Positions 1 through 53,985 of a stretch of 53,985 bases of DNA are shown here, piece by piece. Origin of the DNA: Pseudomonadota bacterium (GTDB lineage: Bacteria > Pseudomonadota > Gammaproteobacteria > Burkholderiales > Sulfuriferulaceae); assembly GCA_021786845.1 (NCBI GenBank), contig JAJYMO010000060.1, positions 1-53,985 of the forward strand. Reading direction: 5' to 3'. The position numbers were made by a program, and so were the translations under genes. A model generated the notes under the pieces. It made no database searches, was not told the origin of the DNA, and was given only the letters and a program-made list of their open reading frames with translations. Position 1 is the stretch's first letter. Every line of letters begins with the position of its first letter.

Positions 1-548
1 TAACCCATTACCTGACCGGTGGTTCCAAATGCACCCACGCCACCTGTTGTGGCTGAACCGCTGTATTTTGGGAACAGGTCAGCTAACCCGTTGTCGTAAG
101 CTTGCTGTTCTGCGGTGTAAGCGTGGTCCTGATCGGCTGTGGCGGCCTGGGTCGGATCCAGCCGGAAAGGGTTGACTGCACCTGTGCCGTTGAGTGCGTT
201 GGTGAAGTTGGGATTATTGGTAAGCAGAACACCGCTCAAACCATTCACGGTGGGTGTGCCGGCTGCTGCATTAAAGGCTGGCTCGCCTGCCGGGTTGGTG
301 GCCGTGGGATAAGTAGCGAAATAATGGTCAAAGGAGACATTCTCGTTATAGATTACCACCACATGCTTGATTGGCGTGGCAGTGGCCAGCGCATCCTGGG
401 GCGAAGTGCTTGCAGTTGAAGCTGGAGCGGCTGGCACGGCGGAGGTGTTCGAATCCAGAACGCACCCTTGTAACGCAAAAGGAAACAAGGTAAGGAAAGC
501 TGTCAATCGAAGCCGCGATTTTTGTTGCGGTTTTTTAAATGAAATCAT
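1..548 (-). CDS. Phosphoesterase (phospholipase C / acid phosphatase family), N-terminal part
   Basis: Only the first 182 codons are in the window; the gene runs off the left edge. The protein starts with a lipoprotein-type signal (basic n-region, hydrophobic stretch, LQGC lipobox near residues 26-29), then a Ser/Ala/Thr-rich linker. The segment IKHVVVIYNENVSFDHYF matches the opening of the bacterial phosphoesterase family (PF04185: non-haemolytic phospholipase C and AcpA-like acid phosphatases), where the Glu-Asn-x-Ser/Arg-x-Phe-Asp-x-x-Phe motif supplies metal and nucleophile residues. It is therefore likely an outer-membrane-anchored or periplasmic phosphodiesterase or phosphatase that scavenges phosphate from esters. 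The ATG at 548 has a GGGAG ribosome site upstream. It is divergent from the porin gene and a Fur-like site lies between. Substrate cannot be told from this fragment. Confidence 0.85.
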   Translation of the reverse strand, partial: MISFKKPQQKSRLRLTAFLTLFPFALQGCVLDSNTSAVPAAPASTASTSPQDALATATPIKHVVVIYNENVSFDHYFATYPTATNPAGEPAFNAAAGTPTVNGLSGVLLTNNPNFTNALNGTGAVNPFRLDPTQAATADQDHAYTAEQQAYDNGLADLFPKYSGSATTGGVGAFGTTGQVMG

Positions 549-720
549 TGTGGTTGCTCCCGTGAAATTAACATTTCCATCAAGTTGGTATAATGTTCGG
601 ACCCCACGCAAGCGATCTTGCTTTATCAAGCGAACATTTCACTGGATGTTAATCATGCAAGGTTACAAGTTCATTACAAGATTATGATATTTTAAGTTTG
701 ATAAAACAGTTGCGTTTTTT

Positions 721-739
721 AATGATAATGAGTATCATT
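721..739. promoter_or_regulatory. Fur-box-like palindrome
   Basis: The 19 bases AATGATAATGAGTATCATT form an inverted repeat with perfect 7-base arms (AATGATA / TATCATT). Aligned with the classical Fur consensus GATAATGATAATCATTATC from position 724, 14 of 19 bases agree. It lies in the 339-base gap between the divergent phosphoesterase and porin genes, about 170 and 150 bases from their starts, so it could control either. The rest of this gap (549-720 and 740-887) is A+T-rich and shows nothing else clear. Control by iron through Fur is inferred from the sequence match only. Confidence 0.6.
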
Positions 740-887
740 TGTATTTGAAACGCGACGATTCGAATGGGTTTCGAAAAATCTGCGGTGAAACAAGACTGGT
801 TGAGATTTTCATCCAATTGAAATCATTTTGCCATGTACTCAAAAATCGCAAAGTCGCCACAATAAATTTCGATAAACGCCTACTATT

Positions 888-2315
888 ATGCTAAATTTCC
901 CATCCAAAAAAACTCGGCATTTCAATACGATGTTGCGGAACAAGCTTGCGGTAAGCGGTTTTTTGTTCTGCTGCATTGGGCATACCCCTGCATGGGCAGA
1001 TACCCTATCCAAGGCAGGTGAGGTCGGGGCTGTACCCACCCAAAACATCGGCAATCAACCGGATGCCGCGCCTGCTTCGTCACCCTGGGCAGTTTATGGT
1101 CAATACACCAATCTCTACCAATGGCATCCTGCGTTTACTTCGCCTTATTCGGGCACCAATAGCTTGTATGCGGGAAATAATGGCGATCAAACCAATGATG
1201 CCACGTTGTACCTCGGATACCGCTGGTCGTCTGACACTGAAATCTGGATCAATCCTGAATATGACCAGGGTTTCGGTTTGAGTGGTACGGTTGGTGTGGC
1301 CGGTTTTCCCAGTGGCGAAGCCTATAAAGTGGGTGCGAACAACCCCTATTACCGCACCCCACGCCTGTTTGTTCGTCACGTGTTTAATTTGAGGGGGGCA
1401 ATTCAGCAGGTGGATGCGGGGGCGAATCAACTGGCGGAATCGCGTACGGCCAACAATGTGATCGTTACCGTTGGGAAGTTTGCCGTGACCGATGTGTTTG
1501 ACACCAATACCTATGCCCATGATCCCAGAGCGGATTTTATGAACTGGTCACTTGTCGATGCGGGAGCATTCGACTACGCTGCCGATGCGTGGGGTTATAC
1601 TTACGGTGCCAGTGCCGAATGGACGCAATCCTGGTGGACTTTGCGAGGTGGGATGTTTGATTTATCCACGGTGCCGAACGGCGAAAAACTAAACCAGAAT
1701 TTCAGTCAATATGAACTGGTCACCGAGCTGGAAGAGCGTCATCAATGGCGAGCTTATCCAGGAAAGCTAAAGTTCCTGGCATTTGTTAACCGTGCCCCGA
1801 TGGGCAGCTATAATCAGGCGTTGCAACTGGCAGCACAAACGGGTGGGGTACCGAATACCGCATTGGTGCGGCAGTTTAATTGGCGTCCGGGCGCTGAATT
1901 GAATTTTGAACAGGGTTTGGATGAAGATTTGGGTCTGTTTGCCCGTGCCAGTGTGAATGATGGATCACAGGAAACCTATGAATTCACAGACATCAATCAG
2001 TCGTTTTCTACCGGGTTGTCATTACATGGCAAGCGTTGGGGACGTGAGGCGGATACGGTGGGTGCCGCTGTGGTAGTCAATGGCATATCCAAATCAGCCC
2101 GGAGGTATTTTGCTGCAGGGGGAATGGGTGTGCTGGTGGGTGATGGACAATTGCCCCAATATGGCAACGAAACCATCGCTGAATTATATTATGCGTGGCA
2201 AATACAAACCTGTGTGGCCATGACCTTTGATTATCAGCATATCGCTAATCCGGCTTACAATCCACAACGCGGCCCGGTTGATGTTTTCGGTATCCGGACA
2301 CATCTTGATTTTTAG
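888..2315 (+). CDS. Carbohydrate porin, OprB-like
   Basis: A 475-residue outer-membrane beta-barrel porin that resembles the carbohydrate-selective OprB family (PF04966). A signal peptide ending around PAWA (about residue 37) precedes a mature protein rich in aromatic, alternating strands, for example the segments DATLYLGYRWSSDTEIW, NVIVTVGKFAVTDVFD and the terminal VFGIRTHLDF. The C-terminal Phe is typical of barrels assembled by Bam. OprB-type porins admit sugars and other small solutes. The start is uncertain: ATG at 888 gives a long n-region, ATG at 930 gives a more ordinary signal peptide, and neither has a clear ribosome site. It is divergent from the phosphoesterase, with a Fur-like site between. 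Actual substrate is unknown. Confidence 0.85.
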   Translation: MLNFPSKKTRHFNTMLRNKLAVSGFLFCCIGHTPAWADTLSKAGEVGAVPTQNIGNQPDAAPASSPWAVYGQYTNLYQWHPAFTSPYSGTNSLYAGNNGDQTNDATLYLGYRWSSDTEIWINPEYDQGFGLSGTVGVAGFPSGEAYKVGANNPYYRTPRLFVRHVFNLRGAIQQVDAGANQLAESRTANNVIVTVGKFAVTDVFDTNTYAHDPRADFMNWSLVDAGAFDYAADAWGYTYGASAEWTQSWWTLRGGMFDLSTVPNGEKLNQNFSQYELVTELEERHQWRAYPGKLKFLAFVNRAPMGSYNQALQLAAQTGGVPNTALVRQFNWRPGAELNFEQGLDEDLGLFARASVNDGSQETYEFTDINQSFSTGLSLHGKRWGREADTVGAAVVVNGISKSARRYFAAGGMGVLVGDGQLPQYGNETIAELYYAWQIQTCVAMTFDYQHIANPAYNPQRGPVDVFGIRTHLDF

Positions 2316-2364
2316 ACCGGGTGATAGACTTGGACTTGATCATTCCGGTATCATGAGCACAAAT

Positions 2365-2394
2365 TTGACGTCGTAATTGTCTTTGGCGTACAAT
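2365..2394 (+). promoter_or_regulatory. Sigma-70-type promoter for the glutaredoxin gene
   Basis: A TTGACG -35 hexamer (2365-2370) and a TACAAT -10 hexamer (2389-2394) are separated by 18 bases. They lie about 40 bases ahead of the glutaredoxin start at 2433. The match to the housekeeping consensus is good; no experimental support. Confidence 0.6.
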
Positions 2395-2432
2395 ACCCGA
2401 CTAATTTAATCACCTATGTTTTGGAGAAAAGA

Positions 2433-2750
2433 ATGAGCGTGCAAGATACAATTAAGGAACAGGTCACCGGGCATTCTGTGGTGTTGTACATGAAAGGTAC
2501 ACCACAGTTTCCTCAATGTGGTTTTTCCGCCAATGCCATACAATTGCTCAAATCTTCCGGCGTGAAAGATTTGTTTACTGTGAATGTGCTGGCAGAGCCT
2601 GAAATTCGCCAGGGCATCAAGTCCTATGCCAATTGGCCGACCATTCCGCAGTTGTATGTCAATGGTGAGTTTGTGGGTGGTTCGGATATTATGAAAGAAA
2701 TGTTTGAAGCCGGTGAATTGCAAAGTTTGATTGCCAGTATCGCGGCGTAA
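2433..2750 (+). CDS. grxD: Monothiol glutaredoxin, Grx4 type
   Basis: A 105-residue monothiol glutaredoxin with the family's CGFS active site at residues 29-32, preceded by the conserved VVLYMKGTP strand-loop (16-24) and followed by WPTIPQLYVNGEFVGGSDI, which holds the cis-Pro and glutathione-binding residues. Members of this family bind a [2Fe-2S] cluster across a dimer, often with a BolA partner, and move clusters to iron-sulfur proteins. A BolA-family gene is present at 33.1-33.4 kb. The start at 2433 has a GGAG site six bases upstream; an earlier in-frame TTG at 2421 overlaps that site and is unlikely. The gene stands alone with its own promoter. Confidence 0.95.
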   Translation: MSVQDTIKEQVTGHSVVLYMKGTPQFPQCGFSANAIQLLKSSGVKDLFTVNVLAEPEIRQGIKSYANWPTIPQLYVNGEFVGGSDIMKEMFEAGELQSLIASIAA

Positions 2751-2821
2751 ACTTCAGCAGGGTGGCGCCAAGCATGGTGTAATCAGAAAATCAACCCGAA
2801 TTTTGGCATCGTTTGGGTTGG

Positions 2822-3457
2822 TTACTCCAATTCAGGCAGCTTGCGGCCATAATCATTTTCTTTATTGATGGTCCATGCCTTGTCTGCCATGGCCAACATT
2901 TCGAGATCACCCCGGCTGTCACCGTACGCATACAGTTTCGCATTGCTGGGCAGCAGCTCACGCAATCGAACGGCCTTCTCTGCACCAAAACAATTCTTTC
3001 CTTGTAGCGCCCCAGTGGCCAAACCATTTTCATCATAAGCCAGCTCTGAACCGATGACCCGTGTCAATCCGGCATTGAGTCCCCAATCCTGAGTGTAAAG
3101 CGTCAGTGAGGCGGTCACCAGCACACAGGTATGCCCCTGTGCCTGATGCTGGCGCAGGCGCTGCATCATCGCCGGGCGCAGCAATTGGGGTAAGGTGTTT
3201 GTGGCATAGTTTCTACCGTGTTCTTGCAAGAAGCTGCGGTGCATCCCTCCAAGGGTGTGGCGCAATAAACGCGCCTTGGCACGGTCATTGGGCAGTAATC
3301 CCAACGCGTATGCAGCCAGCCAGGGCGTCTGCATGGCAAGCGTGGTCGCCAAACGACCCGTGCCCAGCACCTGCCGTAAAAATGGCAACAGGCTGTCGCG
3401 TTGGGTTAAGGTGCCGTCAAAATCAAATGCAGCCCATACAGGCGTGTTGTGTTCCAT
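2822..3457 (-). CDS. HAD-IB family phosphatase
   Basis: A 211-residue haloacid dehalogenase-type hydrolase of subfamily IB (phosphoserine-phosphatase-like). Motif I is FDFDGTLT (residues 11-18, nucleophile Asp12 and acid Asp14); motif II is the LVTAS stretch, a Lys lies in the GAEKAVRL segment, and the motif III acidic pair is in YAYGDSRGDLEML. It is the last gene of the UbiA/DprE1/DprE2-like operon and its ATG overlaps the upstream stop by one base (TGATG); a GTG one codon earlier is possible. In the mycobacterial arabinose pathway, decaprenyl-phospho-5-phosphoribose must lose its 5-phosphate before DprE1 acts. The context suggests that job here, although Mycobacterium uses a PAP2-type enzyme. 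That assignment is inference. Confidence 0.85.
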   Translation of the reverse strand: MEHNTPVWAAFDFDGTLTQRDSLLPFLRQVLGTGRLATTLAMQTPWLAAYALGLLPNDRAKARLLRHTLGGMHRSFLQEHGRNYATNTLPQLLRPAMMQRLRQHQAQGHTCVLVTASLTLYTQDWGLNAGLTRVIGSELAYDENGLATGALQGKNCFGAEKAVRLRELLPSNAKLYAYGDSRGDLEMLAMADKAWTINKENDYGRKLPELE

Positions 3458-4212
3458 CACAGTTTCATGTGTTTGAAAACGCGTTCAGGAATGTTGCGTA
3501 TCACCAGCATTATCCAATACCAGAACCACGGCAGATAGACCTCATCGCGGCGCGAGCGCATCGCTTTGACAATGCCGTGCGCAACGTGCTCGGGCGTGGC
3601 CCACAAGGGGCCTTTCTTTTCAAACGCTGCCGTCATGGGGGTATCGACGAAACCGGGTTTGATGGTGAGTACCTGTACGCCATGTGGCGCGAGCCGATTG
3701 CGCAGGCCCTGCAAAAAGAGCGCCAACATGCCTTTTGATGCGCCATAAACATAGTTGCTCTGTCGCCCTCTGTCGCCCGCGACGGAGCCAATGGCCACAA
3801 TCAGGCCGTGCCCTTGAGCCTGTAGCCGGTTAGCGGCCTCACCGGCCAGCGCGATGGCACTGAGTGCATTGGTGTGAATGAGTGCGAGGGTCAATGGCAC
3901 AGAAGCTTCGCAGGCGGTTTGATCGGGCAGGGCACCGTGGGCGATGAATACAGTGTCTATCCCATCCAGATTTTTTTCCGCAGCGTCAAAAAGATGGGCG
4001 TGTCCATCAATGAGATCCAAATCGGCATTCATGCTTTCTATGCGTTGCCCGGGCGCAGCACGCACACGCAGATCATCCACCAGTGCCTGTAATTTCATTG
4101 CATTGCGTCCGACAAGAAACAGGCTGCATCCCTGTTGCACCAACAAACGTGCCGTAGCCTGTGCAATGGCGGAAGTGGCGCCAAATAGCACGACTCTTTG
4201 GGTTGTATTCAT
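3457..4212 (-). CDS. SDR oxidoreductase, DprE2-like
   Basis: A 251-residue classical short-chain dehydrogenase. The nucleotide-binding glycine motif appears as VVLFGATSAIAQATARLL (residues about 5-22), and the catalytic Ser and Tyr-x-x-x-Lys appear in VAIGSVAGDRGRQSNYVYGASKG. C-terminal KPGFVDTPM is the usual SDR product/cofactor loop. The adjacent DprE1-like and UbiA genes point to DprE2, the NADH-dependent reductase that turns the 2-keto intermediate into polyprenyl-phospho-arabinofuranose. The chosen ATG at 4212 has AAGG six bases upstream and sits 16 bases after the DprE1-like stop; an in-frame start at 4251 would overlap that gene. Generic SDR activity is certain; DprE2 function rests on context. 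Confidence 0.85.
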   Translation of the reverse strand: MNTTQRVVLFGATSAIAQATARLLVQQGCSLFLVGRNAMKLQALVDDLRVRAAPGQRIESMNADLDLIDGHAHLFDAAEKNLDGIDTVFIAHGALPDQTACEASVPLTLALIHTNALSAIALAGEAANRLQAQGHGLIVAIGSVAGDRGRQSNYVYGASKGMLALFLQGLRNRLAPHGVQVLTIKPGFVDTPMTAAFEKKGPLWATPEHVAHGIVKAMRSRRDEVYLPWFWYWIMLVIRNIPERVFKHMKL

Positions 4213-4228
4213 AAAAAGCCTTATCCTT

Positions 4229-5536
4229 TTATTTTGCTGGTTGCATAACACGTTTCCAAAAATCGGAAGAAAAAGCAGGGTCTACCCATTGGCTAAACCG
4301 TTCCCATTGAGGGAATGACTGTTGAAACATCGTTGCTGACATGCGGGCGTCCTTGGCCGGATAAATGGCTCCCTGAGCATGTTGCACCACGGCATCCAGT
4401 TCGCGGAACAATTTCAAACTTCTGGCACCCCGATTCGGAAAATCCAGGGCCAGGGTTGCGCCAGGTCTGGGAAACGACAAGAGTCCCGCGCTGGGGCGCT
4501 GACCAAAGGTTTTCAGTACGGCCAAAAACGAGCCTTCCCCACTGTGCGCAATACGATTGAGCAGCTCTGCTATGCCTGTTTGCATGGCTTCCGGCGGCAA
4601 TACACACTGATATTGATAAAACCCTGCTCGACCATAGATACGGTTCCAGTGTGAAATACCGTCCAAAGGATAAAAATAGGGCACATAATGGGACAGGCTG
4701 ACACCCTCGCGCGCCCTATGCCAGTACAGCGTATTCAACGCACGCAAACTTAAACTGTTCACCAGCGAGATCGGTGGCGTCACGGGCATGGTTTTAACCT
4801 GTTCTTTCCACGCAGGCAATTCATCCTGTGCGGCCGCGTGCCGTCCAGCCATCAAAATACCGCGACCCTGATGCGCGTTCTTTGCCAGGCAATCAATCCA
4901 GGCCACGGTGTAAGGCCAAAGCCTTTCAGCTTGTGCGTTGAGCAGCCAGAATTCGTCCAGGTTGGCAAAGCGGGTGGTTTCGACTGTCATGAATGCATGA
5001 CGAATAGGCGCCAATTGTAATTCTGCCCAGACAATCAGACCTGTCAAACCCAAACCGCCCACTGTGGCAGCAAATAATTCCGGCTGTTGCTGCGGACTCA
5101 GTAGCAGCCGTTCATTCGTGCTCCGCAGCAGTTCCATTTGCACGACATGGTGACCGAAACTGCCCGCCGAATGATGGTTTTTGCCGTGTACATCGTTGGC
5201 GATAGCACCGCCCACCGTGACGTCGCGCGTGCCGGGTGTGACCGCCAGAAACCAGCCTTGCGGCACGGTGAGTGCCAGAATTTCGCGCAGCGTTATCCCG
5301 GCTTCGCAGCGCAAAATCCCGGTGCTTCGATTAAAAGCGATCAAGCGATTTAAACCGGTCGTATGTAACAGGGTGCCGCCAGTGTTCAGGCACACATCGC
5401 CGTAACTGCGCCCCTGTCCGTAAGCCAGCAAGCCGCCGCTTTCAGGATGAGGCAGAGATGAAGAGCGCTCATCGGGCCGCCACACCGATCCGGAATGGAC
5501 AGGGAATAAGCGCCCCCATGATTGTAAATCGTTCAT
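4229..5536 (-). CDS. FAD-binding oxidase, DprE1-like
   Basis: A 435-residue flavoprotein of the vanillyl-alcohol-oxidase/DprE1 type. The FAD-binding PP-loop reads GLLAYGQGRSYGD, followed by GGAIANDVHGKNHHSAGSFG, which matches the mycobacterial DprE1 segment carrying the flavin-contacting His. Near the C-terminus YPAKDARMS aligns with the region holding the catalytic Lys418 of M. tuberculosis DprE1. In the segment that aligns with its GWNICVDF (Cys387, the benzothiazinone target), this protein has GATLALDF, so the Cys is Ala. DprE1 oxidises polyprenyl-phospho-ribose at C2'. The start at 5536 overlaps the UbiA stop as ATGA, showing translational coupling; the open frame continues further upstream but only as a shadow of the UbiA gene. 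Confidence 0.88.
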   Translation of the reverse strand: MNDLQSWGRLFPVHSGSVWRPDERSSSLPHPESGGLLAYGQGRSYGDVCLNTGGTLLHTTGLNRLIAFNRSTGILRCEAGITLREILALTVPQGWFLAVTPGTRDVTVGGAIANDVHGKNHHSAGSFGHHVVQMELLRSTNERLLLSPQQQPELFAATVGGLGLTGLIVWAELQLAPIRHAFMTVETTRFANLDEFWLLNAQAERLWPYTVAWIDCLAKNAHQGRGILMAGRHAAAQDELPAWKEQVKTMPVTPPISLVNSLSLRALNTLYWHRAREGVSLSHYVPYFYPLDGISHWNRIYGRAGFYQYQCVLPPEAMQTGIAELLNRIAHSGEGSFLAVLKTFGQRPSAGLLSFPRPGATLALDFPNRGARSLKLFRELDAVVQHAQGAIYPAKDARMSATMFQQSFPQWERFSQWVDPAFSSDFWKRVMQPAK

Positions 5537-6411
5537 GCCAGAACAGACAAAGTGACCACCAGCCACAACAAACCCGTCAGCATCAGATGGGTATCCGTCA
5601 ACAGGTCTTTCGCGGTGTCGCTGCCACGCGCATGGTGGTGCAGCAGGAAAAGATAGCGAAATACGCCATAAATGATGAATGGCAGGGTGTAAAACAAAGC
5701 GTGAGTGCCGTGCGCTTTGACCGTGTCGGGACTGACTGTATAAAGTCCATAGCTCAGGACGGTACAGGCCGCAGTGATGCTGGTGAGTTGATCCAGCACC
5801 ACAGGGCTGTAATCGTTGAGCACACGGCGTACGCTGACCGGATCGGTTTGATGCGAATCTTCCAGCATCAGCAATTCGGCGCGGCGTTTGGCAAAACCCA
5901 AAAACAAAGTCACCATCAGGCCGGTCAGTAATAGCCATTGCGATGGCGGGATGCCGACCCCAACCGTGCCGGCTAAAATACGCAACATAAAGCCTGCCGA
6001 AATGATGAACACATCTAAAATCACCACTTCTTTTAAACGCAGCGAGTACGCCATGTTGATGATTAAATACACCCCAATCAGGACGAGGGCCTGGTCGCTG
6101 ACCACCGCAGCCAAACCCAAACCCAACAGCGCCAGAATGGCCGACAGAACCCAGGCGCCACGGATGGAAACCGAGCCGTTGGCAATCGGCCGATTGCGTT
6201 TAACCGGGTGAAGCCGGTCGGATGCTGCGTCAAAAATATCGTTGAACACATACACGCAACTGGCCGCAGCACAAAATGCCAGAAACACCGTGCCCACTTG
6301 GCTGACCTTGTCCCAGGCGAAGGGGTGGAAATAAACCAGACCAACCCAAACAAAAACATTTTTGAGGTACTGGTGGGGGCGGAGGAGACGGTAATAGTTG
6401 GCGAGGTTCAC
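5533..6411 (-). CDS. UbiA-type prenyltransferase, decaprenyl-phosphate phosphoribosyltransferase-like
   Basis: A 292-residue polytopic membrane protein of the UbiA family. The opening YRLLRPHQYLKNVFVW is typical of the decaprenyl-phosphate 5-phosphoribosyltransferase branch (mycobacterial Rv3806c), and the first Asp-rich motif is NDIFDAASDRLHPVKRNRPIA. A second Asp-containing region lies around VVILDVFIISAGF. Such enzymes join PRPP to a polyprenyl phosphate. It is first in a four-gene operon with DprE1-like, DprE2-like and phosphatase genes, which supports that substrate over quinone or haem precursors. The start is a GTG at 6411 with no good ribosome site, so expression may be low or the start slightly different. 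Confidence 0.88.
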   Translation of the reverse strand: MNLANYYRLLRPHQYLKNVFVWVGLVYFHPFAWDKVSQVGTVFLAFCAAASCVYVFNDIFDAASDRLHPVKRNRPIANGSVSIRGAWVLSAILALLGLGLAAVVSDQALVLIGVYLIINMAYSLRLKEVVILDVFIISAGFMLRILAGTVGVGIPPSQWLLLTGLMVTLFLGFAKRRAELLMLEDSHQTDPVSVRRVLNDYSPVVLDQLTSITAACTVLSYGLYTVSPDTVKAHGTHALFYTLPFIIYGVFRYLFLLHHHARGSDTAKDLLTDTHLMLTGLLWLVVTLSVLA

Positions 6412-6518
6412 TGGATTTGGGTGATTAGATGAAATTTAGGGTGTCATCGGCAACATTTGGTGTGAATTTTTTATTCGACTAAATGGGCGAGTTTGAGTGT
6501 GGTGAGAATGTGGCAATT

Positions 6519-6550
6519 CAGCACATTTGTCAACAAGTAACAATGTGCTG
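6519..6550. promoter_or_regulatory. Dyad upstream of the mazEF promoter
   Basis: Perfect 9-base arms CAGCACATT (6519-6527) and AATGTGCTG (6542-6550) flank a 14-base loop, 20 bases ahead of the -35 box of the mazEF-like operon. No T-run follows, so it is not an obvious terminator. It may be an operator for the antitoxin or for another regulator. The remainder of the 6412-6633 gap holds only the promoter listed next. Confidence 0.4.
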
Positions 6551-6570
6551 GCAGACATCCGTCTGGGTGG

Positions 6571-6599
6571 TTGCGTTCAATGGCGTTCATGTTTATACT
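6571..6599 (+). promoter_or_regulatory. Sigma-70-type promoter for mazEF
   Basis: TTGCGT (6571-6576) and TATACT (6594-6599) are spaced by exactly 17 bases, a strong match to the housekeeping promoter consensus. The antitoxin start follows at 6634. Confidence 0.65.
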
Positions 6600-6633
6600 G
6601 TCGTTTAAACATTATGCTTTTTGGAGGTTTGTG

Positions 6634-6888
6634 ATGACAGAAACGATGCTGGACATTAAACAGTGGGGCAATAATTTGGGTGTGCGTTTGCCTGTAGCCA
6701 TTGCGCGTGCAGCCCATTTGCATGTTCATCAACGGGTTCGTCTTTCTGTTACTGATGGGCTGATCACGATCACGCCAATATCTGATGAGCCGCTGACGCT
6801 GGAACAACGCTTGGCGCGCTATGAGCCAGCTCGACATGGTGGTGAAGCAATGGGATCTTCACAAAGACTGGGTGCAGAAAAATGGTAG
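6634..6888 (+). CDS. mazE: MazE-like antitoxin
   Basis: An 84-residue AbrB-fold antitoxin. The N-terminus MLDIKQWGNNLGVRLPVAIA is the swapped-hairpin DNA-binding motif of MazE/AbrB proteins (IxKWGNSxxVRLP type), followed by a strand VRLSVTDGLITITPI and a charged C-terminal tail that would wrap around the toxin. A GGAGG ribosome site stands seven bases ahead of the ATG at 6634; a GTG one codon earlier is possible. Its end overlaps the toxin start by seven bases. It probably neutralises the MazF-like toxin and represses the operon from the strong promoter upstream. Confidence 0.9.
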   Translation: MTETMLDIKQWGNNLGVRLPVAIARAAHLHVHQRVRLSVTDGLITITPISDEPLTLEQRLARYEPARHGGEAMGSSQRLGAEKW

Positions 6889-7259
6889 AAACAGCCAGCT
6901 TGTGGCGACCAGATCGTCAAGAGATCATCTGGATAGACTGCAATCCGCAAGTCGGCAAAGAAATGCGTGACGTTCATCCGTTTTTGGTGTTATCCCCCCG
7001 GATTTTCAATGATAAGACTTCTCTCGTCATCGGTTTGCCTATGACGACCGCTACATACAATGCCGATAATCCTTTTGCGGTTGCAGTGGGTAAAGCTGAC
7101 GGGCGCAAGACGAACAAAATCAGTTATGTACTTTGCCATCAACCCAAATCATTTGACTGGCGCTTACGTGCTGCCAAGCCCCATTCCCAGGGTAAATTAA
7201 ATGATGCTTTTTTTGCCCAAGTCATTGAACGGCTTAATCAAATTATTCAGTTAGCTTAA
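6882..7259 (+). CDS. mazF: MazF-like mRNA interferase toxin
   Basis: A 125-residue PemK/MazF-family toxin, a ribosome-independent endoribonuclease. The segment IIWIDCNPQVGKEMRDVHPFLVLS corresponds to the family's opening beta-hairpin (usually WxxxFxPxxGxEQxGxRPxxVLS) and carries the conserved Gly-Lys-Glu and Arg-x-x-His-Pro. SLVIGLPMTTA matches the following strand with the catalytic Thr/Ser region. The usual Gln of the EQ pair is Met here. The start overlaps the antitoxin gene by seven bases, the standard layout for coupled synthesis. Cleavage specificity cannot be read from sequence. Confidence 0.88.
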   Translation: MVETASLWRPDRQEIIWIDCNPQVGKEMRDVHPFLVLSPRIFNDKTSLVIGLPMTTATYNADNPFAVAVGKADGRKTNKISYVLCHQPKSFDWRLRAAKPHSQGKLNDAFFAQVIERLNQIIQLA

Positions 7260-7289
7260 CTTGTATTTAATTTTGATAATCAATCTGCT

Positions 7290-9857
7290 TCATTGCTTCA
7301 CCCGCTTGGCAATATGCGCCAGCGCTGCTTCGACCTGATCAATTAATATCAGGCACAGGTCCCCAGGCACGAGTTGAGACAAAGCAAAATCAATTGCCGC
7401 AAATTCACCATCAATTTCGGTGATGGTGGTTGTGCGGCTGGCTTGCACCAAACCTTCACGCAGCAAAGCCAGCACTTCGCCGGGAGAGCGGCCGCGCTGG
7501 CATTGGTCCTGATACAGCACCACAGTATCAAAGGCTTTACCGAGGATTTGGGTTTGCTGGCGCAGGTCTTCATCCCTGCGATCACCGGCACCGCTGATGA
7601 CGACGTAACGTTGCCGGGCAGGCAGGGCATCAATGGCTGACACCAAGGCCAGCATGGCATCCGGGTTGTGGCCGTAGTCGGCAATCAGCGTGGCACCACG
7701 GTAATCGAATAAATTAAACCGACCGGGTGCAGTGTGGACGTTGTTGACGAAGCTGGCCAGGCCGCGACGCACGGTTTCCCAATCCACACCCAGCGCCCAG
7801 ACAGCGCCCAAGGCAGCCATGACGTTGTCGAGTTGGAAACCGATTTTTCCATCGAAGGTGAGGGGAATGTTGGACATGGCGAAGCGGTGTTTAAGCTTGC
7901 CTTCTTGTGCAATGATGTGTTCCTCCTCGCAATAGATCACGCGCTGACCGCGTGCATGGTGGGTGGCGAGCACCGTGTTGTGCTGGTTGCGAGCAAAGTA
8001 AATGACCTTGCCAGGGCAAATACTGGCCATTTTGACGACGACGGGGTCGGCGGCGTTGAGCACCGCAGTACCATGTGTCGCAACATTTTCGACAATGATG
8101 CGTTTGACCACCGCCAATTCGTCCAGCGTGTTGATGTAATTGAGGCCCAGGTGATCACCGATGCCGATGTTGGTGACGATGGCGACATCGCATTTGTCAA
8201 AAGCCAAACCTTCACGCAGCAATCCGCCCCGGGCAGTTTCCAGCACGGCGGCATCTACCAGCGGATGCGCCAAGACATTGCGCGCACTTTTTGGGCCGCT
8301 GCAATCGCCACTGTCGATTTGTTGTGAGTCAATATATACCCCATCCGAATTGGTCATGCCTACGCACCAGCCCTGTTGACGCAGCAGGTGAGCGGCCAAA
8401 CGCACGGTGGTGGTTTTCCCATTCGTGCCAGCGACCGCAATCACCGGGATGCGACCCTGTTTTCCGGGCGCAAACATCATGTCGATGATGGCACCACCCA
8501 CATCACGCGCCTTGCCAAATGAAGGGGACAGATGCATTCGCAAACCGGGTGCAGCGTTGACTTCTACCACACCACCTCCCTGATTTTCCAGTGGCAAGTG
8601 GATGCTGTCGCACAGAATGTCCACGCCACAAATGTCTAACCCTATCATCCTGGCAGCATCCACAGCGCAAGCGGCAATATCCGGGTGCAAGTCATCGGTG
8701 ACATCCGTAGCACTGCCACCTGTACTGAGGTTGGCATTGTTGCGCAACACGACACGGGCACCTAATTTCGGGATGCTGTCTGGGGTGTAACCTTGTTTCG
8801 TCAAGGTGGCGAGTGCGATGTCATCCAGGCGGATTTTGCTGAGTGAGGTGGCGTGACCCTCGCTGCGGCGAGGGTCGCTGTTGATGATCCCAACCAGATG
8901 CTGGATGCTGTGTTGTCCATCACCAAACACATGCGGCGGGTCGCGCCTTGCCGCAGCGACCAGTTTATTGCCAATCACCAGCAGACGATAATCATGACCT
9001 GTGATGTAACGCTCGACCAGCACTGGGGTACTGATATTGGCCGCCGCATGCCAGGCGGCAACCACCTGTTCTTGTGTTTCAAGGTTGACCGCAACCCCGC
9101 GCCCCTGGTTGCCAAATTGCGGTTTGATCGCCACAGCACTGCCAATTTCCTGGGCGGCAAGCCATGCGTCTTCAGCATCGACAACGGGACGGCCTTGCGG
9201 AATCGGCACGCCAATGGTGTGCAGCAGTGATTTGGTGAGGTCTTTGTCTTGGGCGATGGCTTCTGCCACCGCACTGGTGCGGTCGGATTCGGCTGCCAGA
9301 ATCCGCCGTTGCTGTTTCCCCCAACCTAATTGCACCATGCTGCCTTCCGTTAATCGTCGCCACGGAATCCCGCGACGAACAGCTGCCGCCACGATCGAAC
9401 CGGTACTGGGTCCAAGGCGCAAATCTTCATCCAGGGCCCGCAATTCCGCCAATGCGGTCTGCGCATCAAACGGGGTATCCGTGGCGGCAGCATGGCACAG
9501 TGCCAGCGCTTGTTGCAAAGCCAGACGCCCCACATCTTCTTCGCTGTATTCAATGACCACTTGATAGGTGCCCTCTTCCAAAGTTGGTGTGGTGCGGCTG
9601 AAGGTAACCGGGCAACCGGCTACCGCTTGCAAGGAAAGCGCAGCAATTTCCAGCGCATGCGCCATAGGGAGGTGTTGGCTTGCCCCCAAAGCTTGCAGCA
9701 CGTCAATTTCCGGGAAACGGGCACGCAGGGCAGGCTCGAATTCCGGCAACAGGGTTAAATCTGCTTCCGTTGCGGTGCATTCTACAATGGCTTCAATCGC
9801 GCAATGCCGACTCCACAGGTTAGGGCCGCGCAGTGCCCGGATGCGAGAAACTTTCAT
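7290..9857 (-). CDS. cphA: Cyanophycin synthetase CphA
   Basis: An 855-residue cyanophycin synthetase, which builds the storage polymer multi-L-arginyl-poly-L-aspartate without a template. Three parts are visible: an N-terminal domain (about 1-160), an ATP-grasp ligase (about 205-465) containing KPQFGNQGRGV and the metal-binding VVEVNAAPGL (430-439), and a Mur-ligase-like domain with an intact P-loop GTNGKTTT (477-484) and a complete C-terminal lobe. The ATP-grasp half adds Asp to the backbone and the Mur half adds Arg to the side chain. Length and motifs fit the full, active type. It begins six bases after the CphA' stop, with AAAGG nine bases ahead of the ATG, so the two are surely co-transcribed. 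No cyanophycinase gene is in the window. Confidence 0.95.
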   Translation of the reverse strand: MKVSRIRALRGPNLWSRHCAIEAIVECTATEADLTLLPEFEPALRARFPEIDVLQALGASQHLPMAHALEIAALSLQAVAGCPVTFSRTTPTLEEGTYQVVIEYSEEDVGRLALQQALALCHAAATDTPFDAQTALAELRALDEDLRLGPSTGSIVAAAVRRGIPWRRLTEGSMVQLGWGKQQRRILAAESDRTSAVAEAIAQDKDLTKSLLHTIGVPIPQGRPVVDAEDAWLAAQEIGSAVAIKPQFGNQGRGVAVNLETQEQVVAAWHAAANISTPVLVERYITGHDYRLLVIGNKLVAAARRDPPHVFGDGQHSIQHLVGIINSDPRRSEGHATSLSKIRLDDIALATLTKQGYTPDSIPKLGARVVLRNNANLSTGGSATDVTDDLHPDIAACAVDAARMIGLDICGVDILCDSIHLPLENQGGGVVEVNAAPGLRMHLSPSFGKARDVGGAIIDMMFAPGKQGRIPVIAVAGTNGKTTTVRLAAHLLRQQGWCVGMTNSDGVYIDSQQIDSGDCSGPKSARNVLAHPLVDAAVLETARGGLLREGLAFDKCDVAIVTNIGIGDHLGLNYINTLDELAVVKRIIVENVATHGTAVLNAADPVVVKMASICPGKVIYFARNQHNTVLATHHARGQRVIYCEEEHIIAQEGKLKHRFAMSNIPLTFDGKIGFQLDNVMAALGAVWALGVDWETVRRGLASFVNNVHTAPGRFNLFDYRGATLIADYGHNPDAMLALVSAIDALPARQRYVVISGAGDRRDEDLRQQTQILGKAFDTVVLYQDQCQRGRSPGEVLALLREGLVQASRTTTITEIDGEFAAIDFALSQLVPGDLCLILIDQVEAALAHIAKRVKQ

Positions 9858-9862
9858 ATTGT

Positions 9863-12061
9863 TCAGCCTTTAGTGTAAGCCATCAGGCCTGTGCGGATAA
9901 GTTCTCCGGGTATGTCGAGTGCCCAAACCGCTGCAATGGCGGCAAGTGCCTGTGGCACGGTGATGAGATGGTGTGGCAGTTCTTCAACCCGCATCAGCGG
10001 CGATGCGTTTTCGTTTTGCACCAGCATGATTTCTTCTTTATGCCGCGTGACGATTCGTCCGCCATTGAGCAGGTGGGTGTTGCACATGGGCAGATGATGG
10101 TTTTCGGTATAGAAAATCACTTCGCCATCACACAAGGCAGCCAATTCGCACGCCACAGGCTGATCGGCAGGCAGCACCGCTACGCCATTTGGCAGGACCA
10201 CATCAATGGGGGTGCGGTAAATCATGAAACGTTTGGCCGGATCGTTCATGGCATAGGCGCCGAAGTCTTTTTCGGGATCGATGTCGGTGATCACGGTGAG
10301 TTGGCAGCGGTCAAAAGCCAGGCCGTGCTCAAGCAGATTGTCGTCATCAATTTCCATCACTGCGGTACTCACTGCCGGGTTGCGCAACAAACGGTCAGCG
10401 CCGGTAAAAGAGGCTTGATTACCGGCATCAATTTGTCGCTGATCGATAAAAAGTCCGTCATATGAAGCCAGCGCTACCTGTTTGCGGTCAAGCTGCAACA
10501 AATAAGCAATTAAGTGCGCCACCGCTGTGCGGTCTGCATTGCCTGTCACAGCGATGATGGGAATGCGTCCATCGGATGTCCCGGGAAATAAGTGTTCGAC
10601 AATGGCCTGGCCCACTGGGCGCGCTTCGCCCTGAGCGGGTTTGAGATGCATCAGGAGGCCGGGGCCCGCATTGACTTCTACAATAGCCCCTTGTTGCAGT
10701 GCCAGAGGCTGCGAAATGTCTTGTGCCACCAAATCAATGCCGGCAATGTCCAAACCCACAATTCTGGCGGTCAGTGCTGCCAGTACGGCAGTGTCTGGGT
10801 GCACCTGTGCGGTCACATCTGCCGCGACATTGCCGATACGCTGGATGATCACTTCCTGGCCTGCGGTCGGGATGTCTTCTTCTGATTGAAAACCCTGTTG
10901 GCGTAACTCCAGCAGACACGCCGAATCTACACGAATGCAGTTCAGGGGATGGAGTTCGCTTTCGCCCCGCCGTGGGTCACTGTTAATCTGGCGGTCAATC
11001 AGTTGATCTATCGTGGACACCCCATCGCCAGTCACCATGGCGATTTCCCCGCGTGCGGCAGCGACCAGTTTGTCCCCCACCACCAGAAGCCGGTGTTCAT
11101 GACCCGCAATATGGCGCTCGATCAGGACATCTTCGTCTTCCTGCTCTGCGATGGCATAGGCGGTTTCGATTTCTGTCTGCCGGGTCAGGTGCGTGAACAC
11201 GGCCCGTCCGTGGTTACCGCTTAACGGTTTGACCACCACTGGCAAGCCAATGTCCTGGGCAACTTCCCAGGCTTCTTGTGCGCTGTGTACCACATGGCCC
11301 TGGGGGATCGGAATGCCCGCTTGTTGCAATAAAGTTTTGGTGAGCGCTTTGTCGCGTGAAATGGTTTCGGCAATGGCGCTGGTCTGGTCTGTTTCAGCAG
11401 TCCAGATGCGGCGTTGTGCGCTGCCAAAACCCAATTGCACCAGATTGCCCTCGTTCATGCGCAGGGCAGGGATGTCATGGTCGTCTGCGGCTTCGACGAT
11501 GCTGTGTGTGCTGGGGCCCAGTAAATGGGTTTCAGCCAGGTCGCGCAGCGCATCAATGGCTGTTGGCACATCAAATTCACAGTCATCCATGGCTGCCAGA
11601 ATAAGAGCCCGGGCCAGTTCGAGTGCGCGCAGGGTCACGGTTTCATGAAACGCGCGCACCACCACTTTGTATACGCCACGCTGATCCATTTCGCGTGCAC
11701 GACCAAATCCGGCGGGCATGCCGGCCAGGGCTTGCAATTCAAGTGTAACGTGTTCAAGGATATGTCCAGCCCAGGTGCCCTCATGCAGCCGGCTGACAAA
11801 CCCCCCCCGGCGGCCAGGACTGCAATGGTGTTCAACAAGGCTGGGTAGCCATTCGATTAAGCGCTCTGCAAAACCGGGAATCAGATTGGAGGGTTCATCT
11901 TCCAGACTGCCAATATCCACCCATACTTCCAGTACCGGGCGATAGGTCCAGATGTTGGGGCCTTTGAGCGATAAAATACGCAAGAAGCGAAGGTTTCGGG
12001 TTGAGCGAGCTTCATCAGGTGAGGCGTGAAGAAGGTATTCAGAAAGTAAGTCAGGGGTCAT
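9863..12061 (-). CDS. cphA': Second cyanophycin synthetase, truncated and degenerate (CphA')
   Basis: A 732-residue paralogue of the downstream CphA. The N-terminal and ATP-grasp domains are well kept (KPLSGNHGRAV, and VEVNAGPGL at about 461-469). The Mur-ligase part is damaged in two ways: the P-loop that reads GTNGKTTT in CphA is GNADRTAV (about 507-514), losing the Gly-Lys-Thr, and the protein stops right after the helix ALAAIAAVWALDIP, so the C-terminal lobe is absent. It should therefore keep at most one ligase activity, as in cyanobacterial CphA2, or act as a partner of CphA. Adjacent CphA'/CphA pairs are known in betaproteobacteria such as Cupriavidus. It is first in the operon; the ATG at 12061 has only a weak ribosome site. 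Confidence 0.9.
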   Translation of the reverse strand: MTPDLLSEYLLHASPDEARSTRNLRFLRILSLKGPNIWTYRPVLEVWVDIGSLEDEPSNLIPGFAERLIEWLPSLVEHHCSPGRRGGFVSRLHEGTWAGHILEHVTLELQALAGMPAGFGRAREMDQRGVYKVVVRAFHETVTLRALELARALILAAMDDCEFDVPTAIDALRDLAETHLLGPSTHSIVEAADDHDIPALRMNEGNLVQLGFGSAQRRIWTAETDQTSAIAETISRDKALTKTLLQQAGIPIPQGHVVHSAQEAWEVAQDIGLPVVVKPLSGNHGRAVFTHLTRQTEIETAYAIAEQEDEDVLIERHIAGHEHRLLVVGDKLVAAARGEIAMVTGDGVSTIDQLIDRQINSDPRRGESELHPLNCIRVDSACLLELRQQGFQSEEDIPTAGQEVIIQRIGNVAADVTAQVHPDTAVLAALTARIVGLDIAGIDLVAQDISQPLALQQGAIVEVNAGPGLLMHLKPAQGEARPVGQAIVEHLFPGTSDGRIPIIAVTGNADRTAVAHLIAYLLQLDRKQVALASYDGLFIDQRQIDAGNQASFTGADRLLRNPAVSTAVMEIDDDNLLEHGLAFDRCQLTVITDIDPEKDFGAYAMNDPAKRFMIYRTPIDVVLPNGVAVLPADQPVACELAALCDGEVIFYTENHHLPMCNTHLLNGGRIVTRHKEEIMLVQNENASPLMRVEELPHHLITVPQALAAIAAVWALDIPGELIRTGLMAYTKG

Positions 12062-12250
12062 ATTCAGATAAATGTCAGGGTGTGCTGTATCTTTAACGCA
12101 TCACTGGGGTTTGGGTTTACATGCTGGTTTAATGATTGAATGTCCAGGTTGACAGATGGATGCCCATGCGTCCTGGATACGTTGCGGAACCGGACAAAAA
12201 TGCGTGAGACTACACCAATAATATTCATTACGTTCCTGAATGTTATCGTA

Positions 12251-12279
12251 TTGACCACTGCTACTTCTCAATGTAGTAT
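12251..12279 (+). promoter_or_regulatory. Sigma-70-type promoter for the pilus operon
   Basis: TTGACC (12251-12256) and TAGTAT (12274-12279) are separated by 17 bases, about 80 bases ahead of the first pilin start. The rest of the 12062-12357 gap, between the divergent cphA' and pilin genes, shows no other clear site and no RpoN-type element. Confidence 0.55.
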
Positions 12280-12357
12280 AAACTTGTGTCTTGTTGCATT
12301 CTCAAACTATAAATATAAAAGGATCTCTCGGTTCTAAGCTTGTCTGTGGAGGGGAAA

Positions 12358-12804
12358 ATGCAAAAAAAGATGGAAGGTTTCACATTGATTGAGTTGCTCA
12401 TCACTGTGGCGATTATTGGTATTCTTACTGCTATTGCAATACCGAATTATGCTGACTATGTGAAGCGGGGCCAGTTAACGGATGCCACCATGCTGGCCAA
12501 TTATCGCGTCATGATGGAACAGTATTATCAGGACAATAACAGTTACGCGAGTGGCGGTGCCTGCGGTATTGCTGTTCCGAATGCTATTCCTCCTACACAA
12601 TATTTCATTTATTCGTGTCAATTGAACACAACACCAGGTGCCGGTACAGGGCAATCTTTCCTCTTGACGGCAACAGGAAGTACGCCCGCTACCAACGGTT
12701 TTACCTACACCATTAACGAACAGGACGTCAAAACCTCAACAGGGCCAACGGGTTGGGCAGGCAATCCCGCGTGCTGGTCGGTGAAGAGGGATGGGTCATG
12801 TTAA
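12358..12804 (+). CDS. pilE: Type IV pilin-like protein PilE
   Basis: A 148-residue prepilin. A short leader MQKKMEG is followed by [20 protein letters not shown], the canonical class III signal: prepilin peptidase cleaves after Gly and methylates the new N-terminal Phe, and Glu5 of the mature protein is present. The C-terminal half holds Cys pairs typical of the pilin D-region loop. The ATG at 12358 follows a GGAGGGG ribosome site; an upstream in-frame TTG is less likely. It opens the minor pilin operon, where PilE-like proteins join FimT/U, V, W and X to prime pilus assembly with PilY1. It could also be a major pilin, but its place in this operon favours a minor pilin. Confidence 0.92.
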
Positions 12805-13376
12805 GGATGGACACAGGCTTCTCATTGATTGAACTTTTGATTACCATGGCTCTTTTTGCGATTTTGAGTGCGCTCGCCATGCCTTCTTTTTTGGCGTGGA
12901 TACAAAATCAGCAAATCAGATCAACGGCTGAAGGAATTTATAATTCCTTGCAAAGGGCAGAATCTGAAGCCGCAAAACGCAATCAGCCCGTTGATTTTGC
13001 GTTAATTTCAAATACCCCCTCCAACGGTGCCACCCCTTCACCATCGTCGACCGGGCCTAACTGGGAAGTTGCCGTGGATCAAGCTGGCACACCCAGCGCG
13101 AGTGGATTTATCCAAGGTGGCCTGGCCGCTGAAAGCGGCAAGAATGCCAGCATCAATTCGACACAAAGTATTGTGATATTTTCCGGGACAGCAACGGTGA
13201 CCGTTCCCGGAACAACGGTTCCAACAGGGGTAGTAATCAATGTGTCTGACCCAACGGGAGGAACTTGCGTCAGTGCTGGCGGGCCGATGCAGTGCTTGCA
13301 GATCAATGTCACGCCATATGGCTCGATTCGCATGTGTAATCCTGCACTGCCTGCTGGAACTCCACAGGGGTGCTGA
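12798..13376 (+). CDS. fimT: Minor pilin FimT/FimU-like (GspH family)
   Basis: A 192-residue minor pilin. The leader MLRMDTG precedes [20 protein letters not shown], a standard prepilin peptidase site with Glu5. The following [27 protein letters not shown] is the signature of the GspH/FimT family, whose members sit at the pilus tip. Its start at 12798 overlaps the PilE stop by seven bases and is preceded by GAGG eight bases upstream. The C-terminal domain has a small Cys loop. Same operon as pilE and pilV. Confidence 0.92.
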
Positions 13377-13378
13377 CA

Positions 13379-13813
13379 ATGAGACATGAAGCGGGCGCTA
13401 TTTTATTGGAGGCTTTACTGGGTCTCCTTATCTTTTCAGTTGGCATTCTGGGATTGGTCGCTTTACAAGTGGTTGGGGTGAAAGCCACTGCTGATGCCAA
13501 ATATCGGGCAAATGCATCGATGCTGGCCAACCAGATTATCGGGCAAATGTGGGGGGATAAGCAAAATTTGATGGCATACAGCCAAACGTCGGGAGGGGGG
13601 GGCGCCTGTAACGCAACAGGAACGCCCTCCACTTACGCACCGGTACTCGCTTGGCTCACCGATGTCGGCAACGATCTTCCAGACGCAACGCCTGCCATGC
13701 AAACCATCGGGATAAGTGGTATTGCAAACAATGTCGTGACTGTCACCGTGTGCTGGAAAGGGCCCCATGACCCCATACCCCATCATTATATTGCCGTCGC
13801 ACAGATTGATTAA
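13379..13813 (+). CDS. pilV: Minor pilin PilV
   Basis: A 144-residue PilV-type prepilin. After the short leader MRHEAG the hydrophobic helix reads AILLEALLGLLIFSVGILGL, matching the PilV pattern (GxxLIEVLVALLIxSIGLLG) with Glu5. The first residue after the cleavage Gly is Ala rather than Phe. The QVVGVKATADAKYRANASMLANQI stretch is typical of the family helix. A CAGGGG ribosome site precedes the ATG at 13379, two bases after the FimT stop. PilV couples PilX and PilY1 to the minor pilin complex. No frameshift or truncation is apparent. Confidence 0.9.
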   Translation: MRHEAGAILLEALLGLLIFSVGILGLVALQVVGVKATADAKYRANASMLANQIIGQMWGDKQNLMAYSQTSGGGGACNATGTPSTYAPVLAWLTDVGNDLPDATPAMQTIGISGIANNVVTVTVCWKGPHDPIPHHYIAVAQID

Positions 13814-13814
13814 G

Positions 13815-14984
13815 ATGCCAAAAATGAAATTTCAGGAAATCCCTGCGAAACAGGCTGGTTTTTCGTTGATTGATCTCATGGTTGGCGCCATTATTGGTCT
13901 GTTGACGACCTTGGTGATCATGTACTCATTCAAGGCATTTGAGGGCCAAAAACGAACCACTGACAGTCTGGCAGGTGCGCAGTCGGATGGTTTGCTGGCA
14001 ATGATTACGCTGGATAACGCTATTCGACCTGCCGGGCTTGGTCTGTTTGCAAATGGTTCACTCATTTGTTCGTCAGTGAATGTCTACTATAATGGATCGG
14101 TTGTCGCGAATGGTGCGAGCATGATGCCGGTCAATATCACGGATGGGGGTGCAAGCGGTGGCTCTGACAGCATTCAAACCATGACAAGCCAATCTCAATC
14201 CGGAGCCGCATCGGCGGCCATTGCTCAACCCATGCCTACGCCATCCTCGGTTTTGACCGTGACAACGGGTAACGGGTTCAGCGTGGGCGGTTTGGTCATG
14301 GTCGGTGACCCTTCCTCTCCCACTACCCCCTGTACCGTCATGAGCGTGACCGCTTTGCAAAACACAGCCAATGGCGTCAATTTGATCCACAATTCCGGGT
14401 TGTCGCCATGGAACCCGCCTAATCTGGCAAGTACTTTCAGTAGTGTAGGGCCTTATAGCATTAATGCAGTCGTGGTTCCATTGGGATCATTTTCCAGGAC
14501 GCAGTTTCAGGTGCTCTGTCATTCGCTTGCCTTTACCGACTTGAACAGCGGATCAACTGTAACGCCTTCGTGTGCGGGAAGTACATTTACCAATGCCGCC
14601 CCCATGGCGGCCAATGTCGTGAATATTCAGGCACAGTATGGCATTGTTCCGCCCTCACTGGTTGGAGGCATCACCTGCTGGGTGAATGCGACCGGTGCGG
14701 GGACGAATGCCTGTGATGGAAATAATTGGCTCACTCCGACGCCGGCAAACATTCAGCGAATCGAAGCGATCCATGTGGCGGTGACCGTGATGAGCCCACA
14801 AAAGGAAAAACCGGATTCCAGCGGCGTATGCACGGCGACCGCATCCACCACAGCGACGAATTACCCTGTTTCCTGGGCGGGTGGGCCGATAATTGACGTG
14901 ACCACAATACAAAACTGGCAGTGTTACCGGTATAAGGTATTTCAAACCATCATCCCTGTCAGGAATGCAATATGGGCCAATTAA
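13815..14984 (+). CDS. pilW: Minor pilin PilW
   Basis: A 389-residue PilW-family prepilin, which is longer than the other minor pilins as expected. The leader MPKMKFQEIPAKQAG is followed by FSLIDLMVGAIIGLLTTLVI; note Asp at position 5 of the mature protein, where Glu is usual. The stretch DSLAGAQSDGLLAMITLDNAIRPAGL matches the PilW signature (QxxGRxAxxxLxxxIRxAGY type). The ATG at 13815 lies directly after the PilV stop; a second ATG three codons on is possible. Asp for Glu is tolerated in some PilW proteins. It works with PilV, PilX and PilY1 in initiating pilus assembly. Confidence 0.9.
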   Translation: MPKMKFQEIPAKQAGFSLIDLMVGAIIGLLTTLVIMYSFKAFEGQKRTTDSLAGAQSDGLLAMITLDNAIRPAGLGLFANGSLICSSVNVYYNGSVVANGASMMPVNITDGGASGGSDSIQTMTSQSQSGAASAAIAQPMPTPSSVLTVTTGNGFSVGGLVMVGDPSSPTTPCTVMSVTALQNTANGVNLIHNSGLSPWNPPNLASTFSSVGPYSINAVVVPLGSFSRTQFQVLCHSLAFTDLNSGSTVTPSCAGSTFTNAAPMAANVVNIQAQYGIVPPSLVGGITCWVNATGAGTNACDGNNWLTPTPANIQRIEAIHVAVTVMSPQKEKPDSSGVCTATASTTATNYPVSWAGGPIIDVTTIQNWQCYRYKVFQTIIPVRNAIWAN

Positions 14985-15535
14985 AGCAAAAACAGACAGG
15001 CGTGGTGCTGTTTATCGCCCTGATCGCACTGGTTGTGCTCACCCTTGCGGGCATCGCCATGGTTCATTCGACCACCACAGCGAATTTGATCGCTGAAAAC
15101 CGGGCTTATGATTTGGCTACTGTGCAGGTCAGTGATACAGGGGTAGAGTCCGCCATTGTTTTATTGACCAGTACCATTTTGGCCCATCCGGATACGGCGA
15201 TAGCGAATACCTATTTCCCCTTGTCCCAGGCGCTACAACCGGATGGTACGCCTGTTGCCAATTGGTCCGCCATTCCCACTGCCACCATTCAGGGATATGG
15301 GGTGCAATATGTCATAGAGCGCATGTGTACGGGTACGCCGCTTCCCATTCCTGTTACAAGCCTCTCCACGTATTGCATGACTTTGAATAACACTGCTGCG
15401 TCGAGTAACGGGAGTAAACTTGCCGGTCAGGTAGTGCTGACCTCAGCGCCGACCTTTGTCTATTATCGTATCAGCGTACGGGCCACGGGGCCTAAAAATA
15501 CAACGAGCATTATTCGTGCAATGGTGGTTTATTAA
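14972..15535 (+). CDS. pilX: Minor pilin-associated protein PilX
   Basis: A 187-residue PilX-family protein. The N-terminus MGQLKQKQTGVVLFIALIALVVLTLAGIAM follows the PilX pattern (QxGxxLIxALIxLxxLTLLGIAxM), with a Gly cleavage position but no Glu5, as is usual for PilX/GspK. The next helix TANLIAENRAYDLATVQVSDTGVESAI matches the family's MAGNxRDRxxAFQAAEAALR region. The start overlaps pilW by 13 bases and has AGGA seven bases ahead. In other bacteria PilX forms the tip complex with PilY1. Confidence 0.9.
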   Translation: MGQLKQKQTGVVLFIALIALVVLTLAGIAMVHSTTTANLIAENRAYDLATVQVSDTGVESAIVLLTSTILAHPDTAIANTYFPLSQALQPDGTPVANWSAIPTATIQGYGVQYVIERMCTGTPLPIPVTSLSTYCMTLNNTAASSNGSKLAGQVVLTSAPTFVYYRISVRATGPKNTTSIIRAMVVY

Positions 15536-15544
15536 AGGGCGATC

Positions 15545-15793
15545 ATGAAAAAATTAAAATTGAATATGATATTTTCCGGGTTGTTGTTTGTTTGTGCATC
15601 AGCATATGCAGCAGAAAAACCATCGCCTTTACCATTGTCTCCCAATAAACCACCTCTTGAGGTCAGAATTGATCCATCGTCTATTCCGCAGATGGTGAAG
15701 CAAGGAAAGATTAAACCGTTGCCGGATGCCGCCAGTCGAGTGCATGGCAGCAGCCATCAATCCGGCATCAGTAAGGAAAGGGTGAAAAAATGA
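15545..15793 (+). CDS. Small secreted protein of unknown function in the pilus operon
   Basis: An 82-residue protein not recognised as any family. It begins with a clear signal peptide (MKKLKLNMIFSGLLFVCASAYA, cleavage after about residue 22), leaving a mature chain of about 60 residues that is rich in Pro, Ser and Lys and looks disordered: PSPLPLSPNKPPLEVRI, then PQMVKQGKIKPLPDAASR. It lies between pilX and pilY1, starts nine bases after the pilX stop behind an AGGGCG site, and its stop overlaps the pilY1 start as ATGA. That coupling argues for a role with PilY1, perhaps as a periplasmic partner or chaperone, but nothing in the sequence proves it. Confidence 0.75.
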   Translation: MKKLKLNMIFSGLLFVCASAYAAEKPSPLPLSPNKPPLEVRIDPSSIPQMVKQGKIKPLPDAASRVHGSSHQSGISKERVKK

Positions 15794-18700
15794 ATACGCT
15801 TTTCTGGCGGTATGCCATCGTTGGGATGGCAGGGTGGATGCTTTCTGGTGTGGGTGCAGCCTCAACAGCTGTAGACATTTCGAATGTGCCGATGGCGGTG
15901 GAAACCGGCGCACCGCCCAATATTCAATATACCCTGGATAACTCAGGCAGTATGGGATGGACCTATTTGCCCGATGCCGAGTATATTAATTCACCCGCTT
16001 ACGCACTGTTCTATACTGGGGTGGAGGCAAGCTGTTTTGAAAACAGTGCGTACAACGCCATGTATTATGATCCAACCAAGACCTATTCCCCCCCGGTAAA
16101 CGGCGATGGCAGCCTTAAACCCAACGCGTCTTTTACGGCTGCATTGTATGACGGGTTTCTGCCCTATGATGGAAATATCAATGACTATCTTTATAATCCA
16201 CGCATTGACCTGAGTAATTCTTTTCAATCGGATTTATACCTGCCCTATGCGGCGAATAACTGGTACTACGGTGGTTATGATACCCCGCAAGCGGCTTATT
16301 ATTACGCGTACAAGTCAGGGACACCAACGCCTGGCACTTGTTACGCCAATGTTCATTACACCTTAACCACAGTGAATAGCCCCGCGCAGCAACAAAATTT
16401 TGCCAACTGGTTTTCCTATTACCGTGCGCGTATGCAAACCATGCGTACGGCGATAGGGCGCGCTTTCCAACCCATGTCCAACCAGTTTCGAATTGGGTTT
16501 AGTGTCATAAATGACGGTAATGGATACCCAAATGTGAGTGGATATGGTTTTATTGCTATGGGTGCCTGGACAGGTACGCAAAAAACAAACTGGTTTAATA
16601 ACCTCTACAGCATGGAGCCGAATGGAGGAACGCCTACACCTTCCGCATTGGTCTCTGATGGTGAATATTTCAGCGGAAACGGGATGATTGGCGCGTCTTC
16701 AGGGGCAGATCCCATTCAGGCTTCATGCCAACAAAATTTTACCATTGTGTCTACGGATGGTTATTGGAATCAGACCAGTTTAAATGGGCAACCATCAGCG
16801 GGTGATCAGGATAACAGTGCACCCAACGCCAGCTGGTTTACCGGGGTGTCAAACCTTGGCTTTACGCCAGGCAGTCAGTGGCCTAATCCGTTTTATGAGG
16901 GCACGGGGATCACTGACAGCAACACCCTGGCCGATATCGCCATGAAATATTGGGCGACGGATTTGCGGTCTGCGATGACCAATAACGTTTCCACGAATTC
17001 TGCAGATCCTGCCACGTGGCAGCATATGGTCACTTATGGCATTGGCCTGGAAGCAGGGACGTTGTCTTTCCCTTCTGCCTTAACATCGATCACAGCCGGT
17101 ACACAAACGTGGCCTAACCCAACCGGCGCGAATTTGGGCGGTCCGGCAGCCATTGATGATCTCTGGCATGCGGCTGTGAATGGACACGGTCAATTTTTTC
17201 TTGCCTCGCAAGGTGCTGGCAACATTACAACAGCGCTCCAGACGGTCTTGTCAAACATCACGGGCCGCATTGGCGCGGGTGTTGCAGCCGGGGTGTCGAA
17301 TCCGAATGTTACGTCGGGCAACAACAGTGTTTATGTCGCGACCTACAATTCTGGCGATTGGTCGGGAGATTTGAATTCGTTTTCTGTCAACACATCAACT
17401 GGTGTGATCTCTGCGACACCCAACTGGGCATCTTCTGCGCAAGCACAGCTGGATGCATTGACCTCCTCGCTCACATCCGGTACTTCACGCAACATTGGTA
17501 CCTTCAATGGGGCAAATGGTGTCGGTTTTGATTCCGGTGGTATTTCAACTGCGATGCAGTCACAGTTAGATACCCCAATCACCCCGCCAGGTCCATCCGA
17601 CTGGTTGGGGGTGCTGAATTTTATCCGGGGGGTCAATACCAGCGCATACCGCAACCGTACCCACGCACTTGGGGATATTATCGATGCGCAGCCGGTACCG
17701 GTGGCTGGGCCACCGTTTCAATACGCAGATGCCGGATACGCCGCATTTCAATCCGCGAACGCTTCGCGTCAGAGTGTGGTCTATCAAGGGGCCAATGATG
17801 GTATGTTGCACACCTTTAATGCCACCAGCGGCGCAGAACTGTGGGCTTATGTGCCCGGGGTATTGTTTAATACCCCGCTTTCCACCACCTATCCCAATAC
17901 AAGCACTTTAGTGAATTTGTCGCTGCAAACGGGTTTTCAGCACCTATACTATGTGGATGGCACACCTGTGTACGGCGATGTGGATTTTTCCAATACCATC
18001 GCCGGGGGTTCAAACGGTCCGCCCCCCAGCTCATATACACCTGACTGGCATTCGTTGCTGGTGGGCGGTTTGGATGCCGGTGGCGAAGGTTATTATGCCC
18101 TGGACATCACCAGCCCGTCTGCTACCAGTGATGCGGCTGTCGCCGGTAAAGTGTTGTGGGAATTTCCGCAGGCATCAAACAGTGCAACCTATGCTTCGGA
18201 GATAGGGCTTTCCTATGGGAAACCGATTCTGGTGAAAACGGTTGCTTCAGGTTGGGTGGCGATGGTTACCTCGGGTTACAACAATACAGACGGTAAAGAC
18301 CACTTGTTTGTTTTGAATCCGCAAACCGGGGCAATGATTAAAGACATTGTCACGCCAACTGGTCACGGTTTGGCGCAAATTGCAGCTTATGCCCAAAATA
18401 CCATGGTTGATAACATCACGCCATCCGTCTATGGTGGCGATCTGGATGGAAATGTGTGGAAGTTTGATTTCAGTGGCGCGACAGTTTCAACCTGGAATGT
18501 CAGTCTGCTAGCCAGTCTTGTGGACGGCAATGGGGTATCACAACCGGTTACAACGAGGCCTGAACTTGCAGAAATTAATGGCGTACCTGTGGTCTTTGTG
18601 GGCACAGGAGAGTATTTGGGCAATAGCGATGTTCCAAACATGTCTGGGGTCACACCCAATGTTCACGCAACCCAGATGCAAACCATGTATGCCCTGTCAG

Positions 18701-19158
18701 ATACCGGCACGACGATAACCAATGTGCGCGGTGCGACCATGGTACAGCAGTCCTTATCCAGTCCCCAAGCTGTTAACTTCACCGCTGATCGTGGCTGGTA
18801 CCTGGATTTGAATGCCCATGGAGCAACATCTGGTGACCGGATAGATACCAACCCAGCCATTGTTAATGGTGTGTTAACTTTCTCCGATAATCAACCCAGT
18901 GGTCTTATCTGTTCGCCTGGCGGTATAAGTTGGCCCTACCTGTTAGATATCAATAACGGTGGAGCAGTTGGCAGTACAGCCGCTATCGGGGCCCAAGAAA
19001 ATTTTTTGACCGTTGGTTTCACCCTTATGGGCTTGCCAAACGGGAGTGTTTATGGGGTTTCCACGCTGGGAAGTGGTTCACTCATAAACAATCAAGTACC
19101 ACCTGGGAATGGGGGTTCATCAGTCAAACATCGAGTCAGCTGGCAAGAGTTGCCTTAA
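15790..19158 (+). CDS. pilY1: Pilus tip adhesin/assembly factor PilY1
   Basis: A 1122-residue PilY1. A signal peptide (about 1-25) is followed by an N-terminal region with YTLDNSGSMGW (DNSGSM at 50-55), which resembles the metal-site start of a von Willebrand A domain. The C-terminal half (from about 630) matches the PilY1 beta-propeller: RNRTHALGDIIDAQPVPV, VYQGANDGMLHTFNA, and a calcium-loop-like GGDLDGNVWKFDF near residues 882-894. PilY1 sits at the pilus tip, promotes assembly, binds surfaces and controls retraction through calcium. Length is normal. It ends the operon, which is closed by a strong terminator at 19305-19346. The 19159-19304 stretch holds nothing else clear. Confidence 0.95.
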   Translation: MNTLFWRYAIVGMAGWMLSGVGAASTAVDISNVPMAVETGAPPNIQYTLDNSGSMGWTYLPDAEYINSPAYALFYTGVEASCFENSAYNAMYYDPTKTYSPPVNGDGSLKPNASFTAALYDGFLPYDGNINDYLYNPRIDLSNSFQSDLYLPYAANNWYYGGYDTPQAAYYYAYKSGTPTPGTCYANVHYTLTTVNSPAQQQNFANWFSYYRARMQTMRTAIGRAFQPMSNQFRIGFSVINDGNGYPNVSGYGFIAMGAWTGTQKTNWFNNLYSMEPNGGTPTPSALVSDGEYFSGNGMIGASSGADPIQASCQQNFTIVSTDGYWNQTSLNGQPSAGDQDNSAPNASWFTGVSNLGFTPGSQWPNPFYEGTGITDSNTLADIAMKYWATDLRSAMTNNVSTNSADPATWQHMVTYGIGLEAGTLSFPSALTSITAGTQTWPNPTGANLGGPAAIDDLWHAAVNGHGQFFLASQGAGNITTALQTVLSNITGRIGAGVAAGVSNPNVTSGNNSVYVATYNSGDWSGDLNSFSVNTSTGVISATPNWASSAQAQLDALTSSLTSGTSRNIGTFNGANGVGFDSGGISTAMQSQLDTPITPPGPSDWLGVLNFIRGVNTSAYRNRTHALGDIIDAQPVPVAGPPFQYADAGYAAFQSANASRQSVVYQGANDGMLHTFNATSGAELWAYVPGVLFNTPLSTTYPNTSTLVNLSLQTGFQHLYYVDGTPVYGDVDFSNTIAGGSNGPPPSSYTPDWHSLLVGGLDAGGEGYYALDITSPSATSDAAVAGKVLWEFPQASNSATYASEIGLSYGKPILVKTVASGWVAMVTSGYNNTDGKDHLFVLNPQTGAMIKDIVTPTGHGLAQIAAYAQNTMVDNITPSVYGGDLDGNVWKFDFSGATVSTWNVSLLASLVDGNGVSQPVTTRPELAEINGVPVVFVGTGEYLGNSDVPNMSGVTPNVHATQMQTMYALSDTGTTITNVRGATMVQQSLSSPQAVNFTADRGWYLDLNAHGATSGDRIDTNPAIVNGVLTFSDNQPSGLICSPGGISWPYLLDINNGGAVGSTAAIGAQENFLTVGFTLMGLPNGSVYGVSTLGSGSLINNQVPPGNGGSSVKHRVSWQELP

Positions 19159-19304
19159 TTTGACTGTGTCGTTGGAATTTTTGCATAACCCGGATGAAAA
19201 TAAATTGGTAAAAACGTGTAGGCGGAAATCATATATGCGGATTAAAAACCATTTTTTAACAAGTGGTTGGGTTGAATAGAGTCATCAAATTCATTTGGCG
19301 CATG

Positions 19305-19346
19305 ACCCAACAATCACCGAATTTAGCTGGTGGTTGTTGGGTTTTT
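19305..19346 (+). terminator. Rho-independent terminator after pilY1
   Basis: A 14-base-pair stem (arms ACCCAACAATCACC at 19305-19318 and GGTGGTTGTTGGGT at 19329-19342, one G-U pair) with a 10-base loop is followed directly by a run of T. It lies 147 bases after the pilY1 stop, between convergent genes, and fires on the plus strand. Confidence 0.85.
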
Positions 19347-19364
19347 CGATGAATAAGCCACCCA

Positions 19365-19640
19365 TCAGCGCTTGAGATTACGGTAAAAATTCTCGTGTGT
19401 TCCGACCAGCAGCAAAATACGGGTTGCCGAATCGTATTCGTAAGCCAGCAGGAAGCGTTGACTGATACAATCGAACTTGTGAACGTAAACGCCAGAGAGA
19501 TCGCCTTTTTTCGCTTCACCAATCACGGGATTACGAACAATGTCTGCGACGGCTTGATCAACGACATTTTTCTGATTGTCGTGAAGCTTTTTATACGCGC
19601 GCAGAAAGCCGTTGGTTTGCTGAATATGTATCTCAGCCAC
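19365..19640 (-). CDS. RelE/ParE-superfamily toxin
   Basis: A 91-residue protein of the RelE/ParE toxin fold. The core IQQTNGFLRAYKKLHDNQKNVVDQAVADIVRNPVIGEAKKGDLSGVYVHKF and the closing RFLLAYEYDSATRILLLVGTHENFYRNLKR match this superfamily's helix pair and beta-sheet (a YxxxHxxxY-like end similar to the HigB/YafQ side). The GTG at 19640 overlaps the antitoxin stop by eight bases, and upstream in-frame codons would run deep into the antitoxin gene, so GTG is favoured. Such toxins cut mRNA on ribosomes or poison gyrase; which one cannot be decided here. Confidence 0.8.
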   Translation of the reverse strand: MAEIHIQQTNGFLRAYKKLHDNQKNVVDQAVADIVRNPVIGEAKKGDLSGVYVHKFDCISQRFLLAYEYDSATRILLLVGTHENFYRNLKR

Positions 19641-19860
19641 GGAATTGTCCGGGCACAAAGGGGGTAAGCTGTTCGCGATCCTCCGCTTTAGCAATCAATA
19701 AATCCCTAACGAATTCAATAGGTAAATCCGGGTTATCCAGCGCGGCTTTGCCAATTTTCGCCCAGAATTCAAGTTGCCCTGCGATGGTGCGACACTCACC
19801 CCTGGAAGTTGTTTTTGCTTGTTCATAAAGTTTATCGTCAATTCGGACAGGCATACTCAT
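19633..19860 (-). CDS. ParD-like antitoxin
   Basis: A 75-residue antitoxin. MSMPVRIDDKLYEQAKTTSRGECRTIAGQLEFWAKIGKAALDNPDLPIEFV matches the ParD-like family (PF11903), with a short N-terminal strand and two helices as in ribbon-helix-helix DNA-binding proteins, then a charged C-terminus ending in GQFRG that would bind the toxin. The ATG at 19860 has GGAG six bases upstream; an earlier in-frame start at 19899 would place the operator inside the gene. A perfect 14-base palindrome 15 bases upstream is a good candidate for its autoregulatory site. Confidence 0.82.
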   Translation of the reverse strand: MSMPVRIDDKLYEQAKTTSRGECRTIAGQLEFWAKIGKAALDNPDLPIEFVRDLLIAKAEDREQLTPFVPGQFRG

Positions 19861-19875
19861 GGTGATCTCCGGTTT

Positions 19876-19889
19876 GCTACAATTGTAGC
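19876..19889. promoter_or_regulatory. Palindromic operator of the ParD-like operon
   Basis: GCTACAATTGTAGC is a perfect 14-base palindrome just ahead of the antitoxin start. Read on the minus strand it contains TACAAT, a good -10 hexamer, so binding there would block the promoter. The gap to the ABC transporter (19890-20148) is A+T-rich and shows nothing else clear. Confidence 0.6.
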
Positions 19890-20148
19890 GAATTATCATA
19901 ACTTAAACGGATTGTGAATGCAAATCGGTATAATAGGTTGGTTTAATTTGATAATAACTGGACAAATCTTGATATCAAAAATAATCCATTCCTTAATCAT
20001 TTCACTGTGGGTGAAAATGACCGGGCTTCATACTCATGGACATTTTGAGATAATTCAGGATAATGTCAGGCTGAATAACACTTTTACACCGTACTGCATG
20101 TGACTGTGCAAGTAGCGTTTAACTTTTCAAGCAACCCACTTTAGATCC

Positions 20149-22401
20149 GTGCACACCAATCTCCATCAAATCCAAATCGTGCCAGAGCCATGGCGTTCAC
20201 CGGTGTTAGCCGAACTTGCCGTCAATGAGCAGGTATTCGCCTGTTTGCCGCTGGATTTAGACGCACAACGCCTGTTTTGTCACGGCATTCTGGTGCTGAC
20301 TTCCCTGCGCTTGTTGGCTAAAACCGATCCTCATTCAGCGTGGGCTGTTTGGCCTCTGGATACTTCCATGCGTTTAATCCGGCGGGATTATGCCGGGGTA
20401 GGTACGCTGGATTTGTATCAGGCTGCCCAACACCGTGTCAACTGGCATTACACCCTTACGCATCACGCCAGTGCGCGGACATTGGTTGAGCAATTTGAAT
20501 CCGTCTTGTCGGGCAATTTGCAGGGGGCCGTACCGGATCAATCGCTGTGCCCCCGTTGCCAAGCCATTCTGCCAGTCAATGAGACAGTGTGTGCCTTGTG
20601 TGAACCTGCTGCCCGGCAGGTCAATTCGGCCTGGGCTTTGTTGCGTCTGTGGCGGTTCGCCAAGCCGTATCAATTGGGGTTGTTGATGGGTTTTTTGCTG
20701 GCGCTGGGTTCGACAGCCGCCGCCCTGGTGCCGCCTTATTTAACCATGCCGCTGATGGATAAGGTGTTGATTCCCTATCAAAATGGGCACGCAATTGATC
20801 CTCTGCTGGTGATCCGGTATTTGTCCCTGTTGCTCGCGGCCGCTGTGGTGGCCTGGGCGCTGGGCTGGGGAAGGTCGTGGTGGCTGGCACGGGTGAGTGA
20901 ACGGGTGTGTATGGATTTGCGTCTTGCCAGTTATGCCCATTTGCATGAGCTGTCTCTGTCATTCTTCGGTGGCAAACGCACAGGTGATCTGGTGTCGCGC
21001 ATCGGCAGTGAAACAGACCGCATTTCGGTGTTCCTGTCGCTGCATCTGCTTGATTTTGTGATTGATGTGCTGGTGATGGGCATGACGGCAGCCATCTTGT
21101 TGTCCATCAATGTACCGCTGGCTTTGGTCACGCTACTACCTATTCCATTCATTGCATGGATGATACACCGCGTGCGCGATCGCTTGCGGCTGGGATTCGA
21201 GAAAACCGACCGTGTGTGGGGTGAAATCAGCAACGTCTTGACCGACACCATACCCGGCATCCGGGTGGTGAAAGCCTTTGCGCAAGAGCGGCGTGAAATC
21301 ACTCGTTTTCGTGAAGCCAATGTGCGTAATTTGCAGATTAATGACAATGTGAATGCGATATGGTCGCTGTTTGCCCCCAGCGTGACCTTGCTGACCGAGC
21401 TGGGCCTGTTGGTGGTGTGGGCATTTGGAATATGGCAGGTGGCGCATGCGCGCATTACTGTGGGTGTGCTGGCCGCATTTTTAACCTACATCAGCCGGTT
21501 TTACGGCCGTCTGGATTCGATGAGCCGTATCGTTTCGGTGACACAAAAAGCCGCTGCAGGCGCCAAACGTATTTTTGATATTCTGGACCATGTGTCCAGC
21601 GTGCCAGAGCCAGTCAATCCGGTCATCATGGGACGTGTTCAGGGTGAGATTACCCTGCGCAATATTGGCTTTCGTTACAATAACCGCAGTGTGATACACG
21701 GCATGGATTTGCACATCGCACCTGGCGAAATGATCGGTCTGGTGGGACACAGCGGCTCGGGAAAAACTACGCTGGTGAATCTGATTTGCCGATTTTATGA
21801 CGTGACCGAAGGCGCGATTTTAGTCGATGGCGTGGACATTCGCGCTATTTCAGTGCACGATTACCGGCGCAATATCGGCCTGGTGCTGCAAGAACCCTTT
21901 TTGTTTTTTGGCACCATTGCGGAAAATATCGCTTATGGGAAGCCAGACGCCACGCAAGCCGACATTGTGGCAGCGGCGAGAGCTGCTCATGCCCACGAGT
22001 TTATTTTACGTTTGCCACAAGGTTATGACTCGCTGGTGGGCGAACGCGGCCAGGCATTGTCTGGCGGCGAGCGGCAACGCATTTCGATTGCCCGTGCCTT
22101 GCTAATTGACCCGCGTATTTTGATTTTGGACGAAGCCACCGCTTCTGTGGACACCGAAACCGAGCGCGAAATTCAGGCGGCATTGGATAATCTGGTCCGC
22201 GGGCGCACCACGATAGCGGTGGCGCACCGCTTGAGCACCTTGCGCCACGCAGACAGACTGGTGGTGTTGGACAAAGGCCATATTGTCGAAGTGGGGCGTC
22301 ATGAGACCTTGCTGGCCAGCAATGGCGTGTATGCGCAGTTGTATGCTGCGCAAGCGCGCCAGGTGGACAGCGATATGGGGGAGGATGACTGTGCAGATTA
22401 G
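20149..22401 (+). CDS. Cyanophycin-associated ABC transporter (fused permease-ATPase)
   Basis: A 750-residue half-transporter of the exporter type. Order: an N-terminal domain of about 125 residues with no obvious relative, a Cys4 zinc-ribbon-like knuckle (CPRC at 134-137, CALC at 148-151), a six-helix permease (about 170-470), and an ATPase with Walker A GHSGSGKTT (about 534-542), LSGGERQR signature and Walker B ILILDEATAS. Proteins of this make-up, followed by a DUF1854 gene, are known as cyanophycin metabolism-associated, and here the cyanophycin synthetases lie 8 kb away. The substrate is unknown; export of a cyanophycin product or signal is only inferred. The start is a GTG at 20149 with a weak ribosome site. 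Confidence 0.88.
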   Translation: MHTNLHQIQIVPEPWRSPVLAELAVNEQVFACLPLDLDAQRLFCHGILVLTSLRLLAKTDPHSAWAVWPLDTSMRLIRRDYAGVGTLDLYQAAQHRVNWHYTLTHHASARTLVEQFESVLSGNLQGAVPDQSLCPRCQAILPVNETVCALCEPAARQVNSAWALLRLWRFAKPYQLGLLMGFLLALGSTAAALVPPYLTMPLMDKVLIPYQNGHAIDPLLVIRYLSLLLAAAVVAWALGWGRSWWLARVSERVCMDLRLASYAHLHELSLSFFGGKRTGDLVSRIGSETDRISVFLSLHLLDFVIDVLVMGMTAAILLSINVPLALVTLLPIPFIAWMIHRVRDRLRLGFEKTDRVWGEISNVLTDTIPGIRVVKAFAQERREITRFREANVRNLQINDNVNAIWSLFAPSVTLLTELGLLVVWAFGIWQVAHARITVGVLAAFLTYISRFYGRLDSMSRIVSVTQKAAAGAKRIFDILDHVSSVPEPVNPVIMGRVQGEITLRNIGFRYNNRSVIHGMDLHIAPGEMIGLVGHSGSGKTTLVNLICRFYDVTEGAILVDGVDIRAISVHDYRRNIGLVLQEPFLFFGTIAENIAYGKPDATQADIVAAARAAHAHEFILRLPQGYDSLVGERGQALSGGERQRISIARALLIDPRILILDEATASVDTETEREIQAALDNLVRGRTTIAVAHRLSTLRHADRLVVLDKGHIVEVGRHETLLASNGVYAQLYAAQARQVDSDMGEDDCAD

Positions 22402-22846
22402 CGTGAATAATGCCGGGGGATTGTGCGCCAGCGATGCATCAGGCGGTCAGCACGAAAACTTGATTCCCATTCGTGCTTTCCCGATGAGCGCACCGAATTT
22501 GGGTGTGAGTTTGGTCGATGCGCAGGGGCATGAGTGGGCATGGATTGAGAATTTGGCCGCACTGCCTGAAAACCTGCGCAACGTGCTGGATGCACAATTG
22601 GCTGAGCGGGAATTCCAACCTGAAATTTTGCGTATATTGGATGTGTCGAGTTACTCTACACCCAGCCGCTGGCATGTGGTGACGAACAGGGGTGAGACAG
22701 CGCTGGTGCTGAAAGGGGAGGAAGATATCCGTCGTTTATCCGGTCACCGACTGCTCATTGCGGCGGAAAACGGCTTGCATTTCCTGATTGCCGATACACA
22801 ACAGTTGGATGCTGCGAGCAGGCGGCGCCTGGAACGGTTTCTTTGA
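22391..22846 (+). CDS. DUF1854 family protein linked to cyanophycin metabolism
   Basis: A protein of about 151 residues that fits DUF1854. The conserved core is GVSLVDAQGHEWAWIENLAALPENLR, then LAEREFQPEILRILDVSSYSTPSRWHVVTNRGET, ending with ILIADTQQLDAASRRRLERFL-like sequence. No catalytic motif or membrane segment is visible. It overlaps the end of the ABC transporter gene, so the two are co-translated, and a subunit or adaptor role for the transporter is likely. The chosen GTG at 22391 has GGAGG seven bases upstream; ATG at 22385 lies too close to that site but cannot be excluded. Confidence 0.85.
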   Translation: MQISVNNAGGLCASDASGGQHENLIPIRAFPMSAPNLGVSLVDAQGHEWAWIENLAALPENLRNVLDAQLAEREFQPEILRILDVSSYSTPSRWHVVTNRGETALVLKGEEDIRRLSGHRLLIAAENGLHFLIADTQQLDAASRRRLERFL

Positions 22847-22850
22847 GTAT

Positions 22851-22953
22851 TCCAACCCGACAAATTGACATATTTTTTATCACCGCATCAGGCTGAAGCC
22901 TGATCTACCAGGGGTGCTCATTGTTCACCGTAGGTCGGGTTTCAACCCGACAA
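22851..22953. repeat. Small hairpin repeats after the DUF1854 gene
   Basis: Three elements: TCCAACCCGACAA (22851-22863), which is half of the third element; a hairpin with arms ATCAGGC and GCCTGAT around TGAA (about 22887-22904); and a hairpin with perfect 8-base arms GTCGGGTT (22934-22941) and AACCCGAC (22944-22951). The TGAA-loop type recurs at 32.1 and 53.6 kb, and the GTCGG type at 27163. They look like REP-like intergenic repeats and may also act as terminators between the convergent genes. Confidence 0.65.
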
Positions 22954-22993
22954 GCTGCTGCCTTGTATTTGTTCAGTACGATCTATGGGTCGA

Positions 22994-23896
22994 TCAGTGC
23001 GCTAACTTGGCCAGCGCTACCAATAACAATAACAGCATCCAAATGGTCAGTGAGCGCCAAACAAGGCTGGTGGCACTGCCTAAATCCTGATAATTGGCGT
23101 GTTCTCCGAGGCCGAATGTGGATGAACTTGCTGAATCTGTCGCTGACTCAACCGGCGTTTCCAAAGCAATCCCCAGGGCACCCGCACCGCTTGCCAATAC
23201 AATGTCTTGCGCGGTATTGCTGGCTTGGCCACGCCAGCAATACATCGCATCTTCAAAATTTCCGGCGATGGCAAAAGTAAGCGCCAGTGCGCGAGCGGGC
23301 AGCCATTCCACACGGGCGAGTACGGCATGGGCGAACCGGGAAAACTCTCCATGGGAGTCGAATTGCCAACGTTCGGCCATGAGCTGACTGAAACCATAGA
23401 AAACGGCGCCCACAGGACCCAGGACGGAGAACAGCGCGAAACACATCAGGACACCGAACAAATGTCGTTGGCTGTCGAGCAATAAATGCCCTATAGACAT
23501 TGCGGGCAGTTCTTTGTCCGAGACGAGGCAGGATGTGTCCTGCCAGTCGGTATAATGCTGCTTTGCACGGACGACATCCTGTTGAGACAAGGCCCGATAA
23601 ACCTGATTGGCGGCTTGCATGGTTCGACGAAATTGCAGAAAGGGGTAAAGCACCACGATATCCCACAACAAACCCAGTATGGGGCTAAGGTGATCAAGCG
23701 CAACATAAATGGCGCCAGTGACAAGCAATACCGGAAGCATGGCGGCCATCCAGGCCAGTTGACCGTGTTGTCGTTTTCCACCGTTGAGGTAATGTGACAG
23801 TGCTTGCAACGGTTGCGTAAAGCGGTCTAACCGGTTCGGTGGAAGTGGGTAATACCAATCCAGTAGCAGTGCGATGAGCAAAGCAAGCAGTGTCAT
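22994..23896 (-). CDS. CobD/CbiB-family membrane protein
   Basis: A 300-residue membrane protein with hydrophobic segments near the N-terminus (about 1-12), residues 48-85, 140-165, 205-215 and the C-terminus. It resembles the CobD/CbiB family (which includes AmpE): LLDWYYPLPPNRL at the start, GAVFYGFSQLMAERW, WLPARALALTFAIAGNFEDAMYCWRGQ, and a closing LVWRSLTIWMLLLLLVALAKL. True CbiB makes the aminopropanol arm of cobalamin, but no other cobalamin genes are here and lone members in betaproteobacteria are usually unassigned. It is followed at its 5' side by a GyrI-like gene seven bases upstream, so the pair probably forms an operon. Confidence 0.75.
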   Translation of the reverse strand: MTLLALLIALLLDWYYPLPPNRLDRFTQPLQALSHYLNGGKRQHGQLAWMAAMLPVLLVTGAIYVALDHLSPILGLLWDIVVLYPFLQFRRTMQAANQVYRALSQQDVVRAKQHYTDWQDTSCLVSDKELPAMSIGHLLLDSQRHLFGVLMCFALFSVLGPVGAVFYGFSQLMAERWQFDSHGEFSRFAHAVLARVEWLPARALALTFAIAGNFEDAMYCWRGQASNTAQDIVLASGAGALGIALETPVESATDSASSSTFGLGEHANYQDLGSATSLVWRSLTIWMLLLLLVALAKLAH

Positions 23897-23903
23897 GGGC
23901 GTA

Positions 23904-24437
23904 TTAATCCGGCATGTCCACGGTCAGCGTGCCCATTTGGTTAATGGATGTGCCAGGCGTATACCGCTCCACGGTAGGAAGTCGTATGTCTTTTCCTTGC
24001 GGTTTAAGGTAATTGTATAGCGCTTGATATGCCATCCCCGGTGCCAGCCCGATACTGGCTCGTACACTGGCTTGCAATACATTGTGTGCAGGTAAAACGG
24101 CGCTTTTCAATGGGCGGGTCACCCGTGCATTGGGGGCAATCACATAACCAATTTGCGCCTGTTGTTCATTTGTTTTGGTCACGCGCGGATCAGTGAACAG
24201 TACCACGACAGGGTCGCCAGGTTCGATACGCTGAGCAATGATTGCGGCGCGAAGTTTATCTTGCGCAGCAGAGATGTCCGCCAGATTTCCATAAAAATCA
24301 ACGTAGGCGTAATGAATTGGCGCACTGCGCGTTTCACGGACATCTGTGTGGTTAAAGGCACCCCACCAGGCAAAAATGAGCACAATGGGCAGCAAAAAAG
24401 CAAACAGGAATCCCAACCAGGATTTTTTAACTAACAT
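23904..24437 (-). CDS. Membrane-anchored protein with GyrI-like domain
   Basis: A 177-residue protein with one N-terminal membrane anchor (about residues 8-28) and a periplasmic or extracellular rest. The segments APIHYAYVDFYGNLADI, VVVLFTDPRVTK and IGYVIAPNARV, followed later by LPAHNVLQASVRASIGLAPGMAYQALYNYL, resemble the two repeated halves of GyrI-like effector-binding domains. Such domains bind small amphipathic molecules, usually in the cytoplasm, so a membrane-tethered version is unusual. It lies seven bases ahead of the CobD/CbiB-like gene. The 24438-24654 gap before cytochrome b561 shows nothing clear. Fold assignment is by motif only. Confidence 0.6.
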   Translation of the reverse strand: MLVKKSWLGFLFAFLLPIVLIFAWWGAFNHTDVRETRSAPIHYAYVDFYGNLADISAAQDKLRAAIIAQRIEPGDPVVVLFTDPRVTKTNEQQAQIGYVIAPNARVTRPLKSAVLPAHNVLQASVRASIGLAPGMAYQALYNYLKPQGKDIRLPTVERYTPGTSINQMGTLTVDMPD

Positions 24438-24654
24438 AAGCGTTCAATACACCACAATTGCAAAGCGGTTAGCATAGCACAAGCCATTACATCAGTGTCT
24501 GTCACACCACGGATATTGATGGTGGCGTATTGTGCCCTTCAAATGTGACTGCGCCGATGTTCCTCTGCTTGTGTCCCTGCCGAGGTACCAATGGCTGGCA
24601 ATTGTTGAGCGCTCATGCTACATTTCGCATACACTTTTTTGATGGGAAACCCGG

Positions 24655-25194
24655 ATGGATAAGCAAAATTATGGAACGGCAGCCATTTTCATGCATTGGC
24701 TGACAGTGTTATTCATTGTGGCTGTATTTCCGCTGGCTTTGTGGATGAGCGATTTGGAGAAAGGGCCAGAGAAAGCACAGGTGCTTGTCTGGCATCAGTC
24801 TGTGGGTTTTATGATTTTGGCGCTGGTCGTGCTGCGTCTGGTTTGGCGAGGGGTGTATGGCGCGCCTCAGCTTGCGCTTTCCAGCTTGCTGGACAAATTG
24901 GCCGCGGTCGTGCAAATTGCACTTTACGGTTTGATGGTGCTGGTTCCTGTTGTGGGTTGGATGACCCTGTCTGCGGGTGGGCATCCAGTGACTTTTTTTG
25001 GCTGGTTTTCATTGCCGGATTTATTCAGTCGTAATCATTCCTTGCACGAAACTTTGGGTGATGTGCATCAGTTTTTGGCTTATACCTTTCTGGCATTAAT
25101 TACTTTGCATATTTTAGGTGCACTGAAACATTATTTTCTCCTGCACGACGAGGTGATGGCGCGAATGATGCCGTGGTTAAAAGTCAGGAAATAA
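24655..25194 (+). CDS. cybB: Cytochrome b561
   Basis: A 179-residue four-helix membrane cytochrome of the prokaryotic b561 family. His14 (FMHW), His47 (VWHQSVGF) and two His in the third and fourth helices (HETLGDVHQF, ALITLHILGALKHYF) are the expected ligands of two b haems. These proteins pass electrons from ubiquinol to acceptors such as superoxide in the inner membrane. Length is normal. It stands alone between a divergent CbiB-like pair and cysM. Confidence 0.92.
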   Translation: MDKQNYGTAAIFMHWLTVLFIVAVFPLALWMSDLEKGPEKAQVLVWHQSVGFMILALVVLRLVWRGVYGAPQLALSSLLDKLAAVVQIALYGLMVLVPVVGWMTLSAGGHPVTFFGWFSLPDLFSRNHSLHETLGDVHQFLAYTFLALITLHILGALKHYFLLHDEVMARMMPWLKVRK

Positions 25195-25260
25195 ATGGAT
25201 TGCGTACACCCGCTCAAAATGGGGTGATTTGCATAAAATCTTGCCGTTTTTATTGGGTTC

Positions 25261-27136
<1,876 letters not shown>

Positions 27137-27162
27137 GGAACACCGCGGCCAGATTATGCCGC

Positions 27163-27184
27163 AGGTCGGATTTTCACCCGACAA
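27163..27184. repeat. GTCGG-type hairpin repeat
   Basis: This 22-base element matches the one at 22932-22953 at 19 of 22 positions and keeps the GTCGG/CCGAC stem. It lies between the convergent L,D-transpeptidase and tonB genes and may help end transcription from either side. Confidence 0.5.
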
Positions 27185-27194
27185 ACCGGCTGCA

Positions 27195-27830
27195 TTAACC
27201 ACCTACATCAACCGTCACTTCAATGTCCTGGTCGGTTTCGACGGGTTTGCCATTCTGCGTTGCGGGCATAAATCGCCAACTGTTCAACGTATTCAATATC
27301 AATTGATTTAAGCGGGGATCAGGTGCCGCGTGGAGGAGTTTCACGCGTACCGTGCCATCTGCGGCGATGTGAAAACGTGCTGAGACCACAACATGGGTGG
27401 CAACATCTTGCAGGTCTTCAGGAATCACTGGTTTGGGCTGGTAAACAGCATAGGCACCCAGTTGTTCGGTTCCGCTTTGATCAGGCGGCGTCGTTGCGGC
27501 AGGCTTCATCGGCGCAGCGGTGGGTACAGGTGCTATTTTGGTCTGTGCCGGATTTGGGTTGGAGAGTACGGTTGGTGCGGCAGGGGCTGGCGCTTTGTTC
27601 TGTACCAGGGGTTTGCTGGCGGCAAGGGGATGTTGAATCACAACAGGTTTCGCTGGCATGGCTTTCGTCGCTTGCGGTGGAGCAGGCAATTCGACCAGTT
27701 GCGCGTCCATCGTGGGTTCATCTGGCGGGGCTGGGTTGGGTAGAAGTGCTTGCCCAAGACCGAGCAGCAGCACCAGCCACAACAGCAGGGCAATGACCAG
27801 GAAGCCGGAAAACCCTTGCGGTTCATTCAT
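27195..27830 (-). CDS. tonB: Energy transducer TonB
   Basis: A 211-residue TonB. It has one N-terminal membrane anchor (FSGFLVIALLLWLVLLLGLGQ), a long Pro/Ala-rich periplasmic spacer (about 35-130) and a C-terminal domain (about 135-211) with ARFHIAADGTVRVKLL and NTLNSWRFMPATQNGKPV, the usual TonB_C strands. With ExbB-ExbD it would energise the outer-membrane receptor encoded just upstream. The ATG at 27830 overlaps the exbD end by eight bases; a start four codons earlier is also open. Last gene of the operon. Confidence 0.9.
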   Translation of the reverse strand: MNEPQGFSGFLVIALLLWLVLLLGLGQALLPNPAPPDEPTMDAQLVELPAPPQATKAMPAKPVVIQHPLAASKPLVQNKAPAPAAPTVLSNPNPAQTKIAPVPTAAPMKPAATTPPDQSGTEQLGAYAVYQPKPVIPEDLQDVATHVVVSARFHIAADGTVRVKLLHAAPDPRLNQLILNTLNSWRFMPATQNGKPVETDQDIEVTVDVGG

Positions 27831-28221
27831 GCGCCACAGCAATCAAAAAATGTTGTACACCTGCTGCACTGGCTGCCAGCATGGCATGCACCACCACGCC
27901 ATGGGGCGCTTTTTCATCAGCAGACACAATAATGCTTTTTTCCTGATTCAATAGTGGCTTGATACGTGCTGGCAAATCGGCCAGGCTCACCGGGGTGTGG
28001 TTAAGCAGTATTTGACTGTTGGCGGTGATACCGAGTGTCAGTATTTGTTCATTGTGCAGGCTGACGGCTTGCCCTTGCGGCAAATTTACTTTGATTGAAT
28101 CGAGACGCTGCAAGGACAAAGAAGCCAGCATGAAAGTGGCCAACAAGAAAAACATGACGTCGATCATGGGGATAATTTCAATTCTGCCTTTGCGTTGTGC
28201 GCGGGTTTTACGCAGTTTCAT
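27823..28221 (-). CDS. exbD: Biopolymer transporter ExbD
   Basis: A 132-residue ExbD/TolR protein. A basic cytoplasmic start (MKLRKTRAQRKGRIEI) leads into IPMIDVMFFLLATFMLASLS, the single membrane helix whose Asp carries protons for the ExbB-ExbD motor. The periplasmic part includes LPQGQAVSL and the usual SADEKAPHGVVVHAMLAASAAGV. The chosen ATG at 28221 has AAGGA eight bases upstream and lies four bases after the exbB stop. Confidence 0.93.
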   Translation of the reverse strand: MKLRKTRAQRKGRIEIIPMIDVMFFLLATFMLASLSLQRLDSIKVNLPQGQAVSLHNEQILTLGITANSQILLNHTPVSLADLPARIKPLLNQEKSIIVSADEKAPHGVVVHAMLAASAAGVQHFLIAVAHE

Positions 28222-28225
28222 GGCG

Positions 28226-28855
28226 TTATCCTTGTTGATCAAGGCGAATGTGATCAATCAGCCGGGTGCCCAGCCGTTCCATTTTATCAAGCGTTTGTGC
28301 TTGCAGGCGTGAAAAATAATTGAATCCGAACAAACTTGCTAACGCGATCGCCAAGCCGAGTGCTGTGGCAATCAAGGCCTGCGCCACGCCACCGGTCACA
28401 CCGGTTGGGTTCACCAGACCATTGGTGCCGATCAGTTGAAACGCATGCATCATGCCCGCTATGGTGCCCATTAAACCCAATAAAGGAGCGGCAGTCACCG
28501 TGGTTTCAAGTAACCATAAACGTTTGGACAGCTGGTTTTCAATGAGTTGCGCTTCATCGGCTGCGCGTGACTCCACCCACCAGAATGGGTGCGTTTTGTT
28601 GTCGACAATGACATGAAAAAATTTGTAAAAATAATTGTTTTTATTTGATTTTGATAACTCTGAAACTAAAGTGGTCCATGGGGTTTCGTAACTTTCCAAC
28701 AGCTCGGACAAAGCTTCGTTGAGCGAGGTGTAACGCCAATACAGTACCGCTTTTTCCAGCATGATGGCCAGAGCAAGTACCGCCAGCAAAGACAGTGGCC
28801 ACATCATCACGCCACCGAGTTTGAATGCCATCCAGCTATTTTGTATCGTTTGCAT
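28226..28855 (-). CDS. exbB: Biopolymer transporter ExbB (MotA/TolQ/ExbB)
   Basis: A 209-residue ExbB. The first membrane segment is MMWPLSLLAVLALAIMLEKAVLYW, and the diagnostic core is the LLETTVTAAPLLGLMGTIAGMMHAF helix-loop followed by GGVAQALIATALGLAIALASLFGFNYF, which lines the proton path with ExbD. The cytoplasmic loop between them is of ordinary size. It lies 31 bases after the TonB-dependent receptor gene and is tightly followed by exbD and tonB, making a self-contained receptor-energiser set. Confidence 0.93.
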   Translation of the reverse strand: MQTIQNSWMAFKLGGVMMWPLSLLAVLALAIMLEKAVLYWRYTSLNEALSELLESYETPWTTLVSELSKSNKNNYFYKFFHVIVDNKTHPFWWVESRAADEAQLIENQLSKRLWLLETTVTAAPLLGLMGTIAGMMHAFQLIGTNGLVNPTGVTGGVAQALIATALGLAIALASLFGFNYFSRLQAQTLDKMERLGTRLIDHIRLDQQG

Positions 28856-28886
28856 GGGGGTTCCTTAAAGAATCATTGAACAGGTA

Positions 28887-31265
28887 CTAAAATTTTTTGG
28901 TGAGGGCAACCAGCGCAGTGCGGGGTGGTCCATATTGCGGTGCACCCACGCCGACACCCGTACCATTGCGAATTTCGTAGGTGGCACCGAACAGATTCAA
29001 CACGATCAATCGCACGTCAATTTTACCCCATTCAGGGATGAGTATCGGACGCATGATTGAGGCATTGATTTGTACATAACCCGGTAAATGAGCGGTGTTG
29101 GCAAAGCCGCTACGCAAGCCGCTGCCATAAATTAAATCCGAACTGTAAGTGATTTGGCGCTGTTGCCACGCCACGCCTGAAGAGGCTGTCCACGTTTGAT
29201 CATGATCGAGGTGGACGTAATTGTTTGCAATGTAGGCTAACTCTGCTGGAGAAAAATTGTATTGTGCGGACTCAATGCCCTTACCAAAGGCTGCGGAGCG
29301 CGATAAATTGACATATGACGAGAGCGCGTCCTTGTGATAGGCGAGCGTGAGTTCAGCACCATAAATCTTGCCTTGCGCATAATTGAATGGGGTATACAGC
29401 AGTGCCGAGCCGAATTGTCCTTCGTCCAGCAGATTGGTCACCTGTTTGTAGTAGGTGTCTAACCCTGCAGTGGTGGTTGGACTTAAGGTTTTATTGATAC
29501 CAACATCATAATAATCATCGGATTCCGATTGCACAGGGCTGTTTTGCGTCCCGCCAGGTGGCTGGTTAGTGGTGTTGACCGCGCCCGCAATCTGTTGATT
29601 GCTCACCAACTCATTGGGTGGCGGGGTGAAATAATGTGCATAGCCTGCATGCACTGCCGTGGTAGGGGTGAGTTGATAAATCGCACTGAGACGGGGACTG
29701 ATTTGGTGCTGATCGACATAGGCATTGACTTGATCAAAACGCAAACCATAATCGATGGTGAGAAGGCGGGTTGCTTGCCATTCATCTTCCGCATACAGGC
29801 CAAACAGCTGTACTAACTGATCATTGGCGTAGTATTGATCAGGAAGCGGGGTCGTTGAGGTTTGAGTCATGGCCCCCGTGCCTGGATTCATTGTGCCGCC
29901 GAACATCGATAATGCGCTGCTGGTTTGGACTTGTTCGGCACTCGCAAACATGCCTGTGCGAAAGGTGTGTGTGGGTGAAAACCGCCAGGAACCATCGGCT
30001 TGTACGCCATTATTCTGCGTGTCACGCAAAGTTTGCGATGCCACGCCGGTGTAAATCAGATCGCCTGTAAGATCGGGGCTGTATGCGATGCGCTGGTAGC
30101 GGCTAAATACCGAGATTTGATAATCCATGTCGGCACCCAGCGTGCCTTGTAACGCGAGTACGCCAAAATTGGTGGCTTCCTGTTGTTGTTCGTTCAGAGA
30201 CTGTGAAGGGTCGTTGATCACACCATTGAGGTTGTACAGGGGTGTTTGTCCCGCGATGTTGGGTATTTGGAACCGATTGTCCGAGATGCCGAATATCGCA
30301 CTGGCACGCAGGGTATCATCGATTTTATAAGAAAAATAAGCAAAGCCATTGTTTTGCGTTGAGGCATCGTGAATGGCGGTTCGCGTGGGCATGGGGTTTT
30401 CTATCCCCAAATTATTTTGCAGGCCTGACACATCCATAAAATAACTGAAATTGCCCTTGTGTCCCTTGATTTCTCCTGATGCCTGGCTGGTGTTCTGATC
30501 GCCACCCATCACTTCAACCTGTCCGCCTTGATCGAATGCACCCGTTTGGGTATGAATATCGACAATGCCAGCGGTATGAAAACCATATTCAGCGCTTAAG
30601 GTACCCGTCAGTAAACTGACATTGCTGATCAGTTGGCTGTTGAGGGTTTGTCCGAAGCCTGAAATGGAGTCCGGTAATAAAATGCCATTGATGCGGTATT
30701 GTAAATTCGCATGGTCTCCACGCACATGCAATTGCCCGAAAGAATCTTGTACCACGCCCGGAGCCTGTAACAGCACCTGATTCAGTGGCGTGTCGTCACC
30801 TTCAGGCATTTGTGCAATGTCTTGACTGGTGATGTGGTAACTGCTGACGCCGCCATTCGCGACAGAGATTCTGTTAGGGCTGGGGTGGGTTTGTTTTGCT
30901 TGCACATGCAAGCTTAAGGCTTGCTCGCTGGCGAGGGTGATGCGCCGGGATTGCCCGTGCTGGGCAGTGAGCACGACAATGTCTGTGCCGGTTTGGTAAT
31001 GCTGTTTGTTGGCAATGAGGGCATAAATACCCGCTGACAGGTGACGGAAGTAAAAGTAACCGTGGCCATCGCTTTGTGTTGCCTCATGGATTTTGCCATT
31101 TTGAGATTGAGCGGTAATGCGAACGTTTTGTATGGGTACGCCTATCGCATTGGAAATTTGGCCCGTAATTTCTCCAGGTGGCAGATCAGCCGCGTAAACG
31201 GTGGTGAAGCCTGCAACACTCAATGTACAAGCCAAAGCAATACGAGTGCGGGTCAAAAACAGCAT
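28887..31265 (-). CDS. TonB-dependent receptor with N-terminal CarboxypepD_reg-like domain
   Basis: A 792-residue outer-membrane receptor. Signal peptide (1-26), then a carboxypeptidase-regulatory-like beta-sandwich (about 30-115: GEITGQISNAIGVPIQNVRI ... GYFYFRHLSAGIYALI), a plug (about 135-250: LNQVLLQAPGVVQDSFGQLHVRG, GFHTAGIVDIHTQTG) and a barrel ending in LVALTKKF with terminal Phe. Adjacent exbB-exbD-tonB suggest dedicated energy supply. The ligand is not evident: no iron-box was found near it. A small His/Cys-rich membrane protein gene precedes it by 77 bases, which hints at metal uptake, as inference only. Confidence 0.88.
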   Translation of the reverse strand: MLFLTRTRIALACTLSVAGFTTVYAADLPPGEITGQISNAIGVPIQNVRITAQSQNGKIHEATQSDGHGYFYFRHLSAGIYALIANKQHYQTGTDIVVLTAQHGQSRRITLASEQALSLHVQAKQTHPSPNRISVANGGVSSYHITSQDIAQMPEGDDTPLNQVLLQAPGVVQDSFGQLHVRGDHANLQYRINGILLPDSISGFGQTLNSQLISNVSLLTGTLSAEYGFHTAGIVDIHTQTGAFDQGGQVEVMGGDQNTSQASGEIKGHKGNFSYFMDVSGLQNNLGIENPMPTRTAIHDASTQNNGFAYFSYKIDDTLRASAIFGISDNRFQIPNIAGQTPLYNLNGVINDPSQSLNEQQQEATNFGVLALQGTLGADMDYQISVFSRYQRIAYSPDLTGDLIYTGVASQTLRDTQNNGVQADGSWRFSPTHTFRTGMFASAEQVQTSSALSMFGGTMNPGTGAMTQTSTTPLPDQYYANDQLVQLFGLYAEDEWQATRLLTIDYGLRFDQVNAYVDQHQISPRLSAIYQLTPTTAVHAGYAHYFTPPPNELVSNQQIAGAVNTTNQPPGGTQNSPVQSESDDYYDVGINKTLSPTTTAGLDTYYKQVTNLLDEGQFGSALLYTPFNYAQGKIYGAELTLAYHKDALSSYVNLSRSAAFGKGIESAQYNFSPAELAYIANNYVHLDHDQTWTASSGVAWQQRQITYSSDLIYGSGLRSGFANTAHLPGYVQINASIMRPILIPEWGKIDVRLIVLNLFGATYEIRNGTGVGVGAPQYGPPRTALVALTKKF

Positions 31266-31342
31266 CCAAATTCTCCAGTATTTCCAAAATCATAGACGTC
31301 TCCAGGCAAAAATCTGTTTGAGAAGTGGCCTGAAGTGTCGTG

Positions 31343-31696
31343 TCATGCCGCGAACAACAACGATCCGCAACATTTTTTGGTTACCTGGAATTGTGGTGGT
31401 GCCTGGGATCCGGGGCGTAAATAAGCACATTTGGAACAGCGGGTTGTCAGAACAGGCAAACGGAGTGTCAGCCAGATTAAAACCAGACTCAGCAAGATCA
31501 GCGATGGCGATGGCGGCTTGCTGCCGGTTGAAAAATGATGTCCCAAGTTGCAAGCAGCGCAGTGGCCGGAATCGATCCCGGCATCGTGATGATGCTGGGT
31601 GAGCGCAAAAAGCTGTATGCCCATCAGCATTGCCAGCAAGAGGTAGATCAGGCTTAACTGGCGTTTAAAGAACATATTTGGCTTACAGCGGCGCAT
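31343..31696 (-). CDS. Small His/Cys-rich membrane protein of unknown function
   Basis: A protein of 117 residues not firmly recognised. An N-terminal hydrophobic segment (LSLIYLLLAMLMGIQLFAL) is followed by a metal-binding-like stretch with HHHD, HCAAC and HH (about residues 35-55), a second hydrophobic segment (LILLSLVLIWLTLRL) and a C-terminal tail with more Cys. Its place upstream of a TonB-dependent receptor resembles small DUF2946-like proteins found with metal receptors. ATG at 31696 or 31675 could be the start; neither has a good ribosome site. Operon with the receptor is likely; metal binding is inference. Confidence 0.6.
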   Translation of the reverse strand: MRRCKPNMFFKRQLSLIYLLLAMLMGIQLFALTQHHHDAGIDSGHCAACNLGHHFSTGSKPPSPSLILLSLVLIWLTLRLPVLTTRCSKCAYLRPGSQAPPQFQVTKKCCGSLLFAA

Positions 31697-31749
31697 GGGT
31701 GATCAGAACAACAGGTGTCGATGTGAAGAAACGTATTGACGCTCAACAC

Positions 31750-31977
31750 TTATTCGTCATCACCCAATTCCACATTCACTTGGCGTGAGGGTGACAGGGT
31801 GGAAATGGCATGCTTAAAAATAGCCTGACTGATGTTGTCATGACCTTTTAACATGACCATATATTGATCGAAAGACTCAATTTTTCCAACCAGTTTGATA
31901 CCATTGACCAAAAACACTGATACCAGTATGTGTTCCTTGCGCAATGCATTCAAAAACTGATCTTGAAGATTTTTCAT
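31750..31977 (-). CDS. hfq: Hfq-family RNA chaperone (variant)
   Basis: A 75-residue Sm-like protein. Sm1 is well kept ([39 protein letters not shown]), with the Gln and Asp that contact RNA, and Sm2 keeps the FKHAIST core. Between them the usual short turn (LLKNTVSQMVYKH in most Hfq) reads [15 protein letters not shown], one to two residues longer, and the C-terminal tail is very short and acidic. It binds small RNAs and mRNAs as a hexamer in the general case. It is not next to miaA or hflX but ahead of the TonB-receptor genes, so it may be a second, specialised copy. Confidence 0.88.
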
Positions 31978-32054
31978 TATTTTTTAACCAAAAAAGGGTT
32001 GAAGCCCGGATAGTAACGAAGGAATTTATCCTTTTTCCTTGCTGGTTTAAAACC

Positions 32055-32175
32055 CTGGCCTTCAGGCCGGTAGGAGCGCCGAACCCCGCCCTGAAGGGCG
32101 GGGTTTTAAAGGCGCGGTCAGGGAGGGGATGCACACCCCTCCCTGACTAAATATCCACCGGCCTGAAGGCCGGTG
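32055..32175. repeat. Cluster of four hairpins
   Basis: Within 121 bases lie: a GGCC-TTCA-GGCC hairpin (32055-32070); one with 10-base arms AACCCCGCCC / GGGCGGGGTT around TGAA (32082-32105); one with 12-base arms GTCAGGGAGGGG / CCCCTCCCTGAC around a 7-base loop (32117-32147); and one with 8-base arms CACCGGCC / GGCCGGTG around TGAA (32156-32175). Three share the TGAA/TTCA loop seen elsewhere in the window. They fill the gap between hfq and the PPIase gene; they look like REP-type repeats that may also stop or protect transcripts. Confidence 0.75.
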
Positions 32176-32228
32176 ACCTCATTGCTGCGACACTTCGAAA
32201 GCACCCGGGACAACAACAGTGACAACAT

Positions 32229-33077
32229 TTATTCTACTTTTGCTGTGGCACGCAAATCTGCAATTTCTTTTTTGACTTCTTGTTGCTCAAGTCCGGCGCG
32301 CACCTGTGCTTTTACCTGGTCGTAAGGCGGGAATTTCAATTCACGAATATCGACCAAACGAATCACATGCCAACCAAATTGGGTTTTCACAGGTTCTTTG
32401 GTGTATTCGCCTTTTTTCAGTTGTACCATCGCATCTGAAAATGGTTTGACCAAGCCGGCGGGTGTTACCCAGCCTAAATTTCCGCCATTTTGAGCAGTAC
32501 TGTCTTTGGAGTCTTTTTTGGCCAATGTTTCAAATTTCGCTTTTTGATTTAACTGCGCGATAATTTTGCGTGCGTCGCCTTCAGAGGCCACCAAAATGTG
32601 TTCTACCTCGTATTCCTTGTCACCCGCAGCTGTTTTGGCCCGGTCGTATTCAGCTTTCATGGCGGCTTCAGTAATCGGGTGGGATTTGACATAATTGGCC
32701 AGGAATGCCTGTGCCAACATTTGGGTCTTGGCCAATTTTAAACGCATTTGCAGATTGCTGTCTTGATCCAAACCCTGTTTTACGGCTTGTTGAGCCAAAA
32801 TTTCACCGTCAATCAGGCTCTCGCGCAAGGCTGCAGCGATTTGATCGTTGACAGGTTGGCCTTGTGCTGTACGGTCCTGCTCAAGCGCATTCAGTTCGGC
32901 TTGAGGGATGGGACTCCCATTGACCACGGCCATCACTTTACCTGTTGCTGCGGGTGCAGAAGCTGTTTGACCGGCAGCTGCCTGGGGAGTCGTACCATTG
33001 TCAGCTGCGTGGCAGCCCGTCAGTGCGGTTAAACCCAAAGCCCATGTGGTCGCGATGACGATTTTTTTTAGTTGCAT
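32229..33077 (-). CDS. Peptidylprolyl isomerase lipoprotein (parvulin, PrsA/EpsD-like)
   Basis: A 282-residue parvulin-type foldase. It starts with a lipoprotein signal (LTALTGC, Cys22), then an Ala/Thr linker, a SurA-like N-terminal helical part (MAVVNGSPIPQAELNAL ... ESLIDGEILAQQAVKQGL) and a rotamase domain (about 145-245: EVEHILVASEGDARKIIAQLNQKAKFETLAKKDSKDSTAQNGGNLGWV). It should assist folding of exported proteins in the periplasm. The ATG at 33077 has GAGG nine bases upstream. Last gene in the YciB-YciI-BolA-PPIase operon, a conserved order in betaproteobacteria. Confidence 0.9.
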   Translation of the reverse strand: MQLKKIVIATTWALGLTALTGCHAADNGTTPQAAAGQTASAPAATGKVMAVVNGSPIPQAELNALEQDRTAQGQPVNDQIAAALRESLIDGEILAQQAVKQGLDQDSNLQMRLKLAKTQMLAQAFLANYVKSHPITEAAMKAEYDRAKTAAGDKEYEVEHILVASEGDARKIIAQLNQKAKFETLAKKDSKDSTAQNGGNLGWVTPAGLVKPFSDAMVQLKKGEYTKEPVKTQFGWHVIRLVDIRELKFPPYDQVKAQVRAGLEQQEVKKEIADLRATAKVE

Positions 33078-33121
33078 TATTTGATCCTCTATCAAAGTTA
33101 AATTTACCAAATTTTCCAACA

Positions 33122-33388
33122 TCAATCTACCGAATTATGAGGCGAGGCATCAATGACCAACGCATGAATGTGTGTTTTCATCAAATCACCCAGTGTCGCG
33201 TAAATTAAACGATGTCTGTCCAGTGTCCCCATACCCAGGAAAACAGATGCAACGATACGCAGACGAAAATGCCCGCCGCCTTCTCTTGCTCCAGCATGAC
33301 CCGCGTGCAAAGCACTGTCATCTATAATTTCCAATACTTCTGGAGAAAGTAGAGTTAACTTCTCACGAATTAGTTCCTCAGTGCGCAT
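33122..33388 (-). CDS. bolA: BolA family protein
   Basis: An 88-residue BolA-type protein. The helix-turn-strand core reads LEIIDDSALHAGHAGAREGGGHFRLRIVASVF, with His in the positions that bind a [2Fe-2S] cluster together with a monothiol glutaredoxin, then RHRLIYATLGDLMKTHIHALVIDA. A Grx4-type glutaredoxin is encoded at 2.4 kb. It overlaps the YciI stop as TAATG. The family takes part in iron-sulfur trafficking and stress responses. Confidence 0.93.
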   Translation of the reverse strand: MRTEELIREKLTLLSPEVLEIIDDSALHAGHAGAREGGGHFRLRIVASVFLGMGTLDRHRLIYATLGDLMKTHIHALVIDASPHNSVD

Positions 33389-33693
33389 TATGGCATGACT
33401 TTCCTGAAAGGTTTCACCATTATATGCGAATAAACACCTGCCAGCAGGTAAGGGTCTTGATCTGCCCAGTCCTGAGCTGCCGTGAGCGTGTCAAATTCAG
33501 CCACAATCAGACTGCCGCTGTAACCAGCCTCACCAGGTTCGACGTTGTCTATCGCAGGAAATGGTCCTGCAATGGTTAAACGACCTTCCGCTTGCAACGC
33601 CCGTAGACGTTCGAGATGGGCGCTGCGATGTGCTTGTCGCAAACCGCCGCTGTCAGGGGTGTCTTCACCAACGATCACATAAAGATTATTCAT
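33388..33693 (-). CDS. yciI: YciI family protein
   Basis: A 101-residue dimeric ferredoxin-like-fold protein of the YciI family. RQAHRSAHLERLRALQAEGRLTIAGPFPA carries the conserved His near the putative active site and Gly-Pro, followed by GSLIVAEFDTLTAAQDWADQDPYLLAGVY. Relatives include muconolactone-isomerase-like and dehydrochlorinase enzymes, but the role of YciI itself is not settled. It overlaps both yciB and bolA by one or a few bases, indicating tight co-translation. Confidence 0.92.
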   Translation of the reverse strand: MNNLYVIVGEDTPDSGGLRQAHRSAHLERLRALQAEGRLTIAGPFPAIDNVEPGEAGYSGSLIVAEFDTLTAAQDWADQDPYLLAGVYSHIMVKPFRKVMP

Positions 33694-34226
33694 TAGGTAT
33701 TGGTTTCTGTATATTTATTCAACACCAAACTTTGAACCACGATGAACACAACCATTAAAGCGAGGCTGCCAAACAGTTTAAAATTAACCCAAGTGTCTGT
33801 GCTAAAGGTGTAAGCCACATAGAGATTAAGCCCACCCATGAAAACAAAGAAAGAAACCCAGCTCAGGTTCAGTTTGCGCCAAATGGCGTCCGGCAGGCTG
33901 ATTTGTGTTCCCAGCATGGCACGAATCAGGTTTTTTTTATAGAACCAGTCACTGCCCAGTAGAATTGATGCATACAACCAGTACAAGACCGTGAGTTTCC
34001 ATTTGATGAAGGTGATGTTGTGAGAAATCAGCGTCGCACCACCCAATACCACGATAATCCCAAAACTTAACCACATCATGCCATCGACTTTTTTGCCACG
34101 TAACTTAAGCCATGCAATTTGCGCCACGCTGCTGGCCACAGCGACCCAAGTGGCGACAAAAATACCAAAAAATTTATAAGCGACAAAAAACAGTAAGACG
34201 GGAAATAAATCAAACAGAAATTTCAT
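33693..34226 (-). CDS. yciB: Inner membrane-spanning protein YciB (septation protein A)
   Basis: A 177-residue protein with five hydrophobic segments matching the YciB/IspZ family: [24 protein letters not shown] at the start, [40 protein letters not shown], and [31 protein letters not shown]. YciB links cell division and elongation machineries in enterics and influences envelope integrity. It is first in the operon. The 34227-34464 gap to the divergent PHP gene carries a small dyad described separately and no RNA gene. Confidence 0.93.
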
Positions 34227-34406
34227 GGGTATATTTTCGTTAGGACAACACTGAAAGTGACAATATTTCGTGATTTTAGCCTAATTTTGAATTGTTGGTG
34301 CAGGTGGCAGTGCAATATTTTGCTTGCGGTGGGGGTGTTGTTCAACTCATTTCCGGGAACCTTCGTCAGATGGCTGCCCGTGTTCGCTATGCCGTACGAA
34401 GGGCTC

Positions 34407-34437
34407 TTCTCAACCATTTCAAGTCAAATGTTGAGAA
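34407..34437. other. Dyad ahead of the PHP gene
   Basis: Perfect 8-base arms TTCTCAAC (34407-34414) and GTTGAGAA (34430-34437) surround 15 bases that can extend the stem with ATTT/AAAT past a one-base bulge. It lies just upstream of a TATGAT -10-like hexamer (34444-34449) for the following gene. It could be an operator or the end of an unseen transcript. Confidence 0.35.
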
Positions 34438-34464
34438 TTTTGCTATGATGACGGCTCTTTCCTC

Positions 34465-35322
34465 ATGCTGTCCAACATGTCGTCACTCAATATTGACTTG
34501 CACTGCCATTCCAACATTTCCGACGGGGTGCTTGCGCCTGTACAATTGCTTGCCAGAGCCGCAGAACGAAGTGTCAATGTTTTGGCACTGACCGACCATG
34601 ATGATACCAGCGGTTTGACTGAAGCACATGCGGCTGCGAAACATTGGGGAATTCATCTGATTAATGGCGTTGAAATCTCGGTCTCGTGGGAATATGACAC
34701 GTTGCATATTGTTGGTCTGGGCATTAATCCGGATGCCTTGCCTTTGTCAACGGGTTTGGCGTCAATCAGGGCAGGGCGCAAAGACCGTGCAGCCAAAATC
34801 GCGGTTCAGTTGGAGAAGGCCGGTGTTCATGATGCGTTGGCGGGCGCATGGCGTCATGCGATGAATCCTGAGTTAATCGGGCGGATGCATTTCGCCCGAT
34901 ATATGATTGAGCAAGGAATTTGTGCCGATGTGCAAACTGTATTCAAGCGTTTTATGACGCGGGGTAAACCCGGTTATGTGTCACATCAATGGGCTGCACT
35001 TGCCGACGCTGTCGGCTGGATACGTGCAAGTGGTGGACAAGCGGTACTGGCGCACCCAGGAAGATACCCGTTAGGAACGGGTAAAATGCGCGCACTGCTC
35101 AAGGCTTTTTCAGACGCAGGCGGCGAGGGCATCGAAGTGGTGACCAGCAACCATACGCCAGAGCAGCGCGCACGGTTCACTGAATTGGCAAAACAATTCG
35201 GCCTGTTGGCTTCACGTGGCTCTGATTTTCATTCGCCCGGAGAAACATGGCGAGATTTGGGGCGCTTGCCGGCTTTGCCGGCCACCTGTCGGCCTATTTG
35301 GCAAAACTGGGATTTAAACTGA
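34465..35322 (+). CDS. PHP-domain phosphoesterase (YciV/Rnm-like)
   Basis: A 285-residue PHP-family protein. Metal-binding motifs are clear: IDLHCHSNISDG, ALTDHDDTSGL, GVEISVSW, AVLAHPGRYP and SRGSDFHSPG. It matches the YciV/TrpH branch, which in E. coli acts as a 5'-3' exonuclease on short RNA ends (and on 3',5'-bisphosphates). Length is usual. The next gene is yciO with a TGATG overlap, the same pairing as in enterics. Start at 34465 or 34477; no ribosome site favours either. Confidence 0.9.
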   Translation: MLSNMSSLNIDLHCHSNISDGVLAPVQLLARAAERSVNVLALTDHDDTSGLTEAHAAAKHWGIHLINGVEISVSWEYDTLHIVGLGINPDALPLSTGLASIRAGRKDRAAKIAVQLEKAGVHDALAGAWRHAMNPELIGRMHFARYMIEQGICADVQTVFKRFMTRGKPGYVSHQWAALADAVGWIRASGGQAVLAHPGRYPLGTGKMRALLKAFSDAGGEGIEVVTSNHTPEQRARFTELAKQFGLLASRGSDFHSPGETWRDLGRLPALPATCRPIWQNWDLN

Positions 35323-35948
35323 TGGCTCAGCTATTTACTGTACACCCTGAAAATCCTCAAGCCAGATTGATTAAACAAGCCGTTCAGATTATCAAGGCCG
35401 GCGGAATCATCGCTTTGCCGACTGATTCCAGTTATGCGATTGCTTGCCAGTTGGGTGAAAAACAGGCGCAAGACAGAATTCGTGTGCTGCGTGGGTTGGA
35501 TGACAAGCATCACTTTACATTGTTGTGTCGTGATTTATCTGAAATCGGCGTGTACGCGCAAATTGATAACCAGCAGTTTCGTTTGCTCAAAGCCAATACG
35601 CCTGGGAGTTACACCTTTATTCTGCCTGCGACACGCGAAGTGCCACGTCGCCTGCAACACCCAAAACGCAGTACAATAGGATTGCGTATCCCTGAGCACC
35701 CGGTAACATTGGCTCTGCTTGAGGAATTGAATGAGCCGCTGTTGGGAATGACGCTCATTTTGCCCGGTGAAACCTTGCCGATGCATGATGCAAACACCAT
35801 ACGTGAACGATTGGAACGGGAAGTGGATGTCATTATTGATGCCGGCGCATGTGGTATTGAGCCGACAACCGTGCTGGACTTGAGCCAGGGCGGTATTGAA
35901 TTGTTGCGCCGTGGACGCGGTGCATTGGCGCCTTTTGGACTGGAATAA
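35322..35948 (+). CDS. yciO: YciO (Sua5/YrdC-fold) protein
   Basis: A 208-residue YrdC-like protein. IIKAGGIIALPTDSSYAIACQLGEKQAQDRIRVLRGLDDKHHFTLLCRDLSE is the nucleotide- and RNA-binding core, in the YciO form rather than the TsaC/Sua5 form. YciO proteins are paralogues of threonylcarbamoyl-AMP synthase; whether they make the tRNA modification is doubtful. The ATG at 35322 overlaps the PHP stop by one base and it is followed without gap by the site-2 protease gene. Confidence 0.92.
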   Translation: MAQLFTVHPENPQARLIKQAVQIIKAGGIIALPTDSSYAIACQLGEKQAQDRIRVLRGLDDKHHFTLLCRDLSEIGVYAQIDNQQFRLLKANTPGSYTFILPATREVPRRLQHPKRSTIGLRIPEHPVTLALLEELNEPLLGMTLILPGETLPMHDANTIRERLEREVDVIIDAGACGIEPTTVLDLSQGGIELLRRGRGALAPFGLE

Positions 35949-36650
35949 ATGGAACTGAATCTTATACAAAAAATTGCAATATGGGTGATTCCGGTTATTT
36001 TTGCCATTACCTTGCACGAAGCTGCGCACGGTTATGTTGCACGGTATTTTGGTGACAAAAGTGCCTGGATGCTGGGACGGGTGACGCTTAACCCACTCAA
36101 ACACATTGATCCGATCGGTACGATATTGGTGCCACTTTCTATTTTGATCATGAGCAAATTGTTGGGTGGAGGCTTTATTCTGTTTGGCTGGGCCAAACCT
36201 GTCCCAGTCAATTTTTCTGCTTTACGCCGTCCCAAGCAGGATATGTTGTGGGTTGCTTTAGCGGGCCCGGCAGCCAATTTATTGATGGCGATGATCTGGG
36301 CGCTGGTCATCCATTTGGGCGTTGCGCTGGGGGACAGTTACAGCCAGGCACTGGTGCTGATGGGTGCGGCGGGGATATTCATCAATGCCATCCTTATGGC
36401 GCTAAACCTGTTGCCTTTGCCACCTCTGGATGGCGGGCGCGTTTTAGTCAGCTTGCTGCCTAACCGATATGCCTGGCGGGTTGCCAACATCGAACCGTAT
36501 GGTTTTTATATCTTGCTGTTTCTCATGGCCCTGGGTTGGTTAAATGTCCTGCTCAGCCCGGTGATGGGAATCGTTTTGATATTGACCAGTGCGGTGGCAG
36601 GCGTTGGCAGCGGCGATATCGCTTATCTTATCCAGACCATTACGAGCTGA
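35949..36650 (+). CDS. Site-2 protease family (M50) membrane metalloprotease
   Basis: A 233-residue M50-type intramembrane protease. The zinc motif is LHEAAHGY in the first helices and the third ligand lies in NLLPLPPLDGGRVLV; LGRVTLNPLKHIDPIGTILVP and ALAGPAANLLMAM are typical of the short group lacking PDZ domains. The substrate is unknown; relatives cleave membrane-bound regulators. The gene order YciO-M50-TrpS is common in betaproteobacteria and spacing here is eight bases or less. Confidence 0.92.
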   Translation: MELNLIQKIAIWVIPVIFAITLHEAAHGYVARYFGDKSAWMLGRVTLNPLKHIDPIGTILVPLSILIMSKLLGGGFILFGWAKPVPVNFSALRRPKQDMLWVALAGPAANLLMAMIWALVIHLGVALGDSYSQALVLMGAAGIFINAILMALNLLPLPPLDGGRVLVSLLPNRYAWRVANIEPYGFYILLFLMALGWLNVLLSPVMGIVLILTSAVAGVGSGDIAYLIQTITS

Positions 36651-36658
36651 CCCCAATT

Positions 36659-37861
36659 ATGTATGCAAATCGTGTGTTGTCGGGCATGCGCCCAACGGGC
36701 AAGCTGCACCTTGGCCATTATCATGGCGTATTAAAAAACTGGATTAAACTTCAGCATGAACATGAATGTTTGTTCTTTGTGGCGGATTGGCACGCGCTGA
36801 CGACGCATTATGATTCGCCGGAGGTCATTCAGAACAATATTTGGGAGATGGTTGTCGATTGGCTGGCTGCGGGCATTGATCCTGCTTTGGCAACCCTGTT
36901 CATTCAGTCGCAGGTTCCGGAGCATGCCGAACTGCATTTGCTGTTGTCAATGTTTACCCCTTTGGCCTGGCTGGAGCGCGTCCCCACTTATAAAGACCAG
37001 CAAGAGAAATTAGCTGAAAAAGAACTCTCCACGTATGGATTTTTGGGTTACCCCCTGTTACAAAGTGCGGATATTCTGATCTATCGTGCTAATTTGGTAC
37101 CGGTGGGTGAAGATCAGGTGCCTCATATTGAATTTACCCGGGAAATTGCAAGACGGTTCAATCATTTGTATGGACGTGAACCTGGTTTTGAGCAAAAGGC
37201 AGAAGCAGCAATAAAAAAAATGGGCGGGAAAAAAGCGCGTCTCTATGAGGAATTGCGTACCCGGTATCAGCAAGAGGGTGATGCGGAAGCGCTGGAAGCA
37301 GGCCATGCATTGCTGAACGAGCAGCAAAACCTGTCGCTGGGTGACCGTGAACGCTTGTTCGGCTACCTTGAGGGGGGCGGGAAAGTGATCCTCACCGAAC
37401 CACAAGCTTTGCTTACCGCTACATCACGAATGCCAGGTCTGGATGGGCAAAAAATGTCCAAGTCGTATCACAACACCATTTCTTTGCGGGATACCCCGGA
37501 TGAGGTGACGAAAAAAATTCGTATCATGCCAACCGATCCGGCTCGCGTACGGCGCACTGATCCGGGTACGCCGGAAAAATGCCCGGTGTGGGCCTTGCAT
37601 GAGGTGTATTCGGAAGATGGCGTGCGTGACTGGGTGAGTGCGGGTTGTCACAGTGCGAGCATCGGTTGCCTGGAGTGCAAGCAACCGGTGATCGATCAAG
37701 TATTGAAAGAACTTGTTCCGATACAGGAGCGTGCTGCCCATTACAATGAAAGCCCCACCCTGGTGCGCAATTTGATTGCGGATGGCAATGAAAAAGCGCG
37801 CGAACTGGCGCGCGACACCATGCGCGATATACGGCGAGTGATGGGGTTAAATCACGATTAG
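36659..37861 (+). CDS. trpS: Tryptophan--tRNA ligase
   Basis: A 400-residue class I synthetase. RVLSGMRPTGKLHLGHYHGVL contains the HIGH-type signature (HLGH), DGQKMSKSYHN is the KMSKS loop, and LGYPLLQSADILIYRANLVPVGEDQVPHIE is the tryptophan-binding core. The protein is longer than E. coli TrpS because of an insertion around residues 180-250 (EQKAEAAIKKMGGKKARLYEEL ... YLEGGGKVI), a feature of this branch. The start at 36659 follows the protease stop by eight bases. Confidence 0.95.
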   Translation: MYANRVLSGMRPTGKLHLGHYHGVLKNWIKLQHEHECLFFVADWHALTTHYDSPEVIQNNIWEMVVDWLAAGIDPALATLFIQSQVPEHAELHLLLSMFTPLAWLERVPTYKDQQEKLAEKELSTYGFLGYPLLQSADILIYRANLVPVGEDQVPHIEFTREIARRFNHLYGREPGFEQKAEAAIKKMGGKKARLYEELRTRYQQEGDAEALEAGHALLNEQQNLSLGDRERLFGYLEGGGKVILTEPQALLTATSRMPGLDGQKMSKSYHNTISLRDTPDEVTKKIRIMPTDPARVRRTDPGTPEKCPVWALHEVYSEDGVRDWVSAGCHSASIGCLECKQPVIDQVLKELVPIQERAAHYNESPTLVRNLIADGNEKARELARDTMRDIRRVMGLNHD

Positions 37862-37867
37862 GACGCG

Positions 37868-38263
37868 TTAATAACCGATTTTTTCGTGCGGAGAAGGCAT
37901 TTTTTCTTTTTCGCCGAAAAATGCCCACACCAAATTTGCAATAATTTCAGGGGCAATGACGGTGTGCTGGTTTCCTCCGTCGCGCAGGGCATCACGCAAT
38001 TTTTGGCGAAACGCAGCGTTACCGCTCAAATCAAAGATAATATCCACTTGATCGCCCAATTTGACAATTTCCAGGCCATCGGTAAACACAGACACACCAC
38101 TGTGAGCAAAACCCATCATCACCGGAGAGTCCAGCTTGTGGTCCGCCACAGCAACAATTTTTGCGTCGATGTGCTGCATTTGGATGCGTTCCAGAAAATT
38201 GATGGCAAAAGTTTCGCCCACGCGCCCCAAGCCAATTAATGCAATATGAATCTGATGTGCCAT
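37868..38263 (-). CDS. Small NAD(P)-binding Rossmann-fold protein
   Basis: A 131-residue protein with a single nucleotide-binding domain. IALIGLGRVGETFAINFLER gives the GxGxxG motif (11-16), IVAVADHKLDSP the acidic end of the second strand, and VDIIFDLSGNAAFRQKLRDAL the third. It resembles the N-terminal domain of homoserine dehydrogenase-like or dihydrodipicolinate-reductase-like enzymes but stops before any catalytic domain. The C-terminal TVIAPEIIANLVWAFFGEKEKMP is not recognised. ATG at 38263 has GGAG ten bases upstream. It is convergent with trpS, only seven bases apart. Likely a redox sensor or regulatory subunit; no firm function. Confidence 0.7.
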   Translation of the reverse strand: MAHQIHIALIGLGRVGETFAINFLERIQMQHIDAKIVAVADHKLDSPVMMGFAHSGVSVFTDGLEIVKLGDQVDIIFDLSGNAAFRQKLRDALRDGGNQHTVIAPEIIANLVWAFFGEKEKMPSPHEKIGY

Positions 38264-38400
38264 GGCGGTTGTTCTCCTGTAAGTTTTATTGCACGGTCTT
38301 TGCCGTGACTGTGCCAGAATACACCTGACCCGCTGTTCAGGCAAATCGTCGTCATGCTGCAATAACACACGCTTAAAATTGAAAGAGGGTTGTTAAATTT

Positions 38401-39762
38401 GTGAGTAAAACAAAATCCCAATACTGTTGTAGTGAATGTGGTGGACTGTCTGCCAAATGGCAGGGCCAGTGCCCCCATTGTCAGGCGTGGAATACGCTGT
38501 TAGAAACCGTTGTTGAAACGGTGCATCAAGCCAGCCGGCACCGGGCGCTGGTCGCTTCCAGTCCGAGTCAGGCCTTGAGTCAGGTGACCCTGGATGAAGA
38601 CACCCGTTTTGCAACCGGCATGGATGAACTGGATCGCGTGTTGGGTGGCGGATTGGTTCAAGGTGGTGTGATACTCATCGGCGGCGATCCGGGCATAGGA
38701 AAATCAACTTTATTATTGCAGATGCTGGGCGCTGTAGGTGCCCGTTTGTCCACGCTGTATGTCAGTGCAGAAGAATCTGCCCGTCAAATTGCTTTGCGTG
38801 CGCAGCGCTTGCAATTGATCGACAGCCCTGTGCAAGTGTTGGCAGAAATACAATTGGGACAAATTCTGGTCGAATTGGAACGGCAACGTCCTGCCGTGGC
38901 GGTCATTGATTCCATTCAAACCGTGTATTGGGATGCCTTGCAATCGGCACCGGGTTCGGTGTCGCAAGTGAGGGAATGCGCCGCGCAACTGACTCGCTAT
39001 GCGAAACAAAGCGGCACAACTTTGTTTTTGGTCGGTCATGTCACCAAAGAGGGCGCACTGGCTGGCCCACGGGTGTTGGAACACATCGTTGATACCGTGT
39101 TGTATTTTGAAGGTGACAGCAGTTCCAGTTTTCGCTTGGTGCGTGCCTTCAAAAATCGTTTTGGCGCGGTCAACGAATTGGGTGTGTTCGCCATGACCGA
39201 CATGGGACTGAAAGGGGTGAGCAATCCATCGGCGATTTTTCTGTCAGGTCATCACGCTGGTGTGCCAGGGTCTTGTATCATGGTGACTCAAGAGGGTACC
39301 CGGCCCTTATTGGTGGAAATTCAAGCTTTGGTGGAAACCGCCGCCACCCCCAATCCGCGTCGTTTGTCGGTAGGTCTGGAACAAAACCGGCTCGCCATGC
39401 TGCTTGCCGTCTTGCACCGGCATGGCGGGATCGCCTGTCATGATCAGGATGTGTTCATCAATGCAGTGGGCGGCGTACGCATCAACGAACCTGCAGCCGA
39501 TTTGGCTTTGCTTTCTGCTATTATTTCGTCATTCAAAAACAAGGCAATAGAATCAAAGCTTGTTATTTTCGGCGAAGTGGGTTTAACTGGGGAAATCCGG
39601 CCTGTACAACGCGGACAGGAACGACTGAAAGAAGCCGCCAAATTGGGTTTTACCCATGCTTTGGTCCCTTATGCCAATTTGCCCAAACAGACCATTGAGG
39701 GTATGACCGTAACAGGCATCAAACATTTACAGGAAGCGGTACAATATCTGCGGGATAGCTGA
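38401..39762 (+). CDS. radA: DNA repair protein RadA
   Basis: A 453-residue RadA/Sms. N-terminal Cys4 zinc finger (CCSECGG ... CPHCQAW), a RecA-type ATPase with Walker A GGDPGIGKST, the RadA-specific KNRFG loop (FKNRFGAVNELGVF), and a C-terminal Lon-like domain (NAVGGVRINEPAADLALLSAIISSFKN ... FGEVGLTGEIRPV). It is a hexameric helicase that promotes branch migration in recombination. GTG start at 38401 preceded by an A+T-rich leader; length is normal. Confidence 0.96.
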   Translation: MSKTKSQYCCSECGGLSAKWQGQCPHCQAWNTLLETVVETVHQASRHRALVASSPSQALSQVTLDEDTRFATGMDELDRVLGGGLVQGGVILIGGDPGIGKSTLLLQMLGAVGARLSTLYVSAEESARQIALRAQRLQLIDSPVQVLAEIQLGQILVELERQRPAVAVIDSIQTVYWDALQSAPGSVSQVRECAAQLTRYAKQSGTTLFLVGHVTKEGALAGPRVLEHIVDTVLYFEGDSSSSFRLVRAFKNRFGAVNELGVFAMTDMGLKGVSNPSAIFLSGHHAGVPGSCIMVTQEGTRPLLVEIQALVETAATPNPRRLSVGLEQNRLAMLLAVLHRHGGIACHDQDVFINAVGGVRINEPAADLALLSAIISSFKNKAIESKLVIFGEVGLTGEIRPVQRGQERLKEAAKLGFTHALVPYANLPKQTIEGMTVTGIKHLQEAVQYLRDS

Positions 39763-39825
39763 TACGTTGCTTGCCGTCAGGCTTTTACCCGTCCATATGT
39801 GAACTGAGGTGAAAAGTGAATCGTC

Positions 39826-40935
39826 ATGAATAGACAGCGCTTTCTTCCAGGAGAACGGTTTCAGAGCCTCATTGACCAGTTAAAGTCCGCAGGCTACGAC
39901 GTGGTCGGACCGCAGGTTCGTGATCATGCCATCGTCTTCGACGCTTTGGCGAAAGTGGATCAGTTGCCCATCGGGATCACGGATGAACAGGCGCCAGGTC
40001 GTTATCGACTCGAAAAATCCGAATCCCGGCGCTGTTTCGACTGGGCCACCGGTGCGCAAGCCATCAAGCCGATGACTTTCGTTGCGCGCGAAACCCTGTG
40101 GCAAAGTGAACGTCTTCCTGATGGAAGTCTTACTTTCCATGAGACGTTGGTCAAAACACGGCCCACCGCCATCATCGGGGTGCGAGCCTGTGATTTGGCC
40201 GCGCTGTCCATCCATGATCATCACTTTATGCGTGGCGCTCATCCCGACCCACTATACAGCCAGCGGCGGCAAAGTCTGTTTCTGATTGCGGTGCACTGTA
40301 TGCGTTCGGCGGCCACCTGTTTTTGCACAGCCACCGGCGATGGTCCCCGGGCTCGTTCCGGTTACGATCTTGCCCTGTCCGAACTCGATGAAGGGTTTAT
40401 TCTGGAGGCCCACACCGGGCGCGGCCTGGATATTATCGTACAGTTAGGTATCGACGAAGCAACGGTAGAGCAAATCGAACGGGCCGATGCAGGCATCGGG
40501 CAGGCAGCGAAACAGCAGCAACGCATTTTGCCGGTCGGACCGTTGCAGGAGAAGCTGGTTTCGGCAGTGGAGCATCCGCGCTGGCAAACGCTGAATGACC
40601 GTTGTCTGAGTTGCGGCAACTGCACGGCGGTCTGCCCCACCTGTTTCTGCCAGACACATGTCGACGAAATTTCGCTGGACGGGCAACAAACCAGCCACAT
40701 TCGGCAATGGGAGAGCTGTTTCAACCCCGATCACAGCCATATCCACGGCATCGTGATTCGGTCCGAACGAGCGCATCGCTATCGTCAATGGCTGACCCAC
40801 AAATTCGGGACTTGGGAAGAGCAATTCGGACGCAGTGGCTGTGTGGGCTGTGGTCGTTGCATCACCTGGTGCCCGGTTGGAATTGATGTCACCGAAGAAT
40901 TGGCTGTTCTGTGCAAAGGGCTCGTAAATGAATAA
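39826..40935 (+). CDS. hydB: Group 3b-type NiFe hydrogenase, beta (4Fe-4S) subunit
   Basis: A 369-residue electron-transfer subunit. The N-terminal part includes [23 protein letters not shown], typical of hydrogenase/sulfite-reductase beta subunits, and the C-terminus carries two [4Fe-4S] sets, [16 protein letters not shown] and [14 protein letters not shown]. It matches HydB/HyhB of the NADP-linked bidirectional (sulf)hydrogenases. It leads an operon in the order beta-gamma-delta-alpha-protease, and overlaps the gamma gene by eight bases. The ribosome site before ATG 39826 is weak. It relays electrons between the small subunit and the flavin subunit in the cytoplasm. Confidence 0.9.
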
Positions 40936-41761
40936 TCCGTTCATGCCCCATGAAGCCGAGGTGATTGCACGGCACGACGAGACTGCCGACCTGTTTAGCC
41001 TTCAGTTGCGCTTTACCGATCCACTGATTCACTCGCAGTACCGTTTTGTGCCGGGGCAGTTCAACATGCTTTACCTGCCGGGCATGAGCGAGGTGCCTAT
41101 TTCCATCGTCTCCGACCCTGATGACGTTCATATCATCGATCACACCATTCGTAAGGTCGGTTCAGTGACCAGCAATCTGGGCCGACTTCAGGTGGGGGAT
41201 CGGCTCGGACTGCGCGGCCCCTATGGCCGGGGTTGGCCGGTAGTTGATGCAGAAAATACCGATCTGGTCATTGTGACCGGCGGATTGGGCTGTGCGCCGT
41301 CCGTCTCACTGATTGAGTATGTATTGCGTCGCCAGGCCCGTTACGGGCGCATTCATATCATTCAGGGGGTCAAGCATTCCAGTGATTTCATCTGGCGTGA
41401 ACGCTATGACCTCTGGCGACAGTATCCCAATGTCGAGGTCTGGCTGACCGCCGATACGGGCGATACGCTCTGGCCCGAGCGCCTCGGGCCGGTCACGCAG
41501 TTTTTCGACCAGCTCGACATCGATCCGAAACAGACTTCCGTGATGATGTGCGGTCCGGAAGGGATGATGAAGGCGGTGGTGCACGACATGCAGCAACGCG
41601 CCGTGCCCGGTAAGCGAATCTGGTTCAGCATGGAGCGTAACATGCACTGCGCGCTGGGCTCCTGTGGCCGCTGTCAGCTCGGGGCGAAGTTCGTCTGCAA
41701 AGACGGTCCCGTGTTCAATTATGATGAACTGGCACCCTATTGGGGACACAAGGGCGTCTGA
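40928..41761 (+). CDS. hydG: Group 3b-type NiFe hydrogenase, gamma (FAD/NAD(P)) subunit
   Basis: A 277-residue flavoprotein of the ferredoxin-NADP-reductase-like type. [21 protein letters not shown] is the FAD site, [20 protein letters not shown] the NAD(P) site, [12 protein letters not shown] the usual C-terminal nucleotide motif, and [23 protein letters not shown] binds a [2Fe-2S] cluster as in dihydroorotate dehydrogenase electron-transfer subunits. It exchanges electrons with NADP(H) and completes the path to the hydrogenase core. No membrane segment is present, consistent with a soluble enzyme. Confidence 0.92.
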
Positions 41762-41779
41762 TTTTCGGAGATTTTGCCA

Positions 41780-42600
41780 ATGAATAATGCCTTGCCCAAA
41801 CCCAGGGTTGCCGTTCACAAATTCAGCTCCTGCGACGGCTGTCAGCTCGCGTTTCTGAATCTGGGTGAACGATTACTGTCCCTTGCCGAAACCGTTGATA
41901 TCCTGCATTTTGCTGAAGCGGGGCCCATTGACGAGGGTGCCATGGTGGACATCGCCTTCGTCGAGGGCAGTGTGGCCACCTCCCGGGATGCCGAGCGACT
42001 CAAACGAATACGCGAAAATAGCCGGTACGTCATTACGATCGGTGCTTGCGCGACCGCTGGAGGTATTCAGGCACTGCGTAACATGCATGACAGCGGTGAA
42101 TGGCTGGCGGGTATCTACGCGCAACCGGGGTATCTCGATCTGTTGCCTGAATCCAGCCCCATTGCCCGAATCATCAAGGTCGATCTGGAACTGTGGGGTT
42201 GCCCGGTCAATGGGGAGCAAGTGCTGGCTGTGACCAGAGCCCTGCTGGTGGGTCACATGCCTCATGTGGACCAAAATGCCGTATGCATGGAGTGCAAGCG
42301 ACAGCATGTCGTCTGTGTCATGGTGTCACAAGGCAAGCCTTGCATGGGGCCTGTCACCCAAACCGGTTGTGGGGCAATTTGCCCGAAAATGCAGCGTGAC
42401 TGTTATGCCTGTTTTGGTCCGGCGATCCAGGCCAATGTGTCCGCGTTGAGTACCCATTTTGCGGCCAACGGGATGCTCGCACGCGAAATTGCCCAGCGAT
42501 TGCTGTTCATCAATAACCAGGCCGAGCCATTTCTCGGTTCGGGCATCCAATGGCAGTCACAGGCTGCGCCAAACCCGACCTCCAGCCCAGGAATCAAATA

Positions 42601-42601
<1 letters not shown>
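41780..42601 (+). CDS. hydD: Group 3b-type NiFe hydrogenase, delta (small) subunit
   Basis: A 273-residue small subunit. FSSCDGCQLAFLNLGE is the CxxC ligating the proximal [4Fe-4S] cluster; the remaining ligands are in GACATAGGIQALR, ELWGCPVNGEQVL, and the C-terminal Cys-rich part ECKRQHVVCVMVSQGKPCMGPVTQTGCGAICP and DCYACFGP for further clusters. No twin-arginine signal, so it stays in the cytoplasm. The ATG at 41780 has CGGAG nine bases upstream, and its stop overlaps the large subunit start (TAATG). Confidence 0.93.
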
Positions 42602-43895
<1,294 letters not shown>

Positions 43896-43899
<4 letters not shown>

Positions 43900-44387
43900 G
43901 TTCCCTTTATGTTTTTGGTTTGGGATCACCTTACGGATGGGATCAAGCCGGCTGGCTGGCTGCTGGCGCACTGGGCGCCACCTTTGCCGGATTACCCGGC
44001 ATCCGGGTCGACACGCTCAGTCACCCGGTCGGCCTGTTCACACACCCTGTGACACCGGAGGATGGGTTGATTTTCATCGACTGCATGATGGGGAAAGCAA
44101 CGCCTGGCACGGTTCAACGGTTCACCCCCCAAACACTGCCTTCCTCCCAACCCCTGCTTTCTTCGCATGGCTTTGATTTGAAATCTACCGTGGATATTCT
44201 GATGGAAATGGGATTTTCAGCCAAACGCATTCATATTTTCGCTGTTGAAGCACCCGCCCAAAGCGTACCCATGGAAGCGCAACCACAGCAACATTTTTTG
44301 GATCAAGCCACCCGCGTACTGCATGCCACTGTCAAAATATGGGTGGAGGAATGGTGGGTCACCGGTTTGGACAATTCGACTGTATAA
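43896..44387 (+). CDS. Hydrogenase maturation protease
   Basis: A 163-residue endopeptidase of the HycI/HoxW type. FGLGSPYGWDQAGW carries the first nickel-sensing acid, FIDCMMG the second and SSHGFDLKSTVDIL the His, in the form usual for proteases of soluble bidirectional hydrogenases. It should clip the C-terminal tail of the large subunit once nickel is in place. Its ATG overlaps the large-subunit stop (ATGA), as expected for a dedicated partner. The general maturation genes (hypABCDEF) are not in the window and must lie elsewhere. Confidence 0.88.
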
Positions 44388-44436
44388 CGATGCCTGCTCA
44401 TTTATTTTTTTATGTCAGATTTGGGTTAAATCCTGC

Positions 44437-44487
44437 TTGCGCAACCCTTACTTGGTCTTTATACTTGACCATAACTGAACGGGTCAA
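44437..44487 (+). promoter_or_regulatory. Promoter and dyad of the Phd/VapC operon
   Basis: TTGCGC (44437-44442) and TATACT (44460-44465) are spaced by 17 bases. Directly downstream, TTGACC (44465-44470) and GGTCAA (44482-44487) form a 6-base inverted repeat with an 11-base spacer, overlapping the last -10 base, well placed for autorepression by the antitoxin. Confidence 0.6.
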
Positions 44488-44498
44488 AGGAGAACAGG

Positions 44499-44735
44499 AT
44501 GCGTGAATATGGTGTGTATGAAGCAAAAACAAAATTGCCTGATTTAATTAAACAAGTTCAACGGGGTGAACGCATTACCATCACTAATCGTGGTAAGCCT
44601 GTCGTTGATTTGGTGCCCAGTACTGATCGGCTTGCACAACAACATGTAGAAGCCATTGCGGCGATTAAAATGATGCGGGTAGGTACACTTGACCAGGCCG
44701 AGTTGAATGAAATGCGTTTAAGAGGTCGTCGCTGA
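44499..44735 (+). CDS. Phd/YefM-type antitoxin (VapB role)
   Basis: A 78-residue antitoxin. GVYEAKTKLPDLIKQVQRGERITITNRGKPVVDLVP is the Phd/YefM DNA-binding fold almost complete, and the C-terminal helix-rich tail (AIKMMRVGTLDQAELNEMRLRGRR) would block the toxin. A strong AAAGGA ribosome site precedes the ATG. It overlaps the toxin start by one base (TGATG). It probably represses its own promoter through the dyad just upstream. Confidence 0.92.
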   Translation: MREYGVYEAKTKLPDLIKQVQRGERITITNRGKPVVDLVPSTDRLAQQHVEAIAAIKMMRVGTLDQAELNEMRLRGRR

Positions 44736-45169
44736 TGGGCAGAGGTTTTGTACTGGATGCTTCTGTCACGATACGCTGGGCTTTGAACGATGGTTCTGTC
44801 ACTGATTGTATTTATGCCGACCAAGTCCTTGATTCGCTTGTCAGTGAGATGGCTTGGGTTCCGGCTTTGTGGTACACCGAAATAATTCATGTGCTGCGTT
44901 GTGCAGAGGAGGCTGGCAAATTTGGCGAATCAGTGCTGGCAGGATTTTTTTATCGTTTATCACAATTGCCTATCCAGCTGGATTCAGCCCCACTTTCCGC
45001 GATACAGCTTGCCGTAGCGGCAATTTCAAGAGAATTCAAACTTTCAGGTTATGATGCACAATATCTCGAACTGGCAACAAGACGCCATTTGCCCATAGCG
45101 ACTCTGGACAAAGATTTGCGTAAAGCAGCACAAAAAGCAGGCGTGGCAATTTATCAACTCCAACTTTGA
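44735..45169 (+). CDS. vapC: PIN-domain toxin VapC
   Basis: A 144-residue PIN-domain ribonuclease. The acidic active-site residues are visible: Asp in FVLDASVTIRW, Glu in LWYTEIIHVLR, and Asp in LSGYDAQYLELATRRHLPIATLDKDL. VapC toxins cleave tRNA or rRNA and are held by the antitoxin encoded upstream. The module lies between the hydrogenase operon and the mer operon. It ends 32 bases before the convergent merR end. Confidence 0.93.
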   Translation: MGRGFVLDASVTIRWALNDGSVTDCIYADQVLDSLVSEMAWVPALWYTEIIHVLRCAEEAGKFGESVLAGFFYRLSQLPIQLDSAPLSAIQLAVAAISREFKLSGYDAQYLELATRRHLPIATLDKDLRKAAQKAGVAIYQLQL

Positions 45170-45201
45170 CTGCCAAACATCAAAATATTGTTCAGCCGGA
45201 A

Positions 45202-45636
45202 TTACGTGGCGCCGATGCTACGCATCTCGTTTGCATTCTGAAGCGAAGTGATGAGAGGGCAAGACAATTTCCCCACCTGCGCATGACAATTGGACACGAG
45301 GTTCGCCAATGCCGTTTCCATACAAATCAAATCTGCCAGTTTTTGGCGCACATCGTGGAGTTTATGCTCGGCAAGTTTGCGGGCCTCCTCGCAATGGGTG
45401 CCGTCCTCCAAGCGTAATAATTCAGTAATTTCATCCAGGCTAAAACCCAGCCGCTGCGCTGATTTCACGAATTGCAACCGCTGCACATCCGCCTCGCCAT
45501 ACCGACGAATACTGCCGTAGGGTTTGTTCGGCTCCGGTAACAGTCCTTTGCGCTGATAGAACCGTATGGTCTCTACATTCACCCCGACCACCCTGGCAAA
45601 GGTGCCGATGGTCAAATTGCCAAAATTATTTTCCAT
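45202..45636 (-). CDS. merR: Mercuric resistance regulator MerR
   Basis: A 144-residue MerR. The N-terminal helix-turn-helix ([26 protein letters not shown] ... [11 protein letters not shown]) is canonical, and the three mercury-binding Cys are in place: Cys82 (THCEEA), Cys116 and Cys125 ([13 protein letters not shown]), equal to Cys82, 117 and 126 of Tn501 MerR. It represses and, with Hg(II), activates the divergent merTPA promoter by twisting the DNA. Transcribed divergently from merT, with the operator at 45642-45672. Confidence 0.95.
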
Positions 45637-45641
45637 ATCAC

Positions 45642-45672
45642 TTGATTCCGTACCTGACTACGGTAGTAAGCT
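45642..45672 (+). promoter_or_regulatory. mer operator-promoter
   Basis: A TTGATT -35 (45642-45647) and a TAAGCT -10 (45667-45672) are 19 bases apart, the overlong spacing that MerR corrects on activation. Between them CCGTA (45648-45652) and TACGG (45659-45663) form the MerR dyad. This agrees closely with classical mer operators. Confidence 0.88.
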
Positions 45673-45706
45673 TACCTCACTTTATCCTAATTTGAAAGGT
45701 AAAACC

Positions 45707-46063
45707 TTGGCACAAGAAAAATCTGGGTGTTTGCCGCTTATCGGCGGCGTTATCGCTGCGATTGCTGCTTCCCTGTGCTGTGTCGGACCATTGGTACTGG
45801 TTATGCTTGGTATTGGCGGTGCCTGGGTGGCTAATCTGGCCAAGCTGGAACCGTTTAGACCTTACTTTCTCGGCGCTGCCATCATTGCCTTGTTCTTCGC
45901 ATGGGAAAAAATTTATCACACGCCAACTGTAACCAATTGCACCCCCGGTTCTCTGTGTGCCTTGCCGCAGACAAACCGGGTTTACAAATTTTTATTCTGG
46001 GTTGTGGTTGTGCTGGTTGTTCTTGCTATTGCCTTTCCCTACATTGCCCCATTATTCTACTAA
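45707..46063 (+). CDS. merT: Mercuric ion transporter MerT
   Basis: A 118-residue inner-membrane protein with three hydrophobic segments. IAAIAASLCCVGPLVLVMLGIGGAWVANLAKLEPFRPYFLG matches MerT, with the Cys pair (CC) in the first helix that takes Hg(II) from MerP; a second Cys pair is near NCTPGSLCAL on the cytoplasmic side. The start is a TTG at 45707 with GAAAGG seven bases upstream; longer in-frame starts would run into the operator. It feeds Hg(II) to MerA. Confidence 0.92.
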   Translation: MAQEKSGCLPLIGGVIAAIAASLCCVGPLVLVMLGIGGAWVANLAKLEPFRPYFLGAAIIALFFAWEKIYHTPTVTNCTPGSLCALPQTNRVYKFLFWVVVVLVVLAIAFPYIAPLFY

Positions 46064-46075
46064 AGGAGTCCCATC

Positions 46076-48048
<1,973 letters not shown>

Positions 48049-48105
48049 TTTTGCTTTTAATTAAAAACCGGAACAGGATCTATTCGTGAATTAACTTTAA
48101 TATAG

Positions 48106-48942
48106 TTAGTAAAGTAATTGAATACAATCAATCCAGCCATGTCTGACTGCGTTATTTAGCCAGGCAGCATAATCCATATCATTCGGTGCCACATTAAATG
48201 CGGCATCCAGCGATGAGGAAGATTGCAACGCTTGCACCCATAACGCTTCTGGTGCCGGTATTGCCTTGCATTGCGCCTCAAACCCCTCGCGCCACACCCA
48301 GGCGGACTCGCCCGGCAATTGCAAAGCCTTCTGCAGTGTCCGGGTGTCGGACTCCGGTAAAAGGTGAAGTTGTCGCAAGGTGACGAGCGGCCAGGGAGAT
48401 TGAATCAAACGGGTTCCGGCAGCCAGATGGATGCGCAGTTGGGCTGGCTCATCATTGACGAGACGTTGCAGATCAGCTTCGGTGAGGTGAGGGGGCGAAT
48501 CAGACAGAACTTGCCAGAGAGCCCAATCCAGTCGTGCACTGTCTGCCAACCACGGCCATGGGGCAAGTTCGCTTTGCCCGGTGATGGTTTCTGCAAATTC
48601 AGTGCCTGTTTTGGCCAGGTCGGCTTGTTTGGGGGGGCGATTTCGCCAGTGGCGCGCGCACACCGCATCGAATGCGGTGTCACCCAACATGGCCAGCACC
48701 GCAGGAAATTGTATTCGAAGCGCAGTGGTGGCATGGGCCAGGCCGTTGCCACGGTAAGCAGCAATACCTGCCGACCAGCGTTGCCCTTGCTGAAGCAGAC
48801 CGATTTCAGCGGGCGGTTCAGTGGGCGCGCAAGGTGAAAAAATCGCGCTCACCAAAGCCTGCTGCCGATGCATTTCCGCCTGCCAGCCTAAGGCCGTTAA
48901 TTTTTCCGTGCTGGACAACTCATTGTTTAAACGAGTCATCAT
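48106..48942 (-). CDS. bufC1: DUF2063 partner protein of a bufferin-type operon (BufC/HvfC-like)
   Basis: A 278-residue protein of the DUF2063 family (N-terminal putative DNA-binding domain). Recognisable segments are GIAAYRGNGLAHATTALRIQFPAVLAMLGDTAFDAVCARHWR, then a C-terminal half with LDWALWQVLSDSPP. These proteins act as partners that bring a precursor peptide to its DUF692 enzyme. It overlaps the DUF692 gene by four bases (ATGA), so the two are coupled. Third gene of a three-gene operon with the precursor and the modifying enzyme. Function is drawn from family and context. Confidence 0.88.
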   Translation of the reverse strand: MMTRLNNELSSTEKLTALGWQAEMHRQQALVSAIFSPCAPTEPPAEIGLLQQGQRWSAGIAAYRGNGLAHATTALRIQFPAVLAMLGDTAFDAVCARHWRNRPPKQADLAKTGTEFAETITGQSELAPWPWLADSARLDWALWQVLSDSPPHLTEADLQRLVNDEPAQLRIHLAAGTRLIQSPWPLVTLRQLHLLPESDTRTLQKALQLPGESAWVWREGFEAQCKAIPAPEALWVQALQSSSSLDAAFNVAPNDMDYAAWLNNAVRHGWIDCIQLLY

Positions 48943-49847
48943 GCCGCGCCTTGTACTGGATTTTTTGTCATCAACGCCCGTGCTTGATAGGCCTCACCCA
49001 GCAAAATATCCAGGGACGGCAGTTGGTCGTCCCATTCGATCAAAGTGGGCACCGCACCGAATCGCTGTATGGCGTGGGCGTAAGCGCGCCAAACGGCGGG
49101 CGAGACGATGGTTGAATGGTCGTCAATGATCAACCCAGCCTGGGCACTGTGGCCAGCCAGGTGAATTTCGCCCACTAACCCTGCCGGGGCGACATCGAAC
49201 AACTCATCCAGCCACCTCAATACGGACAATATTGGATCGGGTTCCTGGGCGTTGAGGGCATTGACCATCAAATTGTTGATATCCAGCAACATCCCGCAAC
49301 CGGTGCGGCGCACCAATTCGGCAAAAAATTCCGGCTCACTGAAATCGCGTTCGATAAAATTCAGATAGGTACTGAGATTTTCCACCAAAAGAGGGCGGCG
49401 CAGACGCTCTTGCACCTGTTGTACATGGGCGCAAAAAATGGTCAGGGAGGTTTGGGTGAATGCCACGGGCAGCAAATCGCAGGCGTGTATCTCGCCGCGA
49501 TGCGGCCAGGGCACTCTGGCAAAACACGCATGGTCGGACACCTGTACCGGATCAACGCGTTCAACCAGCGCAGCAAGCTGTTCCAGATGTTGCAGGTCAA
49601 TGCCGTGGGCTGAACCCAGTGCGAGTCCCACACCGTGCAAACTGACTGGGTAATCAGTCCGAATGGTACTCAGTATCTGTGCTGACGCATCGTATGGATT
49701 GAAAAAATTTTCCGAGTGTACTTCAATGAAATCGACATCGGGATGCGTAGTGCGAAAAATATTGTAATGCGGTTGGCGTAAACCGATGCCAACCGCAGGT
49801 TGCCGGGTAAGCCTGTTCCGGGATGCGTTCTGATGAGCAATCTGCAT
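48939..49847 (-). CDS. bufB1: DUF692 multinuclear iron oxidase (MNIO), BufB-like
   Basis: A 302-residue TIM-barrel enzyme of the DUF692/MNIO family. Metal-binding segments are in order: VDFIEVHSENFF, VSLHGVGLALGS, VSDHACFARV, LLVENLSTYL, MLLDINNLMVNAL, GEIHLAGHS and TLIEWDDQLP. In bufferin systems such enzymes turn Cys residues of the precursor into thiooxazole groups that bind copper; relatives act in methanobactin synthesis. The ATG at 49847 follows a GGTGAG sequence; a TTG at 49892 overlapping the precursor stop is also open. The family assignment is firm; the product chemistry is inferred. Confidence 0.92.
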   Translation of the reverse strand: MQIAHQNASRNRLTRQPAVGIGLRQPHYNIFRTTHPDVDFIEVHSENFFNPYDASAQILSTIRTDYPVSLHGVGLALGSAHGIDLQHLEQLAALVERVDPVQVSDHACFARVPWPHRGEIHACDLLPVAFTQTSLTIFCAHVQQVQERLRRPLLVENLSTYLNFIERDFSEPEFFAELVRRTGCGMLLDINNLMVNALNAQEPDPILSVLRWLDELFDVAPAGLVGEIHLAGHSAQAGLIIDDHSTIVSPAVWRAYAHAIQRFGAVPTLIEWDDQLPSLDILLGEAYQARALMTKNPVQGAA

Positions 49848-49888
49848 GATCTCACCGGACAGGGCGATCACCCCGGTCGGGGTCTTTC

Positions 49889-50215
49889 TCAAGCATTACG
49901 TTGAGCCATTGCCGCTTCAAAAGCTTTTGTTCTGGCCGGGTCTTTGAGCATGATTTCAGCCTGTTTCGCAGTCAGCCCCCCCATTTTCTTGCAGGTACCT
50001 TCCGGAACCACCTTGAAATCGCCGGGGTTATAGCTAACGGTGCTGGCACCCTGGCATGAATGCAGCCCCGAAACGCCTGCACAGCCATTTTGTCCGGCAC
50101 TGGCCACACCGAAGCATTTGTCCGTGTCTGCAGCTTGAGCCAAGGGTGTGAGTGACAGCGTTCCTGCTGCCAGCAAAGAAGTTGCCGCCGCACTGAGAAA
50201 TTGACGTTTATTCAT
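49889..50215 (-). CDS. bufA1: DUF2282 precursor peptide, bufferin type (BufA1-like)
   Basis: A 108-residue secreted peptide. A signal peptide (MNKRQFLSAAATSLLAAGTL..., cleavage after AQA near residue 28) precedes a core with four Cys, 34, 45, 54 and 75, in the DUF2282 pattern DKCFGVASAGQNGCAG ... SCQG ... VPEGTCKKMGG. Downstream genes encode the MNIO enzyme and its partner, the hallmark of copper-binding bufferins. An extra Lys/Ala-rich tail of about 28 residues follows the usual MGG end. An AGGAG ribosome site precedes the ATG at 50215. The neighbouring copper ATPase fits a role in copper buffering. Confidence 0.92.
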   Translation of the reverse strand: MNKRQFLSAAATSLLAAGTLSLTPLAQAADTDKCFGVASAGQNGCAGVSGLHSCQGASTVSYNPGDFKVVPEGTCKKMGGLTAKQAEIMLKDPARTKAFEAAMAQRNA

Positions 50216-50350
50216 AATGTTACTACTCCTGAATACTGGTTGATTGAAATTCCGGGTAAATTCAAAAGACCCCCAGATCAAGCCGGTGGGTTAGCATGGT
50301 CGGGGTGCTGACGATTAAAATTATCGAAACCGCACCCAGCTGAACGCGCT

Positions 50351-50412
50351 TGATTCAAAATATTTGAATCATAGTCACTGGCTAAATCCGGTGACTTTGA
50401 TCAACTGGTTGA
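50351..50412. promoter_or_regulatory. Array of three dyads upstream of the bufferin operon
   Basis: First, a 21-base perfect palindrome with arms TGATTCAAA (50351-50359) and TTTGAATCA (50363-50371) around ATA. Second, arms AGTCACTGG (50373-50381) and CCGGTGACT (50388-50396) with one T-G pair. Third, TCAAC-TG-GTTGA (50401-50412). They lie 136-200 bases ahead of bufA1 and before the end of the SHOCT gene, so they may be operators or a terminator of the SHOCT transcript. The first resembles ArsR-family operators in general form. Confidence 0.5.
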
Positions 50413-50483
50413 CGATGAAAAATCGTACTCGCTGTCCCTGCTCATTCGTAATCTGTTAAATCGGGTTTCCGTTCCGTTACGCA

Positions 50484-50747
50484 TCATTTCCCTTGTCCCA
50501 AATCCTGGCGCTTCTCCAGGTATTCATCCCTTCCGATTTCTCCACGCGCATAGCGCTCATGGAGCGTGTCAAGCGCAGTGGTTTTTTTATCGCTATTCCC
50601 CTCACGGTCTGGAAAGGCTATCCGGACCAGTAACACGATGCCGGCAAAGATACCGGCAAGTAACAGGAGACAAAACAACCCCCATAACAGCATCATAAAT
50701 CCATTACCACTCCAGCCGGTATAACCACCCATCATGTATGGCCACAT
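50484..50747 (-). CDS. Small membrane protein with SHOCT domain
   Basis: An 87-residue protein. One strong membrane segment (GFMMLLWGLFCLLLLAGIFAGIVLLVRIAF) is followed by a charged linker and a C-terminal SHOCT motif (ALDTLHERYARGEIGRDEYLEKRQDL). Met-rich start MWPYMMGGYTG. Small SHOCT membrane proteins are often found in copper-resistance clusters, as here beside copA, but their role is unknown. AGGAGG stands six bases ahead of the ATG at 50747. It is divergent from copA. Confidence 0.85.
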   Translation of the reverse strand: MWPYMMGGYTGWSGNGFMMLLWGLFCLLLLAGIFAGIVLLVRIAFPDREGNSDKKTTALDTLHERYARGEIGRDEYLEKRQDLGQGK

Positions 50748-50913
50748 TTCATGCCTCCTAAATACATCGAAAAATTCAGTATCCAGGCGGATTTATTTAC
50801 GAATACAGGCCAAAAAACCCGGGAATGGCCGACGCCTGGTGGCAAGATGACGATGCCTGCAAATCATCAGTGCACAAGGTGAATACTACGCAACATATTG
50901 TTTTGGTGCAACG

Positions 50914-50941
50914 TTGAAATACGATTCAATACGAAATATTG
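50914..50941. promoter_or_regulatory. Overlapping dyads upstream of copA
   Basis: In the 306-base gap between the SHOCT gene and copA, TTGAA (50914-50918) pairs with TTCAA (50925-50929), and CAATA (50927-50931) with TATTG (50937-50941). They are candidates for the metal-dependent operator of this divergent region. No classical CueR box was found; the rest of 50748-51053 shows nothing clear. Confidence 0.35.
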
Positions 50942-51053
50942 CACATGGCACGAATGCGCTCTAACTGGTATGCTTTGGAAAAACGCAGGATGGCTGTGGT
51001 GCACATTCCCATCATGCATCAAGATACCGGTCGCTTCCCTGTTCGGAGGAAAA

Positions 51054-53504
51054 ATGAATACGCTTGAAATGGGTGTCGAAGGCATGACCTGTGCATCTTG
51101 TGTGGCACATGTAGAAAAAGCGCTGCGCGAATTACCCGGTGTGCTGGATGCAACGGTGAATCTCGCCACCGAACGGGCCCGGGTTGATTATGATCCCGCA
51201 ATAGTGGCTCCGCAACGCATGGCCGATGCGATCAGCGAAGTGGGTTATACACCCGTGGTGAGCGAGATGGAATTTGCCGTAGCGGGGATGACCTGCGCTT
51301 CCTGTGTCGCGCATGTGGAAAGGGCCATACGGGATTTGCCCGGTGTAACGGAAGCAACGGTCAACCTTGCCACCGAGCGTGTGCACGTACATTACTTTCC
51401 TGCAAGTGCGGATTTTGCCGATTTTTCTGCCGCCGTGGCAGATGCGGGTTATGAAGCGCATGCGCTTGGGGAACAGGGTGAAGATGAATCGGCGGCAAAG
51501 CAGCGCGCACTCACCGCACAACGCCATGGTGTCTGGCTGGCGGCAGCACTGACGCTGCCCGTTGTCGTCTTGTCGATGGGGATGTTCACCTTCCCGGCAT
51601 GGGATGCGCGGTTTGCTGCGGTCAGCCCCTTTCCCCATTTTTGGGATTGGGTGCAGGCCGCGTTGACCACTCTGGTGCTGTTTGGCCCAGGCTTGCGCTT
51701 CTTCCGCCCTGGGTTTATTGCCTACCGTCGCCTCACACCCGACATGAATTCTCTGGTGGCAACCGGTACGGGTGCCGCCTGGCTGTACAGTATGCTGGTG
51801 TTGCTGCTGCCGAACCTGTTCCCCCTCACTGCACAGCACATTTACTTTGATTCTGCGGCAGTCGTCATCACCGCCGTTTTGCTCGGCAAATACATGGAAG
51901 CACTTGCCAAGGGCAGGGGGTCGGCGGCAATCCGGAAATTAATGAACCTGCAGGCCAAGGAAGCGCGGGTGCAACGCAGCGAGGGTGTCGAGGAATCCGT
52001 TCCACTGGCATCAGTGCGCCGTGGCGACCTTGTGGTGATTCGTCCGGGTGAACAGTTGTCTGTGGACGGGATCATTCGGGAAGGGGCATCGCACGTGAAC
52101 CAGTCAATGCTGACCGGCGAACCCATTGCCGTGAACAGGCAAGTCGGGGACGCCGTGGTCGGTGGCACCATCAACCAGGAGGGAAGGTTATTGGTGGAAG
52201 CCACCTCGGTGGGAAAAGACGCCGTGCTGGGGAAAATCATCCAGCTTGTCGAACGTGCGCAAACGGGTAAACTGCCCATTCAGCGACTGGCCGACCAGGC
52301 AGTTCAGGTATTTACCCCCATCGTACTTGCCATCGCAGCGCTGAGTTTTTTGTTCTGGCTTTTTTTTGGGCCAGCACCGGCGATCACCACCGCCTTGATT
52401 TCCGCCGTTGCGGTACTGGTGGTGGCCTGCCCCTGCGCCATGGGGTTGGCGACGCCCGCTGCGATTATGGTTGGCACGGGTCGGGCGGCGGAGATGGGCG
52501 TATTGTTTCGCAAAGGCGAGGCGCTGGAAACGCTGTCCCATGTGGACATGGTGCTGTTTGACAAAACCGGCACCTTGACCGAAGGACGCCCCGCCCTGGT
52601 GGATCTGCTGGCTGGTTCGCTGCAGGAAGCGCTGCGTCTGGCAGCGAGTCTGGAAAGCAATTCCGAACATCCGCTTGCACTCGCCGTGCTGGCAGCCGCT
52701 CAAGCGCAAGGGGTTGTGCCTGAACCGGTGACCGAGTTTAGTGCCATACCCGGTTTCGGCATCCAGGGTAATGTGAATGGGCGTCATGTGTTGTTGGGCG
52801 CACGCCGCTTTGTTGAACGTGAAGGCATCGACATTGGGCATTGGGCGACCAAAGCAAACGATCTCGAAGCAGAGGGCAAGACCGTGGTGTTTCTGGCGGC
52901 AGACCAATTGCCGCTGGCGCTGCTCGCCATTGCCGACCCCATCAAGTCCGATGCCGCCGCAGTGGTTGCTGCCATGAAAAAGCTTGGTTTGAGAGTGGGC
53001 ATGGTCACCGGCGATGGACAACGCACTGCCGAATCGGTGGCGCGAGCGCTGGATATCGATGAAGTGCACGCCGAAGTACTGCCCGCTGACAAAGCGGGTG
53101 TGGTGACGGCGTTGCAGCAACTTGGCCGTCACGTCGCTTTTGTCGGCGACGGCATCAATGATGCGCCGGCGCTTGCCCAGGCAGATGTCGGCATCGCCCT
53201 GGCTTCCGGTACCGACATTGCCATCGAGGCCGCAGATGTGACATTAACGCGCGGGGAACTTGCCGGTGTGCCGACTGCCCTCATTGCTGCGCGCAAAACC
53301 ATGTCGAATATTCGCGGCAATCTGTTTTGGGCTTTTTTTTACAATATCCTGCTGATCCCGGTGGCTGCCGGCGTGCTGATTCCATTTTATGGCATCCATC
53401 TTAACCCCATGCTGGCGGGTGTCGCGATGGGCACCTCCTCTATTTTCGTGCTGGGCAACAGCATGCGGCTCAAAGGGCTGCGGCCCTGGAAGGCATCGGA
53501 TTAG
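51054..53504 (+). CDS. copA: Copper-exporting P-type ATPase CopA
   Basis: An 816-residue P1B-type ATPase. Two N-terminal heavy-metal domains with GMTCASC (10-16 and 78-84) are followed by the membrane domain, the CPC metal site in ACPCAMGLATP (about 458-460), the phosphorylation motif DKTGT (Asp about 503), SEHPLA in the nucleotide domain, GDGINDAPALA, and the last helices with FYNILLIPVAAGV and MGTSSIFVLGNSMRL. It exports Cu(I) from the cytoplasm. The ATG at 51054 has GGAGG four bases upstream; the frame is open further upstream but that stretch has no family similarity. The last-helix motif MGTSS differs slightly from the common MSSVSV form. Confidence 0.95.
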   Translation: MNTLEMGVEGMTCASCVAHVEKALRELPGVLDATVNLATERARVDYDPAIVAPQRMADAISEVGYTPVVSEMEFAVAGMTCASCVAHVERAIRDLPGVTEATVNLATERVHVHYFPASADFADFSAAVADAGYEAHALGEQGEDESAAKQRALTAQRHGVWLAAALTLPVVVLSMGMFTFPAWDARFAAVSPFPHFWDWVQAALTTLVLFGPGLRFFRPGFIAYRRLTPDMNSLVATGTGAAWLYSMLVLLLPNLFPLTAQHIYFDSAAVVITAVLLGKYMEALAKGRGSAAIRKLMNLQAKEARVQRSEGVEESVPLASVRRGDLVVIRPGEQLSVDGIIREGASHVNQSMLTGEPIAVNRQVGDAVVGGTINQEGRLLVEATSVGKDAVLGKIIQLVERAQTGKLPIQRLADQAVQVFTPIVLAIAALSFLFWLFFGPAPAITTALISAVAVLVVACPCAMGLATPAAIMVGTGRAAEMGVLFRKGEALETLSHVDMVLFDKTGTLTEGRPALVDLLAGSLQEALRLAASLESNSEHPLALAVLAAAQAQGVVPEPVTEFSAIPGFGIQGNVNGRHVLLGARRFVEREGIDIGHWATKANDLEAEGKTVVFLAADQLPLALLAIADPIKSDAAAVVAAMKKLGLRVGMVTGDGQRTAESVARALDIDEVHAEVLPADKAGVVTALQQLGRHVAFVGDGINDAPALAQADVGIALASGTDIAIEAADVTLTRGELAGVPTALIAARKTMSNIRGNLFWAFFYNILLIPVAAGVLIPFYGIHLNPMLAGVAMGTSSIFVLGNSMRLKGLRPWKASD

Positions 53505-53631
53505 TGCAGAATGAAGATTTTTTCACATGTTCACGGTTTCTCATTTAACATACTTGATTTCAGGCTGGGACAAACGTAAACCTGACCTGAAGTGTAAAGG
53601 TTCAAAGGCGATGTTTGAAACGCCCGATATC

Positions 53632-53651
53632 CACCGATCTGAAGGCCGGTG
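53632..53651. repeat. TGAA-loop hairpin repeat
   Basis: CACCGATC, TGAA, GGCCGGTG: the same element as at 32156-32175 with two base changes that weaken one arm, and with the same flanks on both sides. It lies between copA and the CopZ-like gene, 28 bases ahead of the latter. The remaining 53505-53631 stretch shows nothing clear. Confidence 0.6.
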
Positions 53652-53678
53652 ATTTTAACTTCCTGAAAGGGGATGATT

Positions 53679-53885
53679 ATGCATGAAACCACGTTGCAAA
53701 TAAGCGGCATGACTTGTAACCACTGCGTGATGAGTGTGACCAAGACCTTGCAAAAAATACCGGGTGTAGACAACGTTCAGGTGGATTTGAGCAAAGGTGA
53801 GGCAGTCGTTCGCGGCAATGCCCCTGCCGAGGCAATGGTTGCAGCAGTCAAGGCCGCAGGATATGGAGCCGAAGTAAAAAGCTGA
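53679..53885 (+). CDS. copZ: Heavy-metal-associated domain protein, CopZ-like copper chaperone
   Basis: A 68-residue single-domain protein. TTLQISGMTCNHCVMSVTKTLQKIPGV carries the metal-binding MTCNHC, and the rest keeps the beta-alpha-beta-beta-alpha-beta order (DNVQVDLSKGEAVVRGNAPAEAMVAAVKAAGYGAEVKS). Placed after copA, it most likely carries Cu(I) to the ATPase. The ATG at 53679 lies six bases after AAAGGGG; an ATG two codons earlier overlaps that site and is less likely. Confidence 0.92.
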   Translation: MHETTLQISGMTCNHCVMSVTKTLQKIPGVDNVQVDLSKGEAVVRGNAPAEAMVAAVKAAGYGAEVKS

Positions 53886-53947
53886 TTCATGTGGCCGCAA
53901 TGCCGGTTCAGAGCGATGTAACCGAAAACCCGCCAGGAGAGCATCGC

Positions 53948-53985
53948 ATGCAGCAAACCATCATCGTTTACACTGCCCCTGGCTG
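53948..53985 (+). CDS. Start of a glutaredoxin-like gene (truncated by window end)
   Basis: Only 12 complete codons are present. They read MQQTIIVYTAPG, and the next codon begins TG, consistent with the Cys of a VYTxPxC active site as in glutaredoxin-family proteins. An AGGAG ribosome site lies eight to nine bases ahead of the ATG. Given copA and copZ upstream, a small thiol-redox protein of the copper cluster is plausible, but so short a piece cannot be assigned firmly. Confidence 0.5.
   Translation, partial: MQQTIIVYTAPG

Follow-up and report, generated by a model that had tools for sequence, protein, structure and literature searches.

A probable Buf1-type bufferin operon without DoxX and the conserved C-terminal tail of its precursor

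What is the function of a compact operon that codes for a small four-cysteine peptide, a DUF692 enzyme and a DUF2063 protein, and why does the peptide run on for 28 residues past its MGG end? The window, meaning the whole stretch of 53,985 nucleotides analysed here, belongs to an assembly of 2.19 Mb that is 98.6% complete, in which DUF2282 and DUF692 have a single match each and a 16S search gave none. The bufferins, described only recently, form a large class, with thousands collected in PMC12452194. According to the accessible sections of the literature, BufB and BufC turn the central cysteines of Buf1 precursors into copper-chelating thiooxazoles, the outer cysteines form a disulfide, and the peptide is exported by Sec (PMC12452194, PMC13097082), with the Sec signal doubling as leader (PMC13419390). 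The explanation that best fits the locus as a whole, to which we give a probability of about 0.8, is a Buf1-type bufferin operon that lacks DoxX and in which we read the tail as a structural element of the mature product.

The genes lie close together on the minus strand in the order bufA-bufB-bufC, between positions 48106 and 50215; bufB and bufC overlap by 4 bases, and all three frames are intact (Table 1). We assign them to the Buf1 bufferin operons because of the families and the bufABC order, the ligand residues of BufB and the match of the BufC model. The initial annotation, made from the DNA letters, had proposed a bufferin-type operon with a DUF692 enzyme and a DUF2063 partner as well as a signal-bearing, four-cysteine DUF2282 precursor, and the domain scores in Table 1 bear out the three families. 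A possible operator is the inverted repeat TGATTCAAAATATTTGAATCA, which lies 135 bases before the bufA start; the inverted repeats found in the 300 bases preceding each of 29 other precursor genes do not include it.

Table 1. Position, strand and supporting evidence of the features discussed in the window
Feature	Position	Strand	Evidence or remark
bufA, DUF2282 (Buf1) bufferin precursor, 108 aa	49889..50215	-	PF10048 67.9 bits, cut-off 22.4
bufB, MNIO (DUF692) maturase, 302 aa from ATG at 49847	48939..49847	-	PF05114 (MbnB_TglH_ChrH) 291.5 bits
bufC, DUF2063 partner (PME type 1), 278 aa	48106..48942	-	PF09836 51.3 bits; AlphaFold2, Foldseek
Coding stretch of the bufA C-terminal tail (residues 81-108)	49892..49975	-	motif, dN/dS, AlphaFold2 helices
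Inverted repeat TGATTCAAAATATTTGAATCA, perfect, 9-base arms	50351..50371		possible operator
SHOCT-domain small protein gene	50484..50747	- (as buf)	PF09851 31.5 bits
merR (-) and merT-merP-merA (+), context outside the operon	45202..48048		NCBIfam models over cut-offs
copA and copZ, divergent from buf, context	51054..53885	+	TIGR01511, NF047957

The best NCBIfam match of BufB is the MNIO family bufferin maturase NF050167, at 302.0 bits (E 3.2e-90), which falls under the curated equivalog cut-off of 310, a naming threshold. Its residues N191, N192, D242 and H244 are invariant in 59 alignment rows and, through an alignment with 3BWW, match N175, D242 and H244 of HvfB, where N175 corresponds to N191 or N192. 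In the accessible part of PMC13419390, these three HvfB residues are predicted ligands of iron site 3, and each alanine variant is inactive. An identity of BufB as methanobactin MbnB was rejected, with TIGR04159, whose cut-off is 325, scoring 43 bits. For BufC, a sequence search of the PDB gave no match, and the AlphaFold2 model (pLDDT 94.1) has its only significant Foldseek matches in two chains of TglI (8hi7_A, E 1.1e-6, TM 0.58/0.59; also 8hci_A) and in NGO1945 (3dee, E 6.2e-4, TM 0.51/0.68). TglI and NGO1945 serve to define DUF2063-RRE partners in the sections of PMC12452194 available to us, and by its modelled fold, judged on the match of the whole model, the C-terminal part of BufC appears to be RRE-type. 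In another locus (L066, 5983-7713), bufB and bufC make up a single frame of 577 aa with both Pfam domains, which is either a natural fusion of the MNIO with its partner or a lost stop.

BufA consists of a signal (about residues 1-28), a core (29-80) and the tail (81-108). Its N-terminus, with a basic start and a hydrophobic stretch up to LAQA/AD, is Sec-like as judged by eye. Exactly four cysteines are present, at positions 34, 45, 54 and 75, all invariant in 32 aligned rows, and DUF2282 is the only domain detected. The sequence KMGG occupies residues 77-80 and is followed by 28 further residues; the extra tail past the MGG end that had been annotated initially is thus real. A Buf2 bufferin was rejected, as that type needs six or twelve conserved cysteines. 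A PDB fold search with the BufA model returned nothing significant (best E 3.9), and a PDB sequence search returned just two chymotrypsin chains at E 0.4. The bufA genes of L063 (5603-5944), L065 and L071 have a fifth cysteine through a six-residue insert that repeats a CAG..C element; judging from the sequence, this may possibly provide a third modifiable site.

By analogy with the described systems, we propose the following course. BufA would be made with a Sec signal that doubles as leader, and BufC, as a DUF2063-RRE partner, would present it to BufB, a putative multi-iron MNIO, which would oxidise the two central cysteines, 45 and 54, to 5-thiooxazoles. After export by Sec, a disulfide would form between Cys34 and Cys75, and the mature peptide would chelate periplasmic copper, complementing CopA and CopZ, which would clear copper from the cytosol.

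The neighbourhood raises the question of which metal the operon serves. As initially annotated, buf sits between mercury and copper detoxification genes. On one side are merR (45202-45636, minus strand) and merT, merP and merA (plus strand, ending at 48048), each over its cut-off (TIGR02051 MerR, NF010314 MerT, TIGR02052 MerP, TIGR02053 MerA). On the other are copA, which ends at 53504 (plus strand) and encodes a Cu-type P1B ATPase with two HMA domains (TIGR01511, 564.6 bits, cut-off 397), and copZ at 53673-53885 (plus strand; CopZ NF047957, 97.6 bits, cut-off 85). It could be argued that the operon serves mercury or several metals instead of copper: merRTPA adjoins buf, a genome of the same genus (G001) has a MerC-DUF2282 fusion right after merA (L034, 12335-13039), and MerC-bufferin fusions are known from mercury clusters in the accessible part of PMC12452194. 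However, mer and buf converge, with the merA stop at 48048, the bufC stop at 48106 and 57 bases between the stop codons, so they do not form one transcript, and the window peptide is no MerC fusion. Moreover, of 294 confirmed loci, the best 80, chosen for the similarity of their BufB to that of the window, contain in their flanks no frame whose best phmmer match is the window's MerT, MerP, MerR, CopA or CopZ; the flanks covered reach at most 6 kb and are often shorter. A mercury or multi-metal role is therefore very unlikely in our judgement, and the mercury link implied by the initial annotation is weak.

MerA-like frames do occur in L064, L074, L076 and L080, at 19-225 bits against 816 bits for the MerA of L034, and were taken for related oxidoreductases. 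A conserved linkage of buf with mer or cop is thus rejected for the best 80 of 294 loci, and the neighbourhood appears to be a local cluster of metal-resistance genes and not a conserved unit. The direction of copA is away from buf, and the SHOCT gene between bufA and copA is not conserved either, with one match in the best 80 of 294 confirmed loci (L077), which lies on the opposite strand some 5 kb from bufA. The window BufA is no MerC-Buf1 fusion, having no MerC domain, whereas the L034 protein has both domains. In the BufB tree, L034, L035 and L036, all from members of the same genus, represent a deeply different Buf1 operon; the genus of the window thus holds two bufferin types. Further along the window lie a Phd/YefM antitoxin and PIN-domain pair adjoining merR (44499-45169) and a hydrogenase-type operon with 4Fe-4S dicluster, NAD-binding and NiFe hydrogenase genes (39826-43899).

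How widely is the tail shared? The scan patterns were built from a four-row alignment in which three rows have long-tail precursors, and the cysteine pattern was judged in 78 of the 80 scan loci, 19 of 30 class loci and 30 of 31 first loci. We define a clade of 30 loci (L052-L081) with BufB scores of at least 369 bits, the other 50 loci scoring at most 354 bits; a quick tree gives this BufB clade an SH-aLRT of 100. When tails were aligned across DUF2282 precursors, as had been suggested initially, the long motif with an intact precursor was found in 26 of the 30 clade loci and in 0 of the 50 other loci (best 80 of 294 confirmed loci), a recurrence that rules out read-through or chance. The distal half, P...KAFE..M.K, is the marker of the clade, while a proximal segment like GG..x.eAk..k also occurs in many loci outside it. 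Precursors with the motif have 34-37 residues after the last cysteine, against 14-25 in the other 50 loci, with two exceptions outside the clade: L118 has 37 residues of unrelated Lys/Asp/Met-rich sequence, and in L091 the contig end cuts bufA.

Within the clade, L067 and L072 have a short-tail precursor beside intact bufBC, for which two losses are the simplest reading. In L053, bufBC has no adjoining bufA, and a long-tail bufA of the same genome lies near doxX on another contig (L162). In L055 (1-463), a tail fragment without the Cys core precedes bufB near a MAG contig end, and the genome has no DUF2282 match. The L062 genome (G438) carries three bufA genes and one detected MNIO; a short and a long form stand in tandem in L062, and the third, a short one, is in L163. 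Tail length also differs between G015, of the same genus (L052 contig, long), and G006 (L067 contig, short). G058 (L040), from another family, keeps the long motif; the BufB tree sets it apart from the clade, on a very long branch whose placement the tree program flags as unsure; its tail may be a separate gain, a transfer or a tree misplacement. In a class-wide sample, the precursor profile matched in 98 of 369 genomes, and among the 19 judgeable of the 30 best loci the motif is present in the window's own locus only; the matches in G189 and G323, reaching profile positions 110 and 108 of 112, lay outside this motif inspection. Plasmid spread of this type is unsupported: among 72,556 plasmid records, 67 have a match to the precursor, in every case below 60% identity and in none over 80% of its length. 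Besides Thiomonas species, the clade includes a 'SulCav' isolate, a groundwater isolate and many records under the bare title 'Proteobacteria bacterium'. From these names (Thiomonas, 'SulCav', groundwater), we presume that the habitats are metal-rich or acidic.

Selection on the tail was estimated from the clade precursors, leaving aside the short forms (L067, L072 and the short L062 copy), L055 without a core and L053 with no bufA in place. In 12 pairs sharing no sequence, dN/dS is 0.27 for the signal, 0.15 for the core, 0.32 for the proximal tail and 0.42 for the distal tail; the 234 of 378 pairs with dS 0.15-1.2, when pooled, give 0.31, 0.22, 0.41 and 0.41, respectively. These values indicate that the BufA tail is under purifying selection, at a dN/dS of about 0.3-0.4, and that the constraint is weaker than on the core, with a ratio about twice as high. 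Among 28 rows, F99 and A86 are invariant, A98 and E100 are kept in 27 and P93 and M103 in 26, and a Leu is also near-invariant. Alternatively, the tail might have persisted by inertia as a neutral extension peculiar to the lineage, since its dN/dS is roughly double the core value and short forms exist within the clade (L067, L072). This is unlikely: the 12 pairs sharing no sequence give a dN/dS of 0.3-0.4, the Phe is invariant, the Leu, Pro, Ala, Glu and Met are near-invariant, and the tail is kept in 26 of the 30 clade loci. Conservation and purifying selection together back the initial suggestion that the tail matters.

The best AlphaFold2 model of BufA, built with 32 sequences, places two helices in the tail, at residues 83-90 and 93-107, with a pLDDT of 93-95; the model as a whole has a mean pLDDT of 78.2 and a pTM of 0.63, and the other four models range from 76.4 to 60.7. 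The high pLDDT of the helices can reflect plain helix propensity. Their hydrophobic moment is not raised (mean z -0.45 and -0.58), and simple amphipathic packing of the tail helices is thus unsupported.

We propose two ways in which such a tail could act. First, it may belong to the mature peptide as a structural module that caps or stabilises the core or docks it to a partner; this is the reading we prefer. Second, it could be a follower peptide, with the BufC or BufB of the clade binding the tail together with the signal so that the core is held in register. BufA, BufB and BufC of the clade have indeed diverged together, BufC scoring 108-417 bits against that of the window inside the clade and 46-135 bits outside; the proximal segment is found in many loci beyond the clade, and G058 retains the long tail outside it. 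Shared descent would yield the same co-divergence, however, the short-tail precursors of L067 and L072 adjoin intact bufBC, and the L062 tandem pair of short and long forms shares a genome with one detected MNIO. A follower peptide is therefore a doubtful proposition, though one to be weighed seriously, and a part played in the mature peptide is likelier than the altered recognition that was initially suggested for the tail. For the same reason, namely the short tails beside intact bufBC together with the three bufA genes and one MNIO of the L062 genome, the sequences suggest that the distal half is dispensable for maturation. The argument against a recognition role might lapse if the short-tail precursors were unmodified, and gaps in MAGs can hide a second MNIO in the L062 genome. 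These natural short-tail relatives offer a ready comparison for separating the role of the C-terminus in maturation from its role in the mature copper peptide.

The other departure concerns DoxX, a common though not an indispensable core member of Buf1 clusters. The initial annotation had described an operon without the DoxX-type membrane gene, and this extends to the genome: DoxX is neither beside the buf genes nor matched elsewhere, and the same search was positive in 7 of 14 control genomes. By our rule (phmmer with one DoxX, same strand after bufC, within 1.5 kb), DoxX follows bufC in 12 of the 30 clade loci, and a 13th is L066, with bufB-bufC in one frame; it lies nearby on the opposite strand in 5 and is unseen in 12, two of which (L054, L073) are cut by a contig end. 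Outside the clade, it follows bufC in 43 of 50 loci (best 80 of 294 confirmed loci). Of the 30 clade genomes, 27 have DoxX somewhere and three, namely those of L052, L055 and L063, have no match; the window thus shares the lack with L052 and L055, which are nearest to it by BufB. The lineage of the window either lost DoxX or never had one, and such DoxX-less operons are useful for asking what the job of DoxX is. In the genomes of L053, L071 and L065, a bufA lies near doxX on a contig apart from the bufBC locus (L162, L164 and L165, respectively), which hints at a link between BufA and DoxX; the copies in L164 and L165 are four-cysteine, long-tail forms.

The same absence might mean that the buf gene set is inactive or decaying, with DoxX lost and the nearest relative, L055, devoid of the Cys core. 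The lack of a DoxX match in the window's own genome and in those of L052, L055 and L063 would fit, as would the tail fragment upstream of bufB in L055 and its genome without DUF2282. Against decay, the window frames are intact with the metal-ligand residues retained, the core dN/dS of the relatives is low, outside the clade, too, 7 of 50 loci have no DoxX after bufC, and the gap in L055 is near a MAG contig end. Thus, decay is highly improbable, and we keep to an operon of the Buf1 type that lacks DoxX. Taking this further, we tentatively suggest, as a possibility short of an even chance, that bufferins with the long tail form a subfamily of their own among exported copper peptides. On this view, the two-helix module would be functional in the mature product, governing its stability, its oligomer state or its docking to a partner in harsh surroundings (metal-rich, perhaps acidic), and in DoxX-less lineages such as that of the window it would take on a task performed by DoxX in relatives.

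In the accessible parts of the bufferin and MNIO literature (PMC12452194, PMC13097082, PMC12636315, PMC12538549, PMC13419390), we found no description of such an extension or of a role for it, and supplementary alignments may show the tail; roles are assigned there to the signal and the cysteines, none to a C-terminal extension (PMC12452194, PMC13097082, PMC13419390). A search pairing DUF692 with Thiomonas found no paper, and the titles among the matches listed for bufferin and acid mine drainage concern 'buffering'. What is new relative to the known Buf1 operons is thus the conserved tail and the DoxX-less form.

The closest known system is Buf1 of Caulobacter vibrioides, as far as it is described in the available sections of PMC12452194. 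The window shares with it a four-cysteine DUF2282 precursor with a signal-like start, the bufABC order, a bufferin-type MNIO and a DUF2063 partner; it differs in having no DoxX, in its conserved 28-residue tail predicted as two helices, and in that none of the seven neighbouring genes scanned codes for a sigma factor or NrsF. With the captophorins, oxazolin HvfABC and fontiphorin FonABC, it has in common the pair of an MNIO and a PME type 1 protein and the predicted 5-thiooxazole chemistry, going by the parts of PMC13097082 and PMC13419390 at hand; the window precursor is a DUF2282 protein, whereas captophorins have EGKCG repeats. Like the MerC-Buf1 fusions in the accessible part of PMC12452194, the window has a DUF2282 domain adjoining mercury genes, but its peptide lacks the MerC domain and its operon is convergent with mer. 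TglHI (pearlin) and MbnBC (methanobactin) are distant MNIO relatives with solved structures, and TglI resembles the BufC model, although substrates and products differ from those of the operon described here.
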